A stretch of 64,000 bases of DNA, taken from Halanaerobiaceae bacterium (lineage in GTDB: Bacteria; Bacillota; Halanaerobiia; Halanaerobiales; Halarsenatibacteraceae). The position numbers and the translations under genes were made by a program. The stretch covers positions 1 to 64,000 of the forward strand of contig PWEJ01000044.1 in NCBI GenBank assembly GCA_003553485.1, in the 5' to 3' direction. Below the pieces are notes generated by a model that was given only the letters and a program-made list of their open reading frames with translations, did not search any database and was not told where the DNA came from. The stretch's first letter is position 1; every line of letters begins with the position of its first letter. Positions 1 to 64,000 of the stretch are shown here, in pieces.

Positions 1-7
1 ATAAAAA

Positions 8-84
8 TGGCACGGGCAGGAGGACTTGAACCCCCAACACCCAGATTTGGAGTCTGGTGCTCTAGCCAATTGAGCTATGCCCGT
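8..84 (-). tRNA. tRNA-Trp (anticodon CCA)
   Basis: The minus strand folds into a complete cloverleaf: a 7-bp acceptor stem (ACGGGCA with UGCCCGU), a D arm beginning GCUC, an anticodon stem CCAGA/UCUGG around loop CUCCAAA, and a T arm with UUCAAGU. The anticodon is therefore CCA and the discriminator base is G, both as expected for tRNA-Trp. The 3' CCA is encoded (plus-strand tgg at 8-10). It lies 30 nt downstream of the tmRNA on the same strand and is probably co-transcribed and processed with it. Confidence 0.97.
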
Positions 85-114
85 GCGGAAAATGGTTTTA
101 ATTCAATTTTAATT

Positions 115-470
115 TGGTGGAGGTGGCGGGAATCGAACCCGCGTACTGCACAACTCATCCCCTGACCTCTACGTTCATAGTCTGTCTATTCGTCTTACGC
201 CCTGAACTCCGACAGACAGGATTTCAGGACGCCAGCCTGTTAAATGTCCCTTTCTCCTACAGGCTTCAGAGAAAGGTTAGTCTGCTTTTTATGACACTCA
301 GCTACAAACGACAGACACGTTTGCAGTGAGCGCTAACTGCCTTAAGCGGCAGCTAGGGCGTAATTATTATCTTCTGCAGATAATTTTAAAGTGCCAGTAT
401 TTTACGGGTGAAAGGCGTCCCCGGAACGCTGTCAGAGGATTCACTGCACAGGCGAATCCAGTACACCCCC
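115..470 (-). ncRNA. ssrA: tmRNA (trans-translation RNA)
   Basis: The 5' end (minus strand from 470) reads GGGGGUGUACUGGAUUCG and the 3' end carries the tRNA-like T arm with GGTTCGA-type sequence and terminal CCACCA, so the ends pair as an alanine tRNA-like domain. The length, about 356 nt, is normal. The tag reading frame is at 377 down to 342: codons for AEDNNYALAAA then TAA, the resume codon being GCA. The tag targets stalled products for proteolysis. smpB, its protein partner, lies directly upstream in the same direction. The mature 5' end is about 36 nt inside the predicted transcript and would be made by RNase P. Confidence 0.97.
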
Positions 471-512
471 GGACAGTTAATCCCCTATTCACAATCATCT
501 TTTCGCATAATC

Positions 513-541
513 ATTATAAATCAAAAAGCATGCTATGTCAA
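513..541 (-). promoter_or_regulatory. sigma-A promoter of ssrA
   Basis: On the minus strand a consensus -35 TTGACA (536-541) and a consensus -10 TATAAT (513-518) are separated by 17 nt. The predicted start near 506 lies about 36 nt before the mature tmRNA 5' end. The promoter overlaps the space just after the smpB stop codon, so ssrA can be transcribed independently of smpB. Confidence 0.88.
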
Positions 542-545
542 GAGT

Positions 546-1019
546 TTATTGCCTATAAGTCCTTTCTTTTAGCGCTCTTTCCATTTCTCTTTCATGGGTT
601 CTTTTGGCTATATCCCTTCGTTTATCGCGCTTATCTTTTCCTTTCCCTAAACCCAGTTCAACTTTGGCTAAATTTCTTCTTAAATATAATTTTAGTGGCA
701 CCAGGGTATAACCCTTCTGTCTGGTATAGCCATAGAGGCTTCTGATCTGTTTTTTATGAAGCAAGAGCTTTCTTTTTCTCTCTGGCTCGTGATTATGGCG
801 ATTCCCCTGGCGATAGGGACTAATATGCATATTATAAAGGAATACTTCCCCCTTTTCCACCAGGGCAAAACTATCCTTTAGATTTACCCTCCCAGCTCGG
901 ATAGACTTTATCTCTGTACCCTTTAATTTAATCCCGGCTTCATAGGTCTCTTCAATATGAAAATCATGGCGAGCCTTTTTATTTCTGGCAATAATCTTTA
1001 TATCATCTTCCTGGGCCAT
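546..1019 (-). CDS. smpB: SsrA-binding protein SmpB
   Basis: SmpB binds the tRNA-like part of tmRNA and delivers it to stalled ribosomes with EF-Tu and GTP. The 157-residue product has the usual family length, the N-terminal [10 protein letters not shown] stretch and the [14 protein letters not shown] segment of the OB-fold, and a lysine/arginine-rich C-terminal tail ([18 protein letters not shown]) that in the family enters the mRNA channel. The ATG at 1019 follows a strong GGGAGGTG ribosome-binding site. It sits between rnr upstream and ssrA downstream, the standard Firmicutes order; RNase R, SmpB and tmRNA act together in clearing non-stop messages. Confidence 0.97.
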
Positions 1020-1101
1020 TTAACAAACACCTCCCTACACTTACCCCTGCTTTATATTTTGAATTTGTGAAGATATCCTAATATCATCTACGAAGATATT
1101 A

Positions 1102-3228
1102 TTAATCATCGACCACGATGAAATCTAATTTACGCTCCTCAACGCTGGCCCTGACTAATTTAACCTCCACTTTGTCACCTAAACGATATATATTTTTAGT
1201 TCTTTCACCGATTAATATCTGCTGGTCTTCTCGATATTGATAGTAATCATCGGTTAAATCTTCCACATGGACTAGACCTTCAGCTGTATTTTCCAACTGA
1301 ACAAAAAAGCCAAAGCCAGTAACACCGTTGATAATACCGGTGAATTCCTCACCAACAAACTGCTGCATATACTCCACTTTTTTCAGCTCCACAGAGTCTC
1401 TCTCTGCCTCCATGGCCTGCCTTTCCTGTAAAGAGCAGTGGTCAGCTGTTTCAGGAAGAGTATTCTCCAGCTCCTGTCTTCTGCCGGCAGACAATTTGCC
1501 CCGGGCAATAATTTCCTTGATTATCCGATGGGCAACTAAATCGGGATAACGCCGGATAGGTGAGGTGAAATGACAATAGTAATCAAGAGATAGACCAAAA
1601 TGACCAATATTAACCGGGGAATAAATAGCCTTGCTTAAAGAACGGAGCATCATGCTCTCCACAATATTTTCTCGGTCGGTACCTGCTACCTTCTCCAGCA
1701 GCTGCTGAAGGGCACCTGGATGGACTTCTCCGTTATGGCCGCCCTTTAAGTGATAGCCAAAATTATGAATAAACTCATTGAAAGTTTTAATCCTCTCCGG
1801 GTCTGGTTTATCGTGGACCCGGTAAATAAAGGGTTCTTCCTGCCAGTAAACATGTTCAGCAATCACTCTATTGGCAGCTATCATAAATTCTTCGATTATC
1901 TGTTCTGGAAGACCATGAGGCCGCTTCTGTAATTCAATGGGAACTCCTTCTTCATCCAGAACAACCTCAACTTCAGGCATATCAAAATCTATGGTTCCCC
2001 GCAGATGGCGACCGCTTCTCAGATTGTCATGCAGCTCAGCCATTGTTTCTAGACGGGGATAAAAATCGGCATACTGCTCCTGTAATTCTTTATTATCATG
2101 TTCCAACATCTCTCTTACTTCATTATATGTCAGGCGATAATTGGAATTAATAATCGAAGGAGTAATATGGTAATCCAGTTTTTCAAAGGGTTCTAATTGA
2201 TAGTCTATAAAGACAGTTACTGCCAGCCGGTCTTCTCGCGGCCTTAAACTGCAGAGATTATTGGATAATCTCTCGGGCAACATGGGAATTACTCTATCAA
2301 CCAGATAAATGCTGGTACCTCTGCGATAAGCCTCCTGATCAAGAATATCTCCTTCCCTGACATAGTAGCTGACATCAGCAATATGAACTCCCAGTCTTAC
2401 CCTATTTTCATCCAGCCGTTGGATGGAGACGGCATCATCAAAATCCTTGGCATCTTCTCCATCGATGGTTACCAGCGGTAGATCTCTTAAATCTTCTCGC
2501 CTCGTTATTTCCTCGGCAGGTATTTCAGCAGGCAATCTGGCAGCAGCATCTTTAACCTCAGGCGAAAAATCCTGGGGCAACTGCAGTCGCCTGATCATAG
2601 CCTCAAGGTCTAAGCCTTTATCTCCCTTTGAGCCGATGACTTCAATAATTTTCCCCTCAGGACTGCGGTCTCTTTCCGGCCAGCGGGTAATTCTCACCAC
2701 CACTTTATCCTCTGAATGAGCCTGGCCAAATTTATCTGAGGGAACGAAGACATCTTTGTAAATTCTCTTGTTATCAGGAATCACAAAACCATAACTGCCG
2801 TAATGGTCAAGTTCCCCTACAATAGTTTTATTGGCCCGCTCCAGTATCCTGACCACTTCCCCGGCCCTGCGCTTACCCTTACTATCGGGCAGTGGTCTCA
2901 CTAAAACCTTGTCATTATGCATGGCTCCCTGAAGGTTTTCAGAGGTAATGAAAACATCTTCAATCTGGGGATCGTCAGGTAAAAGAAAGGCAAAACCCCG
3001 GGGATTGCGCTCAATCCGGCCACGAAAGAGGCCAAATTTCTGCGGTATGCCATAATAGCCTCTTTTGTTACAATAGATTTCCCCAGCTTTCTCTAATTCT
3101 TGCAAAACTTTTTTAAAATGTTTCCGTTGATCCTGAGCAATATCAAAATGCTGATAAAGCTCTGATAATTTCAGCGGGCGGTCTGCCTTCTGTTGAAAAA
3201 ACTGCTGGATTTGATTGCGAGCACTCAT
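1102..3228 (-). CDS. rnr: Ribonuclease R (RNB family 3'-5' exoribonuclease)
   Basis: RNase R degrades structured RNA 3' to 5' and works with SmpB/tmRNA. Domains in order: an N-terminal winged-helix region (about 1-65), two cold-shock OB folds (about 70-220), the RNB catalytic domain with TIDGEDAKDFDDAVS (the Asp cluster that binds Mg2+, around residue 265) and a C-terminal S1 domain (about 625-700). The reading frame is open from a TTG at 3240, but the ATG at 3228 (MSARNQIQQF) is the more likely start because the TTG leaves no room after the GGAG. It begins at the stop codon of the HD-domain gene, so translational coupling is likely. Confidence 0.95.
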   Translation of the reverse strand: MSARNQIQQFFQQKADRPLKLSELYQHFDIAQDQRKHFKKVLQELEKAGEIYCNKRGYYGIPQKFGLFRGRIERNPRGFAFLLPDDPQIEDVFITSENLQGAMHNDKVLVRPLPDSKGKRRAGEVVRILERANKTIVGELDHYGSYGFVIPDNKRIYKDVFVPSDKFGQAHSEDKVVVRITRWPERDRSPEGKIIEVIGSKGDKGLDLEAMIRRLQLPQDFSPEVKDAAARLPAEIPAEEITRREDLRDLPLVTIDGEDAKDFDDAVSIQRLDENRVRLGVHIADVSYYVREGDILDQEAYRRGTSIYLVDRVIPMLPERLSNNLCSLRPREDRLAVTVFIDYQLEPFEKLDYHITPSIINSNYRLTYNEVREMLEHDNKELQEQYADFYPRLETMAELHDNLRSGRHLRGTIDFDMPEVEVVLDEEGVPIELQKRPHGLPEQIIEEFMIAANRVIAEHVYWQEEPFIYRVHDKPDPERIKTFNEFIHNFGYHLKGGHNGEVHPGALQQLLEKVAGTDRENIVESMMLRSLSKAIYSPVNIGHFGLSLDYYCHFTSPIRRYPDLVAHRIIKEIIARGKLSAGRRQELENTLPETADHCSLQERQAMEAERDSVELKKVEYMQQFVGEEFTGIINGVTGFGFFVQLENTAEGLVHVEDLTDDYYQYREDQQILIGERTKNIYRLGDKVEVKLVRASVEERKLDFIVVDD

Positions 3229-3229
3229 A

Positions 3230-3787
3230 TCATAAACCAAGCTCCTGGGACTTTTCCTGCATGGCCTCTAATGCTAAAGCAATGAATTCTTCTAATTCCA
3301 AATCCATCTCCTGACAGCTTGCTATCACTTCTCGATCAGCTCCCCGGGCAAAGGAGTTTTCTTCGTAGCGATTCATAACAAATTCAGTATCTAAAGCTTC
3401 TAGACTCTTATCAGGATGGATTAGGGCTGAAGCCACTATTAAGCCTGTCAGAGGGTCAGAGGCATAAAGCGCTTTATCGAGCAGACTCTTTCTTTCTAAG
3501 CCATGGGCTCCATTGTGAGCTTTCACGGCATAAACTATATCGTCAGCAAAGCCCATCTCAGCTAATTCTTTAGCACCGACCAGGCTGTGTCTCTCCTCAT
3601 CATCAGCGGTCTCTTCATAATCTATATCATGGAGCAGACCAACTAAACCCCATTTTTCTTGATCTTCATCAAAATGGTCAGCCAGCTTCCTCATCACTGC
3701 TTCTACGGCCTGGCAATGTTTAACCAGATTACCCTGACTTATTCTTTCCTGGACTAACTCCAGTGCTTCTTCTCTACTCAACTGCAT
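3230..3787 (-). CDS. HD-domain (HDIG-type) phosphohydrolase
   Basis: A 185-residue protein with a metal-dependent HD hydrolase signature: an early His (KHCQAVEAVM), the HD pair in GLLHDIDYEE (about 50-60), further His residues in ERHSLVGAKEL and KAHNG, and a late Asp in ALYASDPLTGL. Such proteins hydrolyse phosphoester or nucleotide substrates; the exact substrate cannot be read from the sequence. ATG 3787 is preferred over the GTG at 3796 because AGGAG stands 10 nt before the ATG but touches the GTG. It lies between the thioesterase and rnr in a tight run, which suggests co-transcription rather than a shared pathway. Confidence 0.85.
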   Translation of the reverse strand: MQLSREEALELVQERISQGNLVKHCQAVEAVMRKLADHFDEDQEKWGLVGLLHDIDYEETADDEERHSLVGAKELAEMGFADDIVYAVKAHNGAHGLERKSLLDKALYASDPLTGLIVASALIHPDKSLEALDTEFVMNRYEENSFARGADREVIASCQEMDLELEEFIALALEAMQEKSQELGL

Positions 3788-3792
3788 TAATA

Positions 3793-4215
3793 TCACTCTC
3801 CTGTATTATTTTTGTTGCCTACCAGGACAAAACGGGCTTTGCCCCGGGCTAATTCTTTACCCATTCTTCCCTCCAGACGAGCAGAGGCCTCTATTATTCT
3901 CCGTCTTTTATCCTGAATTCGTCCTTTTACAACTACTGGTTTATCAAGTTTTACCGGCTCTAAAAACCGCACTGTGATCTCTGCTGTTACTGCTTCCCAG
4001 CCCTTTTTAATAATAGCCTTGGCCATGGCTTCATCCAAGAGAGCCGTCACAATACCTCCATGCATTACCCCTTTATAACCAGCAAAGTGTTCTTCTGGCG
4101 TAAATTCAGTGCATACTTGATCAATCTCCTCTTCATGAGTAAATTTTAACTGGGGAGAAAAAGGATTTTCCTCACCACATAAAAAGCACATACTGTCATC
4201 TTTCGTGTCTACCAT
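3793..4215 (-). CDS. PaaI-like hotdog-fold acyl-CoA thioesterase
   Basis: 140 residues with the single hotdog domain of the PaaI/YbgC thioesterase group: the segment HFAGYKGVMHGGIVTALLDEAMA (written here only in part in families as HGG..ATLLDxA) holds the conserved His-Gly-Gly and the helix with the acidic catalytic residue near position 62-75. An N-terminal CFLCGEENP motif with two cysteines is typical of a subgroup of these proteins. It would hydrolyse a fatty or aromatic acyl-CoA, substrate unknown. ATG 4215 has a strong GAGGAGGTG site. The hppA terminator ends only about 20 nt before this start, leaving little room for a promoter. Confidence 0.85.
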   Translation of the reverse strand: MVDTKDDSMCFLCGEENPFSPQLKFTHEEEIDQVCTEFTPEEHFAGYKGVMHGGIVTALLDEAMAKAIIKKGWEAVTAEITVRFLEPVKLDKPVVVKGRIQDKRRRIIEASARLEGRMGKELARGKARFVLVGNKNNTGE

Positions 4216-4235
4216 GATTTTGCACCTCCTCTGGC

Positions 4236-4269
4236 AAAAACCCCCTCAGGTAAAAAAGACCTGAGGGGG
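4236..4269 (-). terminator. Rho-independent terminator after hppA
   Basis: An 11-bp perfect stem (4241-4251 with 4259-4269, CCCCCTCAGGT arm) with a 7-nt loop is followed on the minus strand by five T residues (4236-4240). It lies 25 nt after the hppA stop codon and 20 nt before the start of the thioesterase gene. Confidence 0.9.
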
Positions 4270-4294
4270 GCCAGTAGATTGATTATATTTTAAA

Positions 4295-6241
4295 TTAAAT
4301 AAATAAAGGGGCAAAGACCAGTGAAACAATTGTCATCAGCTTTATTAAGATGTTAAGAGAAGGACCTGAGGAATCCTTAAAGGGGTCACCTACAGTGTCT
4401 CCTACAACTGAAGCAGCATGAGTTTCAGTTCCTTTACCACCATAATTTCCAGCTTCAATATATTTTTTGGCATTATCCCAGGCTCCCCCGGCATTAGCCA
4501 TCATAATAGCCATTAAAACTCCGGCAGCTAAAGCTCCAGCTAAAAGACCACCTAAAGCTTCCACATTCCAGAGTCCTACTATTACTGGTACAATTACAGC
4601 CAGCAAACCCGGTACAACCATTTCCTTTAAAGCACCTTTGGTACTAATATCGATGCATTTTTTATGATCTGGCTTCATAGTCCCTTCCATAATTTCTGGA
4701 TGTTCTTTAAACTGCCTTCTTACCTCTTCAATCATCTGAAAGGCCGCTCTTCCCACAGCTTCCATAGTTAGGGCAGAAAAAAGGAAGGTCAGCATGGCAC
4801 CGATAAATAGACCGGCGATTACATCAGGATTAGTCAGGCTTATGACTTCTAATTCAACAGCTTCAGAAAAAGCAGCAAAGAGAGAAAGTGCTGTTAGAGC
4901 TGCTGAGCCGATGGCAAAACCTTTCCCGATAGCTGCGGTAGTATTACCCACCGAATCCAGCTCATCAGTAATCTCTCTAACTCCGGGGTCTAGCTCGGCC
5001 ATCTCGGCTATACCGCCTGCATTATCGGCTATTGGTCCATAGGCATCAACTGATAGGGTTATACCTGTGGTTGAAAGCATCCCCACCGCTGACATCGCAA
5101 TGCCGTAAAGACCGGCCAGATAATAGGAAATCAAGATAGCAATGGCTATCGACAAAATTGGTAATAAAGTACTTTTCATGCCTACAGATATACCGGCAAT
5201 AATATTGGGAGCAGTTCCTGTCTGGGACTGCTCAGCAATTCCTTTTACCGGAGAATATTTTTCAGAGGTGTAATACTCAGTAATCCGGCCTATAATAATT
5301 CCCACAATCAGACCAGCGACTACCGCAGCAAAAACACCTAAGTCAGCAACAAAGTAATTAACCAGTACAAAAACAGCGATTACTGTGATAAAGGCGGCCA
5401 CTAAAGTTCCTCTTTCTAAAGCCTTAGCCGGGTCGCCACCTTCTTTAGTCTTAACAAACTTAGTTCCAATTATTGCAGCAATAATACCAACAGCTGCTAC
5501 CAGGAGAGGTAACATGGTGTGCTCCACACTCAATGTTGTTCCCAGTGTCATTGCTGCCACAATTGAACCTACATAGGATTCGAAAAGGTCAGCGCCCATA
5601 CCGGCAACATCACCCACATTATCGCCCACATTATCGGCGATAACAGCCGGGTTGCGGGGATCATCCTCGGGAATACCAGCTTCTACTTTACCTACCAGAT
5701 CAGCGCCTACATCGGCTGCTTTAGTATAAATTCCTCCTCCAACCCGGGCAAAAAGAGCTATGGCACTGGCTCCAAAGGCAAAACCCTGGATATAATGAAC
5801 ATCTTCAGTGAAAAGTATGTATAGAACTCCTAATCCTAAAGTGCCCAGACCAACGACGGACATACCCATCACTGAACCACCAGAAAAAGCCACTTTTAAA
5901 GCTTTATTAAGGGTGCTGCGAGCTGCCTGAGTAGTTCTGGCATTAGCATGGGTGGCTATCTGCATACCGATAAAACCGGCCAGACCAGAAAAAATCGCTC
6001 CTAATATAAAAGAAGCTGAAGTCTGCCAGCCCAGAGTAGGGAAGATAATGAAAGCTACAACCACAACAAAAATCGCTAACATACTATATTCTCTGCTTAA
6101 AAATGCCATTGCACCTTCATTAATTGCCTCAGATAATTCAGCCATCCTATCTGTACCGACATCGGCATCCATAACTTTTTTTGCCATAAACAGGGCAAAG
6201 AGCAGGGCAACAATCCCTGCCAGTGGTATATATATTTCCAT
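4295..6241 (-). CDS. hppA: Membrane-bound K+-dependent (probably Na+-pumping) pyrophosphatase
   Basis: An integral membrane pyrophosphatase that couples PPi hydrolysis to ion export. 648 residues, about 15-16 hydrophobic segments. The substrate-binding core is clear: [20 protein letters not shown] (about 165-185), then the [20 protein letters not shown] run, and a C-terminal mirrored block [12 protein letters not shown] and [17 protein letters not shown]. The [10 protein letters not shown] motif has Ala where K+-independent enzymes have Lys, so K+ dependence is expected; in anaerobes of this type such enzymes usually pump Na+, with or without H+, which is inference. ATG 6241 follows GGAGGATGACAG. 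It interrupts the usual secG-rnr adjacency. Confidence 0.95.
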
Positions 6242-6280
6242 CTGTCATCCTCCTATAAGTAATTTTGAAATATAAAAAGG

Positions 6281-6301
6281 AAAACAGCGGTCATGGACCG
6301 C
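6281..6301 (-). terminator. Possible weak terminator or leader hairpin between secG and hppA
   Basis: A 6-bp stem (6287-6292 gcggtc with 6296-6301 gaccgc) with a 3-nt loop, followed on the minus strand by TGTTTTCCTTTTTATA. It may end the secG transcript or sit in the hppA leader. The rest of 6302-6456 is AT-rich with no gene and no clear promoter. Confidence 0.4.
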
Positions 6302-6456
6302 CCTTCCTTAGAAATAACAGAAATAATTGCAAAAAGTGATTCCTTTAAGTTAAAATAAGTTGAAAAATAAGAATTAAAAAAGTTAAGCTATAAATAAGCA
6401 ATAAAGATAGTTATAGAATAATTTATACACTAGCTATTTACTTGCCCGGGATGATT

Positions 6457-6678
6457 TTATAAAATTGCCAGTATTAAAGATAGGACCATAAAAACTATTG
6501 AAGCTACCATGGTAGCTTTATTGATCTTTTCTTCCATTTTTCGGCCACCAGAACCAAAGAATTGGGTTGCACCACCGTCAATAGCTCCAGAAAGGCCGGC
6601 GCTCTTACCTGATTGCAGCAATACTCCCACAATCACAGCCAGGGATACAATCAGGTGAATTACTTTCAAAAATGTCAC
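6457..6678 (-). CDS. secG: Preprotein translocase subunit SecG
   Basis: SecG is the small auxiliary subunit of the SecYEG protein channel in the cytoplasmic membrane. The 73-residue product shows two transmembrane helices (about 3-21 and 53-72) and the conserved loop between them, VLLQSGKSAGLSGAIDGGA, followed by FFG. The start is a GTG at 6678 behind AGGAGGTG. In other Firmicutes it lies between eno and rnr; here the helicase-loading island (plus strand) separates it from eno and hppA separates it from rnr. SecA, the motor, is encoded at 42174-44780. Confidence 0.95.
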   Translation of the reverse strand: MTFLKVIHLIVSLAVIVGVLLQSGKSAGLSGAIDGGATQFFGSGGRKMEEKINKATMVASIVFMVLSLILAIL

Positions 6679-6742
6679 TTTTTAAACACCTCCTAGAAAA
6701 GATTATATATTTTAAATTTATTTTTAGCTGTCACCTCTAATA

Positions 6743-6771
6743 ATTTTAACACAAGTCAATAAAAAATACAA
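6743..6771 (-). promoter_or_regulatory. Predicted sigma-A promoter of secG
   Basis: Minus strand: TTGTAT (6766-6771), 17-nt spacer, TAAAAT (6743-6748). It would give a leader of about 60 nt before the GTG start of secG. It is back to back with the plus-strand promoter at 6822-6850. Confidence 0.6.
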
Positions 6772-6821
6772 TTATATTAGCTACTAAAAATTGCCGGGTC
6801 TTTAATTAGCAGAAAATGTAA

Positions 6822-6850
6822 TTGAAAATCACCTGGCTCTGTGTTATATT
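6822..6850 (+). promoter_or_regulatory. Predicted sigma-A promoter of the dnaD-dnaC-like island
   Basis: Plus strand: TTGAAA (6822-6827), 17-nt spacer, TATATT (6845-6850). It is the only strong plus-strand promoter seen and stands about 70 nt before the first plus-strand gene. An AGAGAGGAG ribosome-binding site follows at about 6902-6910. Confidence 0.75.
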
Positions 6851-6920
6851 TATTATACGAAATTTGGTCTGGCTTTTAAAGTCATTTTTATTAAAGTTTG
6901 TAAGAGAGGAGTTAATATAA

Positions 6921-7679
6921 ATGCCAGAAGATGAAAATCTAGCAACTTATTTGCCTAAACTCTGGCAGAGAAAGACTCTGACAATTACAGAGAAGTACCT
7001 CATAGCTGTGATTTTAACTAAATTATATTCTCCGGCTAAAGCCGACTTTAAAGATATTTTAGAAATCAAACCAAAATCTTTCGCCACCGAAATAAATTTT
7101 AAAAAAAACCAACTAATTTCTCTTTTAATTGAATTAGAAAATAAGAATTGGTTAGAGTTCACTGATAAGGCTGCAGAAAACTTTGCTGCTGAATTACATA
7201 TTAAAGTGAACTTTAACCAATTTTCTGACCGGGAAAGATCTAACCAGTCCAAGCTGATTGGCCAGAGGGCAACTACTCAGGCCAATAATGAAGATATTGT
7301 TGGAGAAGAAAAGGAGACTGCCGAGGAGCTGAGCCAGGAATTGATCAACTGCTGGCAGAATCATTTTCCAGGAAGGTTGCTCACGCCAACAGAATATAAT
7401 CACCTCCTGTCATTTTTAGAGAAGGGGATGGAAATTTTACTAGTAAGAAAGTTGATTGCCTATACTGCCAGGGTTAATCCAGCAAATCCAGTTTCTTATT
7501 TGAAAAAGATTTTAAGCAATTTATTAGAGAATGATATTAAAAGCTGGGTTGATTATCAAAAATCCTATGAGGAGAAATTGCATGATGAGCAAAAACAAAT
7601 TCCAGAAAATAATAGAGGAAAAGAAGCGAGAGAGAAACTCCAGGACGTCGAAGAACTCGAAAAAAAAGGCTGGATCTAA
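6921..7679 (+). CDS. DnaD-domain primosome protein
   Basis: 252 residues. The central and C-terminal part (about 135-215) resembles the DnaD/DnaB_2 domain: LINCWQNHFPGRLLTPTEYNH starts the helical bundle and NPVSYLKKILSNLLEND is the YxxxIL-type motif that in the family binds single-stranded DNA. The N-terminal 85 residues look like a winged-helix domain. DnaD proteins remodel DNA and bring the replicative helicase to origins or restart forks. A DnaC-like ATPase follows at once, supporting a helicase-loading role. The protein ends EELEKKGWI, nearly the same as the end of the third protein of this island. The last 98 nt overlap the next gene in another frame. Confidence 0.8.
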   Translation: MPEDENLATYLPKLWQRKTLTITEKYLIAVILTKLYSPAKADFKDILEIKPKSFATEINFKKNQLISLLIELENKNWLEFTDKAAENFAAELHIKVNFNQFSDRERSNQSKLIGQRATTQANNEDIVGEEKETAEELSQELINCWQNHFPGRLLTPTEYNHLLSFLEKGMEILLVRKLIAYTARVNPANPVSYLKKILSNLLENDIKSWVDYQKSYEEKLHDEQKQIPENNRGKEAREKLQDVEELEKKGWI

Positions 7680-8424
7680 ACCTTCTCGGGAAGAGGTTAT
7701 CAACAACCTTTATAACCATATCATCAAACAGGCTAATATTGACCCCTTATTTGAAGATTGTACCATGGAAAATTATAAAAAAGAGGTATTATCGAGAAAA
7801 AACCAGCAGAAAATAAAGTCATTTTTCAAGTATGTCAAGGGGATTGGTACCGCTATAAAAGTCCCACAATCTGTTTACCTTTTTAGTAAATACCCCGGTA
7901 TCGGTAAGACTCATCTGGCGATAGCAGCACTGAAAAAAGCTGCTCGGGCCATTGCTGAAGAAGAATATAAAAAAAAGGAAACTGTACGACAGGGTCTTTT
8001 CCCTTATCACACCAATTGGGCTCCGGTATATTTTCTTAATGTAGCTGAAGGATTAATGGATATTAGAAATGATTTTTCTGGCAGCGATAAAGATTTCAGC
8101 CAGAGTCGCATCTATCAAAATGTAAAATTGGCCCGACTGGTGGTTTTAGACGATATATTTAACGAAATTCGTTTCTCTCCTTTTGTTTTGGAAACCCTTT
8201 TATACTGGGTGGATTACCGTTTGAAAAACAATCTTGCCACCATATTTACTTCCAACCATAATTTTGAATTATTTTTGACCGAAGAAAGCAGTCCGATATC
8301 TGATGAAAGACTGCAGGCAGTAGCCAGGAATACTGCTTCGAGAGTTAGCAAGATGGTTAAAGGATTTATGATTGCCCTAGAGAGCAGCCCTGAAACAGAT
8401 TACAGGCAGAAGATGAATCCTTAA
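7582..8424 (+). CDS. DnaC/DnaI-like AAA+ helicase-loader ATPase
   Basis: 280 residues. Walker A is YPGIGKTHL near residues 104-112, Walker B is VVLDDIF near 187-193, and a sensor-1-like TSNHNFE follows a helix YWVDYRLKNNLATIF, the layout of DnaC/IstB-type ATPases. The N terminus (about 1-35) is very basic. These proteins load the replicative DnaB-type helicase. The frame is open from 7531, but ATG 7582 has a GAGGAG site 8 nt before it and gives the plausible product; this places 98 nt of it inside the dnaD-like gene. No zinc motif of the DnaI N-terminal domain is visible. Confidence 0.82.
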   Translation: MMSKNKFQKIIEEKKRERNSRTSKNSKKKAGSKPSREEVINNLYNHIIKQANIDPLFEDCTMENYKKEVLSRKNQQKIKSFFKYVKGIGTAIKVPQSVYLFSKYPGIGKTHLAIAALKKAARAIAEEEYKKKETVRQGLFPYHTNWAPVYFLNVAEGLMDIRNDFSGSDKDFSQSRIYQNVKLARLVVLDDIFNEIRFSPFVLETLLYWVDYRLKNNLATIFTSNHNFELFLTEESSPISDERLQAVARNTASRVSKMVKGFMIALESSPETDYRQKMNP

Positions 8425-8474
8425 ATTAGATAGGTTGAGAAAGTTTTCCGGTTATTATAGAGAGGGGGATTTTA

Positions 8475-8528
8475 ATGCAGCGGGGGATTTTAAGGCAGAT
8501 TTTTTCATCGGGTGATTTTCTATGCTAA
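8475..8528 (+). CDS. Possible 17-codon leader ORF overlapping the next gene
   Basis: ATG 8475 stands behind a strong GAGGGGG site (8462-8468) and encodes MQRGILRQIFSSGDFLC before TAA at 8526-8528. Its stop overlaps the start codon of the next gene (ATG 8522), which itself has only a weak ribosome-binding site. This is the geometry of translational coupling. The peptide resembles nothing recognised; whether it is made is inference. Confidence 0.45.
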   Translation: MQRGILRQIFSSGDFLC

Positions 8529-8908
8529 ATCGCACCCAAACAGTGGAAAGGCTAATTTTATTGCGCCAGGATTTGACAGGGGAAAACAATAAGCTCTTTC
8601 CCTGTATTAAGAAAGAACAGACGATTGCCCGGTTGGATAAGTTGCTGTTAGATTTAATAAATCCACCACAGAAAATAGAAAAAAGAATTATTGAAATCAT
8701 CAACCTGGCTCTAAAGGAAAATATCACTCCCGCCACTGCTTCAGTGGCCATTCAAGAGCTAATCAAAGAAAATCAACAGCAGACCTCTACCAGGCGGAAG
8801 AGTTATCAGCAGGTCACTGATTTTGCTTCTAAAAAATCCAAGAAAGAAAAACAGCTTCGCCAGAGTTCCAAACAAATAGAAGAAATGGAAAAGAACGGCT
8901 GGATATAG
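8522..8908 (+). CDS. Unknown protein, third member of the helicase-loading island
   Basis: Not recognised. 128 residues, mostly predicted helical, soluble, charged; the C-terminal third is rich in Lys, Gln and Ser. The final residues, IEEMEKNGWI, match the last residues of the DnaD-like protein two genes upstream (EELEKKGWI), with the stop directly after in both. It has no signal peptide or membrane segment. Its start ATG 8522 overlaps a 17-codon leader ORF with a better ribosome-binding site. It is followed 27 nt later by a terminator, so it closes the island. A role as partner or regulator of the loader ATPase is inference. Confidence 0.7.
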   Translation: MLNRTQTVERLILLRQDLTGENNKLFPCIKKEQTIARLDKLLLDLINPPQKIEKRIIEIINLALKENITPATASVAIQELIKENQQQTSTRRKSYQQVTDFASKKSKKEKQLRQSSKQIEEMEKNGWI

Positions 8909-8935
8909 TTTAATGCTAAAATAGGCAAAAGTAAC

Positions 8936-8965
8936 GCCCCTGGTACTACTGCCAGGGGCTTTTTT
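8936..8965 (+). terminator. Rho-independent terminator of the plus-strand island
   Basis: GCCCCTGG (8936-8943) pairs perfectly with CCAGGGGC (8952-8959) across an 8-nt loop and is followed by six T residues. It lies between convergent transcripts; on the minus strand it may also serve eno, although the T tract there is poor. Confidence 0.92.
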
Positions 8966-9034
8966 GCTCTTTAATCATTTTGTTTTCTAATCATTGTTTT
9001 CTATAATAATGTTTCTTAAAGTTACAACCTTTGC

Positions 9035-10324
<1,290 letters not shown>

Positions 10325-10403
10325 TCACCTCATTTTTCTTTTTCAATCATATATCTTTGTCTTGCGAAATATCGGTCTTAAATTTGCATATTTACAATCA
10401 AAA

Positions 10404-11936
10404 TTAATCCAGGAGTGAATCTCCAGTCATTTCCTCTGGCTTTTCAAGGCCCAGAATATCCAGCATGGTGGGAGCTATATCAGCCAAAATCCCTTCTTTA
10501 ATCGAGACATCTTTTGGCCCTCCAATATAGGCCAGAGGTACGGGATTAGAAGTATGGGCTGTAAAGGGCTCCCCCTCTTCATCAAGCATCTGTTCAGCAT
10601 TGCCATGATCAGCAGTTAATAACACCTGACCACCTTTTTCCAGGATAGCTGGAATAACCTGCGATAGACCCCGGTCAACGGCTTCAACTGCTGCTACAGC
10701 GGCATCAAAGAAGCCAGTATGACCGACCATATCACAGTTAGCATAATTTAAAATTATAACATCGTATTTATCCTCGGCCAGAAGTTCTTGCAATCGTTCT
10801 GTAACTTCGGGGGCGCTCATCTCTGGTTTTAAGTCGTAGGTGGCCACTTCCTGGGGCGAGGGAATAAGCTCTCTATCTTCTCCTGGAAAAGATTTCTCTT
10901 CTCCCCCATTAAAGAAATAGGTGACATGAGCATATTTCTCCGTCTCGGCGATTCTCAACTGAGTCATATTATTTAGACTTAAAATTTCCCCTAAGCCCTT
11001 TTCAATTGTAGCCGGTTTAAAGGCCACCGGAAGAGGGAATTCCTCATCATATTCAGTCATACAGACATAATAGAGATCTTCAGGATGTTCTGCTGGACGG
11101 TCAAATTCAGCAAAATCCTTCAGGGCTAGAGCCTGGGTTATCTGTCGAGCTCGATCAGCCCGGAAATTAAAGAAGATAACGGAGTCCTGATCATTGATTG
11201 TGCCTGCAGGGTTAACAACAGTTGGCTCAACAAATTCATCATTTTCATCTCTGGCATAGGCTTCTTCCACTGCTTCGAGGGCACTGGAGACCTGATGGCC
11301 CTCACCTAAAACCAGGGCTTTATAGGCCAATTCTGTGCGGTCCCAGCGATTATCGCGGTCCATGGTGTAATAACGACCACTGACAGTTACAATCTCACCC
11401 AGACCAATCTCTGCAATATAATCTTCTAAGTCTTTAATATATTTTTTGGCACTGCGCGGGGGAGTATCTCTGCCATCAAGAATGGCATGGATTTTAACCT
11501 CTGGCAGTTCAGCTTCTTTAGCCATATCGAGAAGTCCAAAGACATGCTTGATATGACTATGAACTCCACCATCAGAGAGGAGACCGATTAAATGAAGGCA
11601 GCTGTCATTTTCCTTCACCTTTTTAGCGGCCCTTTGAATCTCATCATTGGTTAAAAGCTCTTTGTTTTCCACAGCCAGATTGATCCTGGTAAAATCCTGA
11701 TAAACGACTCTTCCGGCTCCCAGATTTAAATGGCCTACCTCAGAGTTTCCCATCTGTCCTTCCGGTAAACCAACACCTTCTCCGGAAGCAGTTAGCTGAG
11801 CTGTGGGCCATTCTGACAGTACTTTATCTATATAGGGCGTATCTGCTGCTAAAGTGGCCGCCCCTTCTTTTCGAGGGGCAATTCCATATCCATCCATTAT
11901 TATTAATGCTAGCGGTTTTGGTCTTCCTGTTGACAT
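10404..11936 (-). CDS. gpmI: 2,3-bisphosphoglycerate-independent phosphoglycerate mutase
   Basis: Mn2+-dependent interconversion of 3- and 2-phosphoglycerate. 510 residues, alkaline-phosphatase superfamily. The N-terminal metal site IIMDGYG (about 13-19), the phosphoserine nucleophile in [16 protein letters not shown] (about 61-65), the substrate loop [11 protein letters not shown], and the C-terminal metal ligands in [14 protein letters not shown] and [12 protein letters not shown] are all present. The ATG lies inside the end of tpiA (28-nt overlap) behind AGGAGTGA, so the two are probably coupled. The usual family length supports an intact gene. Confidence 0.98.
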
Positions 11937-12679
11937 TTTTTAATCACTCCTGCAAAAGATTCAGCTTCCAGGCTGGCTCCACCAACCAGGGCGCCATCTA
12001 TTTCTTCTTCGGCAATAAATTCTGCTATATTATGAGGTTTAACGCTGCCCCCGTATTGTATTCTCATTTCTTCCTCTTTACCAGGAGCAATTTCAGCAAT
12101 TACCTCTCTGATTGCGGCTATGGTATCAGCAGCATCTTCAGCACTGGCACTTTCGCCGGTGCCGATAGCCCAGAGAGGCTCATAGGCAATGGTGACATCG
12201 GTGAGCTTATCTTCAGCTACACCGGCTAAAGCAGCTTTAACTTGAAAGCTGACTTTATCTTTAGTCTTACCATTCTCTCTCTCTGCTAAAGTCTCTCCAA
12301 CACAGATTATTGGTTTTAAGCCTTCCTGGAGAGCTTTCTGTACTTTTCTATTTACTTCCTGGTCAGTCTCTTTAAAGATTTCTCTTCTTTCTGAATGACC
12401 GAGGATAACATATTCAACACCGAGTTCTTTTAACATAGCTGCAGATATTTCGCCAGTAAAGGCTCCACTGCTTTCCCAGTGCATATTTTGGGCTCCCAGA
12501 CTCACCTTAGAATCCTGCAGCAGCTCACTGACTCCTGCCAGAGCCACTGCCGGAGGACAGACAGCCATATCTACATCTGCTACCTCAGCAACTAATTCTT
12601 TTAGCTCTGAGACCATTTCTCTAGCTTCTGCTGGTGTTTTGTTCATTTTCCAGTTTCCTGCTATAAAAGGTTTGCGCAT
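11909..12679 (-). CDS. tpiA: Triosephosphate isomerase
   Basis: Interconverts dihydroxyacetone phosphate and glyceraldehyde 3-phosphate. 256 residues, a single TIM barrel. The substrate Lys in AGNWKMNK (about residue 13), the catalytic His in ILGHSERR (about 95), the catalytic Glu in [11 protein letters not shown] (about 167) and the phosphate-binding YGGSVKP and GALVGGASL loops are all intact. The start ATG 12679 follows GAGGAGTGAT. It is 4 nt after pgk and overlaps gpmI, within the glycolytic operon. Confidence 0.98.
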
Positions 12680-12683
12680 ATTA

Positions 12684-13874
12684 TCACTCCTCTAAGTTAT
12701 CTAAAGCTTCCACCCCGGGTAAAGGTTTACCCTCAAAAAACTGCAGGGAGGCTCCACCACCGGTGGAAACATGAGAGACTTCTTTTTCAACTCCAGCTTT
12801 TTTTACGGCTGCAGCTGATTCTCCACCGCCTACTACAGTATAACCCTCACTTGCTGCCAGGGTTTTAGCGATGGCCATTGTTCCTTTAGCAAATTCATCA
12901 ATTTCAAAAACCCCTACCGGTCCGTTCCAGGTAATGGTCTTGCATTTAGAGAGAATTTCTTTATATTTCTCAATGGATTTTGGTCCTCCACTGTCTACAA
13001 TCTGCCAGTCAGCTGGAACTTCATCTATGGGAACACTTTTATGAGGGCTACCGGCCTCTAATTTTTCAGCCACTACGACATCAATTGGTAGAACAACTTC
13101 TTTACCTTGAGATTCTGCCTCAGACATAATTTCTCTGGCCAGATCAACCATATCTTCTTCTACCAGTGATTCTCCTACTTCATAACCCTGAGCTAATAAG
13201 AAGGTATTGGCAATTCCTCCGCCGACCAATAAATAGTCACAGCGAGGAAGAATGTTTTTAATTACTGACATTTTATCAGAAACCTTAGCTCCTCCAATAA
13301 TGGCTGCATAGGGTTTTTCTGGATTTTCAACGGCTTTTCCTAGAGAATTGAGCTCTCGCTGAATCAAAAATCCAGCCCCGGCAGGTAGATATTCGGTTAC
13401 TCCCACTGTGGAAGCATGGGCTCTATGGACTGCACCAAAGGCATCACTGATAAATATATCGGCGTTTTGAGCAAGTTCCTTAGCAAATTCAGGATCATTC
13501 TCTTTTTCTCCTGGATGAAATCGGGTGTTTTCCAGCAATAGAACTCCACCCTTATCCAAACGGGAAACAGCCTCTGCCACTTCTGAACCTATACAATCAT
13601 CGGCTTTGAGAACTTCCTGCCCTAAAAGATTAGCTAATTCTTCGCCAACGGGATCCATTCTTAACTCCTCTACCACCTGACCTCCAGGACGTCCAAGATG
13701 AGACATCAAAATAACTTTGGCCTCTTCCCGGATTAAATATTTAATAGTAGGCAGAGCAGCTTCTATTCTGGTATTATCCGTTACTTCTCCCCCTTCTAAG
13801 GGCACATTAAAATCCACTCTTACCAGCACTCTTTTGCCGGCAAAATCAAAATCTTTAAGTGTTTTTTTATTCAT
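12684..13874 (-). CDS. pgk: Phosphoglycerate kinase
   Basis: Transfers phosphate from 1,3-bisphosphoglycerate to ADP. 396 residues, full length. The N-terminal RVLVRVDFNVPL, the ILMSHLGRPGG loop, ENTRFHPGE, the GAKVSDKMSVI hinge, TWNGPVGVFE and the nucleotide-side VVGGGESAAAVKKAG and HVSTGGGASL motifs are present. ATG 13874 follows AAGGGGGGAT. It is separated from gap by 72 nt that hold a stem-loop, the only sizeable intercistronic space inside the operon apart from the one after gpmI. Confidence 0.98.
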   Translation of the reverse strand: MNKKTLKDFDFAGKRVLVRVDFNVPLEGGEVTDNTRIEAALPTIKYLIREEAKVILMSHLGRPGGQVVEELRMDPVGEELANLLGQEVLKADDCIGSEVAEAVSRLDKGGVLLLENTRFHPGEKENDPEFAKELAQNADIFISDAFGAVHRAHASTVGVTEYLPAGAGFLIQRELNSLGKAVENPEKPYAAIIGGAKVSDKMSVIKNILPRCDYLLVGGGIANTFLLAQGYEVGESLVEEDMVDLAREIMSEAESQGKEVVLPIDVVVAEKLEAGSPHKSVPIDEVPADWQIVDSGGPKSIEKYKEILSKCKTITWNGPVGVFEIDEFAKGTMAIAKTLAASEGYTVVGGGESAAAVKKAGVEKEVSHVSTGGGASLQFFEGKPLPGVEALDNLEE

Positions 13875-13907
13875 TGTTATATCCCCCCTTGATTAAGACA
13901 AAGGTAA

Positions 13908-13934
13908 AGCAGGTGACTTAGAAAGCCACCTGCT
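13908..13934 (-). other. Stem-loop between gap and pgk
   Basis: AGCAGGTG (13908-13915) pairs with CACCTGCT (13927-13934). On the minus strand the hairpin comes 12 nt after the gap stop codon and is followed by TTTACCTTTG, a poor T tract. It may cause partial termination, or protect the 3' end of a processed gap message. In B. subtilis the cggR-gapA message is known to be processed; use of this particular hairpin is inference. Confidence 0.55.
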
Positions 13935-13946
13935 ATTTTTTAATTT

Positions 13947-14960
13947 TTAAAGTCCAGCTTCTTTCATCTTCAAGGCTAGATCTACTAATCTAACTGAATA
14001 GCCCCACTCGTTATCATACCAGGAGATTATCTTAACCTGATTGCCGCCAATTACTCTGGTATGGTTAGGATCATAGACAGAGGAATGGGGGTCGCCAAAG
14101 ATATCTCGGGAAACATAGGGAGCCTCAGCGTAACCTAAAATGCCTTCTAGCTCTCCTTCGGCAGCTTCCTTCATGGCCCTATCGATATCTTCTACAGTGA
14201 CGTCTTCTTCCAGGTCAACTACCAGGTCAATGACAGAGCCAGTAGGTGTAGGTACTCGAACAGCCATACCATCTAACTTACCATCTAGCTGAGGCATTAC
14301 ATCGGAAATTGCTTTGGCAGCACCGGTAGTTGTAGGCACAATATTTTCGGCCGCTGCTCTACCTCTGGTGATTTTCTTCCAGCTATAGGGACCGTCCAGG
14401 ATATTCTGGGAAGAGGTATAGGCATGAATAGTTGTCATTAGACCTTTTTCAATGCCAAACTCTTTATCAAGAACATAGGCTACCGGAGCCAGACCATTAG
14501 TTGTGCAGGATGCATTTGATACTACATCATGCTTGTCAGCATCATACTCATCATCATTAACGCCCAGCACTACTGTTAAATCTTCATTATCAGCAGGTGC
14601 AGAGATAATTACTTTTTTGGCTCCTGCTTCAATATGCTTTCTCGCTTCGTTGCCATCGGTGAATAAACCAGTGGCCTCTAAAACTACTTCTGCCCCAACT
14701 TCACCCCAGGGAATATCAGCGGGGTCCTTTTCTGAAAAGATTTTAATCTCTTGGCCATCTACAATCAAAGCATCATCAGTGTAATCAACTTCTGCTTCCA
14801 GCTTGCCAAAGTTAGTATCATATTTCAAAAGATAAGCCAGGGTCCTTGGTTCTATCAAGTCATTTACGGCTACAAATTCAACTTCATCATTGTCAAGTGC
14901 ACTGCGCAATACCCTTCTTCCTATTGCTCCAAAACCATTAATACCAATTTTTACACTCAT
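13947..14960 (-). CDS. gap: Glyceraldehyde-3-phosphate dehydrogenase (glycolytic, NAD+ type)
   Basis: Oxidises glyceraldehyde 3-phosphate to 1,3-bisphosphoglycerate. 337 residues. The Rossmann motif GINGFGAIGRRV, the adenosine-binding Asp in VAVNDL (about 34, which favours NAD+), the catalytic SNASCTTNGLAPV (Cys about 154) and the HAYTSSQN and SWYDNEWGYS motifs are intact. ATG 14960 follows CAGGAGGCTG. It is the first enzyme gene after cggR, so it answers directly to the glycolytic repressor and its operator near 16077-16143. Confidence 0.97.
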   Translation of the reverse strand: MSVKIGINGFGAIGRRVLRSALDNDEVEFVAVNDLIEPRTLAYLLKYDTNFGKLEAEVDYTDDALIVDGQEIKIFSEKDPADIPWGEVGAEVVLEATGLFTDGNEARKHIEAGAKKVIISAPADNEDLTVVLGVNDDEYDADKHDVVSNASCTTNGLAPVAYVLDKEFGIEKGLMTTIHAYTSSQNILDGPYSWKKITRGRAAAENIVPTTTGAAKAISDVMPQLDGKLDGMAVRVPTPTGSVIDLVVDLEEDVTVEDIDRAMKEAAEGELEGILGYAEAPYVSRDIFGDPHSSVYDPNHTRVIGGNQVKIISWYDNEWGYSVRLVDLALKMKEAGL

Positions 14961-15000
14961 TATTATCAGCCTCCTGTTTTAGTTATGAACAAATATATAT

Positions 15001-16035
15001 TTAATCCCCCTGTCCATACAGGGAGATTATCCGCTGAGCTGTGTTCTCATCGGTAATCAAAACGTCTTGATATTTCGGGGAGATAACGGCCGGGATAGCC
15101 TTAGCCTTTTCTTCTCCTCCGGCCACTGCTATCACTTTGTCAATCCCCTGCAAATCCTTTAATCCCAGTCCCACTGAAGGGGTAGAGTGGACAATTTCGC
15201 CCTGAGAGTTAAAGTAAAATCCAAAGGCTTCTCCAATAGCTCCCTTTTTCTGAAGTTGGTCAATTTCTGCCGGAGATCTACCACGGCGTTTTGCCATTAC
15301 TGCTGCTTCTCCTACGCCATGGACTAAGACATTAGCCTGACAGAGAACGGAAAAGGTCTTCTGAATGGAAGGTTCTTTTTTTATGGCCGTGATATTTTCT
15401 TCCTGCAAATTATCAGGTACCTGCAGCAGATGATACTTGCCTCCTAATTTTTTGGCTATCTTGGAAGCGATGGTATTGGCCTGGATCTCCACCTCTTCTC
15501 CCAGACCTCCCCGGCCTGGTACCACGGTGATATCATATTTCTTATCCAGATGGGCAGGTACCATATCACCGACTCGAGCCATGGTATAGCCCCCGGTAAT
15601 GGCCAGTACATCTCCAGGTTTTAATAACTCCAGGAGATAATTAGCTGCTGTTCTACCTAGCTCCCTTAAAATACTTGAATGTTCCAGGTCACAGGGAACA
15701 ATAATGACCTCCGGGATCTGCAAAAGGGATTTTAAAGTATTTTCTAAGTCATAAAAACCCTTCAACTCCTTGATATATCTCTCCAATTCACGCAAAAAAT
15801 TTTCCCCACCTGGAGATAATTCTGCCCCGGCTCGACTAACCCTGATCAGCTTCCTATCTGCTAAAAAATCAAGCTGATTGCGGACTAATCGCTCACTAAG
15901 CTCCAGATCTTCCGCTATAGCCCGGCGGCCTATAGGGCCTTCATTATATATTTTATGCATTATTGAGTACCTGATTTCAGCCAGGTCTATAACTTCCGGC
16001 ACTATTTTCTTTTGGATTTTAAAGAGATACTCCAT
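15001..16035 (-). CDS. cggR: Central glycolytic genes regulator CggR (SorC family)
   Basis: A repressor of the gap operon whose inducer in B. subtilis is fructose 1,6-bisphosphate. 344 residues. The N-terminal 30 residues precede a winged-helix DNA-binding domain (about 30-80, AIAEDLELSERLVRNQLDFL), followed by the sugar-binding SorC domain with the AITGGYTMARV and VVPGRGGLGEEVEIQ loops and the C-terminal AVAGGEEKAKAI and LITDENTAQRI. ATG 16035 follows GGTGATAAATT. It lies between rpoN and gap, as in many Firmicutes, and its own upstream region holds the promoter and the candidate operators. Confidence 0.93.
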   Translation of the reverse strand: MEYLFKIQKKIVPEVIDLAEIRYSIMHKIYNEGPIGRRAIAEDLELSERLVRNQLDFLADRKLIRVSRAGAELSPGGENFLRELERYIKELKGFYDLENTLKSLLQIPEVIIVPCDLEHSSILRELGRTAANYLLELLKPGDVLAITGGYTMARVGDMVPAHLDKKYDITVVPGRGGLGEEVEIQANTIASKIAKKLGGKYHLLQVPDNLQEENITAIKKEPSIQKTFSVLCQANVLVHGVGEAAVMAKRRGRSPAEIDQLQKKGAIGEAFGFYFNSQGEIVHSTPSVGLGLKDLQGIDKVIAVAGGEEKAKAIPAVISPKYQDVLITDENTAQRIISLYGQGD

Positions 16036-16076
16036 AATTTATCACCAGAATTAATTTATTTGCGGGTTGCGGGAAT

Positions 16077-16143
16077 ATTTTTGCCCACTTGGTACGCATT
16101 TGTCCCAAACGGGGCAAAAAAATTTATTTGTACATTTTTGCCC
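16077..16143 (-). promoter_or_regulatory. Candidate CggR operator region
   Basis: Downstream of the promoter on the minus strand the motif GGGCAAAAAT starts at 16143 and again at 16086, and a related GGGACAAATGCGTACC starts at 16106. On the same stretch TTGTCCC AAAC GGGGCAA (plus 16100-16117) is an imperfect inverted repeat. Repeats lying just after the transcription start of cggR are where CggR binds in B. subtilis. Assignment to CggR is by position and repeat structure, not by a proven match. Confidence 0.55.
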
Positions 16144-16163
16144 TCTCTCAAACTTCACTAGTA

Positions 16164-16192
16164 ATTATAATATAAGTCTTTAAATAATGCAA
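16164..16192 (-). promoter_or_regulatory. Strong sigma-A promoter of the cggR-gap-pgk-tpiA-gpmI-eno operon
   Basis: Minus strand: TTGCAT (16187-16192), 17-nt spacer, perfect TATAAT (16164-16169). The predicted start is near 16157, giving a leader of about 120 nt that contains the operator-like repeats. It lies right after the rpoN stop codon. Confidence 0.85.
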
Positions 16193-16212
16193 GGGCAATT
16201 TAAAGATAATTT

Positions 16213-17547
16213 CTATTTTGGTTCCCATTTCTTTCTCTTAGTAGAGGAAGGAATATTTAAGTCCTGGCGATATTTGGCTACAGTTCTGCGAGAGATTTCA
16301 AGGCCCTCTCGCTGCTGTAATAGATTAGCTATATCATTATCACTTAAGGTCTTGTCTTTAGGCTCATTATAAATATATTCTTTAATTAGGGCTTTAATGC
16401 TGGCTGAGGCTATTTGACCGACCCCGCTGGCAAAGAAGAACTTTAAAGTAAAGAGACCACTGGGGGTCTGGACATACTTCCCCCTTATTGCCCGGCTAAC
16501 AGTGCTTTCATGTCTATTTATCTCTGCAGCGACCTCTTTCATGGTCAGGGGTTGTAAGCTTTTTATCCCTTCATCAAAAAAATCCTGCTGTTTATCAATC
16601 AAAGCCCTGCCTATCTTGGTTAAAGTCATTCTTCTATTTTCCAGGGCCTTAATTAGCCAGAGGGCTGATTTAAACTTTTTCTTTAAATATTTGACAGTTT
16701 CCGGGTTATCGCTCTGGCTTAAAAGTTCATAATAGCGGGGGCTGATATGAATCCCTGGCTGGTAGCCATCATTTAACTCTACTACAAGTTCTCCTCCTCT
16801 TTTAGAAATAATCATATCTGGATTGATATAGCTGGTTTTACTCTGAGTATTATGATAGGCTTCAGCTGGACGAGGTTGCAGCCCTTTGATCTTTTCTAAA
16901 GCTGTTAAAACCTCAGAGGGTTGGGCTGACAACTCATCTGCTAACTCCTCTAACGATACTTCAGAGAGGTCCTGCCAGTGATTGCTAATTATTTTACTGG
17001 CTAGCTCGGTGGCTCCGCCAATAGCTTCCAGTTGAATCAGCAGGGATTCCTTAACATTGCGAGAAGCAATGCCTGGCGGGTCTAAGCGCTGGATTTTAAA
17101 CAATATCTGCTGAACTTTAGCCAGAGAGACGCCCTCTTTCTGGGCCAATAATTCTAAAGAAATATCCAAAAACCCCTCCGTGGTTAAGTTGCCAATAATT
17201 GCTTCACCAATAGCTATTTCTTCCTCGGCCAGCACCTCATAAAGCTGCTGTTCAAGATGTTCTAAAAGTTTTGGTTGGTAAGCGGTATAACTTTCAAAGC
17301 TATCCTGGTTATTGTTATTTACTGCATAATTGGTATAAGAACCCCTTGATTGATAGTGGTCCTGCAGTTTCTCTTCCCATTCCTGCTCTTCCTGCTGCTC
17401 CAGCATGGGATTTTCCGCCAGTTGCTGCTGTAAATATTCCTTAAGCTCCTGATTATTATACTGCAGCATTTCAATAGCCATTCTTAACCTGGGGGTCATC
17501 TGCAACTCTTGCTTTTGTTCTAACTGCAATTTCATTCCTAATTCCAT
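16213..17547 (-). CDS. rpoN: RNA polymerase sigma-54 factor
   Basis: The alternative sigma factor that needs AAA+ activators. 444 residues. Region I is glutamine and leucine rich (LQLEQKQELQMTPRLRMAIEMLQ, residues 7-30), the core-binding domain runs to about 300, the helix-turn-helix part includes LTMKEVAAEINRHESTVSRAIRGKY, and the RpoN box is SRRTVAKYRQ near residues 419-428. ATG 17547 overlaps the whiA stop (TAATG) and has GGAGAGG upstream. No sigma-54 activator gene is in this window. It follows whiA and precedes the cggR promoter. Confidence 0.97.
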   Translation of the reverse strand: MELGMKLQLEQKQELQMTPRLRMAIEMLQYNNQELKEYLQQQLAENPMLEQQEEQEWEEKLQDHYQSRGSYTNYAVNNNNQDSFESYTAYQPKLLEHLEQQLYEVLAEEEIAIGEAIIGNLTTEGFLDISLELLAQKEGVSLAKVQQILFKIQRLDPPGIASRNVKESLLIQLEAIGGATELASKIISNHWQDLSEVSLEELADELSAQPSEVLTALEKIKGLQPRPAEAYHNTQSKTSYINPDMIISKRGGELVVELNDGYQPGIHISPRYYELLSQSDNPETVKYLKKKFKSALWLIKALENRRMTLTKIGRALIDKQQDFFDEGIKSLQPLTMKEVAAEINRHESTVSRAIRGKYVQTPSGLFTLKFFFASGVGQIASASIKALIKEYIYNEPKDKTLSDNDIANLLQQREGLEISRRTVAKYRQDLNIPSSTKRKKWEPK

Positions 17548-18485
17548 TATTGACCTCTCCTAATGTTTTTGGCTATTTTTCTCAGGCGGCGAAACCTGTG
17601 ATTAACCCCTGATTTGCTCAAGGGAGGGTTTAGCTTCTCTCCTAATTCTTTCAGACTGGCATAGGGGTATTGGCGCCTTAACCGGGCAATTTCTCTTAAG
17701 CTATCAGGTATATTATCCAGACCTCGCCGGGTGGCTACTAATTCAATATCTTCCAGTTGGTCAATTGCGGCTTCAATAGTCTTATCGAGATTTGCCGTCT
17801 CAAAATTTATTTTTCTATTGACATTGCTCTTGACTTCTTTGATGATACTGGCATGTTCAAATTTAAGTTGGGCCTTTTGGGCTCCTATGAGATTGAGAAG
17901 ATTGACAATCTCAGCATATTTTTTTAAATAGACCATATATTTATCCTGGTGCTCTATCATTTTTCCCGTCAGAGAGAAGATTTCCAGTAACTCAATTAAA
18001 TCCCGGGCCTGAGATTGGTAATCACAGCGAAACTCCAGATGATATTCACTGCGAGGAGAATTTATAGAACCACCTCCAATGAACATTCCTCTTAAATAGG
18101 CCTGACCGGTTTCTCCGGCTACTAAAAACTCATCGCTGATGCTAAAATCTATGGAGTTCTCTGAGGACCATATGCCCAGCTCCTTTAACAGATTTATTAG
18201 CTTATCCTGAGGAGGGATATAGAGCAAATAGGTCTGGCTCTTCTCCAATTTACCTGGCTTAAAAACCCTGATTTCAACCTCTAGCTGATATTCTTCCTTT
18301 AGCCAGGAAAAAATCATTCTAGCTAAATCCCCATAACGCAACTTTAATTTAACTGCCATCTTTTTATCAGCAATATTAATAGAGCCAGTCAGCCTTAATA
18401 AAGCAGCCAGCTCAGCCTTTTGGGCCTGCTTGTTCTTATTTTTATATCTTATCAGCTCGTGTTTGACCTCATCAGTGAAAGACAT
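17547..18485 (-). CDS. whiA: DNA-binding protein WhiA
   Basis: WhiA has a LAGLIDADG-like N-terminal fold and a C-terminal helix-turn-helix; in Firmicutes it influences cell division and chromosome segregation. 312 residues. The segment AYLRGMFIGGGSINSPRSEYHLEF is the family's central signature (given here in two parts: AYLRGMFIGGGS and SEYHLEF), and the C-terminal LREIARLRRQYPYASLKELG and LSKSGVNHRFRRL form the helix-turn-helix. ATG 18485 follows AAGGGTG. It belongs to the rapZ-yvcK-whiA run, a conserved trio, here followed by rpoN. Confidence 0.95.
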   Translation of the reverse strand: MSFTDEVKHELIRYKNKNKQAQKAELAALLRLTGSINIADKKMAVKLKLRYGDLARMIFSWLKEEYQLEVEIRVFKPGKLEKSQTYLLYIPPQDKLINLLKELGIWSSENSIDFSISDEFLVAGETGQAYLRGMFIGGGSINSPRSEYHLEFRCDYQSQARDLIELLEIFSLTGKMIEHQDKYMVYLKKYAEIVNLLNLIGAQKAQLKFEHASIIKEVKSNVNRKINFETANLDKTIEAAIDQLEDIELVATRRGLDNIPDSLREIARLRRQYPYASLKELGEKLNPPLSKSGVNHRFRRLRKIAKNIRRGQ

Positions 18486-18505
18486 TTATAAAACACCCTT
18501 AAAGG

Positions 18506-19777
18506 TTAATCTGATAATAGATCTAAGACAACTTCAGCTAATTTTTGCGGATCGTGACGTAAATAACTATCTTTGGGCTGTAAAAGAAGATCTTCTTCTT
18601 TGATCTTAACCCCTAATTCCTTTAATCTCTCTTTATCTACCTTTACCGGAAAAGCTCCTTCTGCTTGATAGCGGCGGATCAAACCTTCGGCGGCCTCCTG
18701 GCGATTAACGACAATCCAATCGAAAAATTCCTCCTGAGTATGCCTGTAGATAGCCTCCAAGTGCTGGGAAGCGGTGTAATCAACTGTCTCGCCGGGCTGG
18801 GTCATAATATTGCAGATATAAACTTTAAGAGCTGAACTTTCTAAAATGGCCTTTAAGAGGTCATCTACTAACAGGTTGGGTAAAAGACTGGTATATAAAC
18901 TCCCCGGGCCCACCACTATAATTTCAGCCTCTTCAATGGCCTGCAGTGCTTCAGGGGTAGCCTGACAATCTTCTGGCTCCAAAAAAACTTCTGTTATCTT
19001 TTTATTTTGCAGAGGAATAATTGACTCGCCAACTTTCTGGGTATTATCAGCAAAGGTAGCTCCCAGCCTTACATTTTGGTTGGTCGAGGGCAATACCTCG
19101 CCCTTGACAGCTAAAACTTTGCTGGACTCCTTTACTGCCACTTTAAAATCACCCAAAACTTCATTCATTGAGGCTATAAAGAGATTGCCAAAGCTGTGGC
19201 CTACCAGGTGGCCCTCTGAGCTGAATCGATACTGGAAGAGGTCTTCCATCAGAGGTTCAGTATCAGCCAGAGCTACCAGACAGTTTCTGATATCCCCTGG
19301 AGGAGGCATGCCCAATTCGTCCCGGAGTTTACCAGAGCTGCCACCATCATCAGCTACAGTGACAACAGCAGTTACATTGCTGGTGTGCTGTTTGATTCCG
19401 CGCAAGAAATTGGCCAGGCCCGTACCGCCACCTAAAGCTACTATTTTCGAGCCTTTCTTGAGTTTTTCTTCCTGATATAGGATATCGACCAGTTCCTTCT
19501 CTTCCCGACTGATTCTACTGATGGTCTGTTTGATGGCCACGATAACCATAAAAAGACCTAAAGCTATTACTCCCAGACCTAATATAAGGGAAACAGGAAA
19601 AGCCGGTCCACTTAAAAATCTTAACCACAGGGCTATTTCACCCTGGAAAAAACCATAGAAATGCTGACTGAAGATAAATAACAGACCGATATTAATTATT
19701 ATCAGACCAACAAAGAGCATAAATATCCAGCGTTTAAGTCTTATGCCTGGATAAAGCCACTTCCATATTTTCACCAT
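18506..19777 (-). CDS. yvcK: YvcK-family gluconeogenesis/cell-shape factor
   Basis: YvcK proteins bind UDP-sugars and are needed for growth on gluconeogenic carbon and for correct cell wall localisation in B. subtilis. 423 residues. Two membrane helices (about 17-40 and 57-82) precede the soluble CofD-like domain, which starts at KIVALGGGTGLANFLRGIK (about 108) and carries VVTVADDGGSSGKLR and GPGSLYTSLLPNLL. The membrane anchor is longer than in B. subtilis YvcK, which lacks it, but occurs in clostridial forms. It overlaps neither neighbour; rapZ ends 11 nt upstream. Confidence 0.93.
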   Translation of the reverse strand: MVKIWKWLYPGIRLKRWIFMLFVGLIIINIGLLFIFSQHFYGFFQGEIALWLRFLSGPAFPVSLILGLGVIALGLFMVIVAIKQTISRISREEKELVDILYQEEKLKKGSKIVALGGGTGLANFLRGIKQHTSNVTAVVTVADDGGSSGKLRDELGMPPPGDIRNCLVALADTEPLMEDLFQYRFSSEGHLVGHSFGNLFIASMNEVLGDFKVAVKESSKVLAVKGEVLPSTNQNVRLGATFADNTQKVGESIIPLQNKKITEVFLEPEDCQATPEALQAIEEAEIIVVGPGSLYTSLLPNLLVDDLLKAILESSALKVYICNIMTQPGETVDYTASQHLEAIYRHTQEEFFDWIVVNRQEAAEGLIRRYQAEGAFPVKVDKERLKELGVKIKEEDLLLQPKDSYLRHDPQKLAEVVLDLLSD

Positions 19778-19788
19778 AAATCCCCTGC

Positions 19789-20646
19789 CTAATCTTTGTT
19801 TATATCTCGATGCTGAACCTTTACCCTGCTATATCCCTGACTGGTTAAAAAATCCCGCAGTCGTAGAGTAGAGGCCACCGAGCGATGCTTGCCACCGGTA
19901 CAGCCTATGGCAATTAATAAATGGCTTTTGCCTTCTTTGATATACTCCGGCAATAAAAACTTGATAAAAGAAAATAGATTATCGTAAAATTGCGTTACTA
20001 CCGGCCACTGATAAATATACTGCTGGACTTCATCATCCCGGCCTGTTTTTTCGCGGAGAGAATCCACGTAGTGAGGGTTGGGCATAAACCTGACATCAAA
20101 GACATTATCAGCATCCAGGGGAACGCCATATTTAAATCCGAAGGAAACTAAGGCAATCGACATTCCTCTATAATCATTATCGGTGAAACCAAAGTATTTA
20201 TCAAGTTCCTGCTGAAATTTATCAACAGATAATTTTGAGGTATCCAGCACTTTGTTAGCCCGTCCCTTTAAACCCTCTAGCTGTTCTCTTTCTTTTTTGA
20301 TAGCTTCCAGCAACCGGCCTTCTTCATCTAAGGGATGACGACGGCGAGTCTCCTTAAAGCGTCTAACGAGAGTTTCATTACTGGCATTTAAAAATAGTAT
20401 TTTATAATTAATCCCCGTCTCATCAAGCTCCTGGAGAGAGGAATAAAAAGACTGAAAAAACTCTCCCCCGCGGATATCACTTACTACGGCAATTTTGTCC
20501 TGAGCGGAATGCTGACAGAGAGAGGCAAACTTGTTGATCAAAGCCGGTGGTAAATTATCAACACAGAAAAAACCCCGATCCTCTAAGTGATCCAGTGCCA
20601 GGGATTTTCCAGCTCCAGACATACCTGTGATTATCAAGAATTTCAT
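19789..20646 (-). CDS. rapZ: RNase adapter / nucleotide-binding protein RapZ (YvcJ)
   Basis: A P-loop protein, GTP-binding in B. subtilis and a small-RNA adapter for RNase E in E. coli. 285 residues, usual length. Walker A is ITGMSGAGKS (about 6-15), a VVSDIRGGEFF segment and a RRRHPL motif follow, and the C-terminal domain carries the GVPLDADNVFDVRFMPNPH and IAIGCTGGKHRSV signatures, the latter a phosphate-binding loop. ATG 20646 follows GGAAGGTTGG. It leads the rapZ-yvcK-whiA run. Confidence 0.95.
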   Translation of the reverse strand: MKFLIITGMSGAGKSLALDHLEDRGFFCVDNLPPALINKFASLCQHSAQDKIAVVSDIRGGEFFQSFYSSLQELDETGINYKILFLNASNETLVRRFKETRRRHPLDEEGRLLEAIKKEREQLEGLKGRANKVLDTSKLSVDKFQQELDKYFGFTDNDYRGMSIALVSFGFKYGVPLDADNVFDVRFMPNPHYVDSLREKTGRDDEVQQYIYQWPVVTQFYDNLFSFIKFLLPEYIKEGKSHLLIAIGCTGGKHRSVASTLRLRDFLTSQGYSRVKVQHRDINKD

Positions 20647-20692
20647 TTTTAACCAACCTTCCTTCTCTATTAAACCTAAATCAAACTTAAAA

Positions 20693-21676
20693 CTATATTT
20701 TAAACTCTTTTAAAAAATCATCAGCTAAGCTCAGCAGATTTTTTTCTGGAGACTTTAGAATACGAGCCAGGGTCAATTTCCCCACCTTGACCGGTTTAGC
20801 TCCCCAAAATACCTGAGGGTTGTCTTTTAATTTGCTCAAAGTAGCCAATCCCAGGGCATTATTGACGGCAAAAAATCGACGATAGCCAGTAAATTCTGCT
20901 GGAATAGCCTGATAATATTCTAATAATGGCTCAATATGTTTCGCCGTAGAGGACACCATTTCACTTAAAGCTTCCAGAGTCGCCGCTTTATTTTCAGTCT
21001 GCAACAACTCCTCTTCTTCTAAATTAAATTCTGGTAAAGGCCAGAAGATTCTTTCTCTGGCCGCAATATCCTCTTTAATATCTCTAGTGATATTGACCTT
21101 TTGCAGAAAAAGTCCAGCATCGGTAAAATTAGCCTTTAGTATCTCTTTATCTGCTGTTGACACTTCAGTCTTAGCCAGCAACAGGTCAGTTAGAAATCCT
21201 CCTACCGTACCGGCCACATAGTAACAATATTCATCTAAATCAGCAAAGGTCTTGATTTCCTGCTGGAGATATTCCTGCATACCCTGATTCATCTCTGTCA
21301 ACCAGTCGAAGGAAAGCCTCTGAATGGATTGTTCTAGACCCTGATAGGCCTGCCAGATTTTATCTGTGCCTGCCACCATTTTCTGTAAAGCCTTATCATT
21401 AAACTCATCGGCCCAGGCTTTAATCTCCTCAACTTCCGGAGGCAGGGACTGATGTTGGGGGGCAAAAATAGCTACCACTTTGTCCATTAGAGCCCTGCGT
21501 TGAGCCAGCGAAATAGCTGGCAGCTCATCTTCAAAATTATCCAGCAGCCGGTCCTGTAAATAGACAATTAAAACAGCATCTTTCAACCGCTTATCCAATA
21601 AAGGGATAGTCAGGGCAAAACTTCTGGATACCTGTTGTAATATTTTGCGACAAAACTTTTCCGGATTCTTCTCCAT
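20693..21676 (-). CDS. Squalene/phytoene synthase family protein
   Basis: Head-to-head condensation of two C15 or C20 prenyl diphosphates. 327 residues, all-helical family. An N-terminal SRSFALTIPLL is the conserved start of the fold; the first Asp-rich site is DRLLDNFEDE (about 42-51) where most enzymes have YxxxRxxDxxED, and the second is NITRDIKED (about 183-191). GTVGGFLTDLL matches the substrate channel segment. It is closer to squalene synthases (farnesyl diphosphate farnesyltransferase) than to phytoene synthases by the SFALTIPLL start; the product is not certain. No other isoprenoid gene is in the window. It sits between rapZ and a secreted protein. Confidence 0.82.
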   Translation of the reverse strand: MEKNPEKFCRKILQQVSRSFALTIPLLDKRLKDAVLIVYLQDRLLDNFEDELPAISLAQRRALMDKVVAIFAPQHQSLPPEVEEIKAWADEFNDKALQKMVAGTDKIWQAYQGLEQSIQRLSFDWLTEMNQGMQEYLQQEIKTFADLDEYCYYVAGTVGGFLTDLLLAKTEVSTADKEILKANFTDAGLFLQKVNITRDIKEDIAARERIFWPLPEFNLEEEELLQTENKAATLEALSEMVSSTAKHIEPLLEYYQAIPAEFTGYRRFFAVNNALGLATLSKLKDNPQVFWGAKPVKVGKLTLARILKSPEKNLLSLADDFLKEFKI

Positions 21677-21701
21677 TGTGCCACTCCTTATATCAATTAA
21701 G

Positions 21702-22676
21702 CTATTGTTCTTTATTTTTTTGATTTTTTTGGCTTACCAGCCAGAAAAGCCCCGCCATTATCACTCCGCCTAGCAAGAGATAAAAGAAACTTAATAAATA
21801 CCTATTAGGTGAGAAGGGTTCTTCCAGGGCTGGAATCTTAACCGGTTTTATTTCGGGATAACTGGTAGAAAAATCTGCTAACATTTTTTCCTGTTTCCCC
21901 TCTTCTGTTGCTAAATAATCAATTACTCGAGGGGCAATATCAAGGTCTACTTCCTCGGTGGATTGAAAAGACCAATTGGTAGGGCGATTCTGTAGTCCAC
22001 GAAAATAATCCTCCCCGAAAGGGTCGAAACCTCCCACCAATAAATAGATCCAGGAGCCAGCCAACTCCCCAATTTTATCTCCAGGTATATCGACCTTTAT
22101 TCTATTATTAGTGGTCTCAACCTGGGCTTCTTCTACGTCCCAGGGAGAACTTTCAGCATCTATATTGAGGTCGCGAGTCATATCCCAGGGGTCATCAGCA
22201 GGCGTTATGAGCCTTACCCACCAGCCACTTATCCGCAGGTGTTTATTCCAGGGATGCTCTTCCTGCAGACTTACATTGGCTCCGGACCGAAAGAGCTCAT
22301 CACTACCTCCCTCTTCACTATCAATATATAAATGGATCAGAGGGTGACTAAAGCCATATTTGCTGTCCCAGGGATCTGTTATCCTGGCAAACTCAAAGAT
22401 AAAGCGATAATACTCCCCATCAGCTATTCTCTCCAGGTAAAAGCTCAATAAATCTAAGAGCTCTTCCTGGGGAGAAAAGACTGAATGGTTGGGATATTCA
22501 TAAAATCCGGGACCATGATCATCACCTGAAGGGTCAGAGAACTCAGCAATTAAGACCTGTTCCTTCTCAGAGCTGGCTGCCGCAGTTGGAGAGACAGCAG
22601 ACCTTAAAGGCCAGGAGATCATCCCTGCCATTATAATTAAAATGACCAATTTTTTACTAATGGCAAAAAGAGTCAT
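21702..22676 (-). CDS. Secreted, membrane-anchored glucodextranase-C-like domain protein
   Basis: 324 residues. An N-terminal signal peptide (about 1-35, hydrophobic core LVILIIMAGMISWPL then AAASSE) is followed by a domain that resembles the C-terminal binding module of glucodextranases: DPSGDDHGPGFYEYP (about 50-64), then RITDPWDSKYGFSHPLIHLYID and GWWVRLITPADDP. A single membrane helix near the C terminus (about 295-315) with a short basic tail would anchor it outside the cytoplasmic membrane. A carbohydrate-binding role is inferred from the domain; no catalytic domain is present. It stands between hprK and the prenyl synthase. Confidence 0.75.
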   Translation of the reverse strand: MTLFAISKKLVILIIMAGMISWPLRSAVSPTAAASSEKEQVLIAEFSDPSGDDHGPGFYEYPNHSVFSPQEELLDLLSFYLERIADGEYYRFIFEFARITDPWDSKYGFSHPLIHLYIDSEEGGSDELFRSGANVSLQEEHPWNKHLRISGWWVRLITPADDPWDMTRDLNIDAESSPWDVEEAQVETTNNRIKVDIPGDKIGELAGSWIYLLVGGFDPFGEDYFRGLQNRPTNWSFQSTEEVDLDIAPRVIDYLATEEGKQEKMLADFSTSYPEIKPVKIPALEEPFSPNRYLLSFFYLLLGGVIMAGLFWLVSQKNQKNKEQ

Positions 22677-22691
22677 TAAAATTCCTCCAGA

Positions 22692-23621
22692 TCAACGCCT
22701 GTTGTTGATGCGCTCCAATAGATTTTCAGCTGCATTATAATCCATATTATTTAAACGGTGATTCATGGCAGCCACCTCCAGGACTAAAGCCAGATTACGC
22801 CCTGGTCTCACCGGTAATAAAATCTTGGGAATTTCCACCTTCATGATGGTTTCTGTGTCTTTCTGCAAACCCAACCTTTCATAACTCTGTTCTTCCTGCC
22901 AGGTCTCGAGTTTCACTATTAAGTCAATACCAATATTGTTCCTTACTGCCCCGGCTCCAAAGAGAGTTTTCACATTTATAATGCCAATACCCCTCATCTC
23001 TAGAAAGTAGCGGGTGGTTTCTGGAGCAGAGCCAATTAACTGCTGCCCTCCAGGAGATTTTACCTCGATTACATCATCCGCTACCATGCGATGACCTCTT
23101 TTCACCAGAGCAATAGCTGTTTCGCTTTTTCCAATACCACTCTTACCCTTAATCAGCACTCCCATACCGTAAATATCGACTAAAACACCGTGTATTATTT
23201 TGCGAGAAGCTAATTTGTCTTCCAGATAAGCAGAAAGAACACTAATAAATTTGGTTGTGGGCCGGGCAGTTCTCATCACAGGTACAGCAACTTCATCAGC
23301 CAGTTCCACCAGTATTGCCGGGGGATCTATACCCCTGGTAATTATTACTGCCAGAGGTTGGAAGGAAAAAAACTTTTCCAGGCGTTTTTTTCTGGTAGCT
23401 GATGACAGTTCCCGCAAATAAGAAATCTCAGTCCGCCCTAGAATATGAATTCTCTCAGCTACAAAATGCTTCCAAAAGCCAGCTAACTCCAGGCCTGGTC
23501 TTTTTAGATCACTGACTGTAACTTTTTGCTCTGAAAATTCTGGAGCTGTCAGGTTTTCTAGATCCAGGTCAGCCTGTAATTCAGTTAAGGGAAGAGAGGG
23601 AGTATCTTTTCTAGCGGCCAT
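22692..23621 (-). CDS. hprK: HPr kinase/phosphorylase
   Basis: Phosphorylates HPr on Ser46 (and removes it) to control carbon catabolite repression. 309 residues. The P-loop GKSGIGKSETAIALVKRGH (about 158-176), the capping loop and MRGIGIINVKTLFGAGAVR signature near 205-225 and the VRPGRNLALVLEVAAMNHRL C-terminal motif match the family. ATG 23621 follows AGGGGGAAAT. It is 2 nt after the ROK glucokinase gene. No ptsH is in the window. In Firmicutes it often lies near these regulators; the link to sugar phosphorylation by the neighbouring glk is functional context. Confidence 0.95.
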   Translation of the reverse strand: MAARKDTPSLPLTELQADLDLENLTAPEFSEQKVTVSDLKRPGLELAGFWKHFVAERIHILGRTEISYLRELSSATRKKRLEKFFSFQPLAVIITRGIDPPAILVELADEVAVPVMRTARPTTKFISVLSAYLEDKLASRKIIHGVLVDIYGMGVLIKGKSGIGKSETAIALVKRGHRMVADDVIEVKSPGGQQLIGSAPETTRYFLEMRGIGIINVKTLFGAGAVRNNIGIDLIVKLETWQEEQSYERLGLQKDTETIMKVEIPKILLPVRPGRNLALVLEVAAMNHRLNNMDYNAAENLLERINNRR

Positions 23622-23623
23622 GA

Positions 23624-24586
23624 TTATTTCCCCCTGTTGATGGCCACAGCTAGAGCACCTACAAGTCCTACATCTTCTCCCAGTTTTGATTCTTCCAACT
23701 GACAGTCATTTTTCACAGCCGGGATAGCATGGTCAGCAATGGAATGGCGCATGACATCCCAGAATAATTCTTTAGCCTTCATTACTCCGCCTCCAAAGAC
23801 GATTAATTCAGGGTTGAAGAGATTAATTAGGTTTGCTACCCCTATGCCCAGATAATAGCCCACCTCTTCGTATATCTCCTGTGCTTTCTCATCCCCCTGT
23901 CGGGCTAATTTCGCTACCTGATAACCAGTCAAATCTTTAGGCTCTCCGGTAAAGCCAGTAAAGCCGGAAAAATCCTCCTGCTGCAGTAAATTTCTCGCCT
24001 CCCGCAAAATAGCGGTGCCAGAAGCCATGGCCTCTAAACAACCTCGATGTTGATTGAATCCGCAGGTGGGGCCACCAGGATTTACTATCATGTGACCTAT
24101 TTCTCCAGCTCCATCACAGCAGCCATGAAAAATCTCCCCTTTGCTAATTATTCCGCCCCCAATTCCAGTGCTTATAGTTATGTAAATCATTTCTTCAACA
24201 CCCTGTCCGGCACCAAACATTTTCTCAGCCAGGGCAGCCGAGTTAGCATCATTCTCCAATAACACCGGTTTGTTAACCTCAGCTTCTAATAGCTCCACTA
24301 AGGGAAATTCTTTAAAGGGTAAATTGGAAGTCTCACTTATTACCCCGCGAGAAATACTCAAGGGGCCGGGGCTACCTACCCCAATACAACTGAGGTCAGC
24401 AAAATCAATAGCCGCCTTTTCCACAGACCGATTTAAGGATTTTATTATGTTTTGGATTATTCCCTCTTCTCCTTTTTCAACCTCTGTCCTGACCCGACTG
24501 CGAGCCAATATATTGCCCTGAGTATCACCAATTCCAGTTAAGATTTTAGTTCCACCTAAGTCTATTCCAGCATAATATTTCCCCAT
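23624..24586 (-). CDS. glk: ROK-family glucokinase
   Basis: ATP-dependent glucose phosphorylation. 320 residues. The N-terminal phosphate loop GIDLGGTKI (about 6-14), the catalytic Asp in LENDANSAALAE (about 104), GAGEIGHMIV with the zinc His and the ATP-site VFGGGV are present. The zinc motif is unusual: CGFNQHRGCLE (about 175-185) has only two of the three usual cysteines and one extra residue. ATG 24586 overlaps the previous stop (TAATG) and has AAGGAGG. Other ROK sugar kinases (for example fructokinase or N-acetylmannosamine kinase) cannot be excluded. Confidence 0.85.
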   Translation of the reverse strand: MGKYYAGIDLGGTKILTGIGDTQGNILARSRVRTEVEKGEEGIIQNIIKSLNRSVEKAAIDFADLSCIGVGSPGPLSISRGVISETSNLPFKEFPLVELLEAEVNKPVLLENDANSAALAEKMFGAGQGVEEMIYITISTGIGGGIISKGEIFHGCCDGAGEIGHMIVNPGGPTCGFNQHRGCLEAMASGTAILREARNLLQQEDFSGFTGFTGEPKDLTGYQVAKLARQGDEKAQEIYEEVGYYLGIGVANLINLFNPELIVFGGGVMKAKELFWDVMRHSIADHAIPAVKNDCQLEESKLGEDVGLVGALAVAINRGK

Positions 24587-25278
24587 TATTCAAGGCCTCC
24601 TTCCTCCTCTTTGGCAAAATCATATTGCTGCAAAATCATATCATTACCAACAATTATAGTCAATCCAGTCAATCCAAAAAACAAAATCGGGATACTGGGT
24701 AAAATCACAATCAGGATCGTCACAAAGGCCACCATAAAGAGCAGCCAGAGAAAGCTTTCCAGAAAATTATCCAGCACTAACAATAAGGACTTTTTGATCC
24801 TTTCCCAGAAGGAGAATTCAAGATAATCCACCGTCAATCCCCAAAAATAGAGCTGGGACATACTGAAGAATAAGATAAGATAAAATATTATAATTGCTAA
24901 AGGTATCATTAGGTAAGTCTGCTCAATCCGATTATAAAAGAAGACAATATCCACAATTAAAATCACATAGATAACCACGGTATAGAAAAAGGCAGCCAGT
25001 CCAGGTAAGAAGCTGGACTTAAAGTTAAGAAATAAATCTCTGAATCTTGCTTTATCTCCCCTGACCAGGCTACTCAACACCTTTAATCCCGACAGGCAAA
25101 GAGGCCCTATAGGTATTAAAGCTAAAGCTGCCAGTATTAAACCCATGAGTATGCCCTGAAAAGAAATAAAAGCTAAAGGGAAAATGATGATGAACCAGAG
25201 TATATTAAAAAAAATCAAAAAGAACATGTTGTCATAAAAACAACGGAATACTTTTTTTAAAAGTTCCCAGGGAAACAA
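24586..25278 (-). CDS. DUF624/YesL-like integral membrane protein
   Basis: 230 residues with about five or six membrane helices: 17-45, 50-72, 90-115, 120-140, 180-205 and a final pair. The N-terminal pattern FPWELLKKVFRCFYDNMFFLIFFN and the cytoplasmic FRDLFLNFKSSFLPG loop resemble the YesL/DUF624 family, which is often found next to sugar uptake or glycosidase genes. The role of the family is unknown. The start is a TTG at 25278 with AGGAGG 8 nt upstream. It is translationally coupled to glk by TAATG. Confidence 0.6.
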   Translation of the reverse strand: MFPWELLKKVFRCFYDNMFFLIFFNILWFIIIFPLAFISFQGILMGLILAALALIPIGPLCLSGLKVLSSLVRGDKARFRDLFLNFKSSFLPGLAAFFYTVVIYVILIVDIVFFYNRIEQTYLMIPLAIIIFYLILFFSMSQLYFWGLTVDYLEFSFWERIKKSLLLVLDNFLESFLWLLFMVAFVTILIVILPSIPILFFGLTGLTIIVGNDMILQQYDFAKEEEGGLE

Positions 25279-25307
25279 ATTACCATCCTCCTAATTTATG
25301 GTCAATT

Positions 25308-26135
25308 TTAAGCCTCTTGGACTTCTTCTGCTTCAGCTGTCTCGAATAGGTGTTCCAGGGCTTTAGCTACCCCATCATCTTCATTGCTGGCGGTGATTCT
25401 ATCAGCCAGAGAACGAATTTCCTCCGGGGCATTTTCCATGGCTATTCCCAGTCCTGCCCACTTTAACATTTCAGCATCATTAAAATTATCACCAATGGCC
25501 ACCACTTCCCTTTGAGAATAGCCCCAATCTTGAGCTAAACGAGTTAGAGAGTTGCCTTTGTTAACCTCTCCTCCCATTATTTCAATAAAGGAATCCGTCG
25601 AGGAGGTCACATTTAATCTGCTGCCATAGTGTTTTTGCAGATAGTTTTTATAATAATGCCATCTCTCTTTATCCTCTTCTATGACCAATAATTTATGAAT
25701 GGTATCAGGATTAAATTTGGTCAGTCTCTGGCCAATTTCATGACCTCGCACTCCAATAGAATTTTCATATTCCTCTGCCAGCCCATTGCGATAGCGGAAG
25801 TAGAAATCATCACCGACATAAATATGCAGATGGAGTCCATGTTCTTCAGCTAAAGAAATAATTTCTCGGGCCAGCTCCTTGGGAATAGGGTTTTCAAAAA
25901 TGATTTTACCATTTATACGCCGGGCCAGTGCTCCATTGTGGCTTATAATGGCACTGGTTAATTTCAATTGCCGGGCATAATCAATAGCGGCAGGAAAAAT
26001 GCGACCAGTGACTATTATAACCTCACAATCACATTTTTGCACTTTTTGTATAACCTCTGCAGTTGCCAGGGTGATTTCACCATTATTATTTAAAAGAGTG
26101 TTATCTAGATCTAAAGCTACCAATTTGTAGTCCAT
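25308..26135 (-). CDS. Cof-type HAD-superfamily phosphatase
   Basis: 275 residues. The four HAD motifs are visible: I, ALDLDNTLL (about 7-15, nucleophile Asp), II, IIVTGR (about 40-45), III, the Lys in EVNKGNSLTRL (about 193) and IV, IGDNFNDAEML (about 214-224). The large cap domain (about 80-180) is that of Cof/YkrA type IIB enzymes, which act on sugar phosphates and cofactors. ATG 26135 follows AGGAGGCG. The substrate cannot be read from the sequence. It precedes the sugar kinase run and may be co-transcribed with it. Confidence 0.85.
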   Translation of the reverse strand: MDYKLVALDLDNTLLNNNGEITLATAEVIQKVQKCDCEVIIVTGRIFPAAIDYARQLKLTSAIISHNGALARRINGKIIFENPIPKELAREIISLAEEHGLHLHIYVGDDFYFRYRNGLAEEYENSIGVRGHEIGQRLTKFNPDTIHKLLVIEEDKERWHYYKNYLQKHYGSRLNVTSSTDSFIEIMGGEVNKGNSLTRLAQDWGYSQREVVAIGDNFNDAEMLKWAGLGIAMENAPEEIRSLADRITASNEDDGVAKALEHLFETAEAEEVQEA

Positions 26136-26198
26136 TATCGAATTTCGCCTCCTGTTATAATAATTCGGCCTTCTTTGCCATTTTCCTTCAAAAAAGAG

Positions 26199-26221
26199 AA
26201 AAAGGGGGGCTTAAAGCCCCC
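26199..26221 (-). terminator. Rho-independent terminator of glyA
   Basis: GGGGGC (26205-26210) pairs with GCCCCC (26216-26221) around TTAAA, and the minus strand continues TTTTTCTCTTTTTT. It lies 50 nt after the glyA stop and before the HAD gene. Confidence 0.85.
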
Positions 26222-26271
26222 ACAAATTTCCAGTTATTTAACTAAGGATCAATATGAGGTCAAAATGTTTA

Positions 26272-27498
26272 TCAGGTGAACTTTTTAGTTAACTCTAATA
26301 CCCTGCCCCTAATTTCCTCTAACTGGCTCTCATTTTGATAATTTTTTAGAGCTGCAAAAATAAATTCTCCAATTAACTCCATTTCCTCTTCTTTCATACC
26401 TCTTGTGGTCATGGCCGGAGTCCCCAGCCTGATACCACTGGTGACAAAGGGGCTTTTGGTCTCATAGGGAATGGTATTTTTATTAACGGTAATGGCTACT
26501 TTATCTAAAGCATCTTCAGCCTCTTTACCGGTTATATCCATATTAGTTAAGTCTACCAGTAAAAGGTGATTGTCAGTTCCACCAGAAACCAATCTCAGGC
26601 CATATTCCTGTAATTTATCACCTAGAGTTCTGGCATTGCGAACCACCTGTTCCTGGTATTTATTGAATTCTTCAGTGAGGGCTTCTTTAAAAGCCACAGC
26701 TTTTGCGGCGATGATATGCATTAAAGGACCACCCTGGATACCAGGGAAAATAGCCTTATCAATTTTTTCGGCATGTTCTTCGCTACAGAGAATCAACCCC
26801 CCTCTGGTGCCTCTCAGAGTTTTATGGGTAGTAGAAGTAACAAAATCAGCCTCTTCCACAGGATTGGGATGGAGGTCAGCTGCTACTAACCCTGCAATAT
26901 GGGCCATATCAACCATTAAGTAGGCGCCTACTTCATCTGCTATCTGGCGAAACTTCTTAAAGTTAATGATCCGGGGATAGGCACTGGCCCCGGCAATAAT
27001 TAAACGGGGTTGATATTCCCGGGCCAATTTCTCCACCTGGTCAAAATCAATGACTTCTTCTTTTTTATCGACACCATAATGAATAACATTGAAATAATCT
27101 CCAGACATATTAACAGGACTACCATGAGTTAAGTGCCCTCCATGGGTCAAATCCATAGCCAGGACGGTGTCTCCCGGCGATAGGACGGCAAAGTAGACAG
27201 CCTGATTGGCCTGGGAGCCAGAATGAGCCTGAACATTGGCATGGTCAGCAGCAAATAATTCTTTAGCTCTATCTATGGCTAAACTTTCAACTTCATCTAC
27301 AACTTCACAGCCACCATAATATCTTTTACCTGGATAACCTTCAGCATATTTGTTAGTGAGGCAAGAGCCTGCTGCTTCCATTACTGCCGGACTTACAAAG
27401 TTTTCTGAGGCTATTAACTCCACATTGTTATCCTGACGTTTTCCTTCTTTGTCAATCATCTCTGCTATTTCCGCATCTACCTGTCTTAATTCCTCCAT
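26272..27498 (-). CDS. glyA: Serine hydroxymethyltransferase
   Basis: PLP enzyme that converts serine and tetrahydrofolate to glycine and 5,10-methylene-THF. 408 residues. Marks: [41 protein letters not shown], the [13 protein letters not shown]-like [25 protein letters not shown], and the PLP lysine in [14 protein letters not shown] (about 225). The start is taken at 27498 (MEELRQVD) because GGGAGG is 9 nt before it; the in-frame ATG at 27507 touches the ribosome-binding site. A -10-like TATAAT at 27582-27587 has no clear -35. The reading frame is complete. Confidence 0.97.
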
Positions 27499-27627
27499 AA
27501 AAATCATCCTCCCACTGCATTTATTTGACGTCTGTAATAATTATTCGGTAAAAACTACTTAAATCCTGCTGAAATAAATAAATTATACTTAAAAATAGTT
27601 TTTTTAGAGGAATTAAAAAAGGCAAAG

Positions 27628-27656
27628 AAAAAACCGGAGCATTTAACGGCTCCGGT
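27628..27656 (-). terminator. Rho-independent terminator of the ferredoxin gene
   Basis: ACCGGAGC (27633-27640) pairs with GCTCCGGT (27649-27656) across an 8-nt loop and is followed on the minus strand by TTTTTT. It is 9 nt after the ferredoxin stop codon. Confidence 0.93.
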
Positions 27657-27665
27657 CGAAAAAAT

Positions 27666-27836
27666 TTATTCGGGGCTAATAGCCTCAACGGGACATACCG
27701 GCTCACAGGCTCCACAATCTATACAGAGGTCCGGATCTATATTGAACTGGCTATCTCCCTCACTAATCGCCTCTACTGGACATTCAGGTTCACAGGCGCC
27801 ACAGGAGATACACTCATCATTGATAACAAAGGCCAT
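27666..27836 (-). CDS. 2[4Fe-4S] ferredoxin
   Basis: A small electron carrier. 56 residues, with two classical clostridial cluster motifs: [15 protein letters not shown] (residues 9-23) and [15 protein letters not shown] (residues 38-52). Each has CxxCxxCxxxCP, and the spacing is the canonical bacterial 8Fe type. Strongly acidic. ATG 27836 follows GGAGGTGAAAAT. It has its own promoter and terminator, so it is a single-gene transcript between uvrC and glyA. Confidence 0.96.
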
Positions 27837-27906
27837 ATTTTCACCTCCTCCAACTGATGCTTGTTCTTTGAATTAAATAGCATTAATAATTAGTAAATCT
27901 GCTTGT

Positions 27907-27936
27907 ATTATATAAGGAAAAATATAGGCAAGTCAA
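27907..27936 (-). promoter_or_regulatory. Sigma-A promoter of the ferredoxin gene
   Basis: Minus strand: TTGACT (27931-27936), 18-nt spacer, TATAAT (27907-27912). The start would be near 27900, giving a leader of about 60 nt. Confidence 0.8.
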
Positions 27937-27996
27937 ATAATTAAATTTTAGTAAAATTGCCTAAACCGGTCGGATTTTTTAAGAAAGAGGCAGCTC

Positions 27997-29862
27997 TCAG
28001 ATAGGTCTAACGTGCTGGTCAAGATAATTTCTAATTACCTGAGATAGTTCTGTGCTAATACCGCTAACCTGCTGTAAATCTTCTCTGCTAGCCGATCTGA
28101 TTTTGGCTAAAGAACCAAAGTGCTCCAATAAAGCCTCTCTTCGGGCCGGCCCTATACCTGGTATCTGATCCAGCATGCTATGGGTTAAGCGTCTACTGCG
28201 CAGGCGGCGGTGATAGTTGACAGCAAAACGATGAGCTTCATCTCTCACCCGCTGAAGAAGATGTAATGCTGGTGAGTCAGGGGGAATAATCACCGGCTCT
28301 TTTTGCCCCGGCAAAAAGACCTCCTCTTCTCTCTTGGCCAGCCCTATTATATCCAGCTGGGCCAACCCTAAAAGGTCTAATTCTTTTACAGCAGCATTTA
28401 ACTGGCCTTTACCACCATCTATAACAATCAAATCCGGCAGAGGTTTATCCTCGGCCAAAATACGGCTATAACGCCTGCCCACCACTTCTCTCATCATAGC
28501 ATAATCATCGGGTCCTTCTTTAGTCCTGATCTTAAAGCGTCGATATTGACTTTTATCTGGCTGGCCATTTTTGAAGACCACCAGCGAGGCTACCGCATCA
28601 GTGCCCTGCAAGTTTGAAATATCAAAGCCCTCTACATGCCGGGGACTGGTCTCTAGCTCCAGATATTCCTGCAGTTCCGTTATCTCCTGTTGGGACCTCT
28701 GACGCTGGTATTTATGTTTAATCTGCGATTTCTGCAGATTCTGCTCGGCATTTCTCAAAGCCATCTGTAATAGACGGCGCTTTTGGCCCCGGGCTGGTTT
28801 TTTGATCTTAATACTGCGCTGCTGCGATTCACCGAGACTATCTACCAGCATTTTTTTATCAGCGGGGAGTATATTGACCAGTATCTCTTCTGGCAACTCT
28901 TCGGTCTGATTATAATATTGCTGAATGAAGGAAGAGATCAGCTCCTTTTCAGGAGCCTGCCTGGCTCCTTCTAACAGCATGTAATCCTGGCCTATTAAAT
29001 TGCCATTGCGCACGATTAGAACCTGAACACAGGCCAGATCACTCTCTGCTGCCGAAATAACTGCTAAAAAGTCGCGGTTTTTACTATCTCCTGTTATGAC
29101 CTTCTGCTGTCGGGCCAACTCTTCTAAGGCTTCCAGACCGTCCCTTAAGTAAGCCGCTTTTTCATACTGCTTTTTTTCAGCCTGAGCTAACATCTTTTTC
29201 TCCACTTCTTTAAGAAGCCGCTCATGGTTACCCTGTAAAAAACGTGCTATTTTTTCTACCCTGGCCTGGTAATCAGCCTGAGATATTTCTCCGATACAGG
29301 GGCCGGAACATTTTTCTATATGGAAATTGAGACAGGGCTTATCTAAGGGATTCCCGGCCTCGATCTCCTTTTTGCAGGAGCGCAGTTGAAATATATCCTT
29401 GGTCAGTTCAATGGTTTTATAGACGGCATCTACATCGACATAGGGGCCAAAATAATCACTACCATCTTTTTTTATTATTCTAGTCTTGAATATGCGGGGA
29501 AAATCCTCCTGCGAGGTGATCTTTATATAGGGATAACTTTTATCATCTTTCAGTCTGATATTATATTTGGGGCCATATTTTTTTATCAGACTGGCCTCTA
29601 ATATATAAGCCTCTACTTCAGTATCAGTGACTATATAGTCAAAACTCCTGATTTCCTTGACCATTACCCTGGTCTTATAGGTATGATTGCCGGCTTGAAA
29701 ATAGCTCCGTATCCGTCGCCGAAGAGATTTAGCTTTACCAATATAAATTATCTCGCCACTGATATCCTTCATCTGATAAACACCAGGTTCATCCGGTATC
29801 TCAGCTAATTGTTCTTTTATTTCATTTTTAAATGAATCAGAATTTGCTTCTTGATTGCTCAT
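27997..29862 (-). CDS. uvrC: Excinuclease ABC subunit C
   Basis: The dual nuclease of nucleotide excision repair. 621 residues. Domains: GIY-YIG endonuclease (about 15-100, GVYQMKDISGEIIYIGKAKSLRRRI), a Cys-containing cluster region CKKEIEAGNPLDKPCLNFHIEKC-like (Cys about 157-190), UvrBC-interacting motif (about 205-240), RNase H-like domain (EGFDISNLQG and IVIDGGKGQL, about 395-480) and a C-terminal helix-hairpin-helix pair (IPGIGPARREALLEHFGS and VSGIS). It is the last gene of the uvrB-uvrA-uvrC run, 22 nt after uvrA. Confidence 0.97.
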   Translation of the reverse strand: MSNQEANSDSFKNEIKEQLAEIPDEPGVYQMKDISGEIIYIGKAKSLRRRIRSYFQAGNHTYKTRVMVKEIRSFDYIVTDTEVEAYILEASLIKKYGPKYNIRLKDDKSYPYIKITSQEDFPRIFKTRIIKKDGSDYFGPYVDVDAVYKTIELTKDIFQLRSCKKEIEAGNPLDKPCLNFHIEKCSGPCIGEISQADYQARVEKIARFLQGNHERLLKEVEKKMLAQAEKKQYEKAAYLRDGLEALEELARQQKVITGDSKNRDFLAVISAAESDLACVQVLIVRNGNLIGQDYMLLEGARQAPEKELISSFIQQYYNQTEELPEEILVNILPADKKMLVDSLGESQQRSIKIKKPARGQKRRLLQMALRNAEQNLQKSQIKHKYQRQRSQQEITELQEYLELETSPRHVEGFDISNLQGTDAVASLVVFKNGQPDKSQYRRFKIRTKEGPDDYAMMREVVGRRYSRILAEDKPLPDLIVIDGGKGQLNAAVKELDLLGLAQLDIIGLAKREEEVFLPGQKEPVIIPPDSPALHLLQRVRDEAHRFAVNYHRRLRSRRLTHSMLDQIPGIGPARREALLEHFGSLAKIRSASREDLQQVSGISTELSQVIRNYLDQHVRPI

Positions 29863-29884
29863 AGAAACTCACAGCCTCCCGGAA

Positions 29885-32734
29885 TTAACCTGTAGCTTCA
29901 GATTCCAGCCGACCTTTTTTTAAAAAGTCGCGGAGGAAATATCCAGTATAGGAGTTCTCCACCTGGGCTACTTCTTCAGGAGTTCCAGTAGCTATGACCT
30001 CTCCTCCCTGATCTCCTCCCTCAGGGCCCAGGTCTATAAGATAATCGGCGGATTTAACGACATCCAGATTATGCTCAATCACCACCACAGTATTACCACC
30101 CTCACGGAGGCGATGCAGAACCTTTAACAGCTTGCGAATGTCAGCAAAATGCAAACCCGTGGTGGGTTCATCTAAAATATATAAAGTATTACCAGTGCTC
30201 CGCTTGCCCAGCTCATTGGATATTTTAACTCGCTGAGCTTCGCCTCCTGATAAAGTTGTAGCTGGCTGACCTAATTTAATATAGCCTAACCCCACATCTT
30301 CCAGGGTCTGTAAGCGACGCTCCAAGGGCGGTACAGCCGAGAAAAAGTCCAGGGCTTCAGTTACAGTCATCTCCAGAATATCGGCAATATTTTTGCCTTT
30401 ATACTTTATCTCCAGGGTTTCTCTGTTATATCTTTTTCCTCCACAGACTTCACAGGGCACATGAACATCAGGCAGGAAATGCATTTCTATCTCATTTACA
30501 CCCTGACCTTTACAGGCTTCACACCTGCCTCCCTTAACATTGAAACTAAACCTCCCCTTCTCATAACCTCTTTCCCTTGCTTCAGGGGTATCGGCAAAAA
30601 TTTTCCTGATATAATTAAAGACTTTAGTATAGGTGGCCGGGTTCGAACGCGGGGTCCGGCCTATGGGAGATTGGTCTATATCAATAACTTTATCCAGGTG
30701 TTCAATCCCCTCAATCTCATCATGGTCCCCTGGTCTTTCAGTAGAACTATATATTTCTTTCATCAACCGGCGTTTTAAAATATAGTTAATCAGGGTGCTC
30801 TTGCCAGAACCAGAGACGCCGGTGATACAGGTAAATGTTCCCAGAGGAATCTTAACCTCAATATCTTTTAAATTATGCTGACGGGCTCCTTTAATTGTCA
30901 GATAGCGGCCATCGGGAGTCGCTCTTTCCCGGGGAACAGGTATTTTCTCTTCACCGCGCAAAAATTTGCCTGTTAAGGATTCCGGGGTATCCAGTACATC
31001 CTGTAATTCACCGCTGACCACAATTTTTCCACCTTCTTTCCCAGCTCCAGGCCCCATATCAATGATATGGTCAGCCGATCTGATGGTTTCTTCATCATGT
31101 TCCACTACAATAACTGTATTGCCAAGATCTCTGATATGTTCCAGTGTATTTAATAACCTGTTGTTATCGCGCTGATGGAGACCAATGCTGGGTTCATCCA
31201 GAATATACATAACTCCCACCAGGCCCGAACCGATCTGGGTGGCTAATCTAATCCGCTGTGCCTCACCACCAGAGAGGGTGGCCGCAGACCTTTCCAGGGT
31301 CAGATAATCCAGCCCTACATCACTTAAAAAGGTCAGGCGTTCCCTTATTTCTTTGATTACCTCACTACCTATTTTTAGTTCTCTCTCATTCAAATCTTTT
31401 TTTGCCCGGTCCAGAAATTCAATTGCTTCTCCTATAGAAAAAGAACTAAACTCAGCAATAGATTTGCCGCCAATGGTCACTGCTAAAACTACAGGTTTTA
31501 AACGCTGACCCTGGCAGGCCTGACAGGGACGCTGGCTCATATATTTTTCCATCCGCCGATGAGTCCCGGGAGAATTGGAATTATTTATTCTTTCCTGTAA
31601 GTAACCGGTGACGCCTTTAAAGCGAGTTGTATGCTGTCTTGTCTTTCCATATCTATTGGTGTAGGGAAAGCTCAGCTTCTGCTCTGAGCCAAAAACTAAT
31701 ATTTCCTGTATTTCTTCGGGTAATTCTCCAATAGGAGTATCCAGGGAAAACTCATACTCTTCAGCTAAAGCCTCTAATAATTGGGGGTAATAACGGCTGC
31801 TGGAGCTGCTCCAGGGAATAATTCCCCCTTCTGAAATTGATTTATCTTCATCCAGGATAAGCTCAGGGTCAAACTCCTTTTTAATCCCCAGCCCTTCGCA
31901 GTTTTCACAGGCTCCATAGGGGCTATTAAAGGAAAACATCCTAGGAGAAAGCTCCTCCAGACTAACTCCACAATCAGGGCAGGCAAATTTCTCGCTGAAT
32001 TTGATCTCTTCTCCTCCGATGACATCAATTATCACCAGTCCCTCGGCCTCAGCTAGCGCCGTCTCCACTGAATCAGTTAAACGGCGAGTAATACCTTCCT
32101 TGATCTTTAATCTATCTACTACTATTTCAATATCATGTTTATAGTTTTTTTCTAAAGCAAACTCTTCCTCCAGTAATCTCACTTCACCGTCGACCCTCAC
32201 CCGGACATAACCATCTCGCCGAGCTCTGGCCAGCACTTTGCGGTGTTCCCCCTTACGCCCGGAGATAACAGGGGCCAGGATCTGAATTTTGCTTGCAGCT
32301 GGTAATTCCAGGACCTGATCAACTATTTCATCTACAGTCTGAGATGCTATTTCCTGACCACAGTCAGGGCAGTGGGGGGTACCCAGGCGAGCATAGAGTA
32401 GTCTCAGATAATCATGAATTTCGGTAACTGTCCCCACAGTAGAGCGGGGGTTTTTGCTGGTTGATTTTTGATCAATGGAAATAGCCGGGGATAAGCCTTC
32501 GATATAATCAACGCGGGGTTTTTCCATCTGCCCTAAAAATTGTCGAGCATAGGCAGAAAGGGATTCCACATATCTTCGCTGCCCTTCGGCATAAAGGGTA
32601 TCAAAGGCCAGAGAGGTTTTGCCTGAACCACTTAAGCCAGTGATTACAACAAATTTATCCCGGGGTATTTCAACATCAATATTTTGCAGGTTGTGCTCTG
32701 CAGCTCCTTTAATTTTTATTTTATTTTTAGCCAT
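29885..32734 (-). CDS. uvrA: Excinuclease ABC subunit A
   Basis: The damage-recognition ATPase. 949 residues. Two ABC domains: the first with [16 protein letters not shown] (about 30-45), [17 protein letters not shown] signature and [13 protein letters not shown]; the second with [14 protein letters not shown] (about 640), [11 protein letters not shown] and [11 protein letters not shown]. Zinc modules show CPDCG and CENCEGLG-type cysteines, and the C-terminal CEACKGQG and [10 protein letters not shown] pairs. The start is ATG 32734 (MAKNKIKI), six nt after GAGGTG; the in-frame GTG at 32743 is inside that site. The uvrB stop overlaps the site. Confidence 0.97.
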
Positions 32735-32739
32735 TAATT

Positions 32740-34755
32740 TCACCTCTGTGCTAATTCTTCTTCCAATTCTGCTATTTCATCTCTAATCTGAGCTGCAATC
32801 TCAAACTCAAGATTGTCAGCAGCTGCTTCCATTTCTTCCTCTAATTCGATTATTCTATTGGTTAATTCCTGGCTGCTTAATTCCTCCAGGGACAGAGTCT
32901 CCTTCTCCTTATTGTCTTCGCTACCATATTGGCCCTGCTCTTCTTTTATGACCATTTCCACCGGTCTAACTACCTCCCGCACCGGTTTATCGATGGTGCT
33001 GGGGGTGATATTGTTTTCTCTGTTAAATTTTTGCTGCTTCTGACGTCTTCGCTCTGTTTCTTCTATTGCCCTGGTCATGGAATCTGTCATTTTATCGGCG
33101 TACATTATTACCCGCCCTCTTACATTCCGAGCGGCTCTACCAATGGTCTGGATCAAAGAGCGAGTGGAGCGCAAATATCCTTCTTTGTCAGCATCCAGGA
33201 TGGCAATAAGTGAGACTTCGGGAATATCCAGTCCCTCCCGCAGCAGGTTAATGCCCACCAGCACATCAAATTCTCCTAAACGCAAATCTCTAATTATCTC
33301 CGATCTTTCAATGGTATCTATATCAGAATGAAGATATCTCACCTGGATACCAGCATTGGCCAGATAATCTGTTAAATCCTCGGCCATATTTTTGGTTAAA
33401 GTGGTAATTAAAACCCTATCTCCCTGCTCTTCTACAGCTATTCTAATTTCTTCTAAAAGATCATCTATCTGATTTTGCGTTGGACGCACCTCCACCTCGG
33501 GATCTACTAATCCCGTCGGTCTAATTATCTGCTCTACTATCTGTTCACTATGTTTCTCTTCATAGGGCCCCGGGGTAGCCGAAACATAAATAGCCCGGGG
33601 AACAAGTTTTTCAAATTCTTCAAAGTTCAGCGGCCTATTATCAAGGGCCGAAGGAAGGCGAAAGCCAAAATCGACTAACTTCTCTTTGCGAGAACGATCC
33701 CCTTTATACATCCCGCCAATCTGGGGTATGGTCATATGGGATTCATCGATGATAACTAAAAAGTCATCGGGAAAGTAATCCAGGAGAGTATTTGGGCGAG
33801 AACCAGGAGGTCGGCCATCAAGATGGCGAGAATAGTTTTCTATACCACTGCAATAGCCCATCTGCTCCAGCATCTCTAAATCATAACTGGTTCTCTGTTC
33901 CAATCGCTGAGCTTCAACAAGTTTGTCCTGGGCTTTTAATTCAGCCAACCGCTCCTGTAATTCCTGGCGGATATTTTTCAGGGCTCTTTCTATTTTATCT
34001 TCTGGAGTAACAAAGTGGCTGGCAGGAAAGATAGTAAATTCTTCATGCTCTGCTAAAATTTCGCCGGTCAGAGTATCTATTTCGGTTATTCTTTCAATTT
34101 CTTCATCAAAGAGCTCCACCCTGACAGCAATATCACGGTAGGCAGGGAATATCTCTAATACATCGCCCTTGACGCGAAAATGTCCCCGCGAAAGATCAAT
34201 ATCATTTCTGCTATATTGCATCAGGGCTAATTCTCTCACTATTTCCGGCCGGGGCTTTATCTCACCAACCTGCAGAGAACAGGAGAGATCGAGATAATCC
34301 TCCGGTGAACCCAGACCATAAATACAGGAAACACTAGCTACTATTAAAACGTCGTCTCTTTCAAAGAGCGAGCTGGTAGCAGCTAATCTTAACTTATCAA
34401 CTTCTTCATTAATAGAGGCATCCTTTTCAATATAAGTGTCAGTCTGGGGTACATAAGCTTCTGGCTGATAATAATCATAATAACTGACGAAATAACCTAC
34501 GGCATTGTCAGGAAAATACTCCTTAAATTCACTGGTTAACTGAGCAGCCAGAGTTTTATTATGGGCCATTACCAGCGTCGGTTTCTGCACCTCTTCAATA
34601 ACTGAAGCCATGGTATAAGTTTTGCCGGTGCCGGTAGCACCTAAAAGAGTCTGATGACGATAATTATTTTCAATCCCCTCAACCAGTTTATCTATTGCCT
34701 GGGGCTGGTCACCCCGGGGCTGATAGGGGGCCTGTAATTGAAAATTATCAGCCAT
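32740..34755 (-). CDS. uvrB: Excinuclease ABC subunit B
   Basis: Helicase-like subunit that verifies damage and recruits UvrC. 671 residues. Walker [15 protein letters not shown] (about 38-51), the beta-hairpin [20 protein letters not shown] (about 92-111), IIDESH box (about 338), the C-terminal helicase motifs [22 protein letters not shown] (given in part as [11 protein letters not shown]), and the UVR domain at the C terminus (about 630-670). ATG 34755 follows GAGGTGATGG. First gene of uvrBAC, behind its own promoter. Confidence 0.97.
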
Positions 34756-34810
34756 TATTAGCCATCACCTCACAAACTAATCTCCATTATGCTAAATCAG
34801 CATCATTTTA

Positions 34811-34838
34811 ATTATATAACAATACTGTTGTTTGTCAA
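34811..34838 (-). promoter_or_regulatory. Sigma-A promoter of uvrBAC
   Basis: Minus strand: TTGACA (34833-34838), 16-nt spacer, TATAAT (34811-34816). The spacer contains AACA-N4-TGTT (34818-34829), an inverted repeat in the right place for an operator. No classical LexA box (GAAC-N4-GTTC) is present. Confidence 0.83.
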
Positions 34839-34867
34839 CTAAAAAGAAGGGCACAAAGAAATGGCAC

Positions 34868-34896
34868 AAAAAAAGACCTTCCCACAACAGGGAAGG
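34868..34896 (-). terminator. Rho-independent terminator of the sRNA candidate and of cysE
   Basis: CCTTCCC/GGGAAGG (34877-34883 with 34890-34896, extendable by a G-U and a G-C pair) with a 6-nt loop, followed on the minus strand by seven T residues (34868-34874). Confidence 0.92.
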
Positions 34897-34972
34897 CCTA
34901 GGCAGGAGTTATCAGGTTTGGGGTTGGGGGGAATCTTGATAACTCACTACATCTGCTGCATAATTTTATTGT
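34868..34972 (-). ncRNA. Candidate C-rich small RNA between cysE and uvrB
   Basis: No gene lies in 34756-35057, but the minus strand has a near-perfect promoter (34979-35007) followed, about 70 nt after the predicted start, by a terminator. The transcript would be about 105 nt. It contains a 9-bp hairpin GAGTTATCA/TGATAACTC (34937-34945 with 34906-34914) whose 22-nt loop is C-rich (CCCCCC and CCCC runs), well suited to base-pair with Shine-Dalgarno sequences. There is no open frame of note. It could alternatively be the 3' UTR of cysE. No known RNA family is recognised. Confidence 0.55.
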
Positions 34973-34978
34973 GACCTA

Positions 34979-35007
34979 ATTATATTATAACCTAGTTACT
35001 TTGTCAA
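34979..35007 (-). promoter_or_regulatory. Consensus sigma-A promoter of the sRNA candidate
   Basis: Minus strand: TTGACA (35002-35007), 17-nt spacer, TATAAT (34979-34984), both boxes perfect. It does not drive uvrB directly, since a terminator and a separate uvrB promoter lie between. It stands 50 nt after the cysE stop codon. Confidence 0.85.
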
Positions 35008-35057
35008 GTATAAGCCAGAATAATTCTTATTTTTAGGAATAAATGCTCAACACAAGT

Positions 35058-35735
35058 TTAAATAGTAAATTTAAGGGGAATCTCTTCTTCCTCAATAGAA
35101 GTCTGCCTTTTATTTTGTTCTTTCAATTGGGCAATTTCCTCTTCCAGTTCAGCAAGCTTTTCCCAGACTGGGTCAGGTAAATTATCATGTTGCAGATCCC
35201 TTTCAGCATGAATTTTATGACCGTTTTGCTTGACAACTCGTCCAGGAATACCTACAACAGTGGAGTTGGCAGGCACAGCATTTAATACCACTGCTCCAGC
35301 TCCAATTTTAACATTATCTTCTACTTTAAAGGAGCCTAAAATCTTAGCTCCTGCTCCAATAACTACGTTATCTCCAATAGTCGGGTGTCTTTTACCTTTT
35401 TCATGACCTGTACCACCTAGAGTTACTCCCTGATACAAAGTGACATTTTTACCTATTTCACTGGTCTCGCCAATTACCACGCCCATCCCATGGTCTATAA
35501 AAAAGCCTGGACCAATTTTAGCTCCGGGATGAATCTCTATTCCCGTCAAGAGCCTGGCCAATTGAGAGATCAATCGAGGCAGAGTCCTAAGGCCTAAATT
35601 ATAAAGTTTATGGGAAATTCTATGGACAATAATGGCATGCAGGCCGGAATAGGCTAAAAGTGCTTCCATTATATTATTAACTGCCGGGTCTCGGTCAAAT
35701 ATCGCCTTTATATCGGCTTTTATGGCTGAAAACAT
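35058..35735 (-). CDS. cysE: Serine O-acetyltransferase
   Basis: Acetylates serine for cysteine synthesis. 225 residues. The C-terminal half (about 65-190) is a left-handed beta-helix of hexapeptide repeats: [22 protein letters not shown], where the His/Asp pair is the active site, then [21 protein letters not shown] and VVGIPGRVV, all typical of CysE. A Glu-rich coiled tail follows. ATG 35735 with AGGGG 9 nt upstream is preferred over the TTG at 35744. It is a single-gene transcript. Confidence 0.95.
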
Positions 35736-35779
35736 CTTTATCAACCCCTAAAGTTAAGTGTTTTACTATGCTTTATTTT

Positions 35780-35808
35780 ATTATAACACTTCCCAGCCTG
35801 GATGCCAA
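35780..35808 (-). promoter_or_regulatory. Sigma-A promoter of cysE
   Basis: Minus strand: TTGGCA (35803-35808), 17-nt spacer, TATAAT (35780-35785). The leader would be about 38 nt, too short for a T-box, so no cysteine T-box riboswitch is present. Confidence 0.8.
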
Positions 35809-35846
35809 GGGGAAAATCCATATTTGCAATTTATTTTTTGCCAGAT

Positions 35847-37124
35847 TTATTCTTCTAATTCCTCTAATTCTTCTTCCAGTTCTTCGTCTATTTCATAGAA
35901 GGGATCAAGTTCTTCCAATCTTTCTAACTCTTCAGCATCTGGTAATAGATAATCGGTCTCTGGCCATTCTCCTTCTTCCAGATAATAAAGCACTGCCTCT
36001 ATAGCTTTCTCCAGCTGGTTATCCAGGTCAAATTCTGTATCGGGGTCTAAGGGCAACTCATAATCAGGCATAATGCCCTCTTCTTCGATAAGGTTCTCTC
36101 CAGCTGTGTAAAAATTGGCTGTAGTTAAACGCAAAGCAGCACCCTGTTCCAGAGGAAAGATACTCTGTACGCTACCTTTACCAAAGGTACTGGTGCCCAG
36201 TAATTTTCCTCTTTCAGTATCGCGAATAAAGCCAGCTACTATCTCTGAACCACTGGCACTTCCAGTATTGGTTAAAACCAGGACCGGTAAGTCAGTGGTA
36301 TGACGGTCTTCAGAAACCACATAGCTCTGCTCCTGACCTCCTCTTTGTTTGATCGATACAATTGTTCCCTCAGAAGCAAAGAGACTTCCAACATCAGCTG
36401 CTTCATCTAATATGCCCCCGGGATTATTGCGGAGGTCTAAGATTAAAGCTTCTACTCCTTCGGCTTCAAGTTCCAATAAAGCTTCTTCAGTTTTATCTCC
36501 AGTCTGCTGTAAAAACTGACTTATTGACAGATAACCCACCCTACCATCTTCATAAATCTCTGTTTCAGCGATGGGGACTTCGATTAAATCTCTGGTTATT
36601 TCAACATCAAAGGGCTCTTCCTCACCTCTTTCAATGGTTAAAGTAACATCAGTGCCCGGTTCTCCTCTCATTTTATCCACGGCTCTTTCCTGAGAAATAT
36701 CTTTGGTCTCTACTCCATCAATTTTTGTTATCACATCTTCAGCCTGTAGTCCTGCTTCTGCTCCAGGAGTATTGCTAATTGGTGCCACGATGGTGAGTTT
36801 ATCATCTCTAGTGGTAATCTGTATTCCTATTCCACCGAATTCACCTTCGAATTCCTCCTGCATCTCCTGATACTCTTCCTGGGACATAAAACTGGAATAA
36901 ACGTCTATCTCCCGCAGCATACCTTCAATTGCTGCCTCTAATAACTCCTCTGTTTCATACTCTTCCACGTGATAATTTTCTATCAAAGAAATTATATTCT
37001 CCAGATTATCCAGGGAAAAATGTTCTCTATTATCTTCAGCTGCTAAGGGAGTAAATCCCAGTCCAATAATTAAGGTCACCAAAACAACTATGGTCAAAGA
37101 ACGAAAAATATTCTTTTTCTGCAC
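35847..37124 (-). CDS. ctpA: C-terminal processing protease, S41 family
   Basis: A secreted or periplasmic serine protease. 425 residues. Signal peptide or anchor (about 8-28, LTIVVLVTLIIGLGFTPLAA), PDZ domain (about 90-175, GGIGIQITTRDDKLTIVAPI), then the catalytic S41 domain with the Ser in TNTGSASGSEIVAGF (about 290) and the Lys in GTSTFGKGSVQ (about 315). The C-terminal 50 residues are almost all acidic (LEELEELE-type repeats), an unusual tail for the family. GTG 37124 follows AGAAGGTGGT. It is behind its own promoter. Confidence 0.93.
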   Translation of the reverse strand: MQKKNIFRSLTIVVLVTLIIGLGFTPLAAEDNREHFSLDNLENIISLIENYHVEEYETEELLEAAIEGMLREIDVYSSFMSQEEYQEMQEEFEGEFGGIGIQITTRDDKLTIVAPISNTPGAEAGLQAEDVITKIDGVETKDISQERAVDKMRGEPGTDVTLTIERGEEEPFDVEITRDLIEVPIAETEIYEDGRVGYLSISQFLQQTGDKTEEALLELEAEGVEALILDLRNNPGGILDEAADVGSLFASEGTIVSIKQRGGQEQSYVVSEDRHTTDLPVLVLTNTGSASGSEIVAGFIRDTERGKLLGTSTFGKGSVQSIFPLEQGAALRLTTANFYTAGENLIEEEGIMPDYELPLDPDTEFDLDNQLEKAIEAVLYYLEEGEWPETDYLLPDAEELERLEELDPFYEIDEELEEELEELEE

Positions 37125-37155
37125 TTTATACCACCTTCTTTTTAGATTAATTAAT

Positions 37156-37184
37156 ATTATATAGGCAAAAATGAAAAAAGTAAA
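37156..37184 (-). promoter_or_regulatory. Predicted sigma-A promoter of ctpA
   Basis: Minus strand: TTTACT (37179-37184), 17-nt spacer, TATAAT (37156-37161). The TagA-like gene ends just upstream, with no terminator seen between. Confidence 0.58.
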
Positions 37185-37191
37185 ATAAAAT

Positions 37192-37956
37192 TTATCCCTG
37201 GGTCCAGGATTGAAACTTCTGTCGCCAGGCCTCTCTTGAAATTTTTAATAGATATCGCGGTAAGACTGCCATTCTGCTAAGGCGAGAAGGTTCCTGCAAC
37301 AGACGATATAGCCACTCTAAATACAACTTTTGCCATATGAGGGGAGCCCTCTTTTTTTTCTCTGCCAGAATGTCAAAACTTCCTCCTACTGTTAAGGCTA
37401 CTTTAGCAGCTAAATCATTTTTCTGGCGGGCTAAAAATTTTTCCTGTCGCGGAGCACCCATGCCGACAAATAATAAGTCCGGGCTAGCTGCTGTTATCTG
37501 GTTAATGATGTCATTTTGCTCCCCCTGGTTAAAAAATCCATGATGAAAACCTGCTATCACCAATGAAGGATAAACTTTTTTGAGCCTGTCAGCTGCCTGT
37601 TCTGCTACTCCAGGCTCCCCACCTAAAAAAAACACTGAATAATCTTTTTTAGCTGCCAGCTGTAATAATTGCTGCAGAAGATCAAAACCGGCAATCCGAG
37701 CCGGGAAAGGGTCCAGGTCAGGCAGGAGTTTAGAGGCTAAAATAACACCAGCTCCATCAGGAGTGCTCAGCCAGGCCTCATTAATTATCTGCTTGAGTTC
37801 TTTATCCTGTAGAGCCTTCATTACAATCTCAGCATTGGGAGTTACAACGAGTCTACAGCCTGGTTTTGGTCGTTGTAGCTGGCTATCAATTTTGTTGATG
37901 ATATTTTCCATGGTAAGAGGATTGAATTTTATAGTCATGATGCTGGCTGTCTTCAT
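37192..37956 (-). CDS. WecG/TagA/CpsF-family glycosyltransferase
   Basis: Transfers a sugar (N-acetylmannosamine or a related one) to a lipid-linked intermediate in teichoic acid or other surface polymer synthesis. 254 residues. The family's N-terminal RLVVTPNAEIVMKALQD, the STPDGAGVILASKLL motif (about 58-73) with the catalytic Asp, the FFLGGEPGVAEQAADRL segment and VGMGAPRQEKFLARQ (about 160-175) are present. The start is ATG 37956 because AGGAG precedes it by 7 nt. It is the last gene of a secA-prfB-DUF5693-csaB-tagA run. Confidence 0.9.
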   Translation of the reverse strand: MKTASIMTIKFNPLTMENIINKIDSQLQRPKPGCRLVVTPNAEIVMKALQDKELKQIINEAWLSTPDGAGVILASKLLPDLDPFPARIAGFDLLQQLLQLAAKKDYSVFFLGGEPGVAEQAADRLKKVYPSLVIAGFHHGFFNQGEQNDIINQITAASPDLLFVGMGAPRQEKFLARQKNDLAAKVALTVGGSFDILAEKKKRAPLIWQKLYLEWLYRLLQEPSRLSRMAVLPRYLLKISREAWRQKFQSWTQG

Positions 37957-37981
37957 TTTAACTCTCCTCATTTAAACTTCA

Positions 37982-39115
37982 TCAACAGGGAATAATATTT
38001 TGCAAAAACTCTAGCAACCGCTTCCGGGCCTGATTTTTATAATCAGTCAGGTTTTTTTGCCAGTCTTCTTTCCTTTTCCAGGTGGCTGCTAGCTTGCTAC
38101 TGATTCTGTCAGCAGTAATATTGCCGGTGGTGCCCGCCGGTTCTTCAGCAAACCGGGCTAAAAAACCTGCTATTTTGGGATCATATTCAATAGCCACCAG
38201 AGGAACAGAGGTTAAAGCAGCAAAGACTAAAGAGTGCAATCTAACCCCAAGCAACAGGTCCAACTTATCATACAGCGATAAAAGTTTCCGGGGATCTTCA
38301 GTGGGTCTGGCCAGGATGATTTTTTCTTTTTTAACTCCTGTCAACCGGCTAATCAGCTGCTGACTTACCTGGTAATCTCTTTGACCATGGAAGGGAAGAA
38401 ATAATAATTTAAACTCAGGGTTAGCCTGACAGAATCTACTTAAGCCCAGGGCTAAGGGTTTTAAATAGCTATTATTCTTCCAGGGACGCAGGGCTAAACC
38501 TAAAATTTTGCTTTCACTACTGGTAGCCAACAGCTCCTCTCCTTTTTCAGGCTGAGAAAATAAATCAGGCCAGGAAATAGTTTCCCTGAGCTCCTGAAGC
38601 AGCTCAGGCGATAATAAAAAAACCGGATCATCCAGCACAGAAATACGCTCTGCTTTTAAACCCAGCTCCAGCAGTAAGTCCCGGGAAGCAAAATCTCTTA
38701 CAGTTATCTTATCCATGGTAGCCAGGGTATCAGCAGTTAATTTCTGCAACCATTCTCTCTTTAAGGGCCCCACCCCCTGGCAGCAAAAGACTGAGGGGAG
38801 GGAGTATAAATTGGCCAGCCTTATCAATCCTAAATAATAAAGGGGAGAATACCAGCTGGTCACATCCTGGAGCAGACTACCTCCGCCACTAATAAAACAA
38901 TCACTCCACTTAAGGGCCTGGTGAATTTCCCAGGGGTAATATCTATGAAAAGAGGTAACACTAAAGGAGGCCGTCGTTTCCTGGGGCAAATTGGATAAAA
39001 CAGCTATTTCTCCCCGGGGGTAAACCTCCTGCAATCCGGTTATCAGACTATATAAAATAGCTTCATCGCCTAGATTATTAAAACCATAATAGCCCGAGAG
39101 CAAAAATTTAGGCAT
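37982..39115 (-). CDS. csaB: Polysaccharide pyruvyl transferase (CsaB family)
   Basis: Adds ketal pyruvate to a secondary cell-wall polymer, which then binds SLH domains. 377 residues. N-terminal SGYYGFNNLGDEAILYSLI (about 7-25) is the classic CsaB start; SGGGSLLQDVTSWYSPLYYL (in part) and GQGVGPL are also typical, with the C-terminal RLHSLVFAALTSVPLVAIEYDPK signature carrying conserved HSLIFA-like His and the Asp-Pro-Lys. ATG 39115 overlaps the previous gene by 8 nt. In two-membrane Firmicutes such polymers tether the outer membrane through SLH-OmpM proteins, which is inference here. Confidence 0.9.
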   Translation of the reverse strand: MPKFLLSGYYGFNNLGDEAILYSLITGLQEVYPRGEIAVLSNLPQETTASFSVTSFHRYYPWEIHQALKWSDCFISGGGSLLQDVTSWYSPLYYLGLIRLANLYSLPSVFCCQGVGPLKREWLQKLTADTLATMDKITVRDFASRDLLLELGLKAERISVLDDPVFLLSPELLQELRETISWPDLFSQPEKGEELLATSSESKILGLALRPWKNNSYLKPLALGLSRFCQANPEFKLLFLPFHGQRDYQVSQQLISRLTGVKKEKIILARPTEDPRKLLSLYDKLDLLLGVRLHSLVFAALTSVPLVAIEYDPKIAGFLARFAEEPAGTTGNITADRISSKLAATWKRKEDWQKNLTDYKNQARKRLLEFLQNIIPC

Positions 39116-41075
39116 CTATCTCTGCCTCCAGAATAACAGAGTATAAAAGATTATAAATTTTAACCAGGACTAATATAAATAGAGCCAATAAGCCAGCTAC
39201 CAGTAATCCCATCCAGAAACCATGAAAAGTACGAACAAAAGTAGTGGCCAGGGGGGTATGGAGGTGAGAAAAACTATTGACAATTGTTATCTGACCTATG
39301 ATTGCTAACATCACAGCACCAATCTTGCCCAGTTCCCAGTGTAAATATCTCCCTATGAAGGGCAATAAAAATAAAAAGGGATGACCGAAGAGAAACTCTT
39401 TGAAACGCGGTCGGACTGTTAGAATCTGCTCCAGCTGGTCTCGGATTATAATTTCCCAGGGAGGTACTGGAATCAAGGGAAGGTTACCTGTCCTACCAAT
39501 ATAAATTACCAGAACAACTGATAGAAAAGCTGCTCCGAGAACATGTTTTACTTTTAATTGAAGATTAAATAGTGTTATCAATCTATCGGTGAGGTCAGTA
39601 AATCTTTCAGTCTGCCAGCATATTTTACTATAATAGCCGGCTGCCAGAACCAGGGGCATTATAAAGGCATATTTCACTCCCCGAAAAATCTCCACCTGAT
39701 TGAAAAACTCAGGTTGAGCCAGTATCTGAGCAACCAGTAATCCACCGGCCATAGTTACAGCAAAAACCAGAGGAAGAGTTGCTAAATATCTTTCCCTCTC
39801 CTCGGCAATATCAATTATTAAAATAGCAGCCAGCACAGGGAAAATTATGGCAGCAGCTAAAGCTAAAAGCTGCCGGTAGAATATTTCAGAAAACCAAAAA
39901 TAACTAAAAAATGTGGTTGTAATAACAAAAAACAGCAAAACTAAATACAGTTTTTCAGGAAGCTTAAAGGGAAGCAAGGCTTTTAACATTAAAAGCAGGC
40001 CAAAGATAACAGCTAAAGTGGCTAAAAATAAGTTACCCCTGCTATTCTCCTGCTGAGAAAAATAACCGGCCGTGCCCAGCTGGTATCCCTCCTCTTCCAA
40101 ACCAGCACTAATACTGGAGGTTAAGTCTAACTGCAAGTCAGCCAGATTCTCCTCTGGCCTTTCTGGTGGAAACCCGCGGAGATACAAATAGCGGACATTT
40201 CTATCGCGCACCGACCTCAGATAACGGTTGGCAATCCGCTCTACAGGATATTCTTCCATTTCTTCCTGCTGTATACTATGAACTCTAATAATTTGCTCAG
40301 AAAATTCTCGAGCTAAATCCCGGGCCCCCTTCTGATCAGCAATAAAGGGCTCAACATAGCCGTAGATTAAATCATTTTCCTGCATTATAGTAGAAATGTC
40401 GCCGTAATCCCCAGGGAAACCAGCAACCTGATCTCCTTGAAAAATCACTGCTGAGATATCCTTTCTGGCAATCTCAGCCAGTAAAACCTGATTTAGCTTC
40501 TCCGCTGGTTGGTCATTCAAGCGAGCTACAGCCAGCAAGTCCTTTTCCAATATATCAGTTATTCTAGAAGCTGAATACCCGGGGACCAACTCCAGTAAGT
40601 TTTCCTGCCAGCGAGGAAAATATACCACTTTTCCCTGCTGATAGGAAAAATATTCAACAGAATATATTTCCTGCCAGGCCGTTAATACCCTGGAACTGAT
40701 CAATTCTCTGCTGGCTGGAGTAAAATAAAGAACAGCAGAATTTTCTGCTGGTTCTATCCCTTCGTCAGCTAAAGCTGGTTGCAATTCATTGGAAAAGGAA
40801 GCCAGATCAGCCTGGCGCCAGAGAGCCAGCTGACCTCTTTCCTGTAAATCTTCAATAGTCCAGGCAGGATGGGCAGCTCCCGTCAAACCGACTTCCTGCA
40901 AATCTTCCACAGTGAAATCAGGATTATCCAGGATCAGATAATCCAGCTCAGCCAGATCCATAATCAGGTCAACTCTCTGGTTTTCCTGTTCTTGCTGCCA
41001 GCGAGCTCTTAAAGGAGCAAGGCTAATCAATAGAACAAATATCAGCAGAATTATTAACGGCCCTTTCTTTTTCAT
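39108..41075 (-). CDS. DUF5693 family membrane protein
   Basis: 655 residues. A signal anchor at the N terminus (about 5-25) precedes a large extracytoplasmic domain (about 26-345) rich in acidic and aromatic residues, then eight or nine membrane helices (about 350-640). This is the layout of DUF5693 proteins, which are regularly found directly before csaB in Firmicutes and are presumed to act in the same surface-polymer pathway. The function is unknown. ATG 41075 is coupled to the prfB stop, with a 2-nt gap. Confidence 0.8.
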   Translation of the reverse strand: MKKKGPLIILLIFVLLISLAPLRARWQQEQENQRVDLIMDLAELDYLILDNPDFTVEDLQEVGLTGAAHPAWTIEDLQERGQLALWRQADLASFSNELQPALADEGIEPAENSAVLYFTPASRELISSRVLTAWQEIYSVEYFSYQQGKVVYFPRWQENLLELVPGYSASRITDILEKDLLAVARLNDQPAEKLNQVLLAEIARKDISAVIFQGDQVAGFPGDYGDISTIMQENDLIYGYVEPFIADQKGARDLAREFSEQIIRVHSIQQEEMEEYPVERIANRYLRSVRDRNVRYLYLRGFPPERPEENLADLQLDLTSSISAGLEEEGYQLGTAGYFSQQENSRGNLFLATLAVIFGLLLMLKALLPFKLPEKLYLVLLFFVITTTFFSYFWFSEIFYRQLLALAAAIIFPVLAAILIIDIAEERERYLATLPLVFAVTMAGGLLVAQILAQPEFFNQVEIFRGVKYAFIMPLVLAAGYYSKICWQTERFTDLTDRLITLFNLQLKVKHVLGAAFLSVVLVIYIGRTGNLPLIPVPPWEIIIRDQLEQILTVRPRFKEFLFGHPFLFLLPFIGRYLHWELGKIGAVMLAIIGQITIVNSFSHLHTPLATTFVRTFHGFWMGLLVAGLLALFILVLVKIYNLLYSVILEAEIDA

Positions 41076-41077
41076 TG

Positions 41078-42170
41078 CTACTCAGCCTTTCTGTGTTTTA
41101 AATAAGCCTCTACAAATTCATCCAAATAACCGTCCATCACTTTATCAACATTGCCTTCCTCTAAATCAGTTCTATGGTCCTTGATTTTTTTATAGGGATG
41201 AAAGACATAGGAGCGGATCTGACTACCCCAGGCAATATCCTTATGGTCCCCTCTTAATTCATCAATTTTATCTGCCTGCTCCTGCTCCTTCAGTTCTACC
41301 AGACGAGATTTCAATATTTTCAGGGCCATATCTTTATTTTTATGCTGTGACCTCTCATTTTGACATTGAACAACCACACCGGTGGGCAAATGGGTAATTC
41401 TCACTGCTGAATCAGTCTTATTAACATGTTGACCGCCAGCTCCGCTGGCCCGATAAGTCTCCATTTTTAAATCTTTTTCGTCAATATCTATTTCAATATT
41501 ATCATCTAACTCTGGTAAAACTTCCACTGAGGCAAAAGAAGTGTGACGGCGCCCGGAAGAGTCGTAGGGAGAAATTCTCACCAGCCGATGTACTCCGCGC
41601 TCTGCCTGAAGGTAACCATAGGCATAATCTCCTTTAACTAGCAAGGTGACATGCTTTATGCCAGCTTCTTCCCCGGTCATAAAATCCAGGGTTTCAGTGG
41701 TAAAACCCTGTTTTTCAAACCATCTGTCGTACATGCGCAGTAACATCTGAGCCCAGTCCTGGGATTCTGTTCCGCCAGCCCCGGGATTAATGGAGAAAAT
41801 AGCATTATTGGTATCATAATCTCCGGTAAAGTGGAGGCTTAACTCCAGTTTGCTCAATATCCGGTCTAATTTGCTCAAATTCTTTTCCAGTTCCTGAGAA
41901 GAGTCAGATTCTCCCTCTTCAAGCAGCTCTAGATAAACCTGGGTATTTTCCAGCATCTCCTCAATATCAGCTATTAATTGCAGTCTATTTTTAATATTAT
42001 TTAACTCTTTAGCTCTAGCTTGAGCTGTGGAATTGTTATCCCAAAAACCCGGTTTGCTCATTTCCGCTTCCAGTTCTTCCTTTTTTGCTATCAATTTATC
42101 CCGGTCAAAGTAAATCCCTCAAATCCTGATATTTATTATTTAAAGTCTGGTATCTTTCAGTAAAATCCAT
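41078..42170 (-). CDS. prfB: Peptide chain release factor 2, programmed +1 frameshift
   Basis: Terminates translation at UGA and UAA. The full product is 363 residues and needs a +1 shift: the first 21 codons from ATG 42170 (MDFTERYQTLNNKYQDLRDLL) end with CTT TGA C (42110-42104), and reading continues as GAC CGG. An AGGGA Shine-Dalgarno-like element lies just before, as in the E. coli site. GGQ is in SGAGGQHVNKTDSAVR (about 243). The stop-codon recognition tripeptide, SPF in most RF2, reads SPY here (ISPYDSSGRR, about 200). Start ATG follows GGGAGG. Confidence 0.96.
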
Positions 42171-42173
42171 GTT

Positions 42174-44780
42174 TTACCTCCCACAACATCTTTTATATTT
42201 CTCACCACTGCCACAGGGGCAGGGGTCATTGCGTCCTGGTTCATCAGGTTTAACTATTGGTTGTTGTTTTTGTTGTTTCCTGTTAGCTCCTTTAGCTGCT
42301 GCCTGCATTTTTTCTCGCTGTTTTCTATTCTGTTCAGCCACTATATCAGGTTGACGGAAATCAAGTTGACTTCTTTTATCGGCCAGACTCTGGGTTTTAT
42401 CGGGAGATTTAATTTCAATTTTAAGCAGCGAACTGACAATATCCTCTCTGATAGAACCCGTCATCTCGTTAAAGAGATCGTAGGACTCAAATTTGTATTC
42501 AGTCAGAGGGTCTTTTTGACCATAGGCACGCAGTCCTATTCCCTGACGAAGTTGATCCATATTGTCTAAATGAGACATCCATTTGCGGTCAATAATTCTT
42601 AAAGCTAACTGCCTGGCAATATGGGTGAACTTCTCTTCTCCTAAAGCCTCCTGTTTCTGCTGGAGATTTTCTTTAGCCTGATACATCAAACTCTCTTTAA
42701 TCTCTTCCCGGGGAAGGTCCATCAGTTTCTCCAGCTCTTCTCCCGTCAACTCTTCTCCAGCTATCTCTAGCTGCAGATTAAAACCTCTTAAATGGTTTTG
42801 AAAGCTCTCTAAATCCCATTCACTGGGGTGAATATCTTCAGAGAGATATTTTTCCATAATATCGGCAAAGGTTTTATCCAGCATACTTGCAATCTTTTCT
42901 GTAACCTTCTCAGTCTGCAGTAACTCCTGACGCTGTTCATAAATAACCTGGCGCTGTTTATTTAATACATCGTCATATTCCAGGATAGATTTTCTGATAT
43001 CAAAGTTACGAGCTTCAACTTTGCGCTGGGCTTTTTCTATAGCTGAAGTTATCATTTTATGCTCAATTGGCTCATCTTCTCTTAAGCCCAGTTTGTTTAA
43101 AATACCACCGATATTGTCAGAGCCAAATAGCCTCATCAAATCATCTTCAAGGGAAACATAAAATTGGGAGGAACCAGGGTCTCCCTGCCGGCCAGAACGG
43201 CCCCTTAACTGGTTATCAATCCTTCTGCTTTCATGCCGTTCTGTTCCTAAAACATGGAGGCCACCTAATTCAACAACCCCTTCTCCTAATTTAATATCTG
43301 TACCTCTACCAGCCATGTTGGTGGCAATAGTAATTGATTTTTTCTGACCAGCGTCTTTGATTATTTCCGCTTCCTTCTCATGATTTTTGGCATTTAAAAC
43401 ATTATGGGGGATACCCCTTCTCTTTAAACGCCGGCTCAATTCTTCAGATTTATCTATATCCACTGTACCCACTAAAACTGGCTGGCCCTTTTCATACCGG
43501 GCAGCTATATCATCAATTACAGCCTGAAATTTATATTCTTCAGTTTGATAAACTAAATCTGGCATATCATCTCTAATCATTGGCTCATTGGTGGGAACTA
43601 CAACTACATCCATATCATAGATCTCTATAAATTCATCCTCTTCAGTTTTAGCAGTACCAGTCATACCTGCTAATTTATCATACATGCGAAAATAATTCTG
43701 TAATGTAATGCTGGCAAAGGTCTGGGTCTCCTTTTTAACTTCTACACCTTCCTTGGCTTCAATCGCCTGATGCAAACCTTCACTGAACCTTCTGCCTTCC
43801 ATAACTCTTCCTGTAAATTCATCAACAATTTTTACTTCTCCATTTTTAACTATATAATCTCGGTCTTTTTTCATCAAAGTATGGGCCTTTAAGGCCTGGT
43901 TCAGGCGATGGTTGAGCTCAAAGTTCTTATTATCATATAAGTTTTCAATATTAAGAAGCTCCTCAGCTTTCTCTACCCCCTCTTCTGTAAGATTGACAAT
44001 CTTACTCTTTTCATCGATTTCATAGTGGCGCTCAGCCTGAAGGCGAGGAACTACCCTATTGAATTTGCGGTAATCTTTACTGGTATCCTGAGCTGGGCCA
44101 GAAATAATAAGAGGAGTACGGGCTTCATCGATAAGGATACTATCGACCTCATCCAGGATAGCAAAATCATGACCGCGCTGAACCATATCTTCTTCTTTAT
44201 AGGACATGTTATCCCGTAAATAATCAAAACCAAACTCATTATTGGTCCCATAGGTAACATCACATTTATAAGCTTCTCTTCTCTCTTCGCGAGGCATACC
44301 ATTGAGAATGACTCCTACGGAAAGGCCTAAAAATCGATATATCTGACCCATCCATTCGCTATCTCTTTCAGCTAAATAATCATTTACTGTAACCACATGG
44401 ACACCTTTGCCGGCAATGGCATTTAAATAGACCGGCAGGGTAGCTGCCAGAGTTTTACCTTCTCCAGTCTTCATCTCCGCCGTTCTTCCCTGATGTAAGA
44501 CAATACCTCCTAACAACTGAACATCAAAATGGCGAAAACCTTCCTCAGTGGACCGCTGCGAGGCCTCTCTAACCACGGCAAAGGCCTCAGGAAGGAGCTC
44601 ATCAAGAGTTTCCCCCTGGCGATAACGTTCTTTAAATTCTGGAGTTTTAGCCTTCAATTCCCCATTGCTTAATTCCTTCATCTCCGGTTCTAATTCATTT
44701 ATCTCCTCAACTATAGGTTGTAACTTTTCCAGTTCTTTTTCGTTGGGATCTTTAAAAAAGTTTTTTAAAAAACCAAGCAT
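42174..44780 (-). CDS. secA: Protein translocase ATPase SecA
   Basis: The motor of Sec-dependent export. 868 residues. NBD1 with [17 protein letters not shown] (Walker A, about 100), [15 protein letters not shown], the preprotein cross-linking domain (about 220-360), NBD2 with [16 protein letters not shown] and [17 protein letters not shown] (given in part as [11 protein letters not shown]), the helical scaffold, and the C-terminal zinc motif [13 protein letters not shown] (about 853-865). The start is taken at ATG 44780 (MLGFLKNFF), since the GTG at 44795 lies on the AGGGTGG site. It is followed 3 nt later by prfB. Confidence 0.97.
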
Positions 44781-44812
44781 TTTCTTATAAACCACCCTAA
44801 ATTGATAATATT

Positions 44813-44840
44813 ATTAAACAGATGGAGCTAATTTTGTCAA
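44813..44840 (-). promoter_or_regulatory. secA proximal promoter (P2)
   Basis: Minus strand: perfect TTGACA (44835-44840), 16-nt spacer, TTTAAT (44813-44818). The start would be near 44806, 26 nt before the secA ATG. It lies just after the T tract of the hairpin at 44843-44867. Confidence 0.6.
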
Positions 44841-44842
44841 AG

Positions 44843-44867
44843 AAAAAATCAGGGCTCTATACCCTGA
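44843..44867 (-). terminator. Terminator-like hairpin in the secA leader
   Basis: TCAGGG/CCCTGA (44849-44854 with 44862-44867), 7-nt loop, then TTTTTT (44843-44848). It lies 16-40 nt after the start predicted from promoter P1 and before P2, the place of an attenuator. Role inferred. Confidence 0.6.
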
Positions 44868-44889
44868 CCAACAATAGTTGCTCTTTATA

Positions 44890-44918
44890 ATTATATCACT
44901 AATCCACTATAAACTCAA
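44890..44918 (-). promoter_or_regulatory. secA distal promoter (P1)
   Basis: Minus strand: TTGAGT (44913-44918), 17-nt spacer, TATAAT (44890-44895). The -35 box overlaps the T tract of the hpf terminator. Confidence 0.65.
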
Positions 44919-44953
44919 AAAAACCAGCCGCCCCTGAAAAGGGCCGGCCGGTT
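44917..44953 (-). terminator. Rho-independent terminator of hpf
   Basis: An imperfect GC-rich stem (AACCxGCCGxCCC with GGGxCGGCxGGTT, 44922-44953) followed on the minus strand by seven T residues. It lies 44 nt after the hpf stop codon. Confidence 0.82.
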
Positions 44954-44997
44954 TATTATTTCTCAAGAAACTTTATATCTAAAGACAGATTAGCAGA

Positions 44998-45591
44998 TCA
45001 GGTCGTTGGTTCAATCAGACCATAATTATCATCTTTTCGTTTATATACCACATTTACTTCATTGGTCTCAGCATTGGAAAAAACAAAGAAGTCATGGTCT
45101 AAAAGATCCATCTGCATAACCGCCTCTTTTACATTCATAGGTTTAACGGGGAAGCGTTTGGTCTTAACTATTTTGGGCTCAAATTCTCCTGCTTCTTCTT
45201 CCTCTTCGCTGCCAGGAGTTATTCTCCCTACATCATTTTTCAGCTCTTCTGTTCGCTTTTGTTTATAAGCTTCTTTATGCTCTTTTTTTCTTTCCCGTAA
45301 TCTGCGGTTGATTTTTGTTTTATATTTGTGCACCTGTCTTTCTAGTTTTTCCATTACTCCATCGATAGAGGCATACATATCACCGGTCTCTTCTTCTCCT
45401 CGTAAAATCAAACCACCAACGAAAGCGGTAACCTCCACGATATGTCTTTCTTTTTCTACCTCAAGGGAGACCTGGGCTTCCATTGGTTCAGCTTCTGTAA
45501 AATATTTTTCTAACCGGGATACCTTTTCCTTTACATAATCTTTTAGGGCAGGAGTCACATCAACATTCTTTCCATAGGTCATAATTTTCAT
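44998..45591 (-). CDS. hpf: Ribosome hibernation promoting factor, long form
   Basis: Binds 30S subunits and joins 70S ribosomes into inactive dimers in stationary phase. 197 residues. The N-terminal HPF/YfiA domain (about 1-100) contains TYGKNVDVTPALKDYVKEK and IYAS-type ARKDMYASIDGVM (here GDMYASIDGVMEKLE); a linker rich in acidic residues separates it from the C-terminal dimerisation domain (about 140-195, KPMNVKEAVMQMDLLDHDFFVF, VVYKRKDDNYGLIEP), which identifies the long form. The start is ATG 45591 with GGAGTGAG upstream, not the GTG-like upstream codons. Confidence 0.95.
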   Translation of the reverse strand: MKIMTYGKNVDVTPALKDYVKEKVSRLEKYFTEAEPMEAQVSLEVEKERHIVEVTAFVGGLILRGEEETGDMYASIDGVMEKLERQVHKYKTKINRRLRERKKEHKEAYKQKRTEELKNDVGRITPGSEEEEEAGEFEPKIVKTKRFPVKPMNVKEAVMQMDLLDHDFFVFSNAETNEVNVVYKRKDDNYGLIEPTT

Positions 45592-45737
45592 CAAAAACTC
45601 ACTCCTTTCCAATTGCAATAACTGATTGATAATCACAGTAGCTGGATATATATAATAATTCTAGATTTATAACTTAATTCCTGCTAATTAAAAGGCTTAA
45701 ATCTTTATTAAGCAACTAATCTTTAATAAAATTTAAA

Positions 45738-45761
45738 GCCGGCCATCAGAAAATGGCCGGC
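45738..45761 (-). terminator. Terminator of cspA
   Basis: GCCGGCCAT/ATGGCCGGC (9-bp perfect stem, 6-nt loop) at 45738-45761, followed on the minus strand by TTTAAATTTTATT. It is 29 nt after the cspA stop. Confidence 0.78.
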
Positions 45762-45790
45762 GGTTGCTCAATTTAAAGTTTATATAAACT

Positions 45791-45994
45791 TTATAATTTC
45801 ACAACATTTGCAGCTTGAGGACCGCGATCTCCTTCGACAATTTCAAATTCTACTTCTTCGCCATCTTCTAAACTCTTAAAGCCTTCTTCTTCAATAGCCG
45901 AAAAGTGTACAAAGACATCATCACCATCCTCGCGCTCAATAAATCCATAACCTTTTTTTGCATCAAACCATTTTACCTTACCAGTGTAAATCAT
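45791..45994 (-). CDS. Cold-shock protein, CspA family
   Basis: A single OB-fold RNA chaperone of 67 residues. The RNP1 motif KGYGFIERE (about 13-21) and RNP2 [11 protein letters not shown] (about 26-35) are present, along with the basic [10 protein letters not shown] start and the acidic C-terminal half typical of Csp. ATG 45994 follows AGGGGGAATTTATTAA. The leader of about 65 nt holds a GGGCGC/GCGCTC hairpin (46029-46054). In other bacteria such leaders control cold induction; here it is inferred. Single-gene transcript. Confidence 0.95.
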
Positions 45995-46068
45995 TTAATA
46001 AATTCCCCCTAAAATAATGTTACTATGGAGCGCTATGCTACCTGTTTTCTGCGCCCATATCGTAAATA

Positions 46069-46097
46069 AATATATCACAGTTTCCTAACCTTGTCAA
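46069..46097 (-). promoter_or_regulatory. Sigma-A promoter of cspA
   Basis: Minus strand: TTGACA (46092-46097), 17-nt spacer, TATATT (46069-46074). The -35 box overlaps the last codons and stop of comFC. Confidence 0.8.
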
Positions 46098-46813
46098 ACT
46101 CTTTCTGCTGCTGTAGCAGTGAGAGCTGAAACCTGTTTAGCGCCGGCAGCAAGGAGCTTTTCGCCAACTTCATTGAGAGTACTACCGGTGGTTACAACAT
46201 CATCAATCAACAATATTTTCCTGTTTTTAACAATATTTTTGGCCCGGGTTTCTATCTGAAAGGCCCCCTGCAGAACCTCTTTCCGCTGGGTTTTACCTAA
46301 AGCATATAAACTTGGAGTATTTCTAATCCTTTTAACCAGATCTTTAACCTCCATTTTTTCCTGCTCTGCTATTATATCAGCCAGCAGAAGGGCCTGATTA
46401 TAACCTCTTTTATTTCTTCTCTCCTGAGAAAGAGGCACCGGTACCAGCAAATAGTCAGCAGAGTGATTAGAAAAAGAATATTTCCAATAATCAGCCATCA
46501 GTTGAGCTAGGGGCAGAGCCATCCCGGTATTTTGTTGATATTTCAGGGCAATAATCATATCCCGGGCCAGTCCCTGATAAAGTAAAGGGGCCCGTATTCT
46601 TTCCAGGATAAAGTTGCCTTTGCTGCAGAGCTGACAGGTTAGGGCTTGATTGGTAATAGCCAATTGACAGCCACAATGCAGGCAGAATCTAGTGATAAAA
46701 GATAGTTTCTCCAGGCAGCTATCACATAAATTGCTGAGAGTGGAAAAGATAAATTCTCTGCTGCAGATTAAACAGCGGGGTCTGGGTGGAAACAAAAAGG
46801 ATTGCAGACCCAT
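46094..46813 (-). CDS. comFC: ComFC-type phosphoribosyltransferase family protein
   Basis: Cytoplasmic competence-associated protein with a phosphoribosyltransferase fold. 239 residues. The N terminus has four CxxC pairs (CLIC, CDSC, CLHCGC and CQLC, residues about 14-62), a likely zinc site. The core carries VPVPLSQERRNKRGYNQALLLA (in part RRGYNQ-like) and the PRPP loop ILLIDDVVTTGSTL (about 203-216). ATG 46813 starts one nt after the sigma factor stop codon; a TTG 9 nt upstream is possible. Whether the organism is competent is not shown here. Confidence 0.88.
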   Translation of the reverse strand: MGLQSFLFPPRPRCLICSREFIFSTLSNLCDSCLEKLSFITRFCLHCGCQLAITNQALTCQLCSKGNFILERIRAPLLYQGLARDMIIALKYQQNTGMALPLAQLMADYWKYSFSNHSADYLLVPVPLSQERRNKRGYNQALLLADIIAEQEKMEVKDLVKRIRNTPSLYALGKTQRKEVLQGAFQIETRAKNIVKNRKILLIDDVVTTGSTLNEVGEKLLAAGAKQVSALTATAAERV

Positions 46814-46814
46814 C

Positions 46815-47444
46815 TTAACCAACTACACCCTTGAGATTATAGTCTTCTCTTATTTCATCTACTTTCTTGCGGGCTCTCTGGAGAGCGTTGTCCACTGATT
46901 TTAAATTAACATCCAGCTCTTCAGCTATTTCCTGATAACTTTTATTAGCCAGATAATTAAGAAAAACCTCATGCTCCAACTCGGTCAAATTCTTCTCAAT
47001 CTCCTCCATAATTACAGCTAATATTTCTTTATAGATAAAGAGGGTTTCTAAATTGTTATTATCATCAGATATTATATCGTTATAGGTTCGCTTATTTTCC
47101 CCTTTATCAATTGATTTATCTAAAGAGGTTGAATTATTTAAGGGCATATGTTTTTGACGATTGGCTTTCTTGATAGCAGAAACCAGCTGGCGGTGAATGC
47201 ATAGTTGCGCAAAGCCACGGAAAGAGGCCTCTTTATCTTCCCTGTAGTCCCTGATGGCTTTAAAAAGCCCCACTCTACCCTCCTGAACGACATCTTCTCT
47301 ATCCAGTCCTTTGATAAAAAAGTAACGGGCTTTGGCATATACGATATCCATATTGCAATTAATCAGCTCTTCAATTGCTTTAACATTTCCCCGTTGAGCT
47401 TTTTTAATTAAGTCCTCCTGTTCCTCTCTGCTTTTTTTTCTCAT
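46815..47444 (-). CDS. sigH: SigH-like RNA polymerase sigma factor (sporulation/stationary type)
   Basis: A group 3 sigma-70 factor of 209 residues. Region 2 includes LINCNMDIVYAKARYFFIKGLDREDVVQEGRVGLFKAIRDY (given in part as DVVQEGRVGLFKAI, about 50-65), and region 4 has a helix-turn-helix NKSYQEIAEELDVNLKSVDNALQRARKKV (part: SYQEIAEELDVN). The profile and length (209) fit SigH (Spo0H), which drives the early sporulation and competence genes. ATG 47444 follows GAGGTGATCCA. It sits between heptose genes and comFC. Confidence 0.75.
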   Translation of the reverse strand: MRKKSREEQEDLIKKAQRGNVKAIEELINCNMDIVYAKARYFFIKGLDREDVVQEGRVGLFKAIRDYREDKEASFRGFAQLCIHRQLVSAIKKANRQKHMPLNNSTSLDKSIDKGENKRTYNDIISDDNNNLETLFIYKEILAVIMEEIEKNLTELEHEVFLNYLANKSYQEIAEELDVNLKSVDNALQRARKKVDEIREDYNLKGVVG

Positions 47445-47938
47445 TGGATCACCTCATCTTCCTGATTGCGAGATGAAATAATCTTCTTAATGATTTTAGT
47501 AGTGGATTGGTTCTCATCAATATTAATAAACTCAAGCTTAGCCCCTACCTGACTGACAATTTCACTTTCAGGTAAAGTGTCTCTGGTGTAATCTCCACCT
47601 TTAACATAAATATCAGGGCGAATATTATCGATAACTTTTTCACAGGTTACTGCAGAAAAAGATGTTACCAGATCGACGGCCTCTAGAGCAGCCAGGACCT
47701 CCAGCCTTTCCTTTAGTGGTATAATAGGTCTCCCCTCGCCCTTTAATTTTCTTACTGAGTTATCGCTATTAACAGCCACAAGTAAAACATCCCCTAATTT
47801 TTTAGCGGCCTTAAGATATTGCACATGACCGATATGTAAAAGATCAAAGCAACCATTAGTTAATATAAGTGTTTTATCTTTGAGTTCTGGTAATTTAAGT
47901 TTCTTTATTTCCGGCAAGGAATAAATTTTACTTTTCAT
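47441..47938 (-). CDS. hldE2/rfaE2: D-glycero-beta-D-manno-heptose 1-phosphate adenylyltransferase
   Basis: Makes ADP-heptose for the LPS inner core. 165 residues, nucleotidyltransferase fold: TNGCFDLLHIGHVQYL (about 27-42) holds the HxGH motif, and GEGRPIIPLKERLEVLAALEAVDLV (part) and IYVKGGDYTRDTLPE follow. In E. coli it is the C-terminal half of a fused protein; here it is separate and overlaps the kinase gene by 11 nt. Strong evidence for an LPS-bearing outer membrane in this Firmicute. Confidence 0.93.
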   Translation of the reverse strand: MKSKIYSLPEIKKLKLPELKDKTLILTNGCFDLLHIGHVQYLKAAKKLGDVLLVAVNSDNSVRKLKGEGRPIIPLKERLEVLAALEAVDLVTSFSAVTCEKVIDNIRPDIYVKGGDYTRDTLPESEIVSQVGAKLEFINIDENQSTTKIIKKIISSRNQEDEVIQ

Positions 47939-48914
47939 TGGCCATCACCTGGACCAGTTCTTCTGGTTTAACAGTGGCTACACCTGGCTTGCTCACTACA
48001 ATACCGGCGGCCTTATTAGCCAGTTCAACAGCGGTAATTATATCAAAACCTGCTCCTAAGGCCAGAGCCAGTGTTGCTACCACTGTATCTCCTGCTCCAG
48101 TTACATCATATACTTCCACTTTATTTTCCACCGGTATATGTTGATAATTCCCTTCTTTAAAGAAGAGGGTCATTCCTTCACTGCCCTGTGTTATTAATAA
48201 ATATTGACTTTGTAAATCTTTTAATAAACTCTTTCCCGCCCTTATCACTTCCTGCTGGTCACTAATTTCTGCTCCCCGGAGTCGGGCCGTTTCTTCTAAA
48301 TTCGGGGTGGCTATGGTAGCTCCGACAAAGTCAAGCAACTGATAGCGACTATCGACTAAAACTGGAACCTCCTCTTCCTGAGCCAGGGATATTATTTTTT
48401 GATTAAAAGACTTATTAAAGAGTCCCAGGCCATAGTCCGATAGGATAATAGCTTCTATAGAACTTATTTTAGCAGTTAAGGAGGATAGCAGTCTCTCTCT
48501 TTCCCGGGAAGATACCTCAAGTCCCATAGTATTATCTATTCTTACCACCTGTTGACTGACCACCTGTTCTCCTCCAGCCACCACCCTGGTTTTAACTGCT
48601 GAATGCATCCTGTTATTAACCAGGATATCAGAGCATAAAATCTCTCTAGCTGATAAATTTTTCTTCAATCTGCCCCAGTAGTTATCACCACCTACTAGAC
48701 CTAATAGCTCAGCTTTACCTCCTAAAGAAGCAATGTTGGCAGCGGCATTGGCTGCACCGCCAGGGCTAACCTCGCGGTCAGTCTCCTCCATAATGATGAC
48801 CGGTGCCTCCCGCGATACCCTGGCAGGACGGCCAAAGATAAATTCATCGACTATAATATCACCTATTACCAGAATATTTTTGTCGAGCAATTTAGTGAGC
48901 AGTGAATTTTCCAA
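47928..48914 (-). CDS. hldE1/rfaE1: D-glycero-beta-D-manno-heptose-7-phosphate kinase
   Basis: PfkB-family sugar kinase that makes heptose 1,7-bisphosphate. 328 residues. VIGDIIVDEFIFGRPARVSREAPV (part: DIIVDEFIFG), the PfkB motif SPGGAANAAANIASLGG (about 48-64) and the C-terminal VYDVTGAGDTVVATLALAL with catalytic Asp (about 260) are intact. The start is a TTG at 48914 with GGAGG about 7 nt before. Paired with the adenylyltransferase. Together these genes point to ADP-heptose synthesis; the phosphatase gmhB is not in the window. Confidence 0.93.
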   Translation of the reverse strand: MENSLLTKLLDKNILVIGDIIVDEFIFGRPARVSREAPVIIMEETDREVSPGGAANAAANIASLGGKAELLGLVGGDNYWGRLKKNLSAREILCSDILVNNRMHSAVKTRVVAGGEQVVSQQVVRIDNTMGLEVSSRERERLLSSLTAKISSIEAIILSDYGLGLFNKSFNQKIISLAQEEEVPVLVDSRYQLLDFVGATIATPNLEETARLRGAEISDQQEVIRAGKSLLKDLQSQYLLITQGSEGMTLFFKEGNYQHIPVENKVEVYDVTGAGDTVVATLALALGAGFDIITAVELANKAAGIVVSKPGVATVKPEELVQVMANEK

Positions 48915-48941
48915 AATAAAAGCCTCCTACCAATAAAAAGA

Positions 48942-49475
48942 CTAAAACTCAACCCTTATGCCTAAAGAAAAATTAATATTATCTCGATTCCAATAGCTAT
49001 TACCGGCTGTGATGGTAAAGCCACTGTTGGCGACTAAGGGAATTCCCAGGCCCGCCTGGTAAACCCAATTGTTATCATCGACTGTCAGGTAATAATCCAG
49101 GGAATAGAGCAAAAAGTTTCTCTGGCCCAGATCAATTTCTCCCCCCACTCCTAAAGCAGGTGCCAGCTCACGCTGATTAAAGTCAGTGGCTGCAGAGAGC
49201 CTGACCTGGGAAGTTAAGTTTTCCTGCTGAAGAAAATTTAAGAGCCAGGTGCCTTTAAGATCAAAATTTTCGCCATCATAGTAAAAAAGACCCTCAGTTT
49301 CGTTAATAGCATCAAAGGATACATTTAATTTAAGCTGAAGGGCTTCTATATCAGAAGTGGAGCCGGTAATCAAATAATCAGCTCTTTCCAGCCTGGGGGT
49401 CCAGGCCTGTAAAGGTGCAGTCAGAAGAAAAACTCCAAATAACACCAGAATTACAACAGTTAATTTTTTGTTCAT
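48942..49475 (-). CDS. Candidate small outer-membrane beta-barrel protein
   Basis: 177 residues. A signal peptide (residues 1-24, LTVVILVLFGVFLLTAPLQA) is followed by alternating amphipathic stretches with a strong beta character and no other membrane helices. The last residues, NFSLGIRVEF, end in Phe with alternating hydrophobics, the beta-signal that outer-membrane proteins show for BAM recognition. No homologue is recognised. Genes on either side deal with LPS heptose and a secreted SPOR/glycosidase protein, so an envelope job is likely. Nothing proves barrel insertion. Confidence 0.55.
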   Translation of the reverse strand: MNKKLTVVILVLFGVFLLTAPLQAWTPRLERADYLITGSTSDIEALQLKLNVSFDAINETEGLFYYDGENFDLKGTWLLNFLQQENLTSQVRLSAATDFNQRELAPALGVGGEIDLGQRNFLLYSLDYYLTVDDNNWVYQAGLGIPLVANSGFTITAGNSYWNRDNINFSLGIRVEF

Positions 49476-49489
49476 GGATAATTCAACTC

Positions 49490-51625
49490 CTAAAATTCAC
49501 TTTTTATTAAGAGAGAATTAGAAATATTTCGCTCTCCGCTGGGTACATTTATATTAAACCCTCTAACTAAGAGCCGAGCAGTATCTCCTCCATCTAAATT
49601 CATGGCCTGGACAACATTAAAATCAATCATCAATTCAGCCAATTGCTCCAATTCCATGCCTATGCTTCGCTCTGGTTGCCGGCCATCAACGGTAACCAGC
49701 AGCAACTTATCATCAGCGGTGAGACCTAAAGCAGAGCGAGGTGCCCTGCCCTCAACTATATCCGGTTGAAATTGTTCTTCAGCAGCAGTTATATCTACTT
49801 CTCCTTCACTGACGAGGTTAGGACCGGCAGCCAGGGCATGTTTAACCTCACCGTTAAAGTCTGGCTCAGGGGTAAAACGCTCCACTAGTTGTAAATTATC
49901 ACCAACCCGAATATTTGCCAGTTCAGCTGCTTTATTCCCTCTCAGCTGAATTAAGACACCCTCTTCAGGAACAGCAGTGGCTTCGTTATCGCCGCGCTTG
50001 ATTCCTCGAACTATCTCCTGCTGATCTAAGTAAAGCTCAATACCATCGGGGCTTAAGGGGGGTGCTTTATCTCCCTGATGGCTATTAATAAGCACTGCTT
50101 CATTTTCCTCCGGGGCTCTATTGGCACCCTGGATGCTAACTTCCCCTCCTGCTGGAGGTTTTAATTTGGCCTCCCAATCATAGCGACCAATGGTAAATTC
50201 TCCTTCATCGCTAATTAGCAGAGTGGTCCTCTTCAGATCTCTAACCTTTTCTGTTGCTAGCTTTCCATCTATCATTAGTAAACCCAGGGGGCGACCGGTG
50301 CCAGCAAAAAAACCACCATTAATGCCTCCTAAGGCCTGGTTTCTTACCCCCATCTCTCGCAGATCTTCTCTTCCATTTACGGTATCTCCAGCTAAAACAG
50401 GAAAGACCGAATAATGTCTATTATTTAGATCAAGCTCTAATAAATTAATCACTCGAGAACCCCACCAGGTCTGTTGTCTTATTTCACGGTAGTTTAAACC
50501 CCGCTGCACTCTAGCATCGACAACTTTTCTGGAGCTAACTCTTTCTTTCATATCTACAATATCTATCTCTGAAAAATTTTTCTCTAGAATCTGTTGATAA
50601 TTTTCTTCCTGCAGGCCTGCCAGGCTGATATCGTTGATATCTATTATACCATATTCTTCTTTGGAAATCACAGGATTATCAGAAATATTTTCCGAGTCAT
50701 AGACAAGGGGATATATCTTATTTTCCTTAACTAAAAAGTTCGATTCCGTAGCAGCTACCGCCTCCTGAACTGGAGAACTAACATCACTTAAAGGAAAATT
50801 ATCTCCAGCTAGATAATCAGACTCTCCATAAAGGGTTTCAGCAGTAATCCTGCTTCTTGATATAACCGCTAAAGCCTTTAAAGCAGATGATGATAAAGGC
50901 TGCGAGGATTGTGATTGTAGCTCACTTAATTCCCTCTCTACCAGACTCTCCAGCGGTTTTTCCTGGAAGCCCGTTAATCCGTTATTATCGGGAGAAATCT
51001 TCATCTCTCCTCTAAATCTATAACCCTCTAAAGTGAACTCTCCCTGCAACTTAAGGGAGCCAGCAGCTAATACTTTATCCTGCTGCTGCCATAATTCCAG
51101 CTGCCCACCCTGATTATAATCAGTAACCCAGCCTTCATATCCAGCTTCACTAAGTTCCCCGGCCAGCTCTTCAGCCTGATCTCTTTCCGTAAACTCACCA
51201 ACTAACAGGCGATAGTAATCCTGAGAATCTACAATCTGCAGGTCGGCAAAACCGGCAGAGGACAATTTGTTTTTCAACTCACTGGCATTTTCCCGAGTAG
51301 AAGTGGCCAGTATCTGCACGGTATAAAAACTATCAGAGGCTTCTGCTTCTTCATTATGTAGTATCCTAAAATCATCAGTTGAGACTGTTAAGGAGTCAGT
51401 TTCAGTGTTATCAGGAAGTATTTTAAGCTCACTGTCAGCTGTTAATTCTAGCTCAGAGGATTCAGGGAAAAATTTGAGAGGCACAATCCGTTCTTCAGCA
51501 ATAAATTCTGACATTTGAGCTGGAAATTCAGCCTGGTCTATAGCAGTAATATTCCCAGATAAAAGCAAAAAGGCTAGTAAGGTGATAATTACTCTGCTAA
51601 AAATTTCTTTTAAGATAGCTTTCAT
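49490..51625 (-). CDS. Secreted SPOR-domain / phosphodiester glycosidase protein
   Basis: 711 residues. Signal peptide (about 5-28), then a SPOR-like domain (about 100-172, FYTVQILATSTRENASELKNKL and YYRLLVGEFTERDQAEELAGEL), which binds denuded peptidoglycan, and a C-terminal NAGPA-type phosphodiester glycosidase domain (about 400-708: INGGFFAGTGRPLGLLMIDG, AGPNLVSEGE, VQAMNLDGGDTARLLV and NISNSLLI). The catalytic class removes sugar phosphodiesters from glycans. The start is ATG 51625 with AAAGGTGATTTTT upstream. It follows the flagellar genes and precedes the outer-membrane and heptose genes. Confidence 0.8.
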   Translation of the reverse strand: MKAILKEIFSRVIITLLAFLLLSGNITAIDQAEFPAQMSEFIAEERIVPLKFFPESSELELTADSELKILPDNTETDSLTVSTDDFRILHNEEAEASDSFYTVQILATSTRENASELKNKLSSAGFADLQIVDSQDYYRLLVGEFTERDQAEELAGELSEAGYEGWVTDYNQGGQLELWQQQDKVLAAGSLKLQGEFTLEGYRFRGEMKISPDNNGLTGFQEKPLESLVERELSELQSQSSQPLSSSALKALAVISRSRITAETLYGESDYLAGDNFPLSDVSSPVQEAVAATESNFLVKENKIYPLVYDSENISDNPVISKEEYGIIDINDISLAGLQEENYQQILEKNFSEIDIVDMKERVSSRKVVDARVQRGLNYREIRQQTWWGSRVINLLELDLNNRHYSVFPVLAGDTVNGREDLREMGVRNQALGGINGGFFAGTGRPLGLLMIDGKLATEKVRDLKRTTLLISDEGEFTIGRYDWEAKLKPPAGGEVSIQGANRAPEENEAVLINSHQGDKAPPLSPDGIELYLDQQEIVRGIKRGDNEATAVPEEGVLIQLRGNKAAELANIRVGDNLQLVERFTPEPDFNGEVKHALAAGPNLVSEGEVDITAAEEQFQPDIVEGRAPRSALGLTADDKLLLVTVDGRQPERSIGMELEQLAELMIDFNVVQAMNLDGGDTARLLVRGFNINVPSGERNISNSLLIKSEF

Positions 51626-51684
51626 AAAAATCACCTTTCTAGCCTTGGTTTGCCATATATTTTGTTTCCTCTTGCTTAATATGA

Positions 51685-52095
51685 TTAATTCAAATCATTT
51701 TCTTCCATTCTTTCTGCTCTGATAGTATCTTCCGGACGAGGTTCAGCCTCTTCGCCGCTTAACTGGCGATAGATAATTTCATTTAAGCCTTTAAAGGACT
51801 CCTGACTGGCACCCATTTCACTAATTTCCTGGTCAAGCATACCGGTGAAGACATCCTCGGCAAAACCTCCATCCAGGAGATCACTTTCCATGGTGGCATC
51901 ACGCATGGATTCAAACATCTGCTGGAGGAAAATAGCCACAAAACCATCGATGGCTTCCTTAAGGTTTTCGCTATCCTCAACACCCTGCTGATCTACCTGG
52001 AGACTTTCCTGGACTGTCTCTAAAGAATCCATATCAGTTTGGTACTGACCGGGCTGAATCTCAGCAGAGAAATCAAAACCATCTATACCTAACAT
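51685..52095 (-). CDS. flgJ: FlgJ-type rod-binding protein, no muramidase domain
   Basis: 136 residues. The central part (about 45-105) matches the FlgJ N-terminal rod-binding domain: VAIFLQQMFESMRDA and GFAEDVFTGMLDQEISEMGA. In enterobacteria FlgJ also has a C-terminal muramidase, absent here, as in many Firmicutes and spirochaetes. It caps the growing rod and is the last gene of the flgF-flgG-flgA-flgH-flgI run, 12 nt after flgI. ATG 52095 follows AGGAGTGTG. The C-terminal tail is acidic. Confidence 0.88.
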   Translation of the reverse strand: MLGIDGFDFSAEIQPGQYQTDMDSLETVQESLQVDQQGVEDSENLKEAIDGFVAIFLQQMFESMRDATMESDLLDGGFAEDVFTGMLDQEISEMGASQESFKGLNEIIYRQLSGEEAEPRPEDTIRAERMEENDLN

Positions 52096-52107
52096 TATAT
52101 CACACTC

Positions 52108-53463
52108 CTAGCGCACTTCCAATGTGCCATGCAGGGCACCAGCTGCTTTTATTTCCTGCAAAATAGATACTAAATCTCTGGGACTGGCGCCAATAGCATT
52201 TAATGTTGCTACCAGATCATGAATGTTAGCTCTTGCTTCCACTACATGGAGTTGTCCTTCTTCTTCATCCACTTCTATATCCGTCTCTGTTATTACCACA
52301 GTCTCTCCATCAGTAAAGGGTCGAGGCTGATGAACTACATCGCGAGAGACTATCTGAATTGTTAAATTACCATGAGCCACTGATACTGTGGAAACCCTGA
52401 CATTATGGCCCTTAACTATTGTACCCGTTCGCTCATTGATAACAACTTTAGCTTCCATGGACGGCCGGACCTCTAATTGATTTATTTCAGCTAAAAAGTC
52501 AGCCACATTATTGGCATAATCATCTGGAACATCAACCTGCACCTGACTCTCATCGATTGTTTGGGCTATCTCCCCAATATCTTCCTCTACAAAATGAGTA
52601 TTGATGGCTCCAGTTATCTCGCTGGCAGTTTCAAAATTGCTGTTTTCTAAGACCAGGGTCAACTGATCCCGATCCAATTCATAGTCAACATTCTGTTCTA
52701 CAATCGCCCCATTTGGAACATAGCCAGAATTGGGGTGATTTTCTCTAACTTCCTGGCCACCTCCCCTAACATTATAACCGCCGATAGATAAGGGGCCCTG
52801 AGCTACTCCATAAATTTGATTATCGGGTCCCTGGAGAGGAGTCATTATTAAAGTACCCCCCTGCAAACTGCGGGCATCTCCCATTGAACTCACCATGGCA
52901 TCAAGGGTATCGCCAGGGCGAGCATTATGTGGCAGGTTAGCTGTCACCATTACCGCTGCCACATTGCGGCTGGAAAGATCGCCAGTTTCAACCTCTACCC
53001 CGAAATTGTCCAGCATATTGGCTATGCTCTGCACCGTATTTTCACTGCGGCGGGAATCACCGGAACCGGCTAAGCCAACTACAATTCCATAACCCACTAA
53101 TTGGTTATCGCGGGCATCATCGAGGCGAGTTATATTTCCTATTTCTACTAAGGGATCATGTTCAATAGCCTCTGGATCAATTTCTGCCATCTCATCTGCC
53201 TCTTGAGCATCAAACTCTTCCTCAGGATCTAAGGGTTCTGCTTCTACTTCGTCAAAATCATCAATATCAACATCCTCTAGTGCTTCTTCAAAGTCTTCCT
53301 GAGCTTCAGCAAAATCCATATCCTCTTCCATTTCAGCCATTTCTTCTTCATCTACTATTATTTCATCATCCTGAGCTAAGACTGGCTGGGCAATAGTCAG
53401 AGTTAAAGCTAAAATAAGCAGTAGCAACAAAGTCAATCTTTTATTTTTACCAAAATCTCTCAT
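52108..53463 (-). CDS. flgI: Flagellar P-ring protein FlgI with acidic N-terminal extension
   Basis: Forms the ring around the rod in the peptidoglycan layer. 451 residues against about 365 usual. A signal peptide (1-30) is followed by about 75 residues that are almost purely acidic with no Lys or Arg, and only then (from about residue 105, GNITRLDDARDNQLVGYGIVVGLAGSGD in part) the normal FlgI fold with MTPLQGPDNQIYG, AQGPLSIGGY and RDLVSILQEIKAAGALHGTLEV end. ATG 53463 follows the operon order after flgH. The extension is the odd part. Confidence 0.93.
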   Translation of the reverse strand: MRDFGKNKRLTLLLLLILALTLTIAQPVLAQDDEIIVDEEEMAEMEEDMDFAEAQEDFEEALEDVDIDDFDEVEAEPLDPEEEFDAQEADEMAEIDPEAIEHDPLVEIGNITRLDDARDNQLVGYGIVVGLAGSGDSRRSENTVQSIANMLDNFGVEVETGDLSSRNVAAVMVTANLPHNARPGDTLDAMVSSMGDARSLQGGTLIMTPLQGPDNQIYGVAQGPLSIGGYNVRGGGQEVRENHPNSGYVPNGAIVEQNVDYELDRDQLTLVLENSNFETASEITGAINTHFVEEDIGEIAQTIDESQVQVDVPDDYANNVADFLAEINQLEVRPSMEAKVVINERTGTIVKGHNVRVSTVSVAHGNLTIQIVSRDVVHQPRPFTDGETVVITETDIEVDEEEGQLHVVEARANIHDLVATLNAIGASPRDLVSILQEIKAAGALHGTLEVR

Positions 53464-53474
53464 GATAACACCAC

Positions 53475-54068
53475 CTAAAAGATAAAGTTGAATACTCGGG
53501 TCAAAATACCCCGGTCCTGCTTATCTCCAACTATTCCTTCACCTTCATACTCAATTTGCGGATTGGCTATCAGACGGGAATCAATGGTGTTATCTGCTCT
53601 AATATCCTCTGGCCTTACGGTACCAGAGAGGACTATTTTTTGAGTTTCATCATTGATCTTAATGTCTTTTTCTCCAGCGATTAAAAAGTTGCCGTTATCT
53701 GTGACATCCTCAATGGTCACAGTTATATCAGCCTCTAATGTTCCACTTCTTTCCGTGGTACCATCAGCGGTATCTGAACCGGAATAGCCAAAACTAAAGG
53801 GATTGATAAAGCTAAGCAGTCCTGTGCCCTGTTCAACACTGACATCACCATCTTTGCTGGCTGAACTACCAGCACTTTGGACTGCGCTGGCATCTTCTTC
53901 AATATTTACCGTTACCAGATCACCGACTTCAAGTTCCTGTCTGTCTTTATACATGCTATCGCTGGTATCCTCCCAGAGTGAAGTAGCTGCTACACTGAAA
54001 GAAAAGGAAACCAGCACCACCAGGGTCAGCAATAAAATTAATTTATGATTAAATTCTTTAGCTAACAA
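53475..54068 (-). CDS. flgH: Flagellar L-ring protein FlgH, non-lipoprotein form
   Basis: The outer-membrane ring of the flagellar basal body. 197 residues. The start is a TTG at 54068 behind GGAGGTG (7-nt spacing); the longer frame from 54119 lacks a site. The signal peptide (about 6-27, LILLLTLVVLVSFSFSVAA) is followed by TSLWEDTSDSMYKDRQELEVGDLVTVNI, the family start. The C-terminal LSGTVRPEDIRADNTIDSRLIANPQIEYEG (part) and GILTRVFNFIF are conserved. No cysteine stands at the signal-peptidase site, unlike enterobacterial FlgH, so it should not be lipidated. Confidence 0.9.
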   Translation of the reverse strand: MLAKEFNHKLILLLTLVVLVSFSFSVAATSLWEDTSDSMYKDRQELEVGDLVTVNIEEDASAVQSAGSSASKDGDVSVEQGTGLLSFINPFSFGYSGSDTADGTTERSGTLEADITVTIEDVTDNGNFLIAGEKDIKINDETQKIVLSGTVRPEDIRADNTIDSRLIANPQIEYEGEGIVGDKQDRGILTRVFNFIF

Positions 54069-54128
54069 CTTAATACACCTCCGCTTCCTGTTATACTTGC
54101 TGCTAATATTCAACGGCAAAGGAAGGAT

Positions 54129-55133
54129 TTATAGTGCCCGGGCCAGATCCGGACTGATGATCTCTGCCCTAAAATAATTGCCGCTGTCGGGGTTTTCTAG
54201 TTCAATAACCTCCCCGATTGTACCTCTTTCTCTGGCAATCGCCAGAATATTTATCTCAACTCCTCCGGAGGAAGCCTGGACGGTGATCTCATCACCTCTG
54301 GTAACCACATCAGGAAGTTCCAGCATATCCCGCTGCAGAACTGTTCCCTCTGAGTAACTGCGTCGGCTTTCCCCATGGAGGACTAAATCTTTTTCCAGGT
54401 TTAATATTAAATCTTCTGGATAAATCTCCACTTTTTTCTTTTCTTGCTCTAAAATATCTTCAGTAATTTCCTCTCCCCGCTCAACATCTGTAGTCAGAAC
54501 ATATACAGGGAGTTCATAGGTTAAGACTGCCGATAAGTTTAAACGCCGCCAGGTCTCGCCTTCCACTTCTAACTCCACAGGCCAGGAAGAGCGCCCCACT
54601 TTTTCAGGGTCTAAATCCAGGGGCGATAATGAAAATTCTCCAGCTGGCATTTTAAGCTTTTCAGCTTCAGAAGTTAAATCTAAATGCAAATTATAATCTA
54701 TATCTTCTAACGCCGTATCAGTGTTAGCTTCATCTTCCAGCACTTCAATCAGCTGAGCTACAATTTCATCCTCTGCTATCTCCTGGCTGCCAGTAATAAC
54801 CTCCACTGTCTCCGCCCCGCTCAAGTTAAAATCAGAACGGGATAGAGCACTGTTGCGGACATAAAGATCTACTATCTGAGCAGTTAGTTCTTTTGAATTA
54901 CCGGGCCTGGGAGCAGATCCCAGCTCTATTTCCGCTAAGTTTTCTTCTGAGAATTCTCCAGGATTAATATTGGCAATATCACCTAAAGTGATTACAGCCG
55001 AAGAAATTTCAGCTTCTGAATATAATTCTATCTGTGCTGGCCCAGCTAAGACAATATTTCCACCCCTTACCAATAGGAAAAGGGCAATTGTCAGTAAAAA
55101 CAGCACTATTTTTTTAACCGGGGAACTCTGCAC
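54129..55133 (-). CDS. flgA: Flagella basal body P-ring formation protein FlgA
   Basis: Periplasmic chaperone for P-ring assembly. 334 residues, with a signal peptide (about 10-32). The C-terminal half (about 200-330) is the SAF domain: VYVLTTDVERGEEITEDIL, then VTRGDEITVQASSGGVEINILAIARE and NYFRAEIISPDLARAL. The start is either GTG 55133 (AGGGG 9 nt upstream) or TTG 55142, which adjoins the site. It lies between flgG and flgH in the usual order. Confidence 0.88.
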   Translation of the reverse strand: MQSSPVKKIVLFLLTIALFLLVRGGNIVLAGPAQIELYSEAEISSAVITLGDIANINPGEFSEENLAEIELGSAPRPGNSKELTAQIVDLYVRNSALSRSDFNLSGAETVEVITGSQEIAEDEIVAQLIEVLEDEANTDTALEDIDYNLHLDLTSEAEKLKMPAGEFSLSPLDLDPEKVGRSSWPVELEVEGETWRRLNLSAVLTYELPVYVLTTDVERGEEITEDILEQEKKKVEIYPEDLILNLEKDLVLHGESRRSYSEGTVLQRDMLELPDVVTRGDEITVQASSGGVEINILAIARERGTIGEVIELENPDSGNYFRAEIISPDLARAL

Positions 55134-55151
55134 TGCAATCAACCCCTATTG

Positions 55152-55940
55152 TTAGCGCCGCAACTGATTGGCGGTATTGAGCATATCATCTGAAGCTTGA
55201 ATGGAACGGGAATTCGCTTCATAAGCCCGCTGAGCGGAAATCATATCTACCATTTCTTCCACTACTTCTACATTGGACATTTCTAAATAACCCTGGGCTA
55301 TTGTTCCAAAGCCCTCTTCTCCTGGAGTCCCAATCATTGGAACTCCTGAAGCTGCTGTTTCGGAATAAAGATTTCTTCCTATACTATTCAGGCCGGCTGG
55401 ATTGCTAAATTTAACTAAATCTATCTGACCTACAGTCTCTGGTTCTTCCTGACCTGGCATTTCCACACTGACAGTTCCATCACTGGTGATAGAAATGTCA
55501 GTGGCATCCTCAGGAATATCAATAGCCGGTTCTACGGGAAAACCATCAGCAGTAACTAGTTGACCAGCGCTATCCTGTTTTAAAGAACCATCTCTGGTAT
55601 AAGCGGTACTATCGTCAGGCAAACGAACTTCAATAAAGCCATCACCTTCAATTACAACATCCAGAGGATTACCAGTTTCCTGCATGCTACCAGGGGTAAA
55701 TAATTTCTGAGTCGCACCAATCCTGGTACCTGAACCAATCTCAGTTCCAACTGGGACTTCCGCCCCCTGAGCATTGGGTGTACCAGGTTGGCGAGTCTGC
55801 TCATACATTAAATCTTGAAAATTGGTCCGGGATTTTTTAAAACCTGTAGTATTAACATTGGACAGGTTATTGGAAATAGTATCTATGTTGGTCTGCTGTG
55901 CCTCCATTCCAGTGGAAGCAGTGTAAAGAGCTCTAATCAT
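55152..55940 (-). CDS. flgG: Flagellar distal rod protein FlgG
   Basis: 262 residues, the standard FlgG length. N-terminal ALYTASTGMEAQQTNIDTISNNLSNVNTTGFKKSRTNFQDLMYEQ (part: GMEAQQTNIDTISNNLSN) and the C-terminal QGYLEMSNVEVVEEMVDMISAQRAYEANSRSIQASDDML (part: SAQRAYEANS) form the D0 coiled coil. Compared with the next gene its N-terminal FQDLMYEQTRQPG insertion marks FlgG. ATG 55940. It is the second of the two rod genes, after flgF, with 155 nt of structured space between. Confidence 0.95.
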   Translation of the reverse strand: MIRALYTASTGMEAQQTNIDTISNNLSNVNTTGFKKSRTNFQDLMYEQTRQPGTPNAQGAEVPVGTEIGSGTRIGATQKLFTPGSMQETGNPLDVVIEGDGFIEVRLPDDSTAYTRDGSLKQDSAGQLVTADGFPVEPAIDIPEDATDISITSDGTVSVEMPGQEEPETVGQIDLVKFSNPAGLNSIGRNLYSETAASGVPMIGTPGEEGFGTIAQGYLEMSNVEVVEEMVDMISAQRAYEANSRSIQASDDMLNTANQLRR

Positions 55941-56003
55941 AAGTTATCACCATCCAGTATGCAAATTTAATTATAACATTAGCAAAAATATTTAGCTAAA
56001 GCT

Positions 56004-56110
56004 GCTGTTCCGCAATCGGTTGGAACAGCCAGATGGCTTCCCAAAGGGGTCCAGCCATCAAAGACTATCTATCCTAGAAAATAGCATCCAGGGAGTTATC
56101 GTAAACTCCC
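56004..56110 (-). other. Three consecutive hairpins between flgF and flgG
   Basis: On the minus-strand transcript: GGGAGTT/AACTCCC (56104-56110 with 56091-56097) around the flgF stop; GATGGCT/AGCCATC (56053-56059 with 56032-56038) with an inner CCCC-TTT-GGG stem; and GCTGTTCC/GGAACAGC (56022-56029 with 56004-56011). None is followed by a good T tract. A weak TATAAT (55971-55976) lies just downstream before flgG. No known riboswitch is recognised. A processing or differential expression role is inference. Confidence 0.6.
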
Positions 56111-56857
56111 TACATCATTAACAACTCTCTGTAAGGTTTCATCTCCAGCCTGAATAGATCTCTGGTTGGCCTCATAATGACGACTGGCTTCAATGATATT
56201 GATCATTTCATTGACTACCTCAACATTAGCTCCTTCGAGGAAACCCTGTTCAACAGAATAATCCTCGGCCTCTACAACATTACCGGCCTCAGCCTCCCAG
56301 AGCCCATCGCCAATTTTTTCTGCTGCCTCTTCATCAGCAAAGGTCACCATCTCCAGAGCATCAACCTCCAGAAGATTATCATCATCTCTGACATAGACAA
56401 CTCCATCAGTATCCACTTCTATATCTTCACCAGGTAAACCTTGAATCGGTCCTTCTTCTCCCTGTACTGGATAACCCTCCTGAGTAACCAGCTGACCGGT
56501 GTCATCAAAAACAAAGTTGCCATTACGAGTGTATCTTTCCCCGGCCGGGGTATCGACGACAAAAAAGGCTTCTCCATCAATGGCCATATCCAGGGGGTTT
56601 TCAGTGTTAATCATATTTCCCTGGGAAAAATCAGTATAATTATCATCAATTCCCACACCATTATGCAGGCTGCCTATCTCCGTCGGTCTACTTCCACCTT
56701 CAATGCGATGCAATAACATCTCGGGAAAAGATTCCTTGACAGTCATATCCTTTTTAAAACCAGTGCTTTCAGCATTGGCCAGATTATTGGATAAAGTGTC
56801 CATTTTAACCTGATTGCTAGCCATACTGGAAGCCGAAGCATATAAACCTCTTATCAT
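56096..56857 (-). CDS. flgF: Flagellar proximal rod protein FlgF (FlgG paralogue)
   Basis: 253 residues. N-terminal GLYASASSMASNQVKMDTLSNNLANAESTGFKKDMTV (part: SSMASNQVKMDTLSNNLA) and the C-terminal NVVNEMINIIEASRHYEANQRSIQAGDETL (part) form the coiled coil of rod proteins. The N-terminal KESFPEMLLHRIEGGS marks the FlgF-like type. ATG 56857 follows AAGGAGGTGATG. The assignment between FlgF and a second FlgG rests on length and the region after TGFKK. Confidence 0.9.
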   Translation of the reverse strand: MIRGLYASASSMASNQVKMDTLSNNLANAESTGFKKDMTVKESFPEMLLHRIEGGSRPTEIGSLHNGVGIDDNYTDFSQGNMINTENPLDMAIDGEAFFVVDTPAGERYTRNGNFVFDDTGQLVTQEGYPVQGEEGPIQGLPGEDIEVDTDGVVYVRDDDNLLEVDALEMVTFADEEAAEKIGDGLWEAEAGNVVEAEDYSVEQGFLEGANVEVVNEMINIIEASRHYEANQRSIQAGDETLQRVVNDVGSLR

Positions 56858-56881
56858 TTCATCACCTCCTTGGTTACAGAT

Positions 56882-57439
56882 TTAATCAATAGTTATCTCA
56901 TCCAGTAAAGTTGGCAAATCAACATCGGCGGGAAATTCATAGGTTCCTGCCCGCATAACTGTCTCCAGCTCAAACATCACCATCAACCTAACCATTTCAT
57001 CATAATCAACTAAGCCTTCATCAGCTAAAATCTCCGCCACTCGTAAACTGTGTACATTACTTGGTATTTCCACTTCAATTTGCTCTACTATTTCTTGATC
57101 CGAAGAAATTGGGTTATAATTAAAGGAGAATTTTTCCTTATAGTTATCAGCAATTTTGGCCGGATATCTACCTTTAGAGCTGATGATCTCTTCTCTAGTT
57201 AAGTCCACTTCTTCCTCATGCTCTGTTTCCTCAGTTTCTTCATCCAAGCCCGCTGTTTCATCATCTTCCTCTACTGCTCCATTTTCTGCTCCATCATTAA
57301 ATAAAGCTAATATAAAGTCTGTTGTCTGACCTGGCTCTTCCTCCTGTACCAGAAGAAAACCACCTCCCAGCAATAATAGTAATCCCAGCACTAAAACTAT
57401 ATTTATCATTTTGCTCCAATTAAAACCGTTACCCGGCAT
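56882..57439 (-). CDS. Short MltG/YceG-like membrane protein without the catalytic part
   Basis: 185 residues. A membrane helix (about 12-32) is followed by a highly acidic stretch (about 50-90) and a C-terminal domain of about 65 residues (VEIPSNVHSLRVAEILADEGL ... RAGTYEFPADVDLPTLLDEI) that matches the N-terminal LysM-like part of MltG/YceG. The transglycosylase domain that follows in MltG is absent. Start taken at 57439 (GGGGCGG upstream); 57445 and 57460 are also in frame. It sits between DUF6115 and flgF. Confidence 0.65.
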   Translation of the reverse strand: MPGNGFNWSKMINIVLVLGLLLLLGGGFLLVQEEEPGQTTDFILALFNDGAENGAVEEDDETAGLDEETEETEHEEEVDLTREEIISSKGRYPAKIADNYKEKFSFNYNPISSDQEIVEQIEVEIPSNVHSLRVAEILADEGLVDYDEMVRLMVMFELETVMRAGTYEFPADVDLPTLLDEITID

Positions 57440-58121
57440 TATCATCCGCCCCGTTTCCATGCATCTTAATAATTAATTCTGTTTCTCTGATCCCTATATC
57501 CAGGGAGCCAGCAATATCTTCCAGGGAAGAATTATTTTCATACATTTTAATAGCATCATGATATTTATCAGGCAGATTCCCCTCATTTTGTAACTCCTGG
57601 TTAAAAGTTTGATTAAATCCTCCCAGATCCTCTATGCTTTTTTGATTTAAATTTTTAATCTTTTCTTTCAGGACTTTCTCCTTGGCATTTATCTCCTGCA
57701 AAAGTTCATCGATGTCAGAATTAATTCTAGCTAACTTCTTCTGATTATTTAGTAGAGCTTCTGTCTCCTGAGGAGAAACACCTCCACTTACCTGTCTGCT
57801 CTGGTTGTTATTAGCATTATCAGTGGTATTGGTATTGTTGGTAACATTGGTATTATTGGTAGTATTGTTGCTATTATAGGCTTGCAGAATTCTTTTGCGG
57901 GCTAAACTGTTTTTTTTCTTTCTATTATTTTTTTGCTTTCTCCTGTTTTCCCTTTTGGCAATAATGGCTTCTTTTGCTGCTAGAAAAGACTCGACGTCAA
58001 AATCCTCTGCAGAATTTATCTGCTTTTCATTATTTTTATCCCGGGACAGAGTAAACTTCAGGGTTATGCCCACTGCCAAAAGTATCAAACCTGCTATTAA
58101 CATAAACCAAGCAATATTCAT
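57429..58121 (-). CDS. DUF6115-like protein in the SwrB position
   Basis: 230 residues. An N-terminal membrane helix (about 4-24), a basic segment (about 50-80), then an Asn/Thr-rich low-complexity stretch (about 83-112), a coiled coil (about 118-165) and a C-terminal helix-turn-helix-like region (YHDAIKMYENNSSLEDIAGSLDIGIRETELIIKMHG in part, about 185-222). In B. subtilis SwrB, a membrane protein that aids flagellar export assembly, follows sigD in the flagellar operon; this gene lies downstream of sigD. Assignment is by position and layout. Confidence 0.6.
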   Translation of the reverse strand: MNIAWFMLIAGLILLAVGITLKFTLSRDKNNEKQINSAEDFDVESFLAAKEAIIAKRENRRKQKNNRKKKNSLARKRILQAYNSNNTTNNTNVTNNTNTTDNANNNQSRQVSGGVSPQETEALLNNQKKLARINSDIDELLQEINAKEKVLKEKIKNLNQKSIEDLGGFNQTFNQELQNEGNLPDKYHDAIKMYENNSSLEDIAGSLDIGIRETELIIKMHGNGADDNAG

Positions 58122-58195
58122 AATAATATCCTCCCGGTTTAAACTCTTAAACCATTATCAAATCTATTTTTTAGCTATAATTTTTAGCTTAGATA

Positions 58196-58519
58196 TTATA
58201 TCTTAATATCAAAGTTTTTTCCTCTGGTGTTAGCAGCCTTTATAGCTGGTGACTCCTGCTCTTCCTCTGAATTTTCCTTTTCCTGAGCATTCTCGCTTTC
58301 CTCTTTATCGAAGGCATTCTGGCCTTCTTCATCAGCTATTTCTTTTTTCTCTACATCTTCCTGCTCCTTTACTCTTTTTTGATCTCTACCCTGCTCAATT
58401 TCCTGTTGTTGCTTAATTATTCCCTGTTCCTGAGCAGTTTCCAGGCTGCGCTGTTGTTCCATTTCACTAACCTGCAAGGAAGATTGTAAATGAGTATGGG
58501 GGTTAATTGGATTAGGCAT
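58196..58519 (-). CDS. Unknown small charged protein of the flagellar run
   Basis: Not recognised. 107 residues: a short PNPINPHTHLQSSL start, then a long, very polar helix (about 15-90) with runs of Glu, Gln and Lys typical of a coiled coil, and a short basic end GKNFDIKI. No signal peptide and no membrane segment. ATG 58519 follows TTAGGAGGTGGG, a strong site. It lies 12 nt after the FapA-like gene and before the SwrB-position gene, so it is probably co-expressed with flagellar genes. Confidence 0.65.
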   Translation of the reverse strand: MPNPINPHTHLQSSLQVSEMEQQRSLETAQEQGIIKQQQEIEQGRDQKRVKEQEDVEKKEIADEEGQNAFDKEESENAQEKENSEEEQESPAIKAANTRGKNFDIKI

Positions 58520-58530
58520 AATCCCACCTC

Positions 58531-60363
58531 CTAAAGTGGTGCCTGAACAACTTCACCGGCTTCTTCTACAAAGGCTGTTGTCCTTAATTCATCATGGACA
58601 ATAAATTTCGAACTGCCAATGCTAATATTTACCCCTGGATATACTCTGTCTTTAACTTTGATTTTGCCTTCCCGAGAACGGCTGGATTTTTCTTTTAATT
58701 CTTCTAAAAGTGCTTCTTTTTCCTCTATCTCTTCATTCATGTTTTTAGCTGTTTTCTGCAGACGATAATACATTAGCTCTTTTGACTCCGGCAATTTACC
58801 CTTTTGCTCCTTCAATTTTTTAAGTAACTCCAGAGCTTTTTCAGCTTTAGTTTTGTTTTGCTGGCATTTCTGGAGCTCCTCTTTTAAATTTGCAATTTTT
58901 TCCTTGGTCTCCGGGTCAATGCCTACCTCCACCAAAGTGGTTGTGGCCAGGGTAGAGCCAATAACCTTTGCTTCAATAATTTTGGTTGCTCGACATTTGC
59001 CTCCCACTATTAGACCCTTTCCCTTGCCCAGGAAAATGCTATTACCTGCTTCAATTTTGCTGTGCATAATAGCATCATCCACATAGACATCACTTCTGCC
59101 AACTACATTACCATTCTCCACAAATTTGATTTTGATATCTCCCTTAGCTTCTACCTGCCCCTTATCCTTACCGATAAAACCCTTATGGATTATAACTTCT
59201 CCTCCAGCTTTAACGTGAGCACCACTAACTTTTCCTTTAATTTCGATATTTCCTTCAGCTACAACCTCAAATCCTTCCTGAACATCACCTTTAACCAGGA
59301 CATTGCCTACAAAATCAATATTACCGGTGGAAAAATCTACATCTCCCTGCACCTCATGAATTGGCAGGACACTGACTTTTTTTCTTTCCTTTACGACCTG
59401 CCCCTCTATTTTGGCCACTAATTTATCCTCATCAACTTCGGTATTTTTCCCTCGAGGAAGTTCTACTTTTTTCGGCTTCGGGGGACTAATCTCCTCTCCA
59501 GTAACTTTTTTGCCTGGAGTTCCTGGCTCTGGTTCTTTTTTAGTAACCAAAACTTCCCCTTTTTTCACATTGTTAATTAAATCTAAATTTCGAAAATCAA
59601 TGGTGCCATCTTCTCGCTCTATCCCAACTTTATCCTTATCAAATTCAAAATGATAAATCAACTCTCCATCATGACCAGGCTCAGGTTGCTTACCTTCAGC
59701 TATTAAAAATTCTGAAACCTCTTCTTCACAGTCGAGCAGATCATGGTATTTATCTTTCTTAATTCCATAAACAATTCCCTTTTCCTGCAAAAACTGCTCT
59801 ATTTTATTCTCAGTTAGCTCTTCGCCCCCTAGAGCCGGCTGGTAGCTCAGGTAAGCCTCTAAACCATCTTTCTTTAGAGATAAATCAAGACTATAGTCCC
59901 GGTCTAATTCCGGTTTGCGAGGGGCAATATTCACCCATTCTTCTGAAGGATCTTCAAGTTCCTCCTGGATTGCCGGCCAATCAACCTCCTCAATTTCTAA
60001 TTCCTTTAAGGACTCTTTAATTTCATTATAGTTTATAGCTCTGCCTTTTTCCGAAGGGGGAGTTATTTTAAGCTTAACCCCATCTTCGGCAAAGTTAATC
60101 TCAAAATCACCATCAAGTTCTAAATCGCCCTCTATAGCTGCAAGTTCCTCCTCCAGTTCAGCAGTCTCATCAATTTCCAGAGTGACCTCGTAGATATTAT
60201 CTTTATCTATTATTCCTAAAAAACCAGAGCGTTCTTCCTTGAGCTTGACATTTATCCTGGAATCATCAAGCATTTGTCTGCCCTCTTTTTGCCAGTGTTT
60301 TCTGGCTTTTTTGATAGCTGTTTTGTCATCTTTTGCTTCAACTTGCAGTTTTTCCTGGCTCAA
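58531..60363 (-). CDS. FapA family polymer-forming protein (DUF342)
   Basis: 610 residues. N-terminal Jag-N-like domain (about 1-65), then a FapA N-terminal domain with the RNLDLINNVKKGEVLVTKKEP (part) and KVTGEEISPPKPKKVELPRGKNT (part: VTGEEISPPKPKKV) motifs, then a repetitive beta region of bactofilin-like turns (about 330-470, VKGDVQEGFEVVAEGNIEIKGKV part) and a C-terminal coiled coil (about 475-560). The function of FapA proteins is unknown. The start is a TTG at 60363 with GGAGGG. It follows sigD by 12 nt. Confidence 0.85.
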   Translation of the reverse strand: MSQEKLQVEAKDDKTAIKKARKHWQKEGRQMLDDSRINVKLKEERSGFLGIIDKDNIYEVTLEIDETAELEEELAAIEGDLELDGDFEINFAEDGVKLKITPPSEKGRAINYNEIKESLKELEIEEVDWPAIQEELEDPSEEWVNIAPRKPELDRDYSLDLSLKKDGLEAYLSYQPALGGEELTENKIEQFLQEKGIVYGIKKDKYHDLLDCEEEVSEFLIAEGKQPEPGHDGELIYHFEFDKDKVGIEREDGTIDFRNLDLINNVKKGEVLVTKKEPEPGTPGKKVTGEEISPPKPKKVELPRGKNTEVDEDKLVAKIEGQVVKERKKVSVLPIHEVQGDVDFSTGNIDFVGNVLVKGDVQEGFEVVAEGNIEIKGKVSGAHVKAGGEVIIHKGFIGKDKGQVEAKGDIKIKFVENGNVVGRSDVYVDDAIMHSKIEAGNSIFLGKGKGLIVGGKCRATKIIEAKVIGSTLATTTLVEVGIDPETKEKIANLKEELQKCQQNKTKAEKALELLKKLKEQKGKLPESKELMYYRLQKTAKNMNEEIEEKEALLEELKEKSSRSREGKIKVKDRVYPGVNISIGSSKFIVHDELRTTAFVEEAGEVVQAPL

Positions 60364-60375
60364 AAGAAATCCCTC

Positions 60376-61155
60376 CTAAAGCAATTCTGCTTTATCTCTA
60401 CTTAAAAATCCCCTCAATCTCTGCAGCCCCTTTTTGTGAATTTGAGAGACTCTAGCTGCAGACACCTCCAGTATTTCAGCTATTTCCTGCTGGGTTAATT
60501 CTTCATAATAATAGAGAGTAATTACCAATTTTTCCTGTTTAGATAACTTTTCTAAAGCTGAAATTAAAAGCTGTTTTTGTTGTTTTTGTTCATAGTCACT
60601 AAGAGGGCTGGCTTCATCATTTGCTATAAAATCAAGCAGTCTGGCCTCCTCAGTTTTAGCATCCAGAGAGAGCCATTCAGCAGCCGATAGATACTGCATA
60701 ACCTCATCCAGTTCTTCCTCTTCTAAATCACATTCAGCAGCTAATTCCTCTCGACTGGGTTTTCTCTTCTCTCTACTGCGGAATCTTTCTCTAGCTGCCA
60801 GAATTTCTTTGCCCTTGCTGCGAAGAGAATGGGGAAGCCAGTCTAAGTCTCGCAAATGGTCTATCATGGCTCCTCTTATTCTCTTGCTGGCAAAAGTTTT
60901 AAAATTAATTTCTCTATCCAGATCAAATCTTTCTAAGGCTTCAATCAGGCCAATAATTCCATAGCTCTCCAGATCTCTTTCTGGTATAAAGTCTGGTAGC
61001 AGGACCGATAGTCTGCTGGCCTGGTATTTTACCAGCGGAAGATATTCCAGTATCAGCCTTTCCCTAGAGCTTTCATCATTTTCATTTATATAATTATCCC
61101 AGAGCTTATATTTATTAATTTGGTTTGCCTTAGAATTTTCCTGCAAAACTTTCAC
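60376..61155 (-). CDS. sigD: Flagellar sigma factor SigD (FliA/WhiG family)
   Basis: Sigma-28, which directs late flagellar genes. 259 residues. Region 2 has LPLVKYQASRLSVLLPDFIPERDLESYGIIGLIEALERFD (part: GIIGLIEALERFD) with KTFASKRIRGAMIDHLRDLDWLPHSLR (part), the classic WhiG signature, and region 4 is LSKQEKLVITLYYYEELTQQEIAEILEVSAARVSQIHKKGLQRLR (part: TQQEIAEILEVSAARVSQIH). The start is GTG 61155 or TTG 61146. Gene order flhF-flhG-pilZ-x-sigD is close to the B. subtilis fla/che operon. Confidence 0.92.
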   Translation of the reverse strand: MKVLQENSKANQINKYKLWDNYINENDESSRERLILEYLPLVKYQASRLSVLLPDFIPERDLESYGIIGLIEALERFDLDREINFKTFASKRIRGAMIDHLRDLDWLPHSLRSKGKEILAARERFRSREKRKPSREELAAECDLEEEELDEVMQYLSAAEWLSLDAKTEEARLLDFIANDEASPLSDYEQKQQKQLLISALEKLSKQEKLVITLYYYEELTQQEIAEILEVSAARVSQIHKKGLQRLRGFLSRDKAELL

Positions 61156-61166
61156 CCCATTGCTAA

Positions 61167-61571
61167 TCAGTCATTCTCCTCAGTTTCCAAAATGGGCGGA
61201 TCCAGGGGAGTGAAATCATCCTGAGAATTCTCTCCTTGTTTTTCACCTTGTTTTGCTCCTCTACCAGCTTCATTATCAGTTTTTGACCTGTCCCTGTCAG
61301 ATTGAAAATTTTCCTGGTTCTGCTGATATTTCTCGCTGGCCTTAGGCGAGCTTTGCTGCTGGTCAGAATCCTGCGAAAAAATATCTGCTAATTTTTCCAT
61401 CCCCCAGGGAAGATATTGGAAAAACAACCCAACTGCCAGGCCTAGCAAGAAAAATTGGAGGCTGGTAAAAAATACCCACTGCAAGGAATAAAAAGATATT
61501 AGTCCATATAATACAGAAATTACATAAAAGATTCCGGCAACTAATAAGGCTTTGAAGAACTTTTCTGCCAT
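61167..61571 (-). CDS. Unknown small membrane protein with a polar C-terminal half
   Basis: Not recognised. 134 residues: two membrane helices (about 8-28 and 33-55) followed by a long Gln, Asp and Ser rich hydrophilic tail (about 65-134), probably cytoplasmic or disordered. The start ATG 61571 comes one nt after the stop of the PilZ gene, so it is coupled to that gene. It lies between PilZ and sigD. The B. subtilis operon has chemotaxis genes at this place; none is seen here. No role can be given. Confidence 0.65.
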   Translation of the reverse strand: MAEKFFKALLVAGIFYVISVLYGLISFYSLQWVFFTSLQFFLLGLAVGLFFQYLPWGMEKLADIFSQDSDQQQSSPKASEKYQQNQENFQSDRDRSKTDNEAGRGAKQGEKQGENSQDDFTPLDPPILETEEND

Positions 61572-61572
61572 G

Positions 61573-62223
61573 CTAGATCAAACCTTTACGGCGGAGTTTT
61601 CGCTGGTGATCAAAGAGCCAACCCATAAGAGAGTCTCTAGTTCTGGGGTTAATATCGACAAATTTCATACCACAGGCTTTGCCATCAGCAATATCATAAA
61701 AGTTTACTATTTTAGCCAGTATGGGAACGCCTTCAATTGCTTCAATATCTAATTTTACTTCCAATAATTGTTCTTTTTCCAGCTCTTCTTCTAATACCAT
61801 CTTCACCCCGCCACCGCTAATGTCAATAGTCCAGCTTTCCTTATAATCATCCTCGGGTTCTAACTCCTTATCTACTGGACGGTACCAGATTTTTTTTCTT
61901 ACTTCCAGGCGGAAAAATTTACGACGTTGAATCTTGACAAAATCATCCTCTGCTGGTCTGTCAACAACCAGGAGAGGGACTGATTCAGACACCCTATCCT
62001 GAATTTCAGTGCTAAATTTATAGGCGGCGGTATCGGCGGAAAAAAAGACAGCAATCTCTGTTCCTGGACTTAAGGGAACTAAAGAGCCTTTTCTGAAGGG
62101 CACCAATAATTTCAAATAATCATCCTCGATATCGGCTATCCGACTTTGATAATCTCCTTTGTAGGGTCCCCGTTTAACCTGTATTTCAATATTTAGATTT
62201 ATCTCTAACTTGCTGGCAACCAT
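61573..62223 (-). CDS. YcgR/YpfA-like PilZ flagellar brake protein
   Basis: 216 residues. An N-terminal YcgR-N domain (about 1-95: EIQVKRGPYKGDYQSRIADIEDDYLKLLVPF in part) precedes a PilZ domain (about 100-215) with the c-di-GMP motifs: RRKFFRLEVR (RxxxR, about 109-118) and IDISGGGVKM (D/NxSxxG, about 146-155). c-di-GMP binding is known to slow flagellar rotation in this family. ATG 62223 follows GGAGG. It follows flhG with about 105 nt between. No diguanylate cyclase is in the window. Confidence 0.9.
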   Translation of the reverse strand: MVASKLEINLNIEIQVKRGPYKGDYQSRIADIEDDYLKLLVPFRKGSLVPLSPGTEIAVFFSADTAAYKFSTEIQDRVSESVPLLVVDRPAEDDFVKIQRRKFFRLEVRKKIWYRPVDKELEPEDDYKESWTIDISGGGVKMVLEEELEKEQLLEVKLDIEAIEGVPILAKIVNFYDIADGKACGMKFVDINPRTRDSLMGWLFDHQRKLRRKGLI

Positions 62224-62328
62224 AGTGACGTTTTCCTCCTCATCTAAGACAACATAGATAAAATATCAGCTAATACCTTTATTAATAGAGAGTTGGAGTA
62301 ATTGGTAATAAATGTGAAGTTAGTGGAA

Positions 62329-63207
62329 TTACTTAAAAAACCCTAAAAGACGGTAGACAAAACCCTTCATACCTCTAGAACCCTCTGGTTCTTCATCTAA
62401 AATAGTTGCCGCCGTCTTTTTGAAGGCTCTGCTGGACTTAGCTTCAGGATACATGGTGAGTAGGGGATTTTGTTTTCTCACTGCTTTTTTGACAACTATA
62501 TCATAGGGAATATGGGAGACCATTTTAATATCAAGGTTCAGATAGTTTTCTATAGCCTCTTTAATTCTACTGGCAACCTCTTTTCCTTCCCTCTCACTTT
62601 CAATCTGATTTACCAGCAGATTTACCTGACAGCTAATTTCATGGCTGGATAAAATTTTAATTAGACTGTAAGCATCCATGATTGCTGTTGGTTCCGGAGT
62701 TAAAACTACTATCACTTCATCGGAAGCTCTGATAAAGTTCACAATAGTGGAGTGTACTCCGGCACCAATATCCAGGAGAATAATATCAAATTTATTTTCC
62801 AATTCTCCAGAAAGACTGATAAGTTTTTTAACAGCTTTCATCTCTAAATCTATAAAACTATCAATGCCCGAAGAACCTGGCAGCACAGAAATACCTTCAG
62901 GTCCTGTTAATAGAGCATCTTCTAGCTGGCATTCTTCTGCTAATACATGAACTAAGTGATAGCGGGCAGAAAGACCTAAGATGACATCTACATTAGCCAT
63001 ACCCATATCAGCATCGAGAATCAAAACTTCTTTCCCTCGCTGCTGTAATGCCAGACCGAGATTGACAGCCACACTGGTCTTACCGACTCCCCCTTTGCCG
63101 CTGGCCACAGCTATAACTCTAGTCTGCTTCCGGGCTGGTTCAGTCTCTTTAGTATTACTATCCGACGAATTAAACATTTGCCGCAATCTGCTTGCTTGAT
63201 CAGCCAT
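62329..63207 (-). CDS. flhG: FlhG (YlxH) MinD-like ATPase
   Basis: Sets the number and place of flagella with FlhF. 292 residues. The N-terminal MADQASRLRQMF carries the DQAxxLR motif that activates FlhF; the P-loop VASGKGGVGKTSVAVNLG (about 35-52), the switch LDADMGMANVDVILGL (about 68-83), LLDIGAG and the C-terminal amphipathic GFVYRLLGFFK helix that binds the membrane are present. The ATG at 63207 overlaps the flhF stop by 8 nt and has GGTGA upstream. The longer GTG at 63216 is also possible. Confidence 0.95.
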   Translation of the reverse strand: MADQASRLRQMFNSSDSNTKETEPARKQTRVIAVASGKGGVGKTSVAVNLGLALQQRGKEVLILDADMGMANVDVILGLSARYHLVHVLAEECQLEDALLTGPEGISVLPGSSGIDSFIDLEMKAVKKLISLSGELENKFDIILLDIGAGVHSTIVNFIRASDEVIVVLTPEPTAIMDAYSLIKILSSHEISCQVNLLVNQIESEREGKEVASRIKEAIENYLNLDIKMVSHIPYDIVVKKAVRKQNPLLTMYPEAKSSRAFKKTAATILDEEPEGSRGMKGFVYRLLGFFK

Positions 63208-64000
63208 CGTTATCACCCAGCATAAAGGGGATTAGTTTTTCAGGATGAGCAACATCCAGATCATCAGGGACATCCTGGCCAAAACTATAGTACGAATAGG
63301 GAAGTTCATGTCTATGACGTATATTAAGGATATCACCAAAGGTGGTATCCTCATCCAATTTAGTTAATAAAAATCTATTGGGCTCCAGGGCCGAAAATTT
63401 ATCAATAGTCTGCTGCAGGCTTTTGGACTTGGTGTTTAGGCAAAGTAAAAGATGAATTTCATCAATTAATTCATTGGCCATTATACTTTTAAGTCTTCCT
63501 AATTGTACCTGGTCTTTCCAACTGCTTCCTGGCGTATCGACGAGGACAAGGTCAAAGTTCCTGAATTTATTTGCTAAAGCGACTGCAAATTCACTATCAT
63601 TATAGACAACTTCCAGGGGTATATTAATAATATCACTATAGGTTTTAAGTTGCTGGACAGCAGCAATCCGGTAAGTATCAGAAGTAATAAGACCTACCTG
63701 ATAACCCTTTTCCACCTGGCGAGCAGCTAACTTGGCAATGGTGGTTGTTTTGCCAACTCCAGTAGCTCCCACCAGGGCCACTACTTTTCGCTCTCCCTGG
63801 GTTAATTTTAGAGGACGGGGTTTGCCAATTATTTTCTGCAACTCTTTTTGAAAGATTTTCATCTGTAGTCTAGCTTCATCTTTACCCTGCAATTTTTTCG
63901 TTAAATCACGGGCCAGCTCCTCTTCTACTTGCTGCTCCATTAACAATTGATACACTCTCTTGGCTGGTCCAGATAAAGTTTTGGCAAAATCGTCTTCCTG
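63200..64000 (-). CDS. flhF: FlhF SRP-like GTPase, 5' end outside the window
   Basis: Flagellar assembly GTPase that works with FlhG. The reading frame is open through the window edge, so 267 codons of the C-terminal part are seen. The helical N domain is followed by the NG domain: G1 VALVGATGVGKTTTIAKLAA, G2 TSDTYRIAAVQQL, G3 LVLVDTPGSSWKD, G4 LLTKLDED and the C-terminal DVPDDLDVA. G3 is DTPGSS, where SRP-type GTPases and most FlhF have DTAGR. It overlaps flhG. The first part, including the basic B domain, is outside the window. Confidence 0.93.
   Translation of the reverse strand, partial: QEDDFAKTLSGPAKRVYQLLMEQQVEEELARDLTKKLQGKDEARLQMKIFQKELQKIIGKPRPLKLTQGERKVVALVGATGVGKTTTIAKLAARQVEKGYQVGLITSDTYRIAAVQQLKTYSDIINIPLEVVYNDSEFAVALANKFRNFDLVLVDTPGSSWKDQVQLGRLKSIMANELIDEIHLLLCLNTKSKSLQQTIDKFSALEPNRFLLTKLDEDTTFGDILNIRHRHELPYSYYSFGQDVPDDLDVAHPEKLIPFMLGDNDG

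What the first reader, a model, noticed from the sequence alone, without database searches (positions are those of the whole stretch)
6822..8966. Only plus-strand island in 64 kb is a helicase-loading cassette whose first and last proteins share a C-terminal tail
All other genes in the window are on the minus strand. Here one promoter (6822-6850) drives a DnaD-like protein, a DnaC-like ATPase and an unknown 128-residue protein, then a terminator. The DnaD-like protein ends EELEKKGWI and the third protein ends EEMEKNGWI, each directly before its stop. A shared C-terminal peptide in otherwise unlike proteins suggests a common docking site, perhaps on the ATPase or the DnaB-type helicase, so the third gene may be an undescribed loader partner or competitor.
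Basis: partly seen in the sequence, partly recalled or inferred. Interest (0 to 1): 0.7.

Follow-up and report, generated by a model that had tools for sequence, protein, structure and literature searches.

The report
Shared docking tail for helicase loading
In one order of salt-loving bacteria, two otherwise unrelated proteins that surround a DNA-helicase-loading enzyme end in the same short peptide, and plasmids and phages living in these bacteria carry copies of that peptide, so it probably works as a transferable address for borrowing the host's helicase loader.

Summary
The only plus-strand island of the window is a DnaD-domain protein, a DnaC/DnaI-type ATPase and an unknown protein (P3); proteins 1 and 3 end EELEKKGWI and EEMEKNGWI and share nothing else by profile comparison. 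The cassette occurs in 21 of 59 class genomes, all in one order. The tail persists in P3 of all 21 and in DnaD of 20 of 21, and its aromatic residue (W or Y) agrees within every genome (20 of 20). A C-terminus scan of 20 genomes found the tail only on cassette DnaD, P3 and mobile-element initiators. Prophage and plasmid initiators without their own loader carry the host-type tail; those with their own DnaC or helicase do not. DnaI is missing from all 21 cassette genomes and present in 23 of 23 genomes of four sister families, where mobile elements copy a different tail, that of the host's DnaB-like protein. Best reading: a phage-type loader cassette replaced DnaI, and the tail is the docking peptide by which DnaD, P3 and mobile initiators hold the loader. 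The partner is inferred from B. subtilis and S. aureus precedents; nothing here shows binding.

The parts
6822..6850 (+). promoter-like site of the cassette (TTGAAA, 17 nt, TATATT, extended -10 TG)
   Evidence: consensus match only
6921..7679 (+). cassette DnaD-domain protein, 252 aa
   Evidence: 21 homologues incl. this one
7371..7559 (+). DnaD domain (PF07261, DnaB_2) of protein 1
7650..7676 (+). C-terminal tail EELEKKGWI of protein 1
7582..7679 (+). 98-nt overlap of the DnaD 3' end (with its tail) and the ATPase 5' end
7582..8424 (+). DnaC/DnaI-type AAA+ ATPase, 280 aa; start 7582 or 7585
7591..7647 (+). N-terminal helix of the ATPase, candidate helicase-binding element
   Evidence: conservation, helix; function inferred
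7897..7911 (+). Walker A motif GIGKT
   Evidence: invariant columns G106, G108, K109, T110
8522..8908 (+). P3, unknown 128-aa protein
8522..8791 (+). folded helical domain of P3 (residues 1-90, block means of pLDDT 80-95)
8879..8905 (+). C-terminal tail EEMEKNGWI of P3
8936..8959 (+). intrinsic terminator-like stem-loop followed by T6

Best explanation
The island is a chromosomal helicase-loading cassette of phage type that took over from DnaI in most families of this order. The ATPase loads the host's DnaB-type helicase. The C-terminal peptide (roughly hydrophobic or aromatic, x, K, x, G, W/Y, one residue, C-terminus) of the DnaD-like protein docks on this ATPase, and P3 carries the same peptide on an unrelated helical domain, so P3 is a second adaptor (less likely a competitor) that takes hold of the same loader for another site or step. 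Phage and plasmid initiators that lack a loader end in the host's version of the peptide and borrow the loader in the same way. Shown: cassette conservation, tail conservation and matching, loss of DnaI, host-matched tails on mobile initiators, DnaC/DnaI-like fold of the ATPase model. Inferred: that the ATPase loads the helicase, that it is the tail's partner, and that P3 is an adaptor.
For: Cassette in 21 of 59 class genomes, all in one order. Tails: aromatic W/Y in P3 21 of 21 and in DnaD 20 of 21; same letter in both proteins 20 of 20; own-genome pairs more alike than cross pairs (25.9 against 15.7; shuffles p about 5e-5, and 3.5e-4 with 12 genus representatives). C-terminus scan: every match that ends an ORF of 100 aa or more is cassette DnaD, P3 or a mobile initiator; the other frames have at most 47 codons. 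Mobile initiators with the tail: 5 of 9 in cassette genomes, none with a loader or helicase gene in the fetched DNA; of the 4 without tail, 2 have their own DnaC and 1 its own helicase (Fisher p 0.048). Without the tail columns, tail-bearing initiators are no closer to cassette DnaD than tail-less ones. DnaI in 23 of 23 genomes of four sister families and 0 of 21 cassette genomes; in 20 of 20 inspected cassette genomes the DnaB-like gene is followed by the helicase gene without dnaI, in 4 of 4 inspected DnaI genomes dnaI lies between. ATPase: phrog_50 DnaC-like loader E 6e-34; best structure matches DnaC, IstB, DnaI. Precedents: the B. subtilis DnaB C-terminal tail binds the DnaI AAA+ domain (PMC13326638, sections 31 and 32 read); the last residues of phage protein 77ORF104 dock on S. 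aureus DnaI (PMC4887207, passages).
Against: No binding test or complex prediction was possible. Within the W class or the Y class the pairing signal is weak (p 0.07-0.08), so the co-variation rests mostly on one W/Y split. Trees do not single out the ATPase: the W/Y split also fits the helicase tree (support 93) and is not rejected for the DnaB-like protein (AU p 0.69; a smaller tree had hinted otherwise). The DnaB-like protein keeps its own W..F.W-type tail after DnaI loss, which a simple loader-tail story does not explain. G024 lacks the DnaD tail. G026 has one tail-less initiator with no loader seen. G030 keeps a DciA-domain gene as well.
Confidence: 0.55

Rival explanations
1. The tail docks on the C-terminal DnaD domain of the two-domain DnaB-like protein encoded beside the helicase gene, as the last eight residues of B. 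subtilis DnaD (with W229) dock on DnaB; the loader is then recruited indirectly.
For: Direct precedent with an aromatic residue near the C-terminus (PMC13326638, section 31). The DnaB-like protein is present in the cassette genomes (read beside the helicase gene in 20 of them). The W/Y split is not rejected on its tree (AU p 0.69).
Against: The DnaB-like protein is also present where the cassette and the tail are absent. There, mobile elements copy the DnaB-like protein's own tail, not a ligand of it. The tail system is present or absent together with the ATPase.
Confidence: 0.2
2. The tail docks directly on the replicative helicase, and DnaD and P3 present the helicase to origins.
For: W and Y types form two sides of a branch in the helicase tree (support 93).
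Against: Three prophage initiators with their own DnaC and no helicase gene in the fetched DNA lack host tails, although they should still need the host helicase. The helicase is shared with DnaI genomes, whose mobile elements use another tail.
Confidence: 0.1
3. P3 is a competitor or brake: it occupies the loader's docking site with its tail and blocks DnaD-directed loading, the way 77ORF104 blocks DnaI. (This concerns P3 and can hold together with the main explanation of the tail.)
For: 77ORF104 inhibits DnaI through its last C-terminal residues (PMC4887207). P3 shares only the tail with DnaD.
Against: P3 has its own conserved folded domain and is kept in all 21 genomes with its tail, even in G024 where DnaD lost its tail; a pure competitor would have nothing to compete with there, unless plasmid initiators are its targets.
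Confidence: 0.25
4. The likeness of the two tails is an inheritance (duplication or gene conversion between gene ends) without a shared partner.
For: The two tails in the window agree in 24 of 30 nucleotides including the stop.
Against: Kept and matched across 13 genus codes while the linkers diverge, and shared with otherwise dissimilar mobile initiators of matching type.
Confidence: 0.07
5. The tail is a C-terminal degradation signal that makes both proteins unstable.
For: Short and at the very C-terminus (general knowledge of degrons).
Against: Found only on replication initiators and P3; mobile elements with their own loader lack it.
Confidence: 0.03

Closest known systems
B. subtilis DnaD-DnaB-DnaI helicase loading system
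   Same: DnaD-domain proteins carry short C-terminal tails that dock on the next protein in the chain (DnaD tail on DnaB, DnaB tail on the DnaI AAA+ domain; PMC13326638).
   Different: Here a phage-type ATPase replaces DnaI, one and the same tail sits on two proteins, P3 has no known counterpart, and the tail differs from that of the DnaB-like protein of the same genome.
Domesticated phage DnaC/DnaI loaders (dna[CI]) replacing DciA
   Same: A phage-type AAA+ loader became the resident one and the older loader gene is gone (PMC5109545, passages: at least seven domestications).
   Different: Here the gene displaced is an already resident dnaI, and the new loader sits with a DnaD-like protein and P3.
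Phage 77 ORF104 inhibitor of S. aureus DnaI
   Same: A small protein grips a loader by its last residues (PMC4887207, passages).
   Different: It is a phage inhibitor; P3 is chromosomal, conserved and of unknown effect.
RepA_N plasmid initiators with DnaD-like C-terminal domains
   Same: The C-terminal domain is conserved by host genus and DnaD-like (PMC5703833, passages); a RepA_N protein here (L158, PF06970) ends ELYKAGYR.
   Different: The reason for host specificity was open; pSK41 Rep was reported to bind DnaG primase. Here a host-type terminal peptide is a candidate reason.

Membership tests
DnaC/DnaI helicase loader (ATPase) | AAA+ fold of the DnaC/DnaI kind with Walker A and B | tested here: met
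   Invariant GxGKTH and DD; best structure matches 3ecc, 3ec2, 6qem, 5he8, 2w58 besides IstB; phrog_50 E 6e-34
DnaC/DnaI helicase loader (ATPase) | Curated family cut-offs (IstB_IS21 PF01695; NCBIfam DnaC and DnaI equivalogs) | tested here: not met
   PF01695 17.4 of 24.1 bits; PRK07952 and PRK08939 far below cut-off: a divergent relative, not an equivalog
DnaC/DnaI helicase loader (ATPase) | Binds and loads the replicative helicase | not testable with these tools
   Inferred from absence of dnaI in 21 of 21 cassette genomes
DnaD domain proteins (protein 1) | PF07261 domain above cut-off | tested here: met
   33.2 bits, cut-off 22
DnaD domain, NCBIfam definition (protein 1) | TIGR01446 cut-off | tested here: not met
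   18.7 of 24.95 bits; called DnaD-like only
YabA (considered for P3) | Pfam PF06156 match | tested here: not met
   3 of 14 members match weakly, best E 0.013; not listed for the window protein
DciA (considered as alternative loader) | PF05258 gene present in cassette genomes | tested here: not met
   1 of 21 cassette genomes (G030); 12 of 13 genomes of families f10-f11
Any known fold for P3 | Clear structural neighbour | tested here: inconclusive
   Foldseek best E 1.3 (PDB) and 0.78 (viral); VIA-align best Z 5.0 on a helical model

The most novel reading that the evidence does not exclude
The C-terminal peptide is a modular loader address: whichever AAA+ loader a lineage uses sets a short terminal peptide that chromosomal adaptors, plasmids and phages must all carry to obtain the helicase, and when the loader is replaced the address changes for every replicon in the cell. 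This would explain host specificity of DnaD-type plasmid and phage initiators, and makes P3 a new kind of chromosomal adaptor recognisable by the address alone.
Probability: 0.5. Interest if true: 0.85.

Novelty: new variant of a known kind. Interest (0 to 1): 0.72.

Why it matters
Host specificity of DnaD-like and RepA_N initiators has been noted without an agreed mechanism. A peptide of about nine residues makes it directly testable: remove or change the tail and see whether the replicon still gets the loader. The class also offers a natural experiment, since sister families use DnaI, DciA or this cassette, and the mobile elements examined in the DnaI and cassette families carry the matching tail unless they bring their own loader. 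P3 would be an undescribed initiation protein family.

Tried and rejected
Rejected: chance likeness of tails. Rejected as a discriminator: a first small tree placed G001's DnaB-like protein away from the other W genomes and seemed to point to the ATPase as partner; with 26 rows the AU test did not reject W as one clade (p 0.69), so I withdrew that argument. Cassette holders as one clade in the helicase tree are not rejected either (AU p 0.17), so one or several replacements cannot be told apart.

Led nowhere: P3 fold and family searches (no convincing match); P3 in viral contigs and plasmids, none; plasmid-type initiator L204 in viral contigs, none; tail patterns in viral contigs gave the known phage (L402, L419), a second contig of the same phage (L420, initiator cut by the contig end) and three hits of the W pattern that end no initiator; solved structures for the DnaB-like protein and two Bacilli plasmid initiators, none relevant. 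Weak P3 hits in G017 and G020 lie in an unrelated 141-aa ORF and were not counted.

Counts explained: one search had 94 matches in 12 genomes; 70 loci were read, and of the 24 not fetched 14 end in TGG, 3 contain a stop and 7 are genes read elsewhere. One search had 32 matches in 8 genomes; 30 were read, one of the other two is a known cassette gene and one ends in TGG. Both patterns demand particular letters (K, or K/E, at the fifth place from the end), so tails such as NNGYR were not scanned for. G024 was dropped from the tail pairing because its DnaD has no tail. G028's DnaB-like/helicase locus was not fetched. The 5-of-9 table counts prophage and plasmid DnaD-domain proteins of cassette genomes; the weak hit G025:C11 (54 bases) and the HTH-type protein of G030:C178 (no PF07261 match) were left out.
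Full report
WHAT IS THERE. The window belongs to an order whose named relatives are Halanaerobiales, mostly MAGs. On the plus strand at 6921-8908 lie a DnaD-domain protein, a DnaC/DnaI-type ATPase and P3, with a promoter-like site upstream and a terminator-like stem downstream. Everything else of size in the window is on the minus strand. The tails EELEKKGWI and EEMEKNGWI agree in 7 of 9 residues; no pair among 55 minus-strand ORF C-termini of the window exceeds 5 of 9.

CONSERVATION. Of 59 genomes of the class held, 21 carry the cassette, all in one order, in five of its seven family codes (f1, f2, f3, f6, f7) and 13 genus codes; P3 was found in these 21 only (in G001 and G027 the cassette is split by contig ends). 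Gene order is the same wherever the contig allows, but the surroundings differ: an enolase gene follows in the window and in G025, other genes in f3 and f7. The best 80 ATPase relatives in a collection of 84,980 species include 15 loci with a cassette DnaD, all Halanaerobiales, 13 of them with a P3 ORF; in the other 65 loci no P3, no cassette DnaD and no tail of this pattern was found.

THE TAIL. In P3 the aromatic residue is present in 21 of 21 and in DnaD in 20 of 21 (G024's DnaD is shortened). Examples, DnaD/P3: window GWI/GWI; G029 KRGWN/KQGWNQ; G033 YKKGYR/YKNGYR; G030 LYKKGYR/LYNSGYR; G008 ADGYE/AKGYK. W or Y agrees in 20 of 20 pairs. Mean BLOSUM62 sum over nine columns is 25.9 for own pairs and 15.7 for cross pairs; shuffling gives p about 5e-5, and 3.5e-4 with 12 genus representatives, but 0.07-0.08 when shuffled within the W and Y classes. 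So the co-variation is carried mainly by the W/Y split. The glycine is less strict: six DnaD proteins of f3 have D or E there, and one P3 has R. The two families align nowhere but in the last 18 columns.

GENOME-WIDE SCAN. DNA patterns for K-x-G-Y-(R/S)-stop in 12 genomes and for (K/E)-x-G-W-(N/I)-stop in 8 genomes gave 94 and 32 matches. Of those that end a reading frame of 100 residues or more, all are cassette DnaD, P3 or mobile-element initiators; all other frames have at most 47 codons.

MOBILE ELEMENTS. In cassette genomes I found nine prophage or plasmid proteins with a DnaD domain besides the chromosomal ones. Five carry the host-type tail: two related phage initiators in Y hosts (YYKKGYR, YYEKGYR, beside RecT-like and exonuclease-like genes by my reading), one RepA_N plasmid-type initiator (LYKAGYR; PF06970 E 8e-24) and two plasmid-type initiators beside ParA-like genes in the W host G024 (KKNRGWH; KQNGWN followed by TPPPGEG). 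A viral contig carries a 94% identical copy of one phage initiator with YYEKGYR. None of these has a loader or helicase gene in the fetched stretches of 4-13 kb, while of the four tail-less ones two have their own DnaC, one its own helicase, and one (G026) nothing seen (Fisher p 0.048). After removal of the tail columns, tail-bearing initiators score no better against cassette DnaD than tail-less ones, so the tail is not just a by-product of overall kinship.

THE SISTER FAMILIES. DnaI was found in 23 of 23 genomes of families f4, f5, f8 and f9 and in none of the 21 cassette genomes; two of these (G009, G025) have only prophage DnaC hits. In the four DnaI genomes inspected the order is DnaB-like gene, dnaI, helicase gene; in 20 of 20 inspected cassette genomes the DnaB-like gene is followed by the helicase gene without dnaI. 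DciA is present in 12 of 13 genomes of f10 and f11 and in one cassette genome, G030. Loader types are therefore nearly exclusive. In f4 the DnaB-like protein (read in G011) ends DYKWKDFFIDFDKYKE, and mobile initiators end almost alike: prophages L218 and L219, plasmid-type L151 beside ParA-like genes, viral contigs L403-L405, L413, L414, L417 and L418. Outside the tail the initiators tested (L218, L413, L417) are not detectably similar to the G011 protein. The hosts of the viral contigs are not established. L163, an f4 prophage with its own DnaC, lacks that tail.

MECHANISM. The ATPase model (pLDDT 83) resembles DnaC, IstB and DnaI. In B. subtilis the DnaB tail (residues 449-472) binds the DnaI AAA+ domain, and the last eight residues of DnaD with W229 bind DnaB (PMC13326638, sections 31 and 32 and passages read). 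In S. aureus the last residues of phage protein 77ORF104 dock on DnaI (PMC4887207, passages). Mobile elements with their own loader do without the tail, and the tail that is copied changes with the loader type. I therefore favour the ATPase as partner (0.55) over the DnaB-like protein (0.2) and the helicase (0.1). Trees do not decide: the W/Y split is a long, fully supported branch in the ATPase tree, but it also appears in the helicase tree (support 93) and is not rejected for the DnaB-like protein. That the DnaB-like protein keeps its own tail after DnaI loss is unexplained.

P3. Helical domain 1-90, low-confidence linker, tail. No family or fold match. With a conserved domain of its own and a tail that is kept even where DnaD lost it (G024), an adaptor that brings the same loader to another site is the simplest reading; a brake is possible.

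COMPARISON AND NOVELTY. Phage loaders have become resident at least seven times at the cost of dciA (PMC5109545, passages). Here an already resident dnaI gave way to a cassette with a DnaD-like protein and P3. Host-specific C-terminal domains of RepA_N plasmids are on record (PMC5703833, passages) without an agreed cause. I found no description of a shared loader tail on host and mobile initiators in searches of an open-licence library, which lacks most subscription papers. I file it as a new variant of a known kind, with P3 as an undescribed family.

Noticed in passing
window 7582-7679; also L031-L050: The 3' end of the DnaD gene, with its tail, overlaps the ATPase start by 98 nt in the window and by 80-104 nt in all but one of the other genomes where both genes lie on one contig (starts as I chose them); the ATPase residues encoded there include a K/S-rich stretch of low predicted confidence.
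   Followed up: partly
L036 (G024) 1372-2040: In G024 the overlap has shrunk to 8 nt and DnaD has lost its tail; P3 and two plasmid-type initiators of the same genome keep theirs.
   Followed up: yes
L428 (G030:C56) 2763-3047: G030 has the cassette and also a 94-aa DciA-domain ORF between recF-like and gyrB-like genes, against the rule that DciA and DnaC/DnaI types exclude each other; contamination of the MAG is possible.
   Followed up: partly
L202, L203, L205, L208-L217, L433-L439: The two-domain DnaB-like protein beside the helicase gene keeps a W..F.W-type C-terminal tail even where DnaI is absent; its partner there is unexplained.
   Followed up: no
L444 1462-2595 (Vagococcus plasmid); L440 1483-2973 (B. 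subtilis plasmid): Plasmid initiators of the L204 family in Bacilli have quite different C-termini; the Vagococcus one ends VPLYNWLDPENN, which from memory resembles host DnaD tails. Not verified against host sequences.
   Followed up: no
G034 and G036 (L429, L430): Two incomplete f7 genomes (80% and 62%) show neither cassette nor dnaI; the DnaB-like and helicase genes are adjacent there too.
   Followed up: partly
L161, L162, L163: Prophage DnaD-DnaC pairs have C-termini of their own (EYGKYF, NVVWG, FAAMFN), perhaps private loader tails.
   Followed up: no

Follow-up and report, generated by a model that had tools for sequence, protein, structure and literature searches.

C-rich, single-stranded seeds that bind Shine-Dalgarno sequences have been established for the small RNAs (sRNAs) RoxS and FsrA (PMC10433868), and RNAIII and RsaE likewise direct C-rich seeds against Shine-Dalgarno regions (PMC9217828). 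An sRNA may also carry a coding function, the precedent for a dual sRNA/small-protein RNA being SR1 of Bacillus subtilis (PMC8501984). For the order Halanaerobiales, a full-text search of a limited set of open papers found no sRNA studies.

The candidate RNA considered here is encoded in the window, which denotes the whole 64-kb stretch of DNA that was analysed. In kind it would be an ordinary sRNA, and as a family it is new. Judged from its sequence features and their conservation, it very probably represents a real, previously unlisted sRNA gene family. The source bacterium is presumably a salt-loving organism from a soda lake, and we take the sediments behind the two other assemblies of its genus discussed below (G001 and G003) to be of soda-lake origin as well.

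The locus and its signals

The gap between cysE and uvrB carries on its minus strand a promoter, followed after about 105 nt by a strong terminator, and a separate uvrB promoter lies beyond (Table 1). This arrangement had been proposed in an earlier note on the same DNA, which gave no strand, and it was borne out at each point: both neighbouring genes lie on the minus strand, the promoter matches the TTGACA-17-TATAAT consensus at 12 of 12 positions, and the terminator is a hairpin of 10 bp with a 6-nt loop and a U7 tract. Perfect TTGACA/TATAAT sites with a spacing of 16-18 nt occur only three times in the window. In a 320-kb sample taken by stretches from the rest of this genome, the same search recovered eight; a tRNA gene follows one of them, and several others stand just upstream of apparent gene starts. 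The third perfect site of the window (541) is placed before the tmRNA gene; the window start (11-541, minus strand) holds a tRNA (11-84) and the tmRNA (115-470). Because no other strong terminator was found between cysE and the sRNA promoter, the cysE mRNA probably ends at the terminator of the sRNA.

Table 1. Positions of the genes, signals and RNA segments of the cysE–uvrB region within the window
Feature	Position	Strand	Remarks
cysE (serine O-acetyltransferase), upstream neighbour	35058..35744	-	flanking-gene reading
-35 hexamer TTGACA of the sRNA promoter, 17-nt spacer, within conserved CTTGACAA	35002..35007	-	same place in G001, G003, G004, G005
-10 hexamer TATAAT of the sRNA promoter	34979..34984	-	kept in G001, G003, G004; weaker (GTAAAAT) in G005
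Predicted small RNA, ~105 nt	34868..34972	-	5' end predicted from the -10 box, 3' end from the U-tract
5' arm of the 9-bp stem (GAGUUAUCA)	34937..34945	-	confined to the window's genus; 8 bp in G001 and G003
22-nt C-rich loop, mostly unpaired	34915..34936	-	fold prediction
Conserved core TTCCCCCCAACCCCAAACCTGATAACTCCTGCC, 33 nt	34901..34933	-	31-33/33 identical across three genera, single copy per genome
3' arm of the stem (UGAUAACUC), inside the conserved core	34906..34914	-	core continues into Shine-Dalgarno-complementary ACUCCU
Intrinsic terminator hairpin, then U-tract to 34868	34874..34899	-	arms vary, pairing kept in relatives
Separate uvrB promoter TTGACA-16-TATAAT	34811..34838	-	conserved in G001, G003
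uvrB, downstream neighbour in 5/5 genomes	32740..34755	-	flanking-gene reading

Conservation in related genomes

The conservation search covered the window's own genome (G000) and 60 relatives. The sRNA was found, with E values of 4e-10 or lower, in four further genomes of its family, two from the same genus (G001 and G003) and one from each of two additional genera (G004 and G005), so that the unit is present in five genomes of three genera. uvrB follows it in all five. cysE precedes it in four (the window, and G003, G004 and G005, in which its C-terminal end is seen), and the contig of G001 ends at this place. No copy was found in G002 (77% complete, cysE and uvrB both undetected); for G007, where cysE lies at a contig end, the lack of a copy may be only apparent; G006, with cysE and uvrB on different contigs, has no core, and the viral contigs held no copy. 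As far as could be seen, the gene family is restricted to part of one Halanaerobiales family.

Conservation is concentrated in the core TTCCCCCCAACCCCWAACCTKATAACTCCTGCC, which shows no difference within the genus; the G004 copy carries two substitutions and the G005 copy one inserted A. A search at up to 3 mismatches gave no other copy in the genome. The fourfold-degenerate sites of uvrB are only 32-43% identical in the same genome pairs (76% in the close pair G001-G003), and measured against them the conservation of the core in the distant pairs has a binomial P of ~6e-10 to 4e-15. The intergenic flanks, promoters apart, hardly align even within the genus. A promoter beginning with CTTGACA precedes every copy, and every copy ends in a terminator whose arms change in sequence yet keep pairing, which argues that selection acts on the terminated transcript. 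By these comparisons, the locus is a single-copy RNA gene under selection. The earlier note had counted a lack of conservation of the promoter and loop in relatives as a refutation; promoter and C block are conserved in four of them.

Hairpin and core

The earlier note also described a 9-bp hairpin with a 22-nt C-rich loop. The window copy is predicted to fold in this way, with a 4-bp outer helix in addition, and the fold of the whole RNA (-31.7 kcal/mol) is well below that of shuffled sequences (-18.5 +/- 2.9; z = -4.6; 0 of 200 shuffles as good). However, the stem is not a conserved feature. Its 5' arm is present in G000, G001 and G003 and gone in G004 and G005, whereas its 3' arm AUAACUCC (AUAACUC) is retained exactly in the latter two even without a pairing partner. 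Hence the selected object is the linear sequence and not the hairpin, and the conserved element, as far as sequence comparison can tell, is a linear sequence of two parts, namely the C-rich block and the adjoining AUAACUCCUGCC.

Fold prediction finds the C-rich segment accessible: the mean unpaired probability of the seed is 0.90-0.99 in G000, G001, G003 and G004, and 0.67 in G005, where some of the C block would be paired with upstream sequence belonging to an inserted open reading frame (ORF) region. In the window's genus the stem is predicted to bury the second segment, which bears ACUCCU; in the predictions for G004 this segment lies open, and for G005 mostly so.

A covariance search in the Halanaerobiales had been suggested for the hairpin. 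Built on the hairpin it would mislead, the core being conserved as sequence. A model of the core plus the terminator (R1), searched in 101 genomes, gave the five genomes scores of 82-91 bits, and no match elsewhere exceeded 28 bits. The next-best match (28 bits, G059, L186) consists of a C-rich stretch and a terminator between unrelated flanking genes and is at most an analogue, and those of the lower matches that were read looked like coding or terminator-only sequence. At the G059 locus (L186:1200-1570), the C-rich TTTCCCCCCAACACCCAAATCTTCCCCC stands before the terminator and downstream of a sequence that by eye resembles a c-di-GMP riboswitch; perhaps it belongs to an analogous C-rich RNA.

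Alternative explanations

The window copy has no ORF of note, as had been claimed, but this does not extend to the whole family. Between its promoter and its core, the G005 copy contains an ORF of 43 codons with AAGGGG as a Shine-Dalgarno sequence before the ATG, so the G005 transcript may be a dual-function RNA. It could be argued from this that the RNA is mainly a small-protein mRNA, or an SR1-like dual-function RNA, whose ORF was lost in most lineages, and G008 does have similar ORFs of ~38 aa in tandem, G017 a single, more distantly related one. The ORF is nevertheless absent from the other four copies, the conserved part is the non-coding core, and the ORFs of G008 and G017 have no C-rich block adjoining them, all of which makes this explanation unlikely. 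The peptides themselves (~38-43 aa, MKGLKKFxMIEDxNY...) are preceded by good ribosome-binding sites (L004:1367-1498 in G005; L176:1504-1772 in G008; L196, minus strand, in G017), and the family had no Pfam or NCBIfam match over threshold.

The constant linkage to uvrB on the same strand raises the question of whether the RNA is a cis-acting leader or attenuator, normally terminated and reading into uvrB under some condition. Upstream of the terminator, however, there is no G-rich segment to act as an antiterminator by capturing its 5' arm, and only ~5-6 bp would be available to the C block in competing for its 3' arm (sequence read by eye); the best fold keeps the full terminator. Moreover, uvrB has a perfect promoter of its own, and its distance from the sRNA differs greatly between genomes. 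Attenuation of uvrB is hence improbable. A different kind of uvrB control may exist in the order at large. A conserved AT-rich palindromic motif (TTTAAATTARTAATNATTATTGATATAATA, Fur/PerR-box-like by eye) lies upstream of uvrB across the order and overlaps a possible promoter (L033, L035, L041, L050, L051, L056, L057 and others), and many of these leaders have an SOS-box-like AACATANATTCRC after it; the motif may point to metal or oxidative control of uvrB.

With about the same low probability, the element could be just the 3' end of cysE, that is, a terminator with leftover 3' UTR and no separate RNA. The lack of another strong terminator ahead of the promoter is what this explanation would predict, but it leaves unexplained a promoter that every copy keeps between cysE and the core, and the near-invariance of the core far above the neutral rate, since a terminator by itself gives no reason to preserve the 33 nt ahead of its hairpin.

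Least probable is a DNA or protein-binding element. This could be the plus strand (GGTTTGGGGTTGGGGGG), which is prone to form a G-quadruplex, or a site in DNA or RNA (a sponge included) to which a C-binding protein attaches. The long G runs would suit it, as would the exact conservation of sequence rather than structure, typical of protein sites too. But the promoter, the terminator and the non-G-run part AUAACUCCUGCC are conserved as well, and on the plus strand no promoter is conserved (the window has a single 10/12 site there, whose -10 region differs in G001).

Proposed function and search for targets

For a promoter-driven, terminated, single-copy RNA whose near-invariant, C-rich core has little structure, the best explanation is a trans-acting antisense sRNA. 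We place the probability at roughly 0.6 that it acts from its own promoter by pairing of the C-rich segment with G-rich target mRNAs, mainly at Shine-Dalgarno regions. Transcription, action in trans, targets and the involvement of Hfq are all inferred here from sequence. The RNA would be transcribed from the sigma-70-type promoter in the cysE–uvrB gap and end at the intrinsic terminator. First contact would be made by the unstructured C-rich UUCCCCCCAACCCC with G-rich stretches of mRNA, mainly Shine-Dalgarno regions, and the adjoining AUAACUCCUGCC would extend or replace this contact. In the window's genus, the added stem of 8-9 bp would display the C block in a loop and hide the second segment. 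Pairing would then lower the translation or stability of the targets, possibly with the help of Hfq.

That the core stays linear and C-rich despite the changed fold around it is as expected of a pairing seed. Against the seed model stand two fold predictions, namely the burial of the Shine-Dalgarno-complementary second segment in the window's genus and the partial pairing of the C block in G005, as well as the outcome of the target searches described below. Matches to the Hfq family occur in all five sRNA-bearing genomes, and a chaperone would thus be available. Two such matches each were seen in G000, G001 and G003, and none in G006; G004 has five, which include C24:23672-24128, with two in tandem.

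The loop had been described as able to pair with ribosome-binding sites of the GGAGG type. Its accessibility is supported, but target prediction did not single out a partner. Duplex energies were computed on a sample of 322 start regions of the window's genome; the C block did no better than composition-matched shuffles, 28 of 30 of which reached its mean. The second segment beat 30 of 30 shuffles, a result that is partly built in, as the starts had been chosen by anti-Shine-Dalgarno fit. Near complements of both segments were sought in five genomes, the best places among the matches being read, and start-anchored patterns were sought as well. No target with extended complementarity recurred between genera among the best near-complements listed, the start-anchored patterns and the 322 start regions. 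The ~4-fold excess of GGCAGGAGTTAT over the reversed control looks, in the places read, largely like in-frame coding sequence, mostly for Ala-Gly-Val.

Near-complements at individual gene starts include GGGGTTCGGGGGGAT, 4 nt before the GTG of an fmt-like gene in G001 and G003 (L082 and L081), and, in G000, the start sites of a thioredoxin-reductase-like gene and an IclR-like gene. We take these three gene names from a reading of the translations by eye. The ribosome-binding site of the fmt-like gene, GGGGTTCGGGGGGA (L081 in G003, L082 in G001), comes close in both genomes to a full complement of the sRNA's C block. Elsewhere in G000, at C163:13399-13410 on the minus strand (L098), an exact 14-nt complement to the second segment (AGGCAGGAGTTATC) falls within the leader of a gene that resembles a reductive activator of corrinoid enzymes and adjoins a methyltransferase-like gene; this could be a target or chance.

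The trans-acting reading admits a bolder form, which we regard as possible though doubtful. According to this form, the RNA would be family-specific and built on a linear seed that is unusually long and scarcely varies, made up of a C6-A2-C4 block and an anti-Shine-Dalgarno-like ACUCCUGCC. Everything else would be remodelled from lineage to lineage: a stem in one of them conceals the second part, and a small-protein gene inserted in another makes the RNA a dual-function riboregulator. Interest lies in the length and invariance of the seed, in the architecture that changes around it, and in the absence of any described sRNA from the order in the searchable papers. Going by those papers, the RNA would be a first well-conserved sRNA candidate for these salt-loving anaerobes, and its 33-nt core offers a concrete probe for metatranscriptomes. 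The natural series of copies with the stem, without the stem and with an inserted ORF would also allow one to ask which part of a C-rich sRNA is essential.

Comparison with known RNAs

At the gathering score, an Rfam search of the window matched only the tmRNA and the tRNA, leaving the sRNA without a family, and permissive thresholds gave nothing for it either. The best sub-threshold match is SbrA of Listeria (RF01489), at 24.2 bits against a gathering threshold of 45 bits (E 0.0024, 121-nt search). Both RNAs have ACCCC...AACUCC followed by a terminator and a C-rich loop on a short stem. However, the SbrA stem is absent from the alignment, the match is mostly terminator, and the 45-bit cut-off is not reached.

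As in the C-rich UCCC-type class, to which the earlier note had likened the loop, the sequence specifies an independent short unit with a conserved promoter and intrinsic terminator, and its C-rich seed is accessible according to the predicted unpaired probabilities. Similar to RoxS/RsaE of Bacillus and Staphylococcus, it is a short RNA with single-stranded UCCC-type seeds, and in both cases the seed segments number at least two, of which one is concealed by a stem (PMC9217828; PMC10433868); its core sequence and neighbours are different, and it gave no Rfam match to that family at threshold. FsrA, the iron-induced sRNA of Bacillus, likewise relies on C-rich motifs in single-stranded form to bind Shine-Dalgarno sequences rich in G (PMC10433868), but the Rfam search gave no sequence match between the two. 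The likeness to SR1 of Bacillus subtilis is one of kind: SR1 is an sRNA that also codes for a small protein (PMC8501984), and the same might hold for the G005 copy, whereas the window copy has no ORF.
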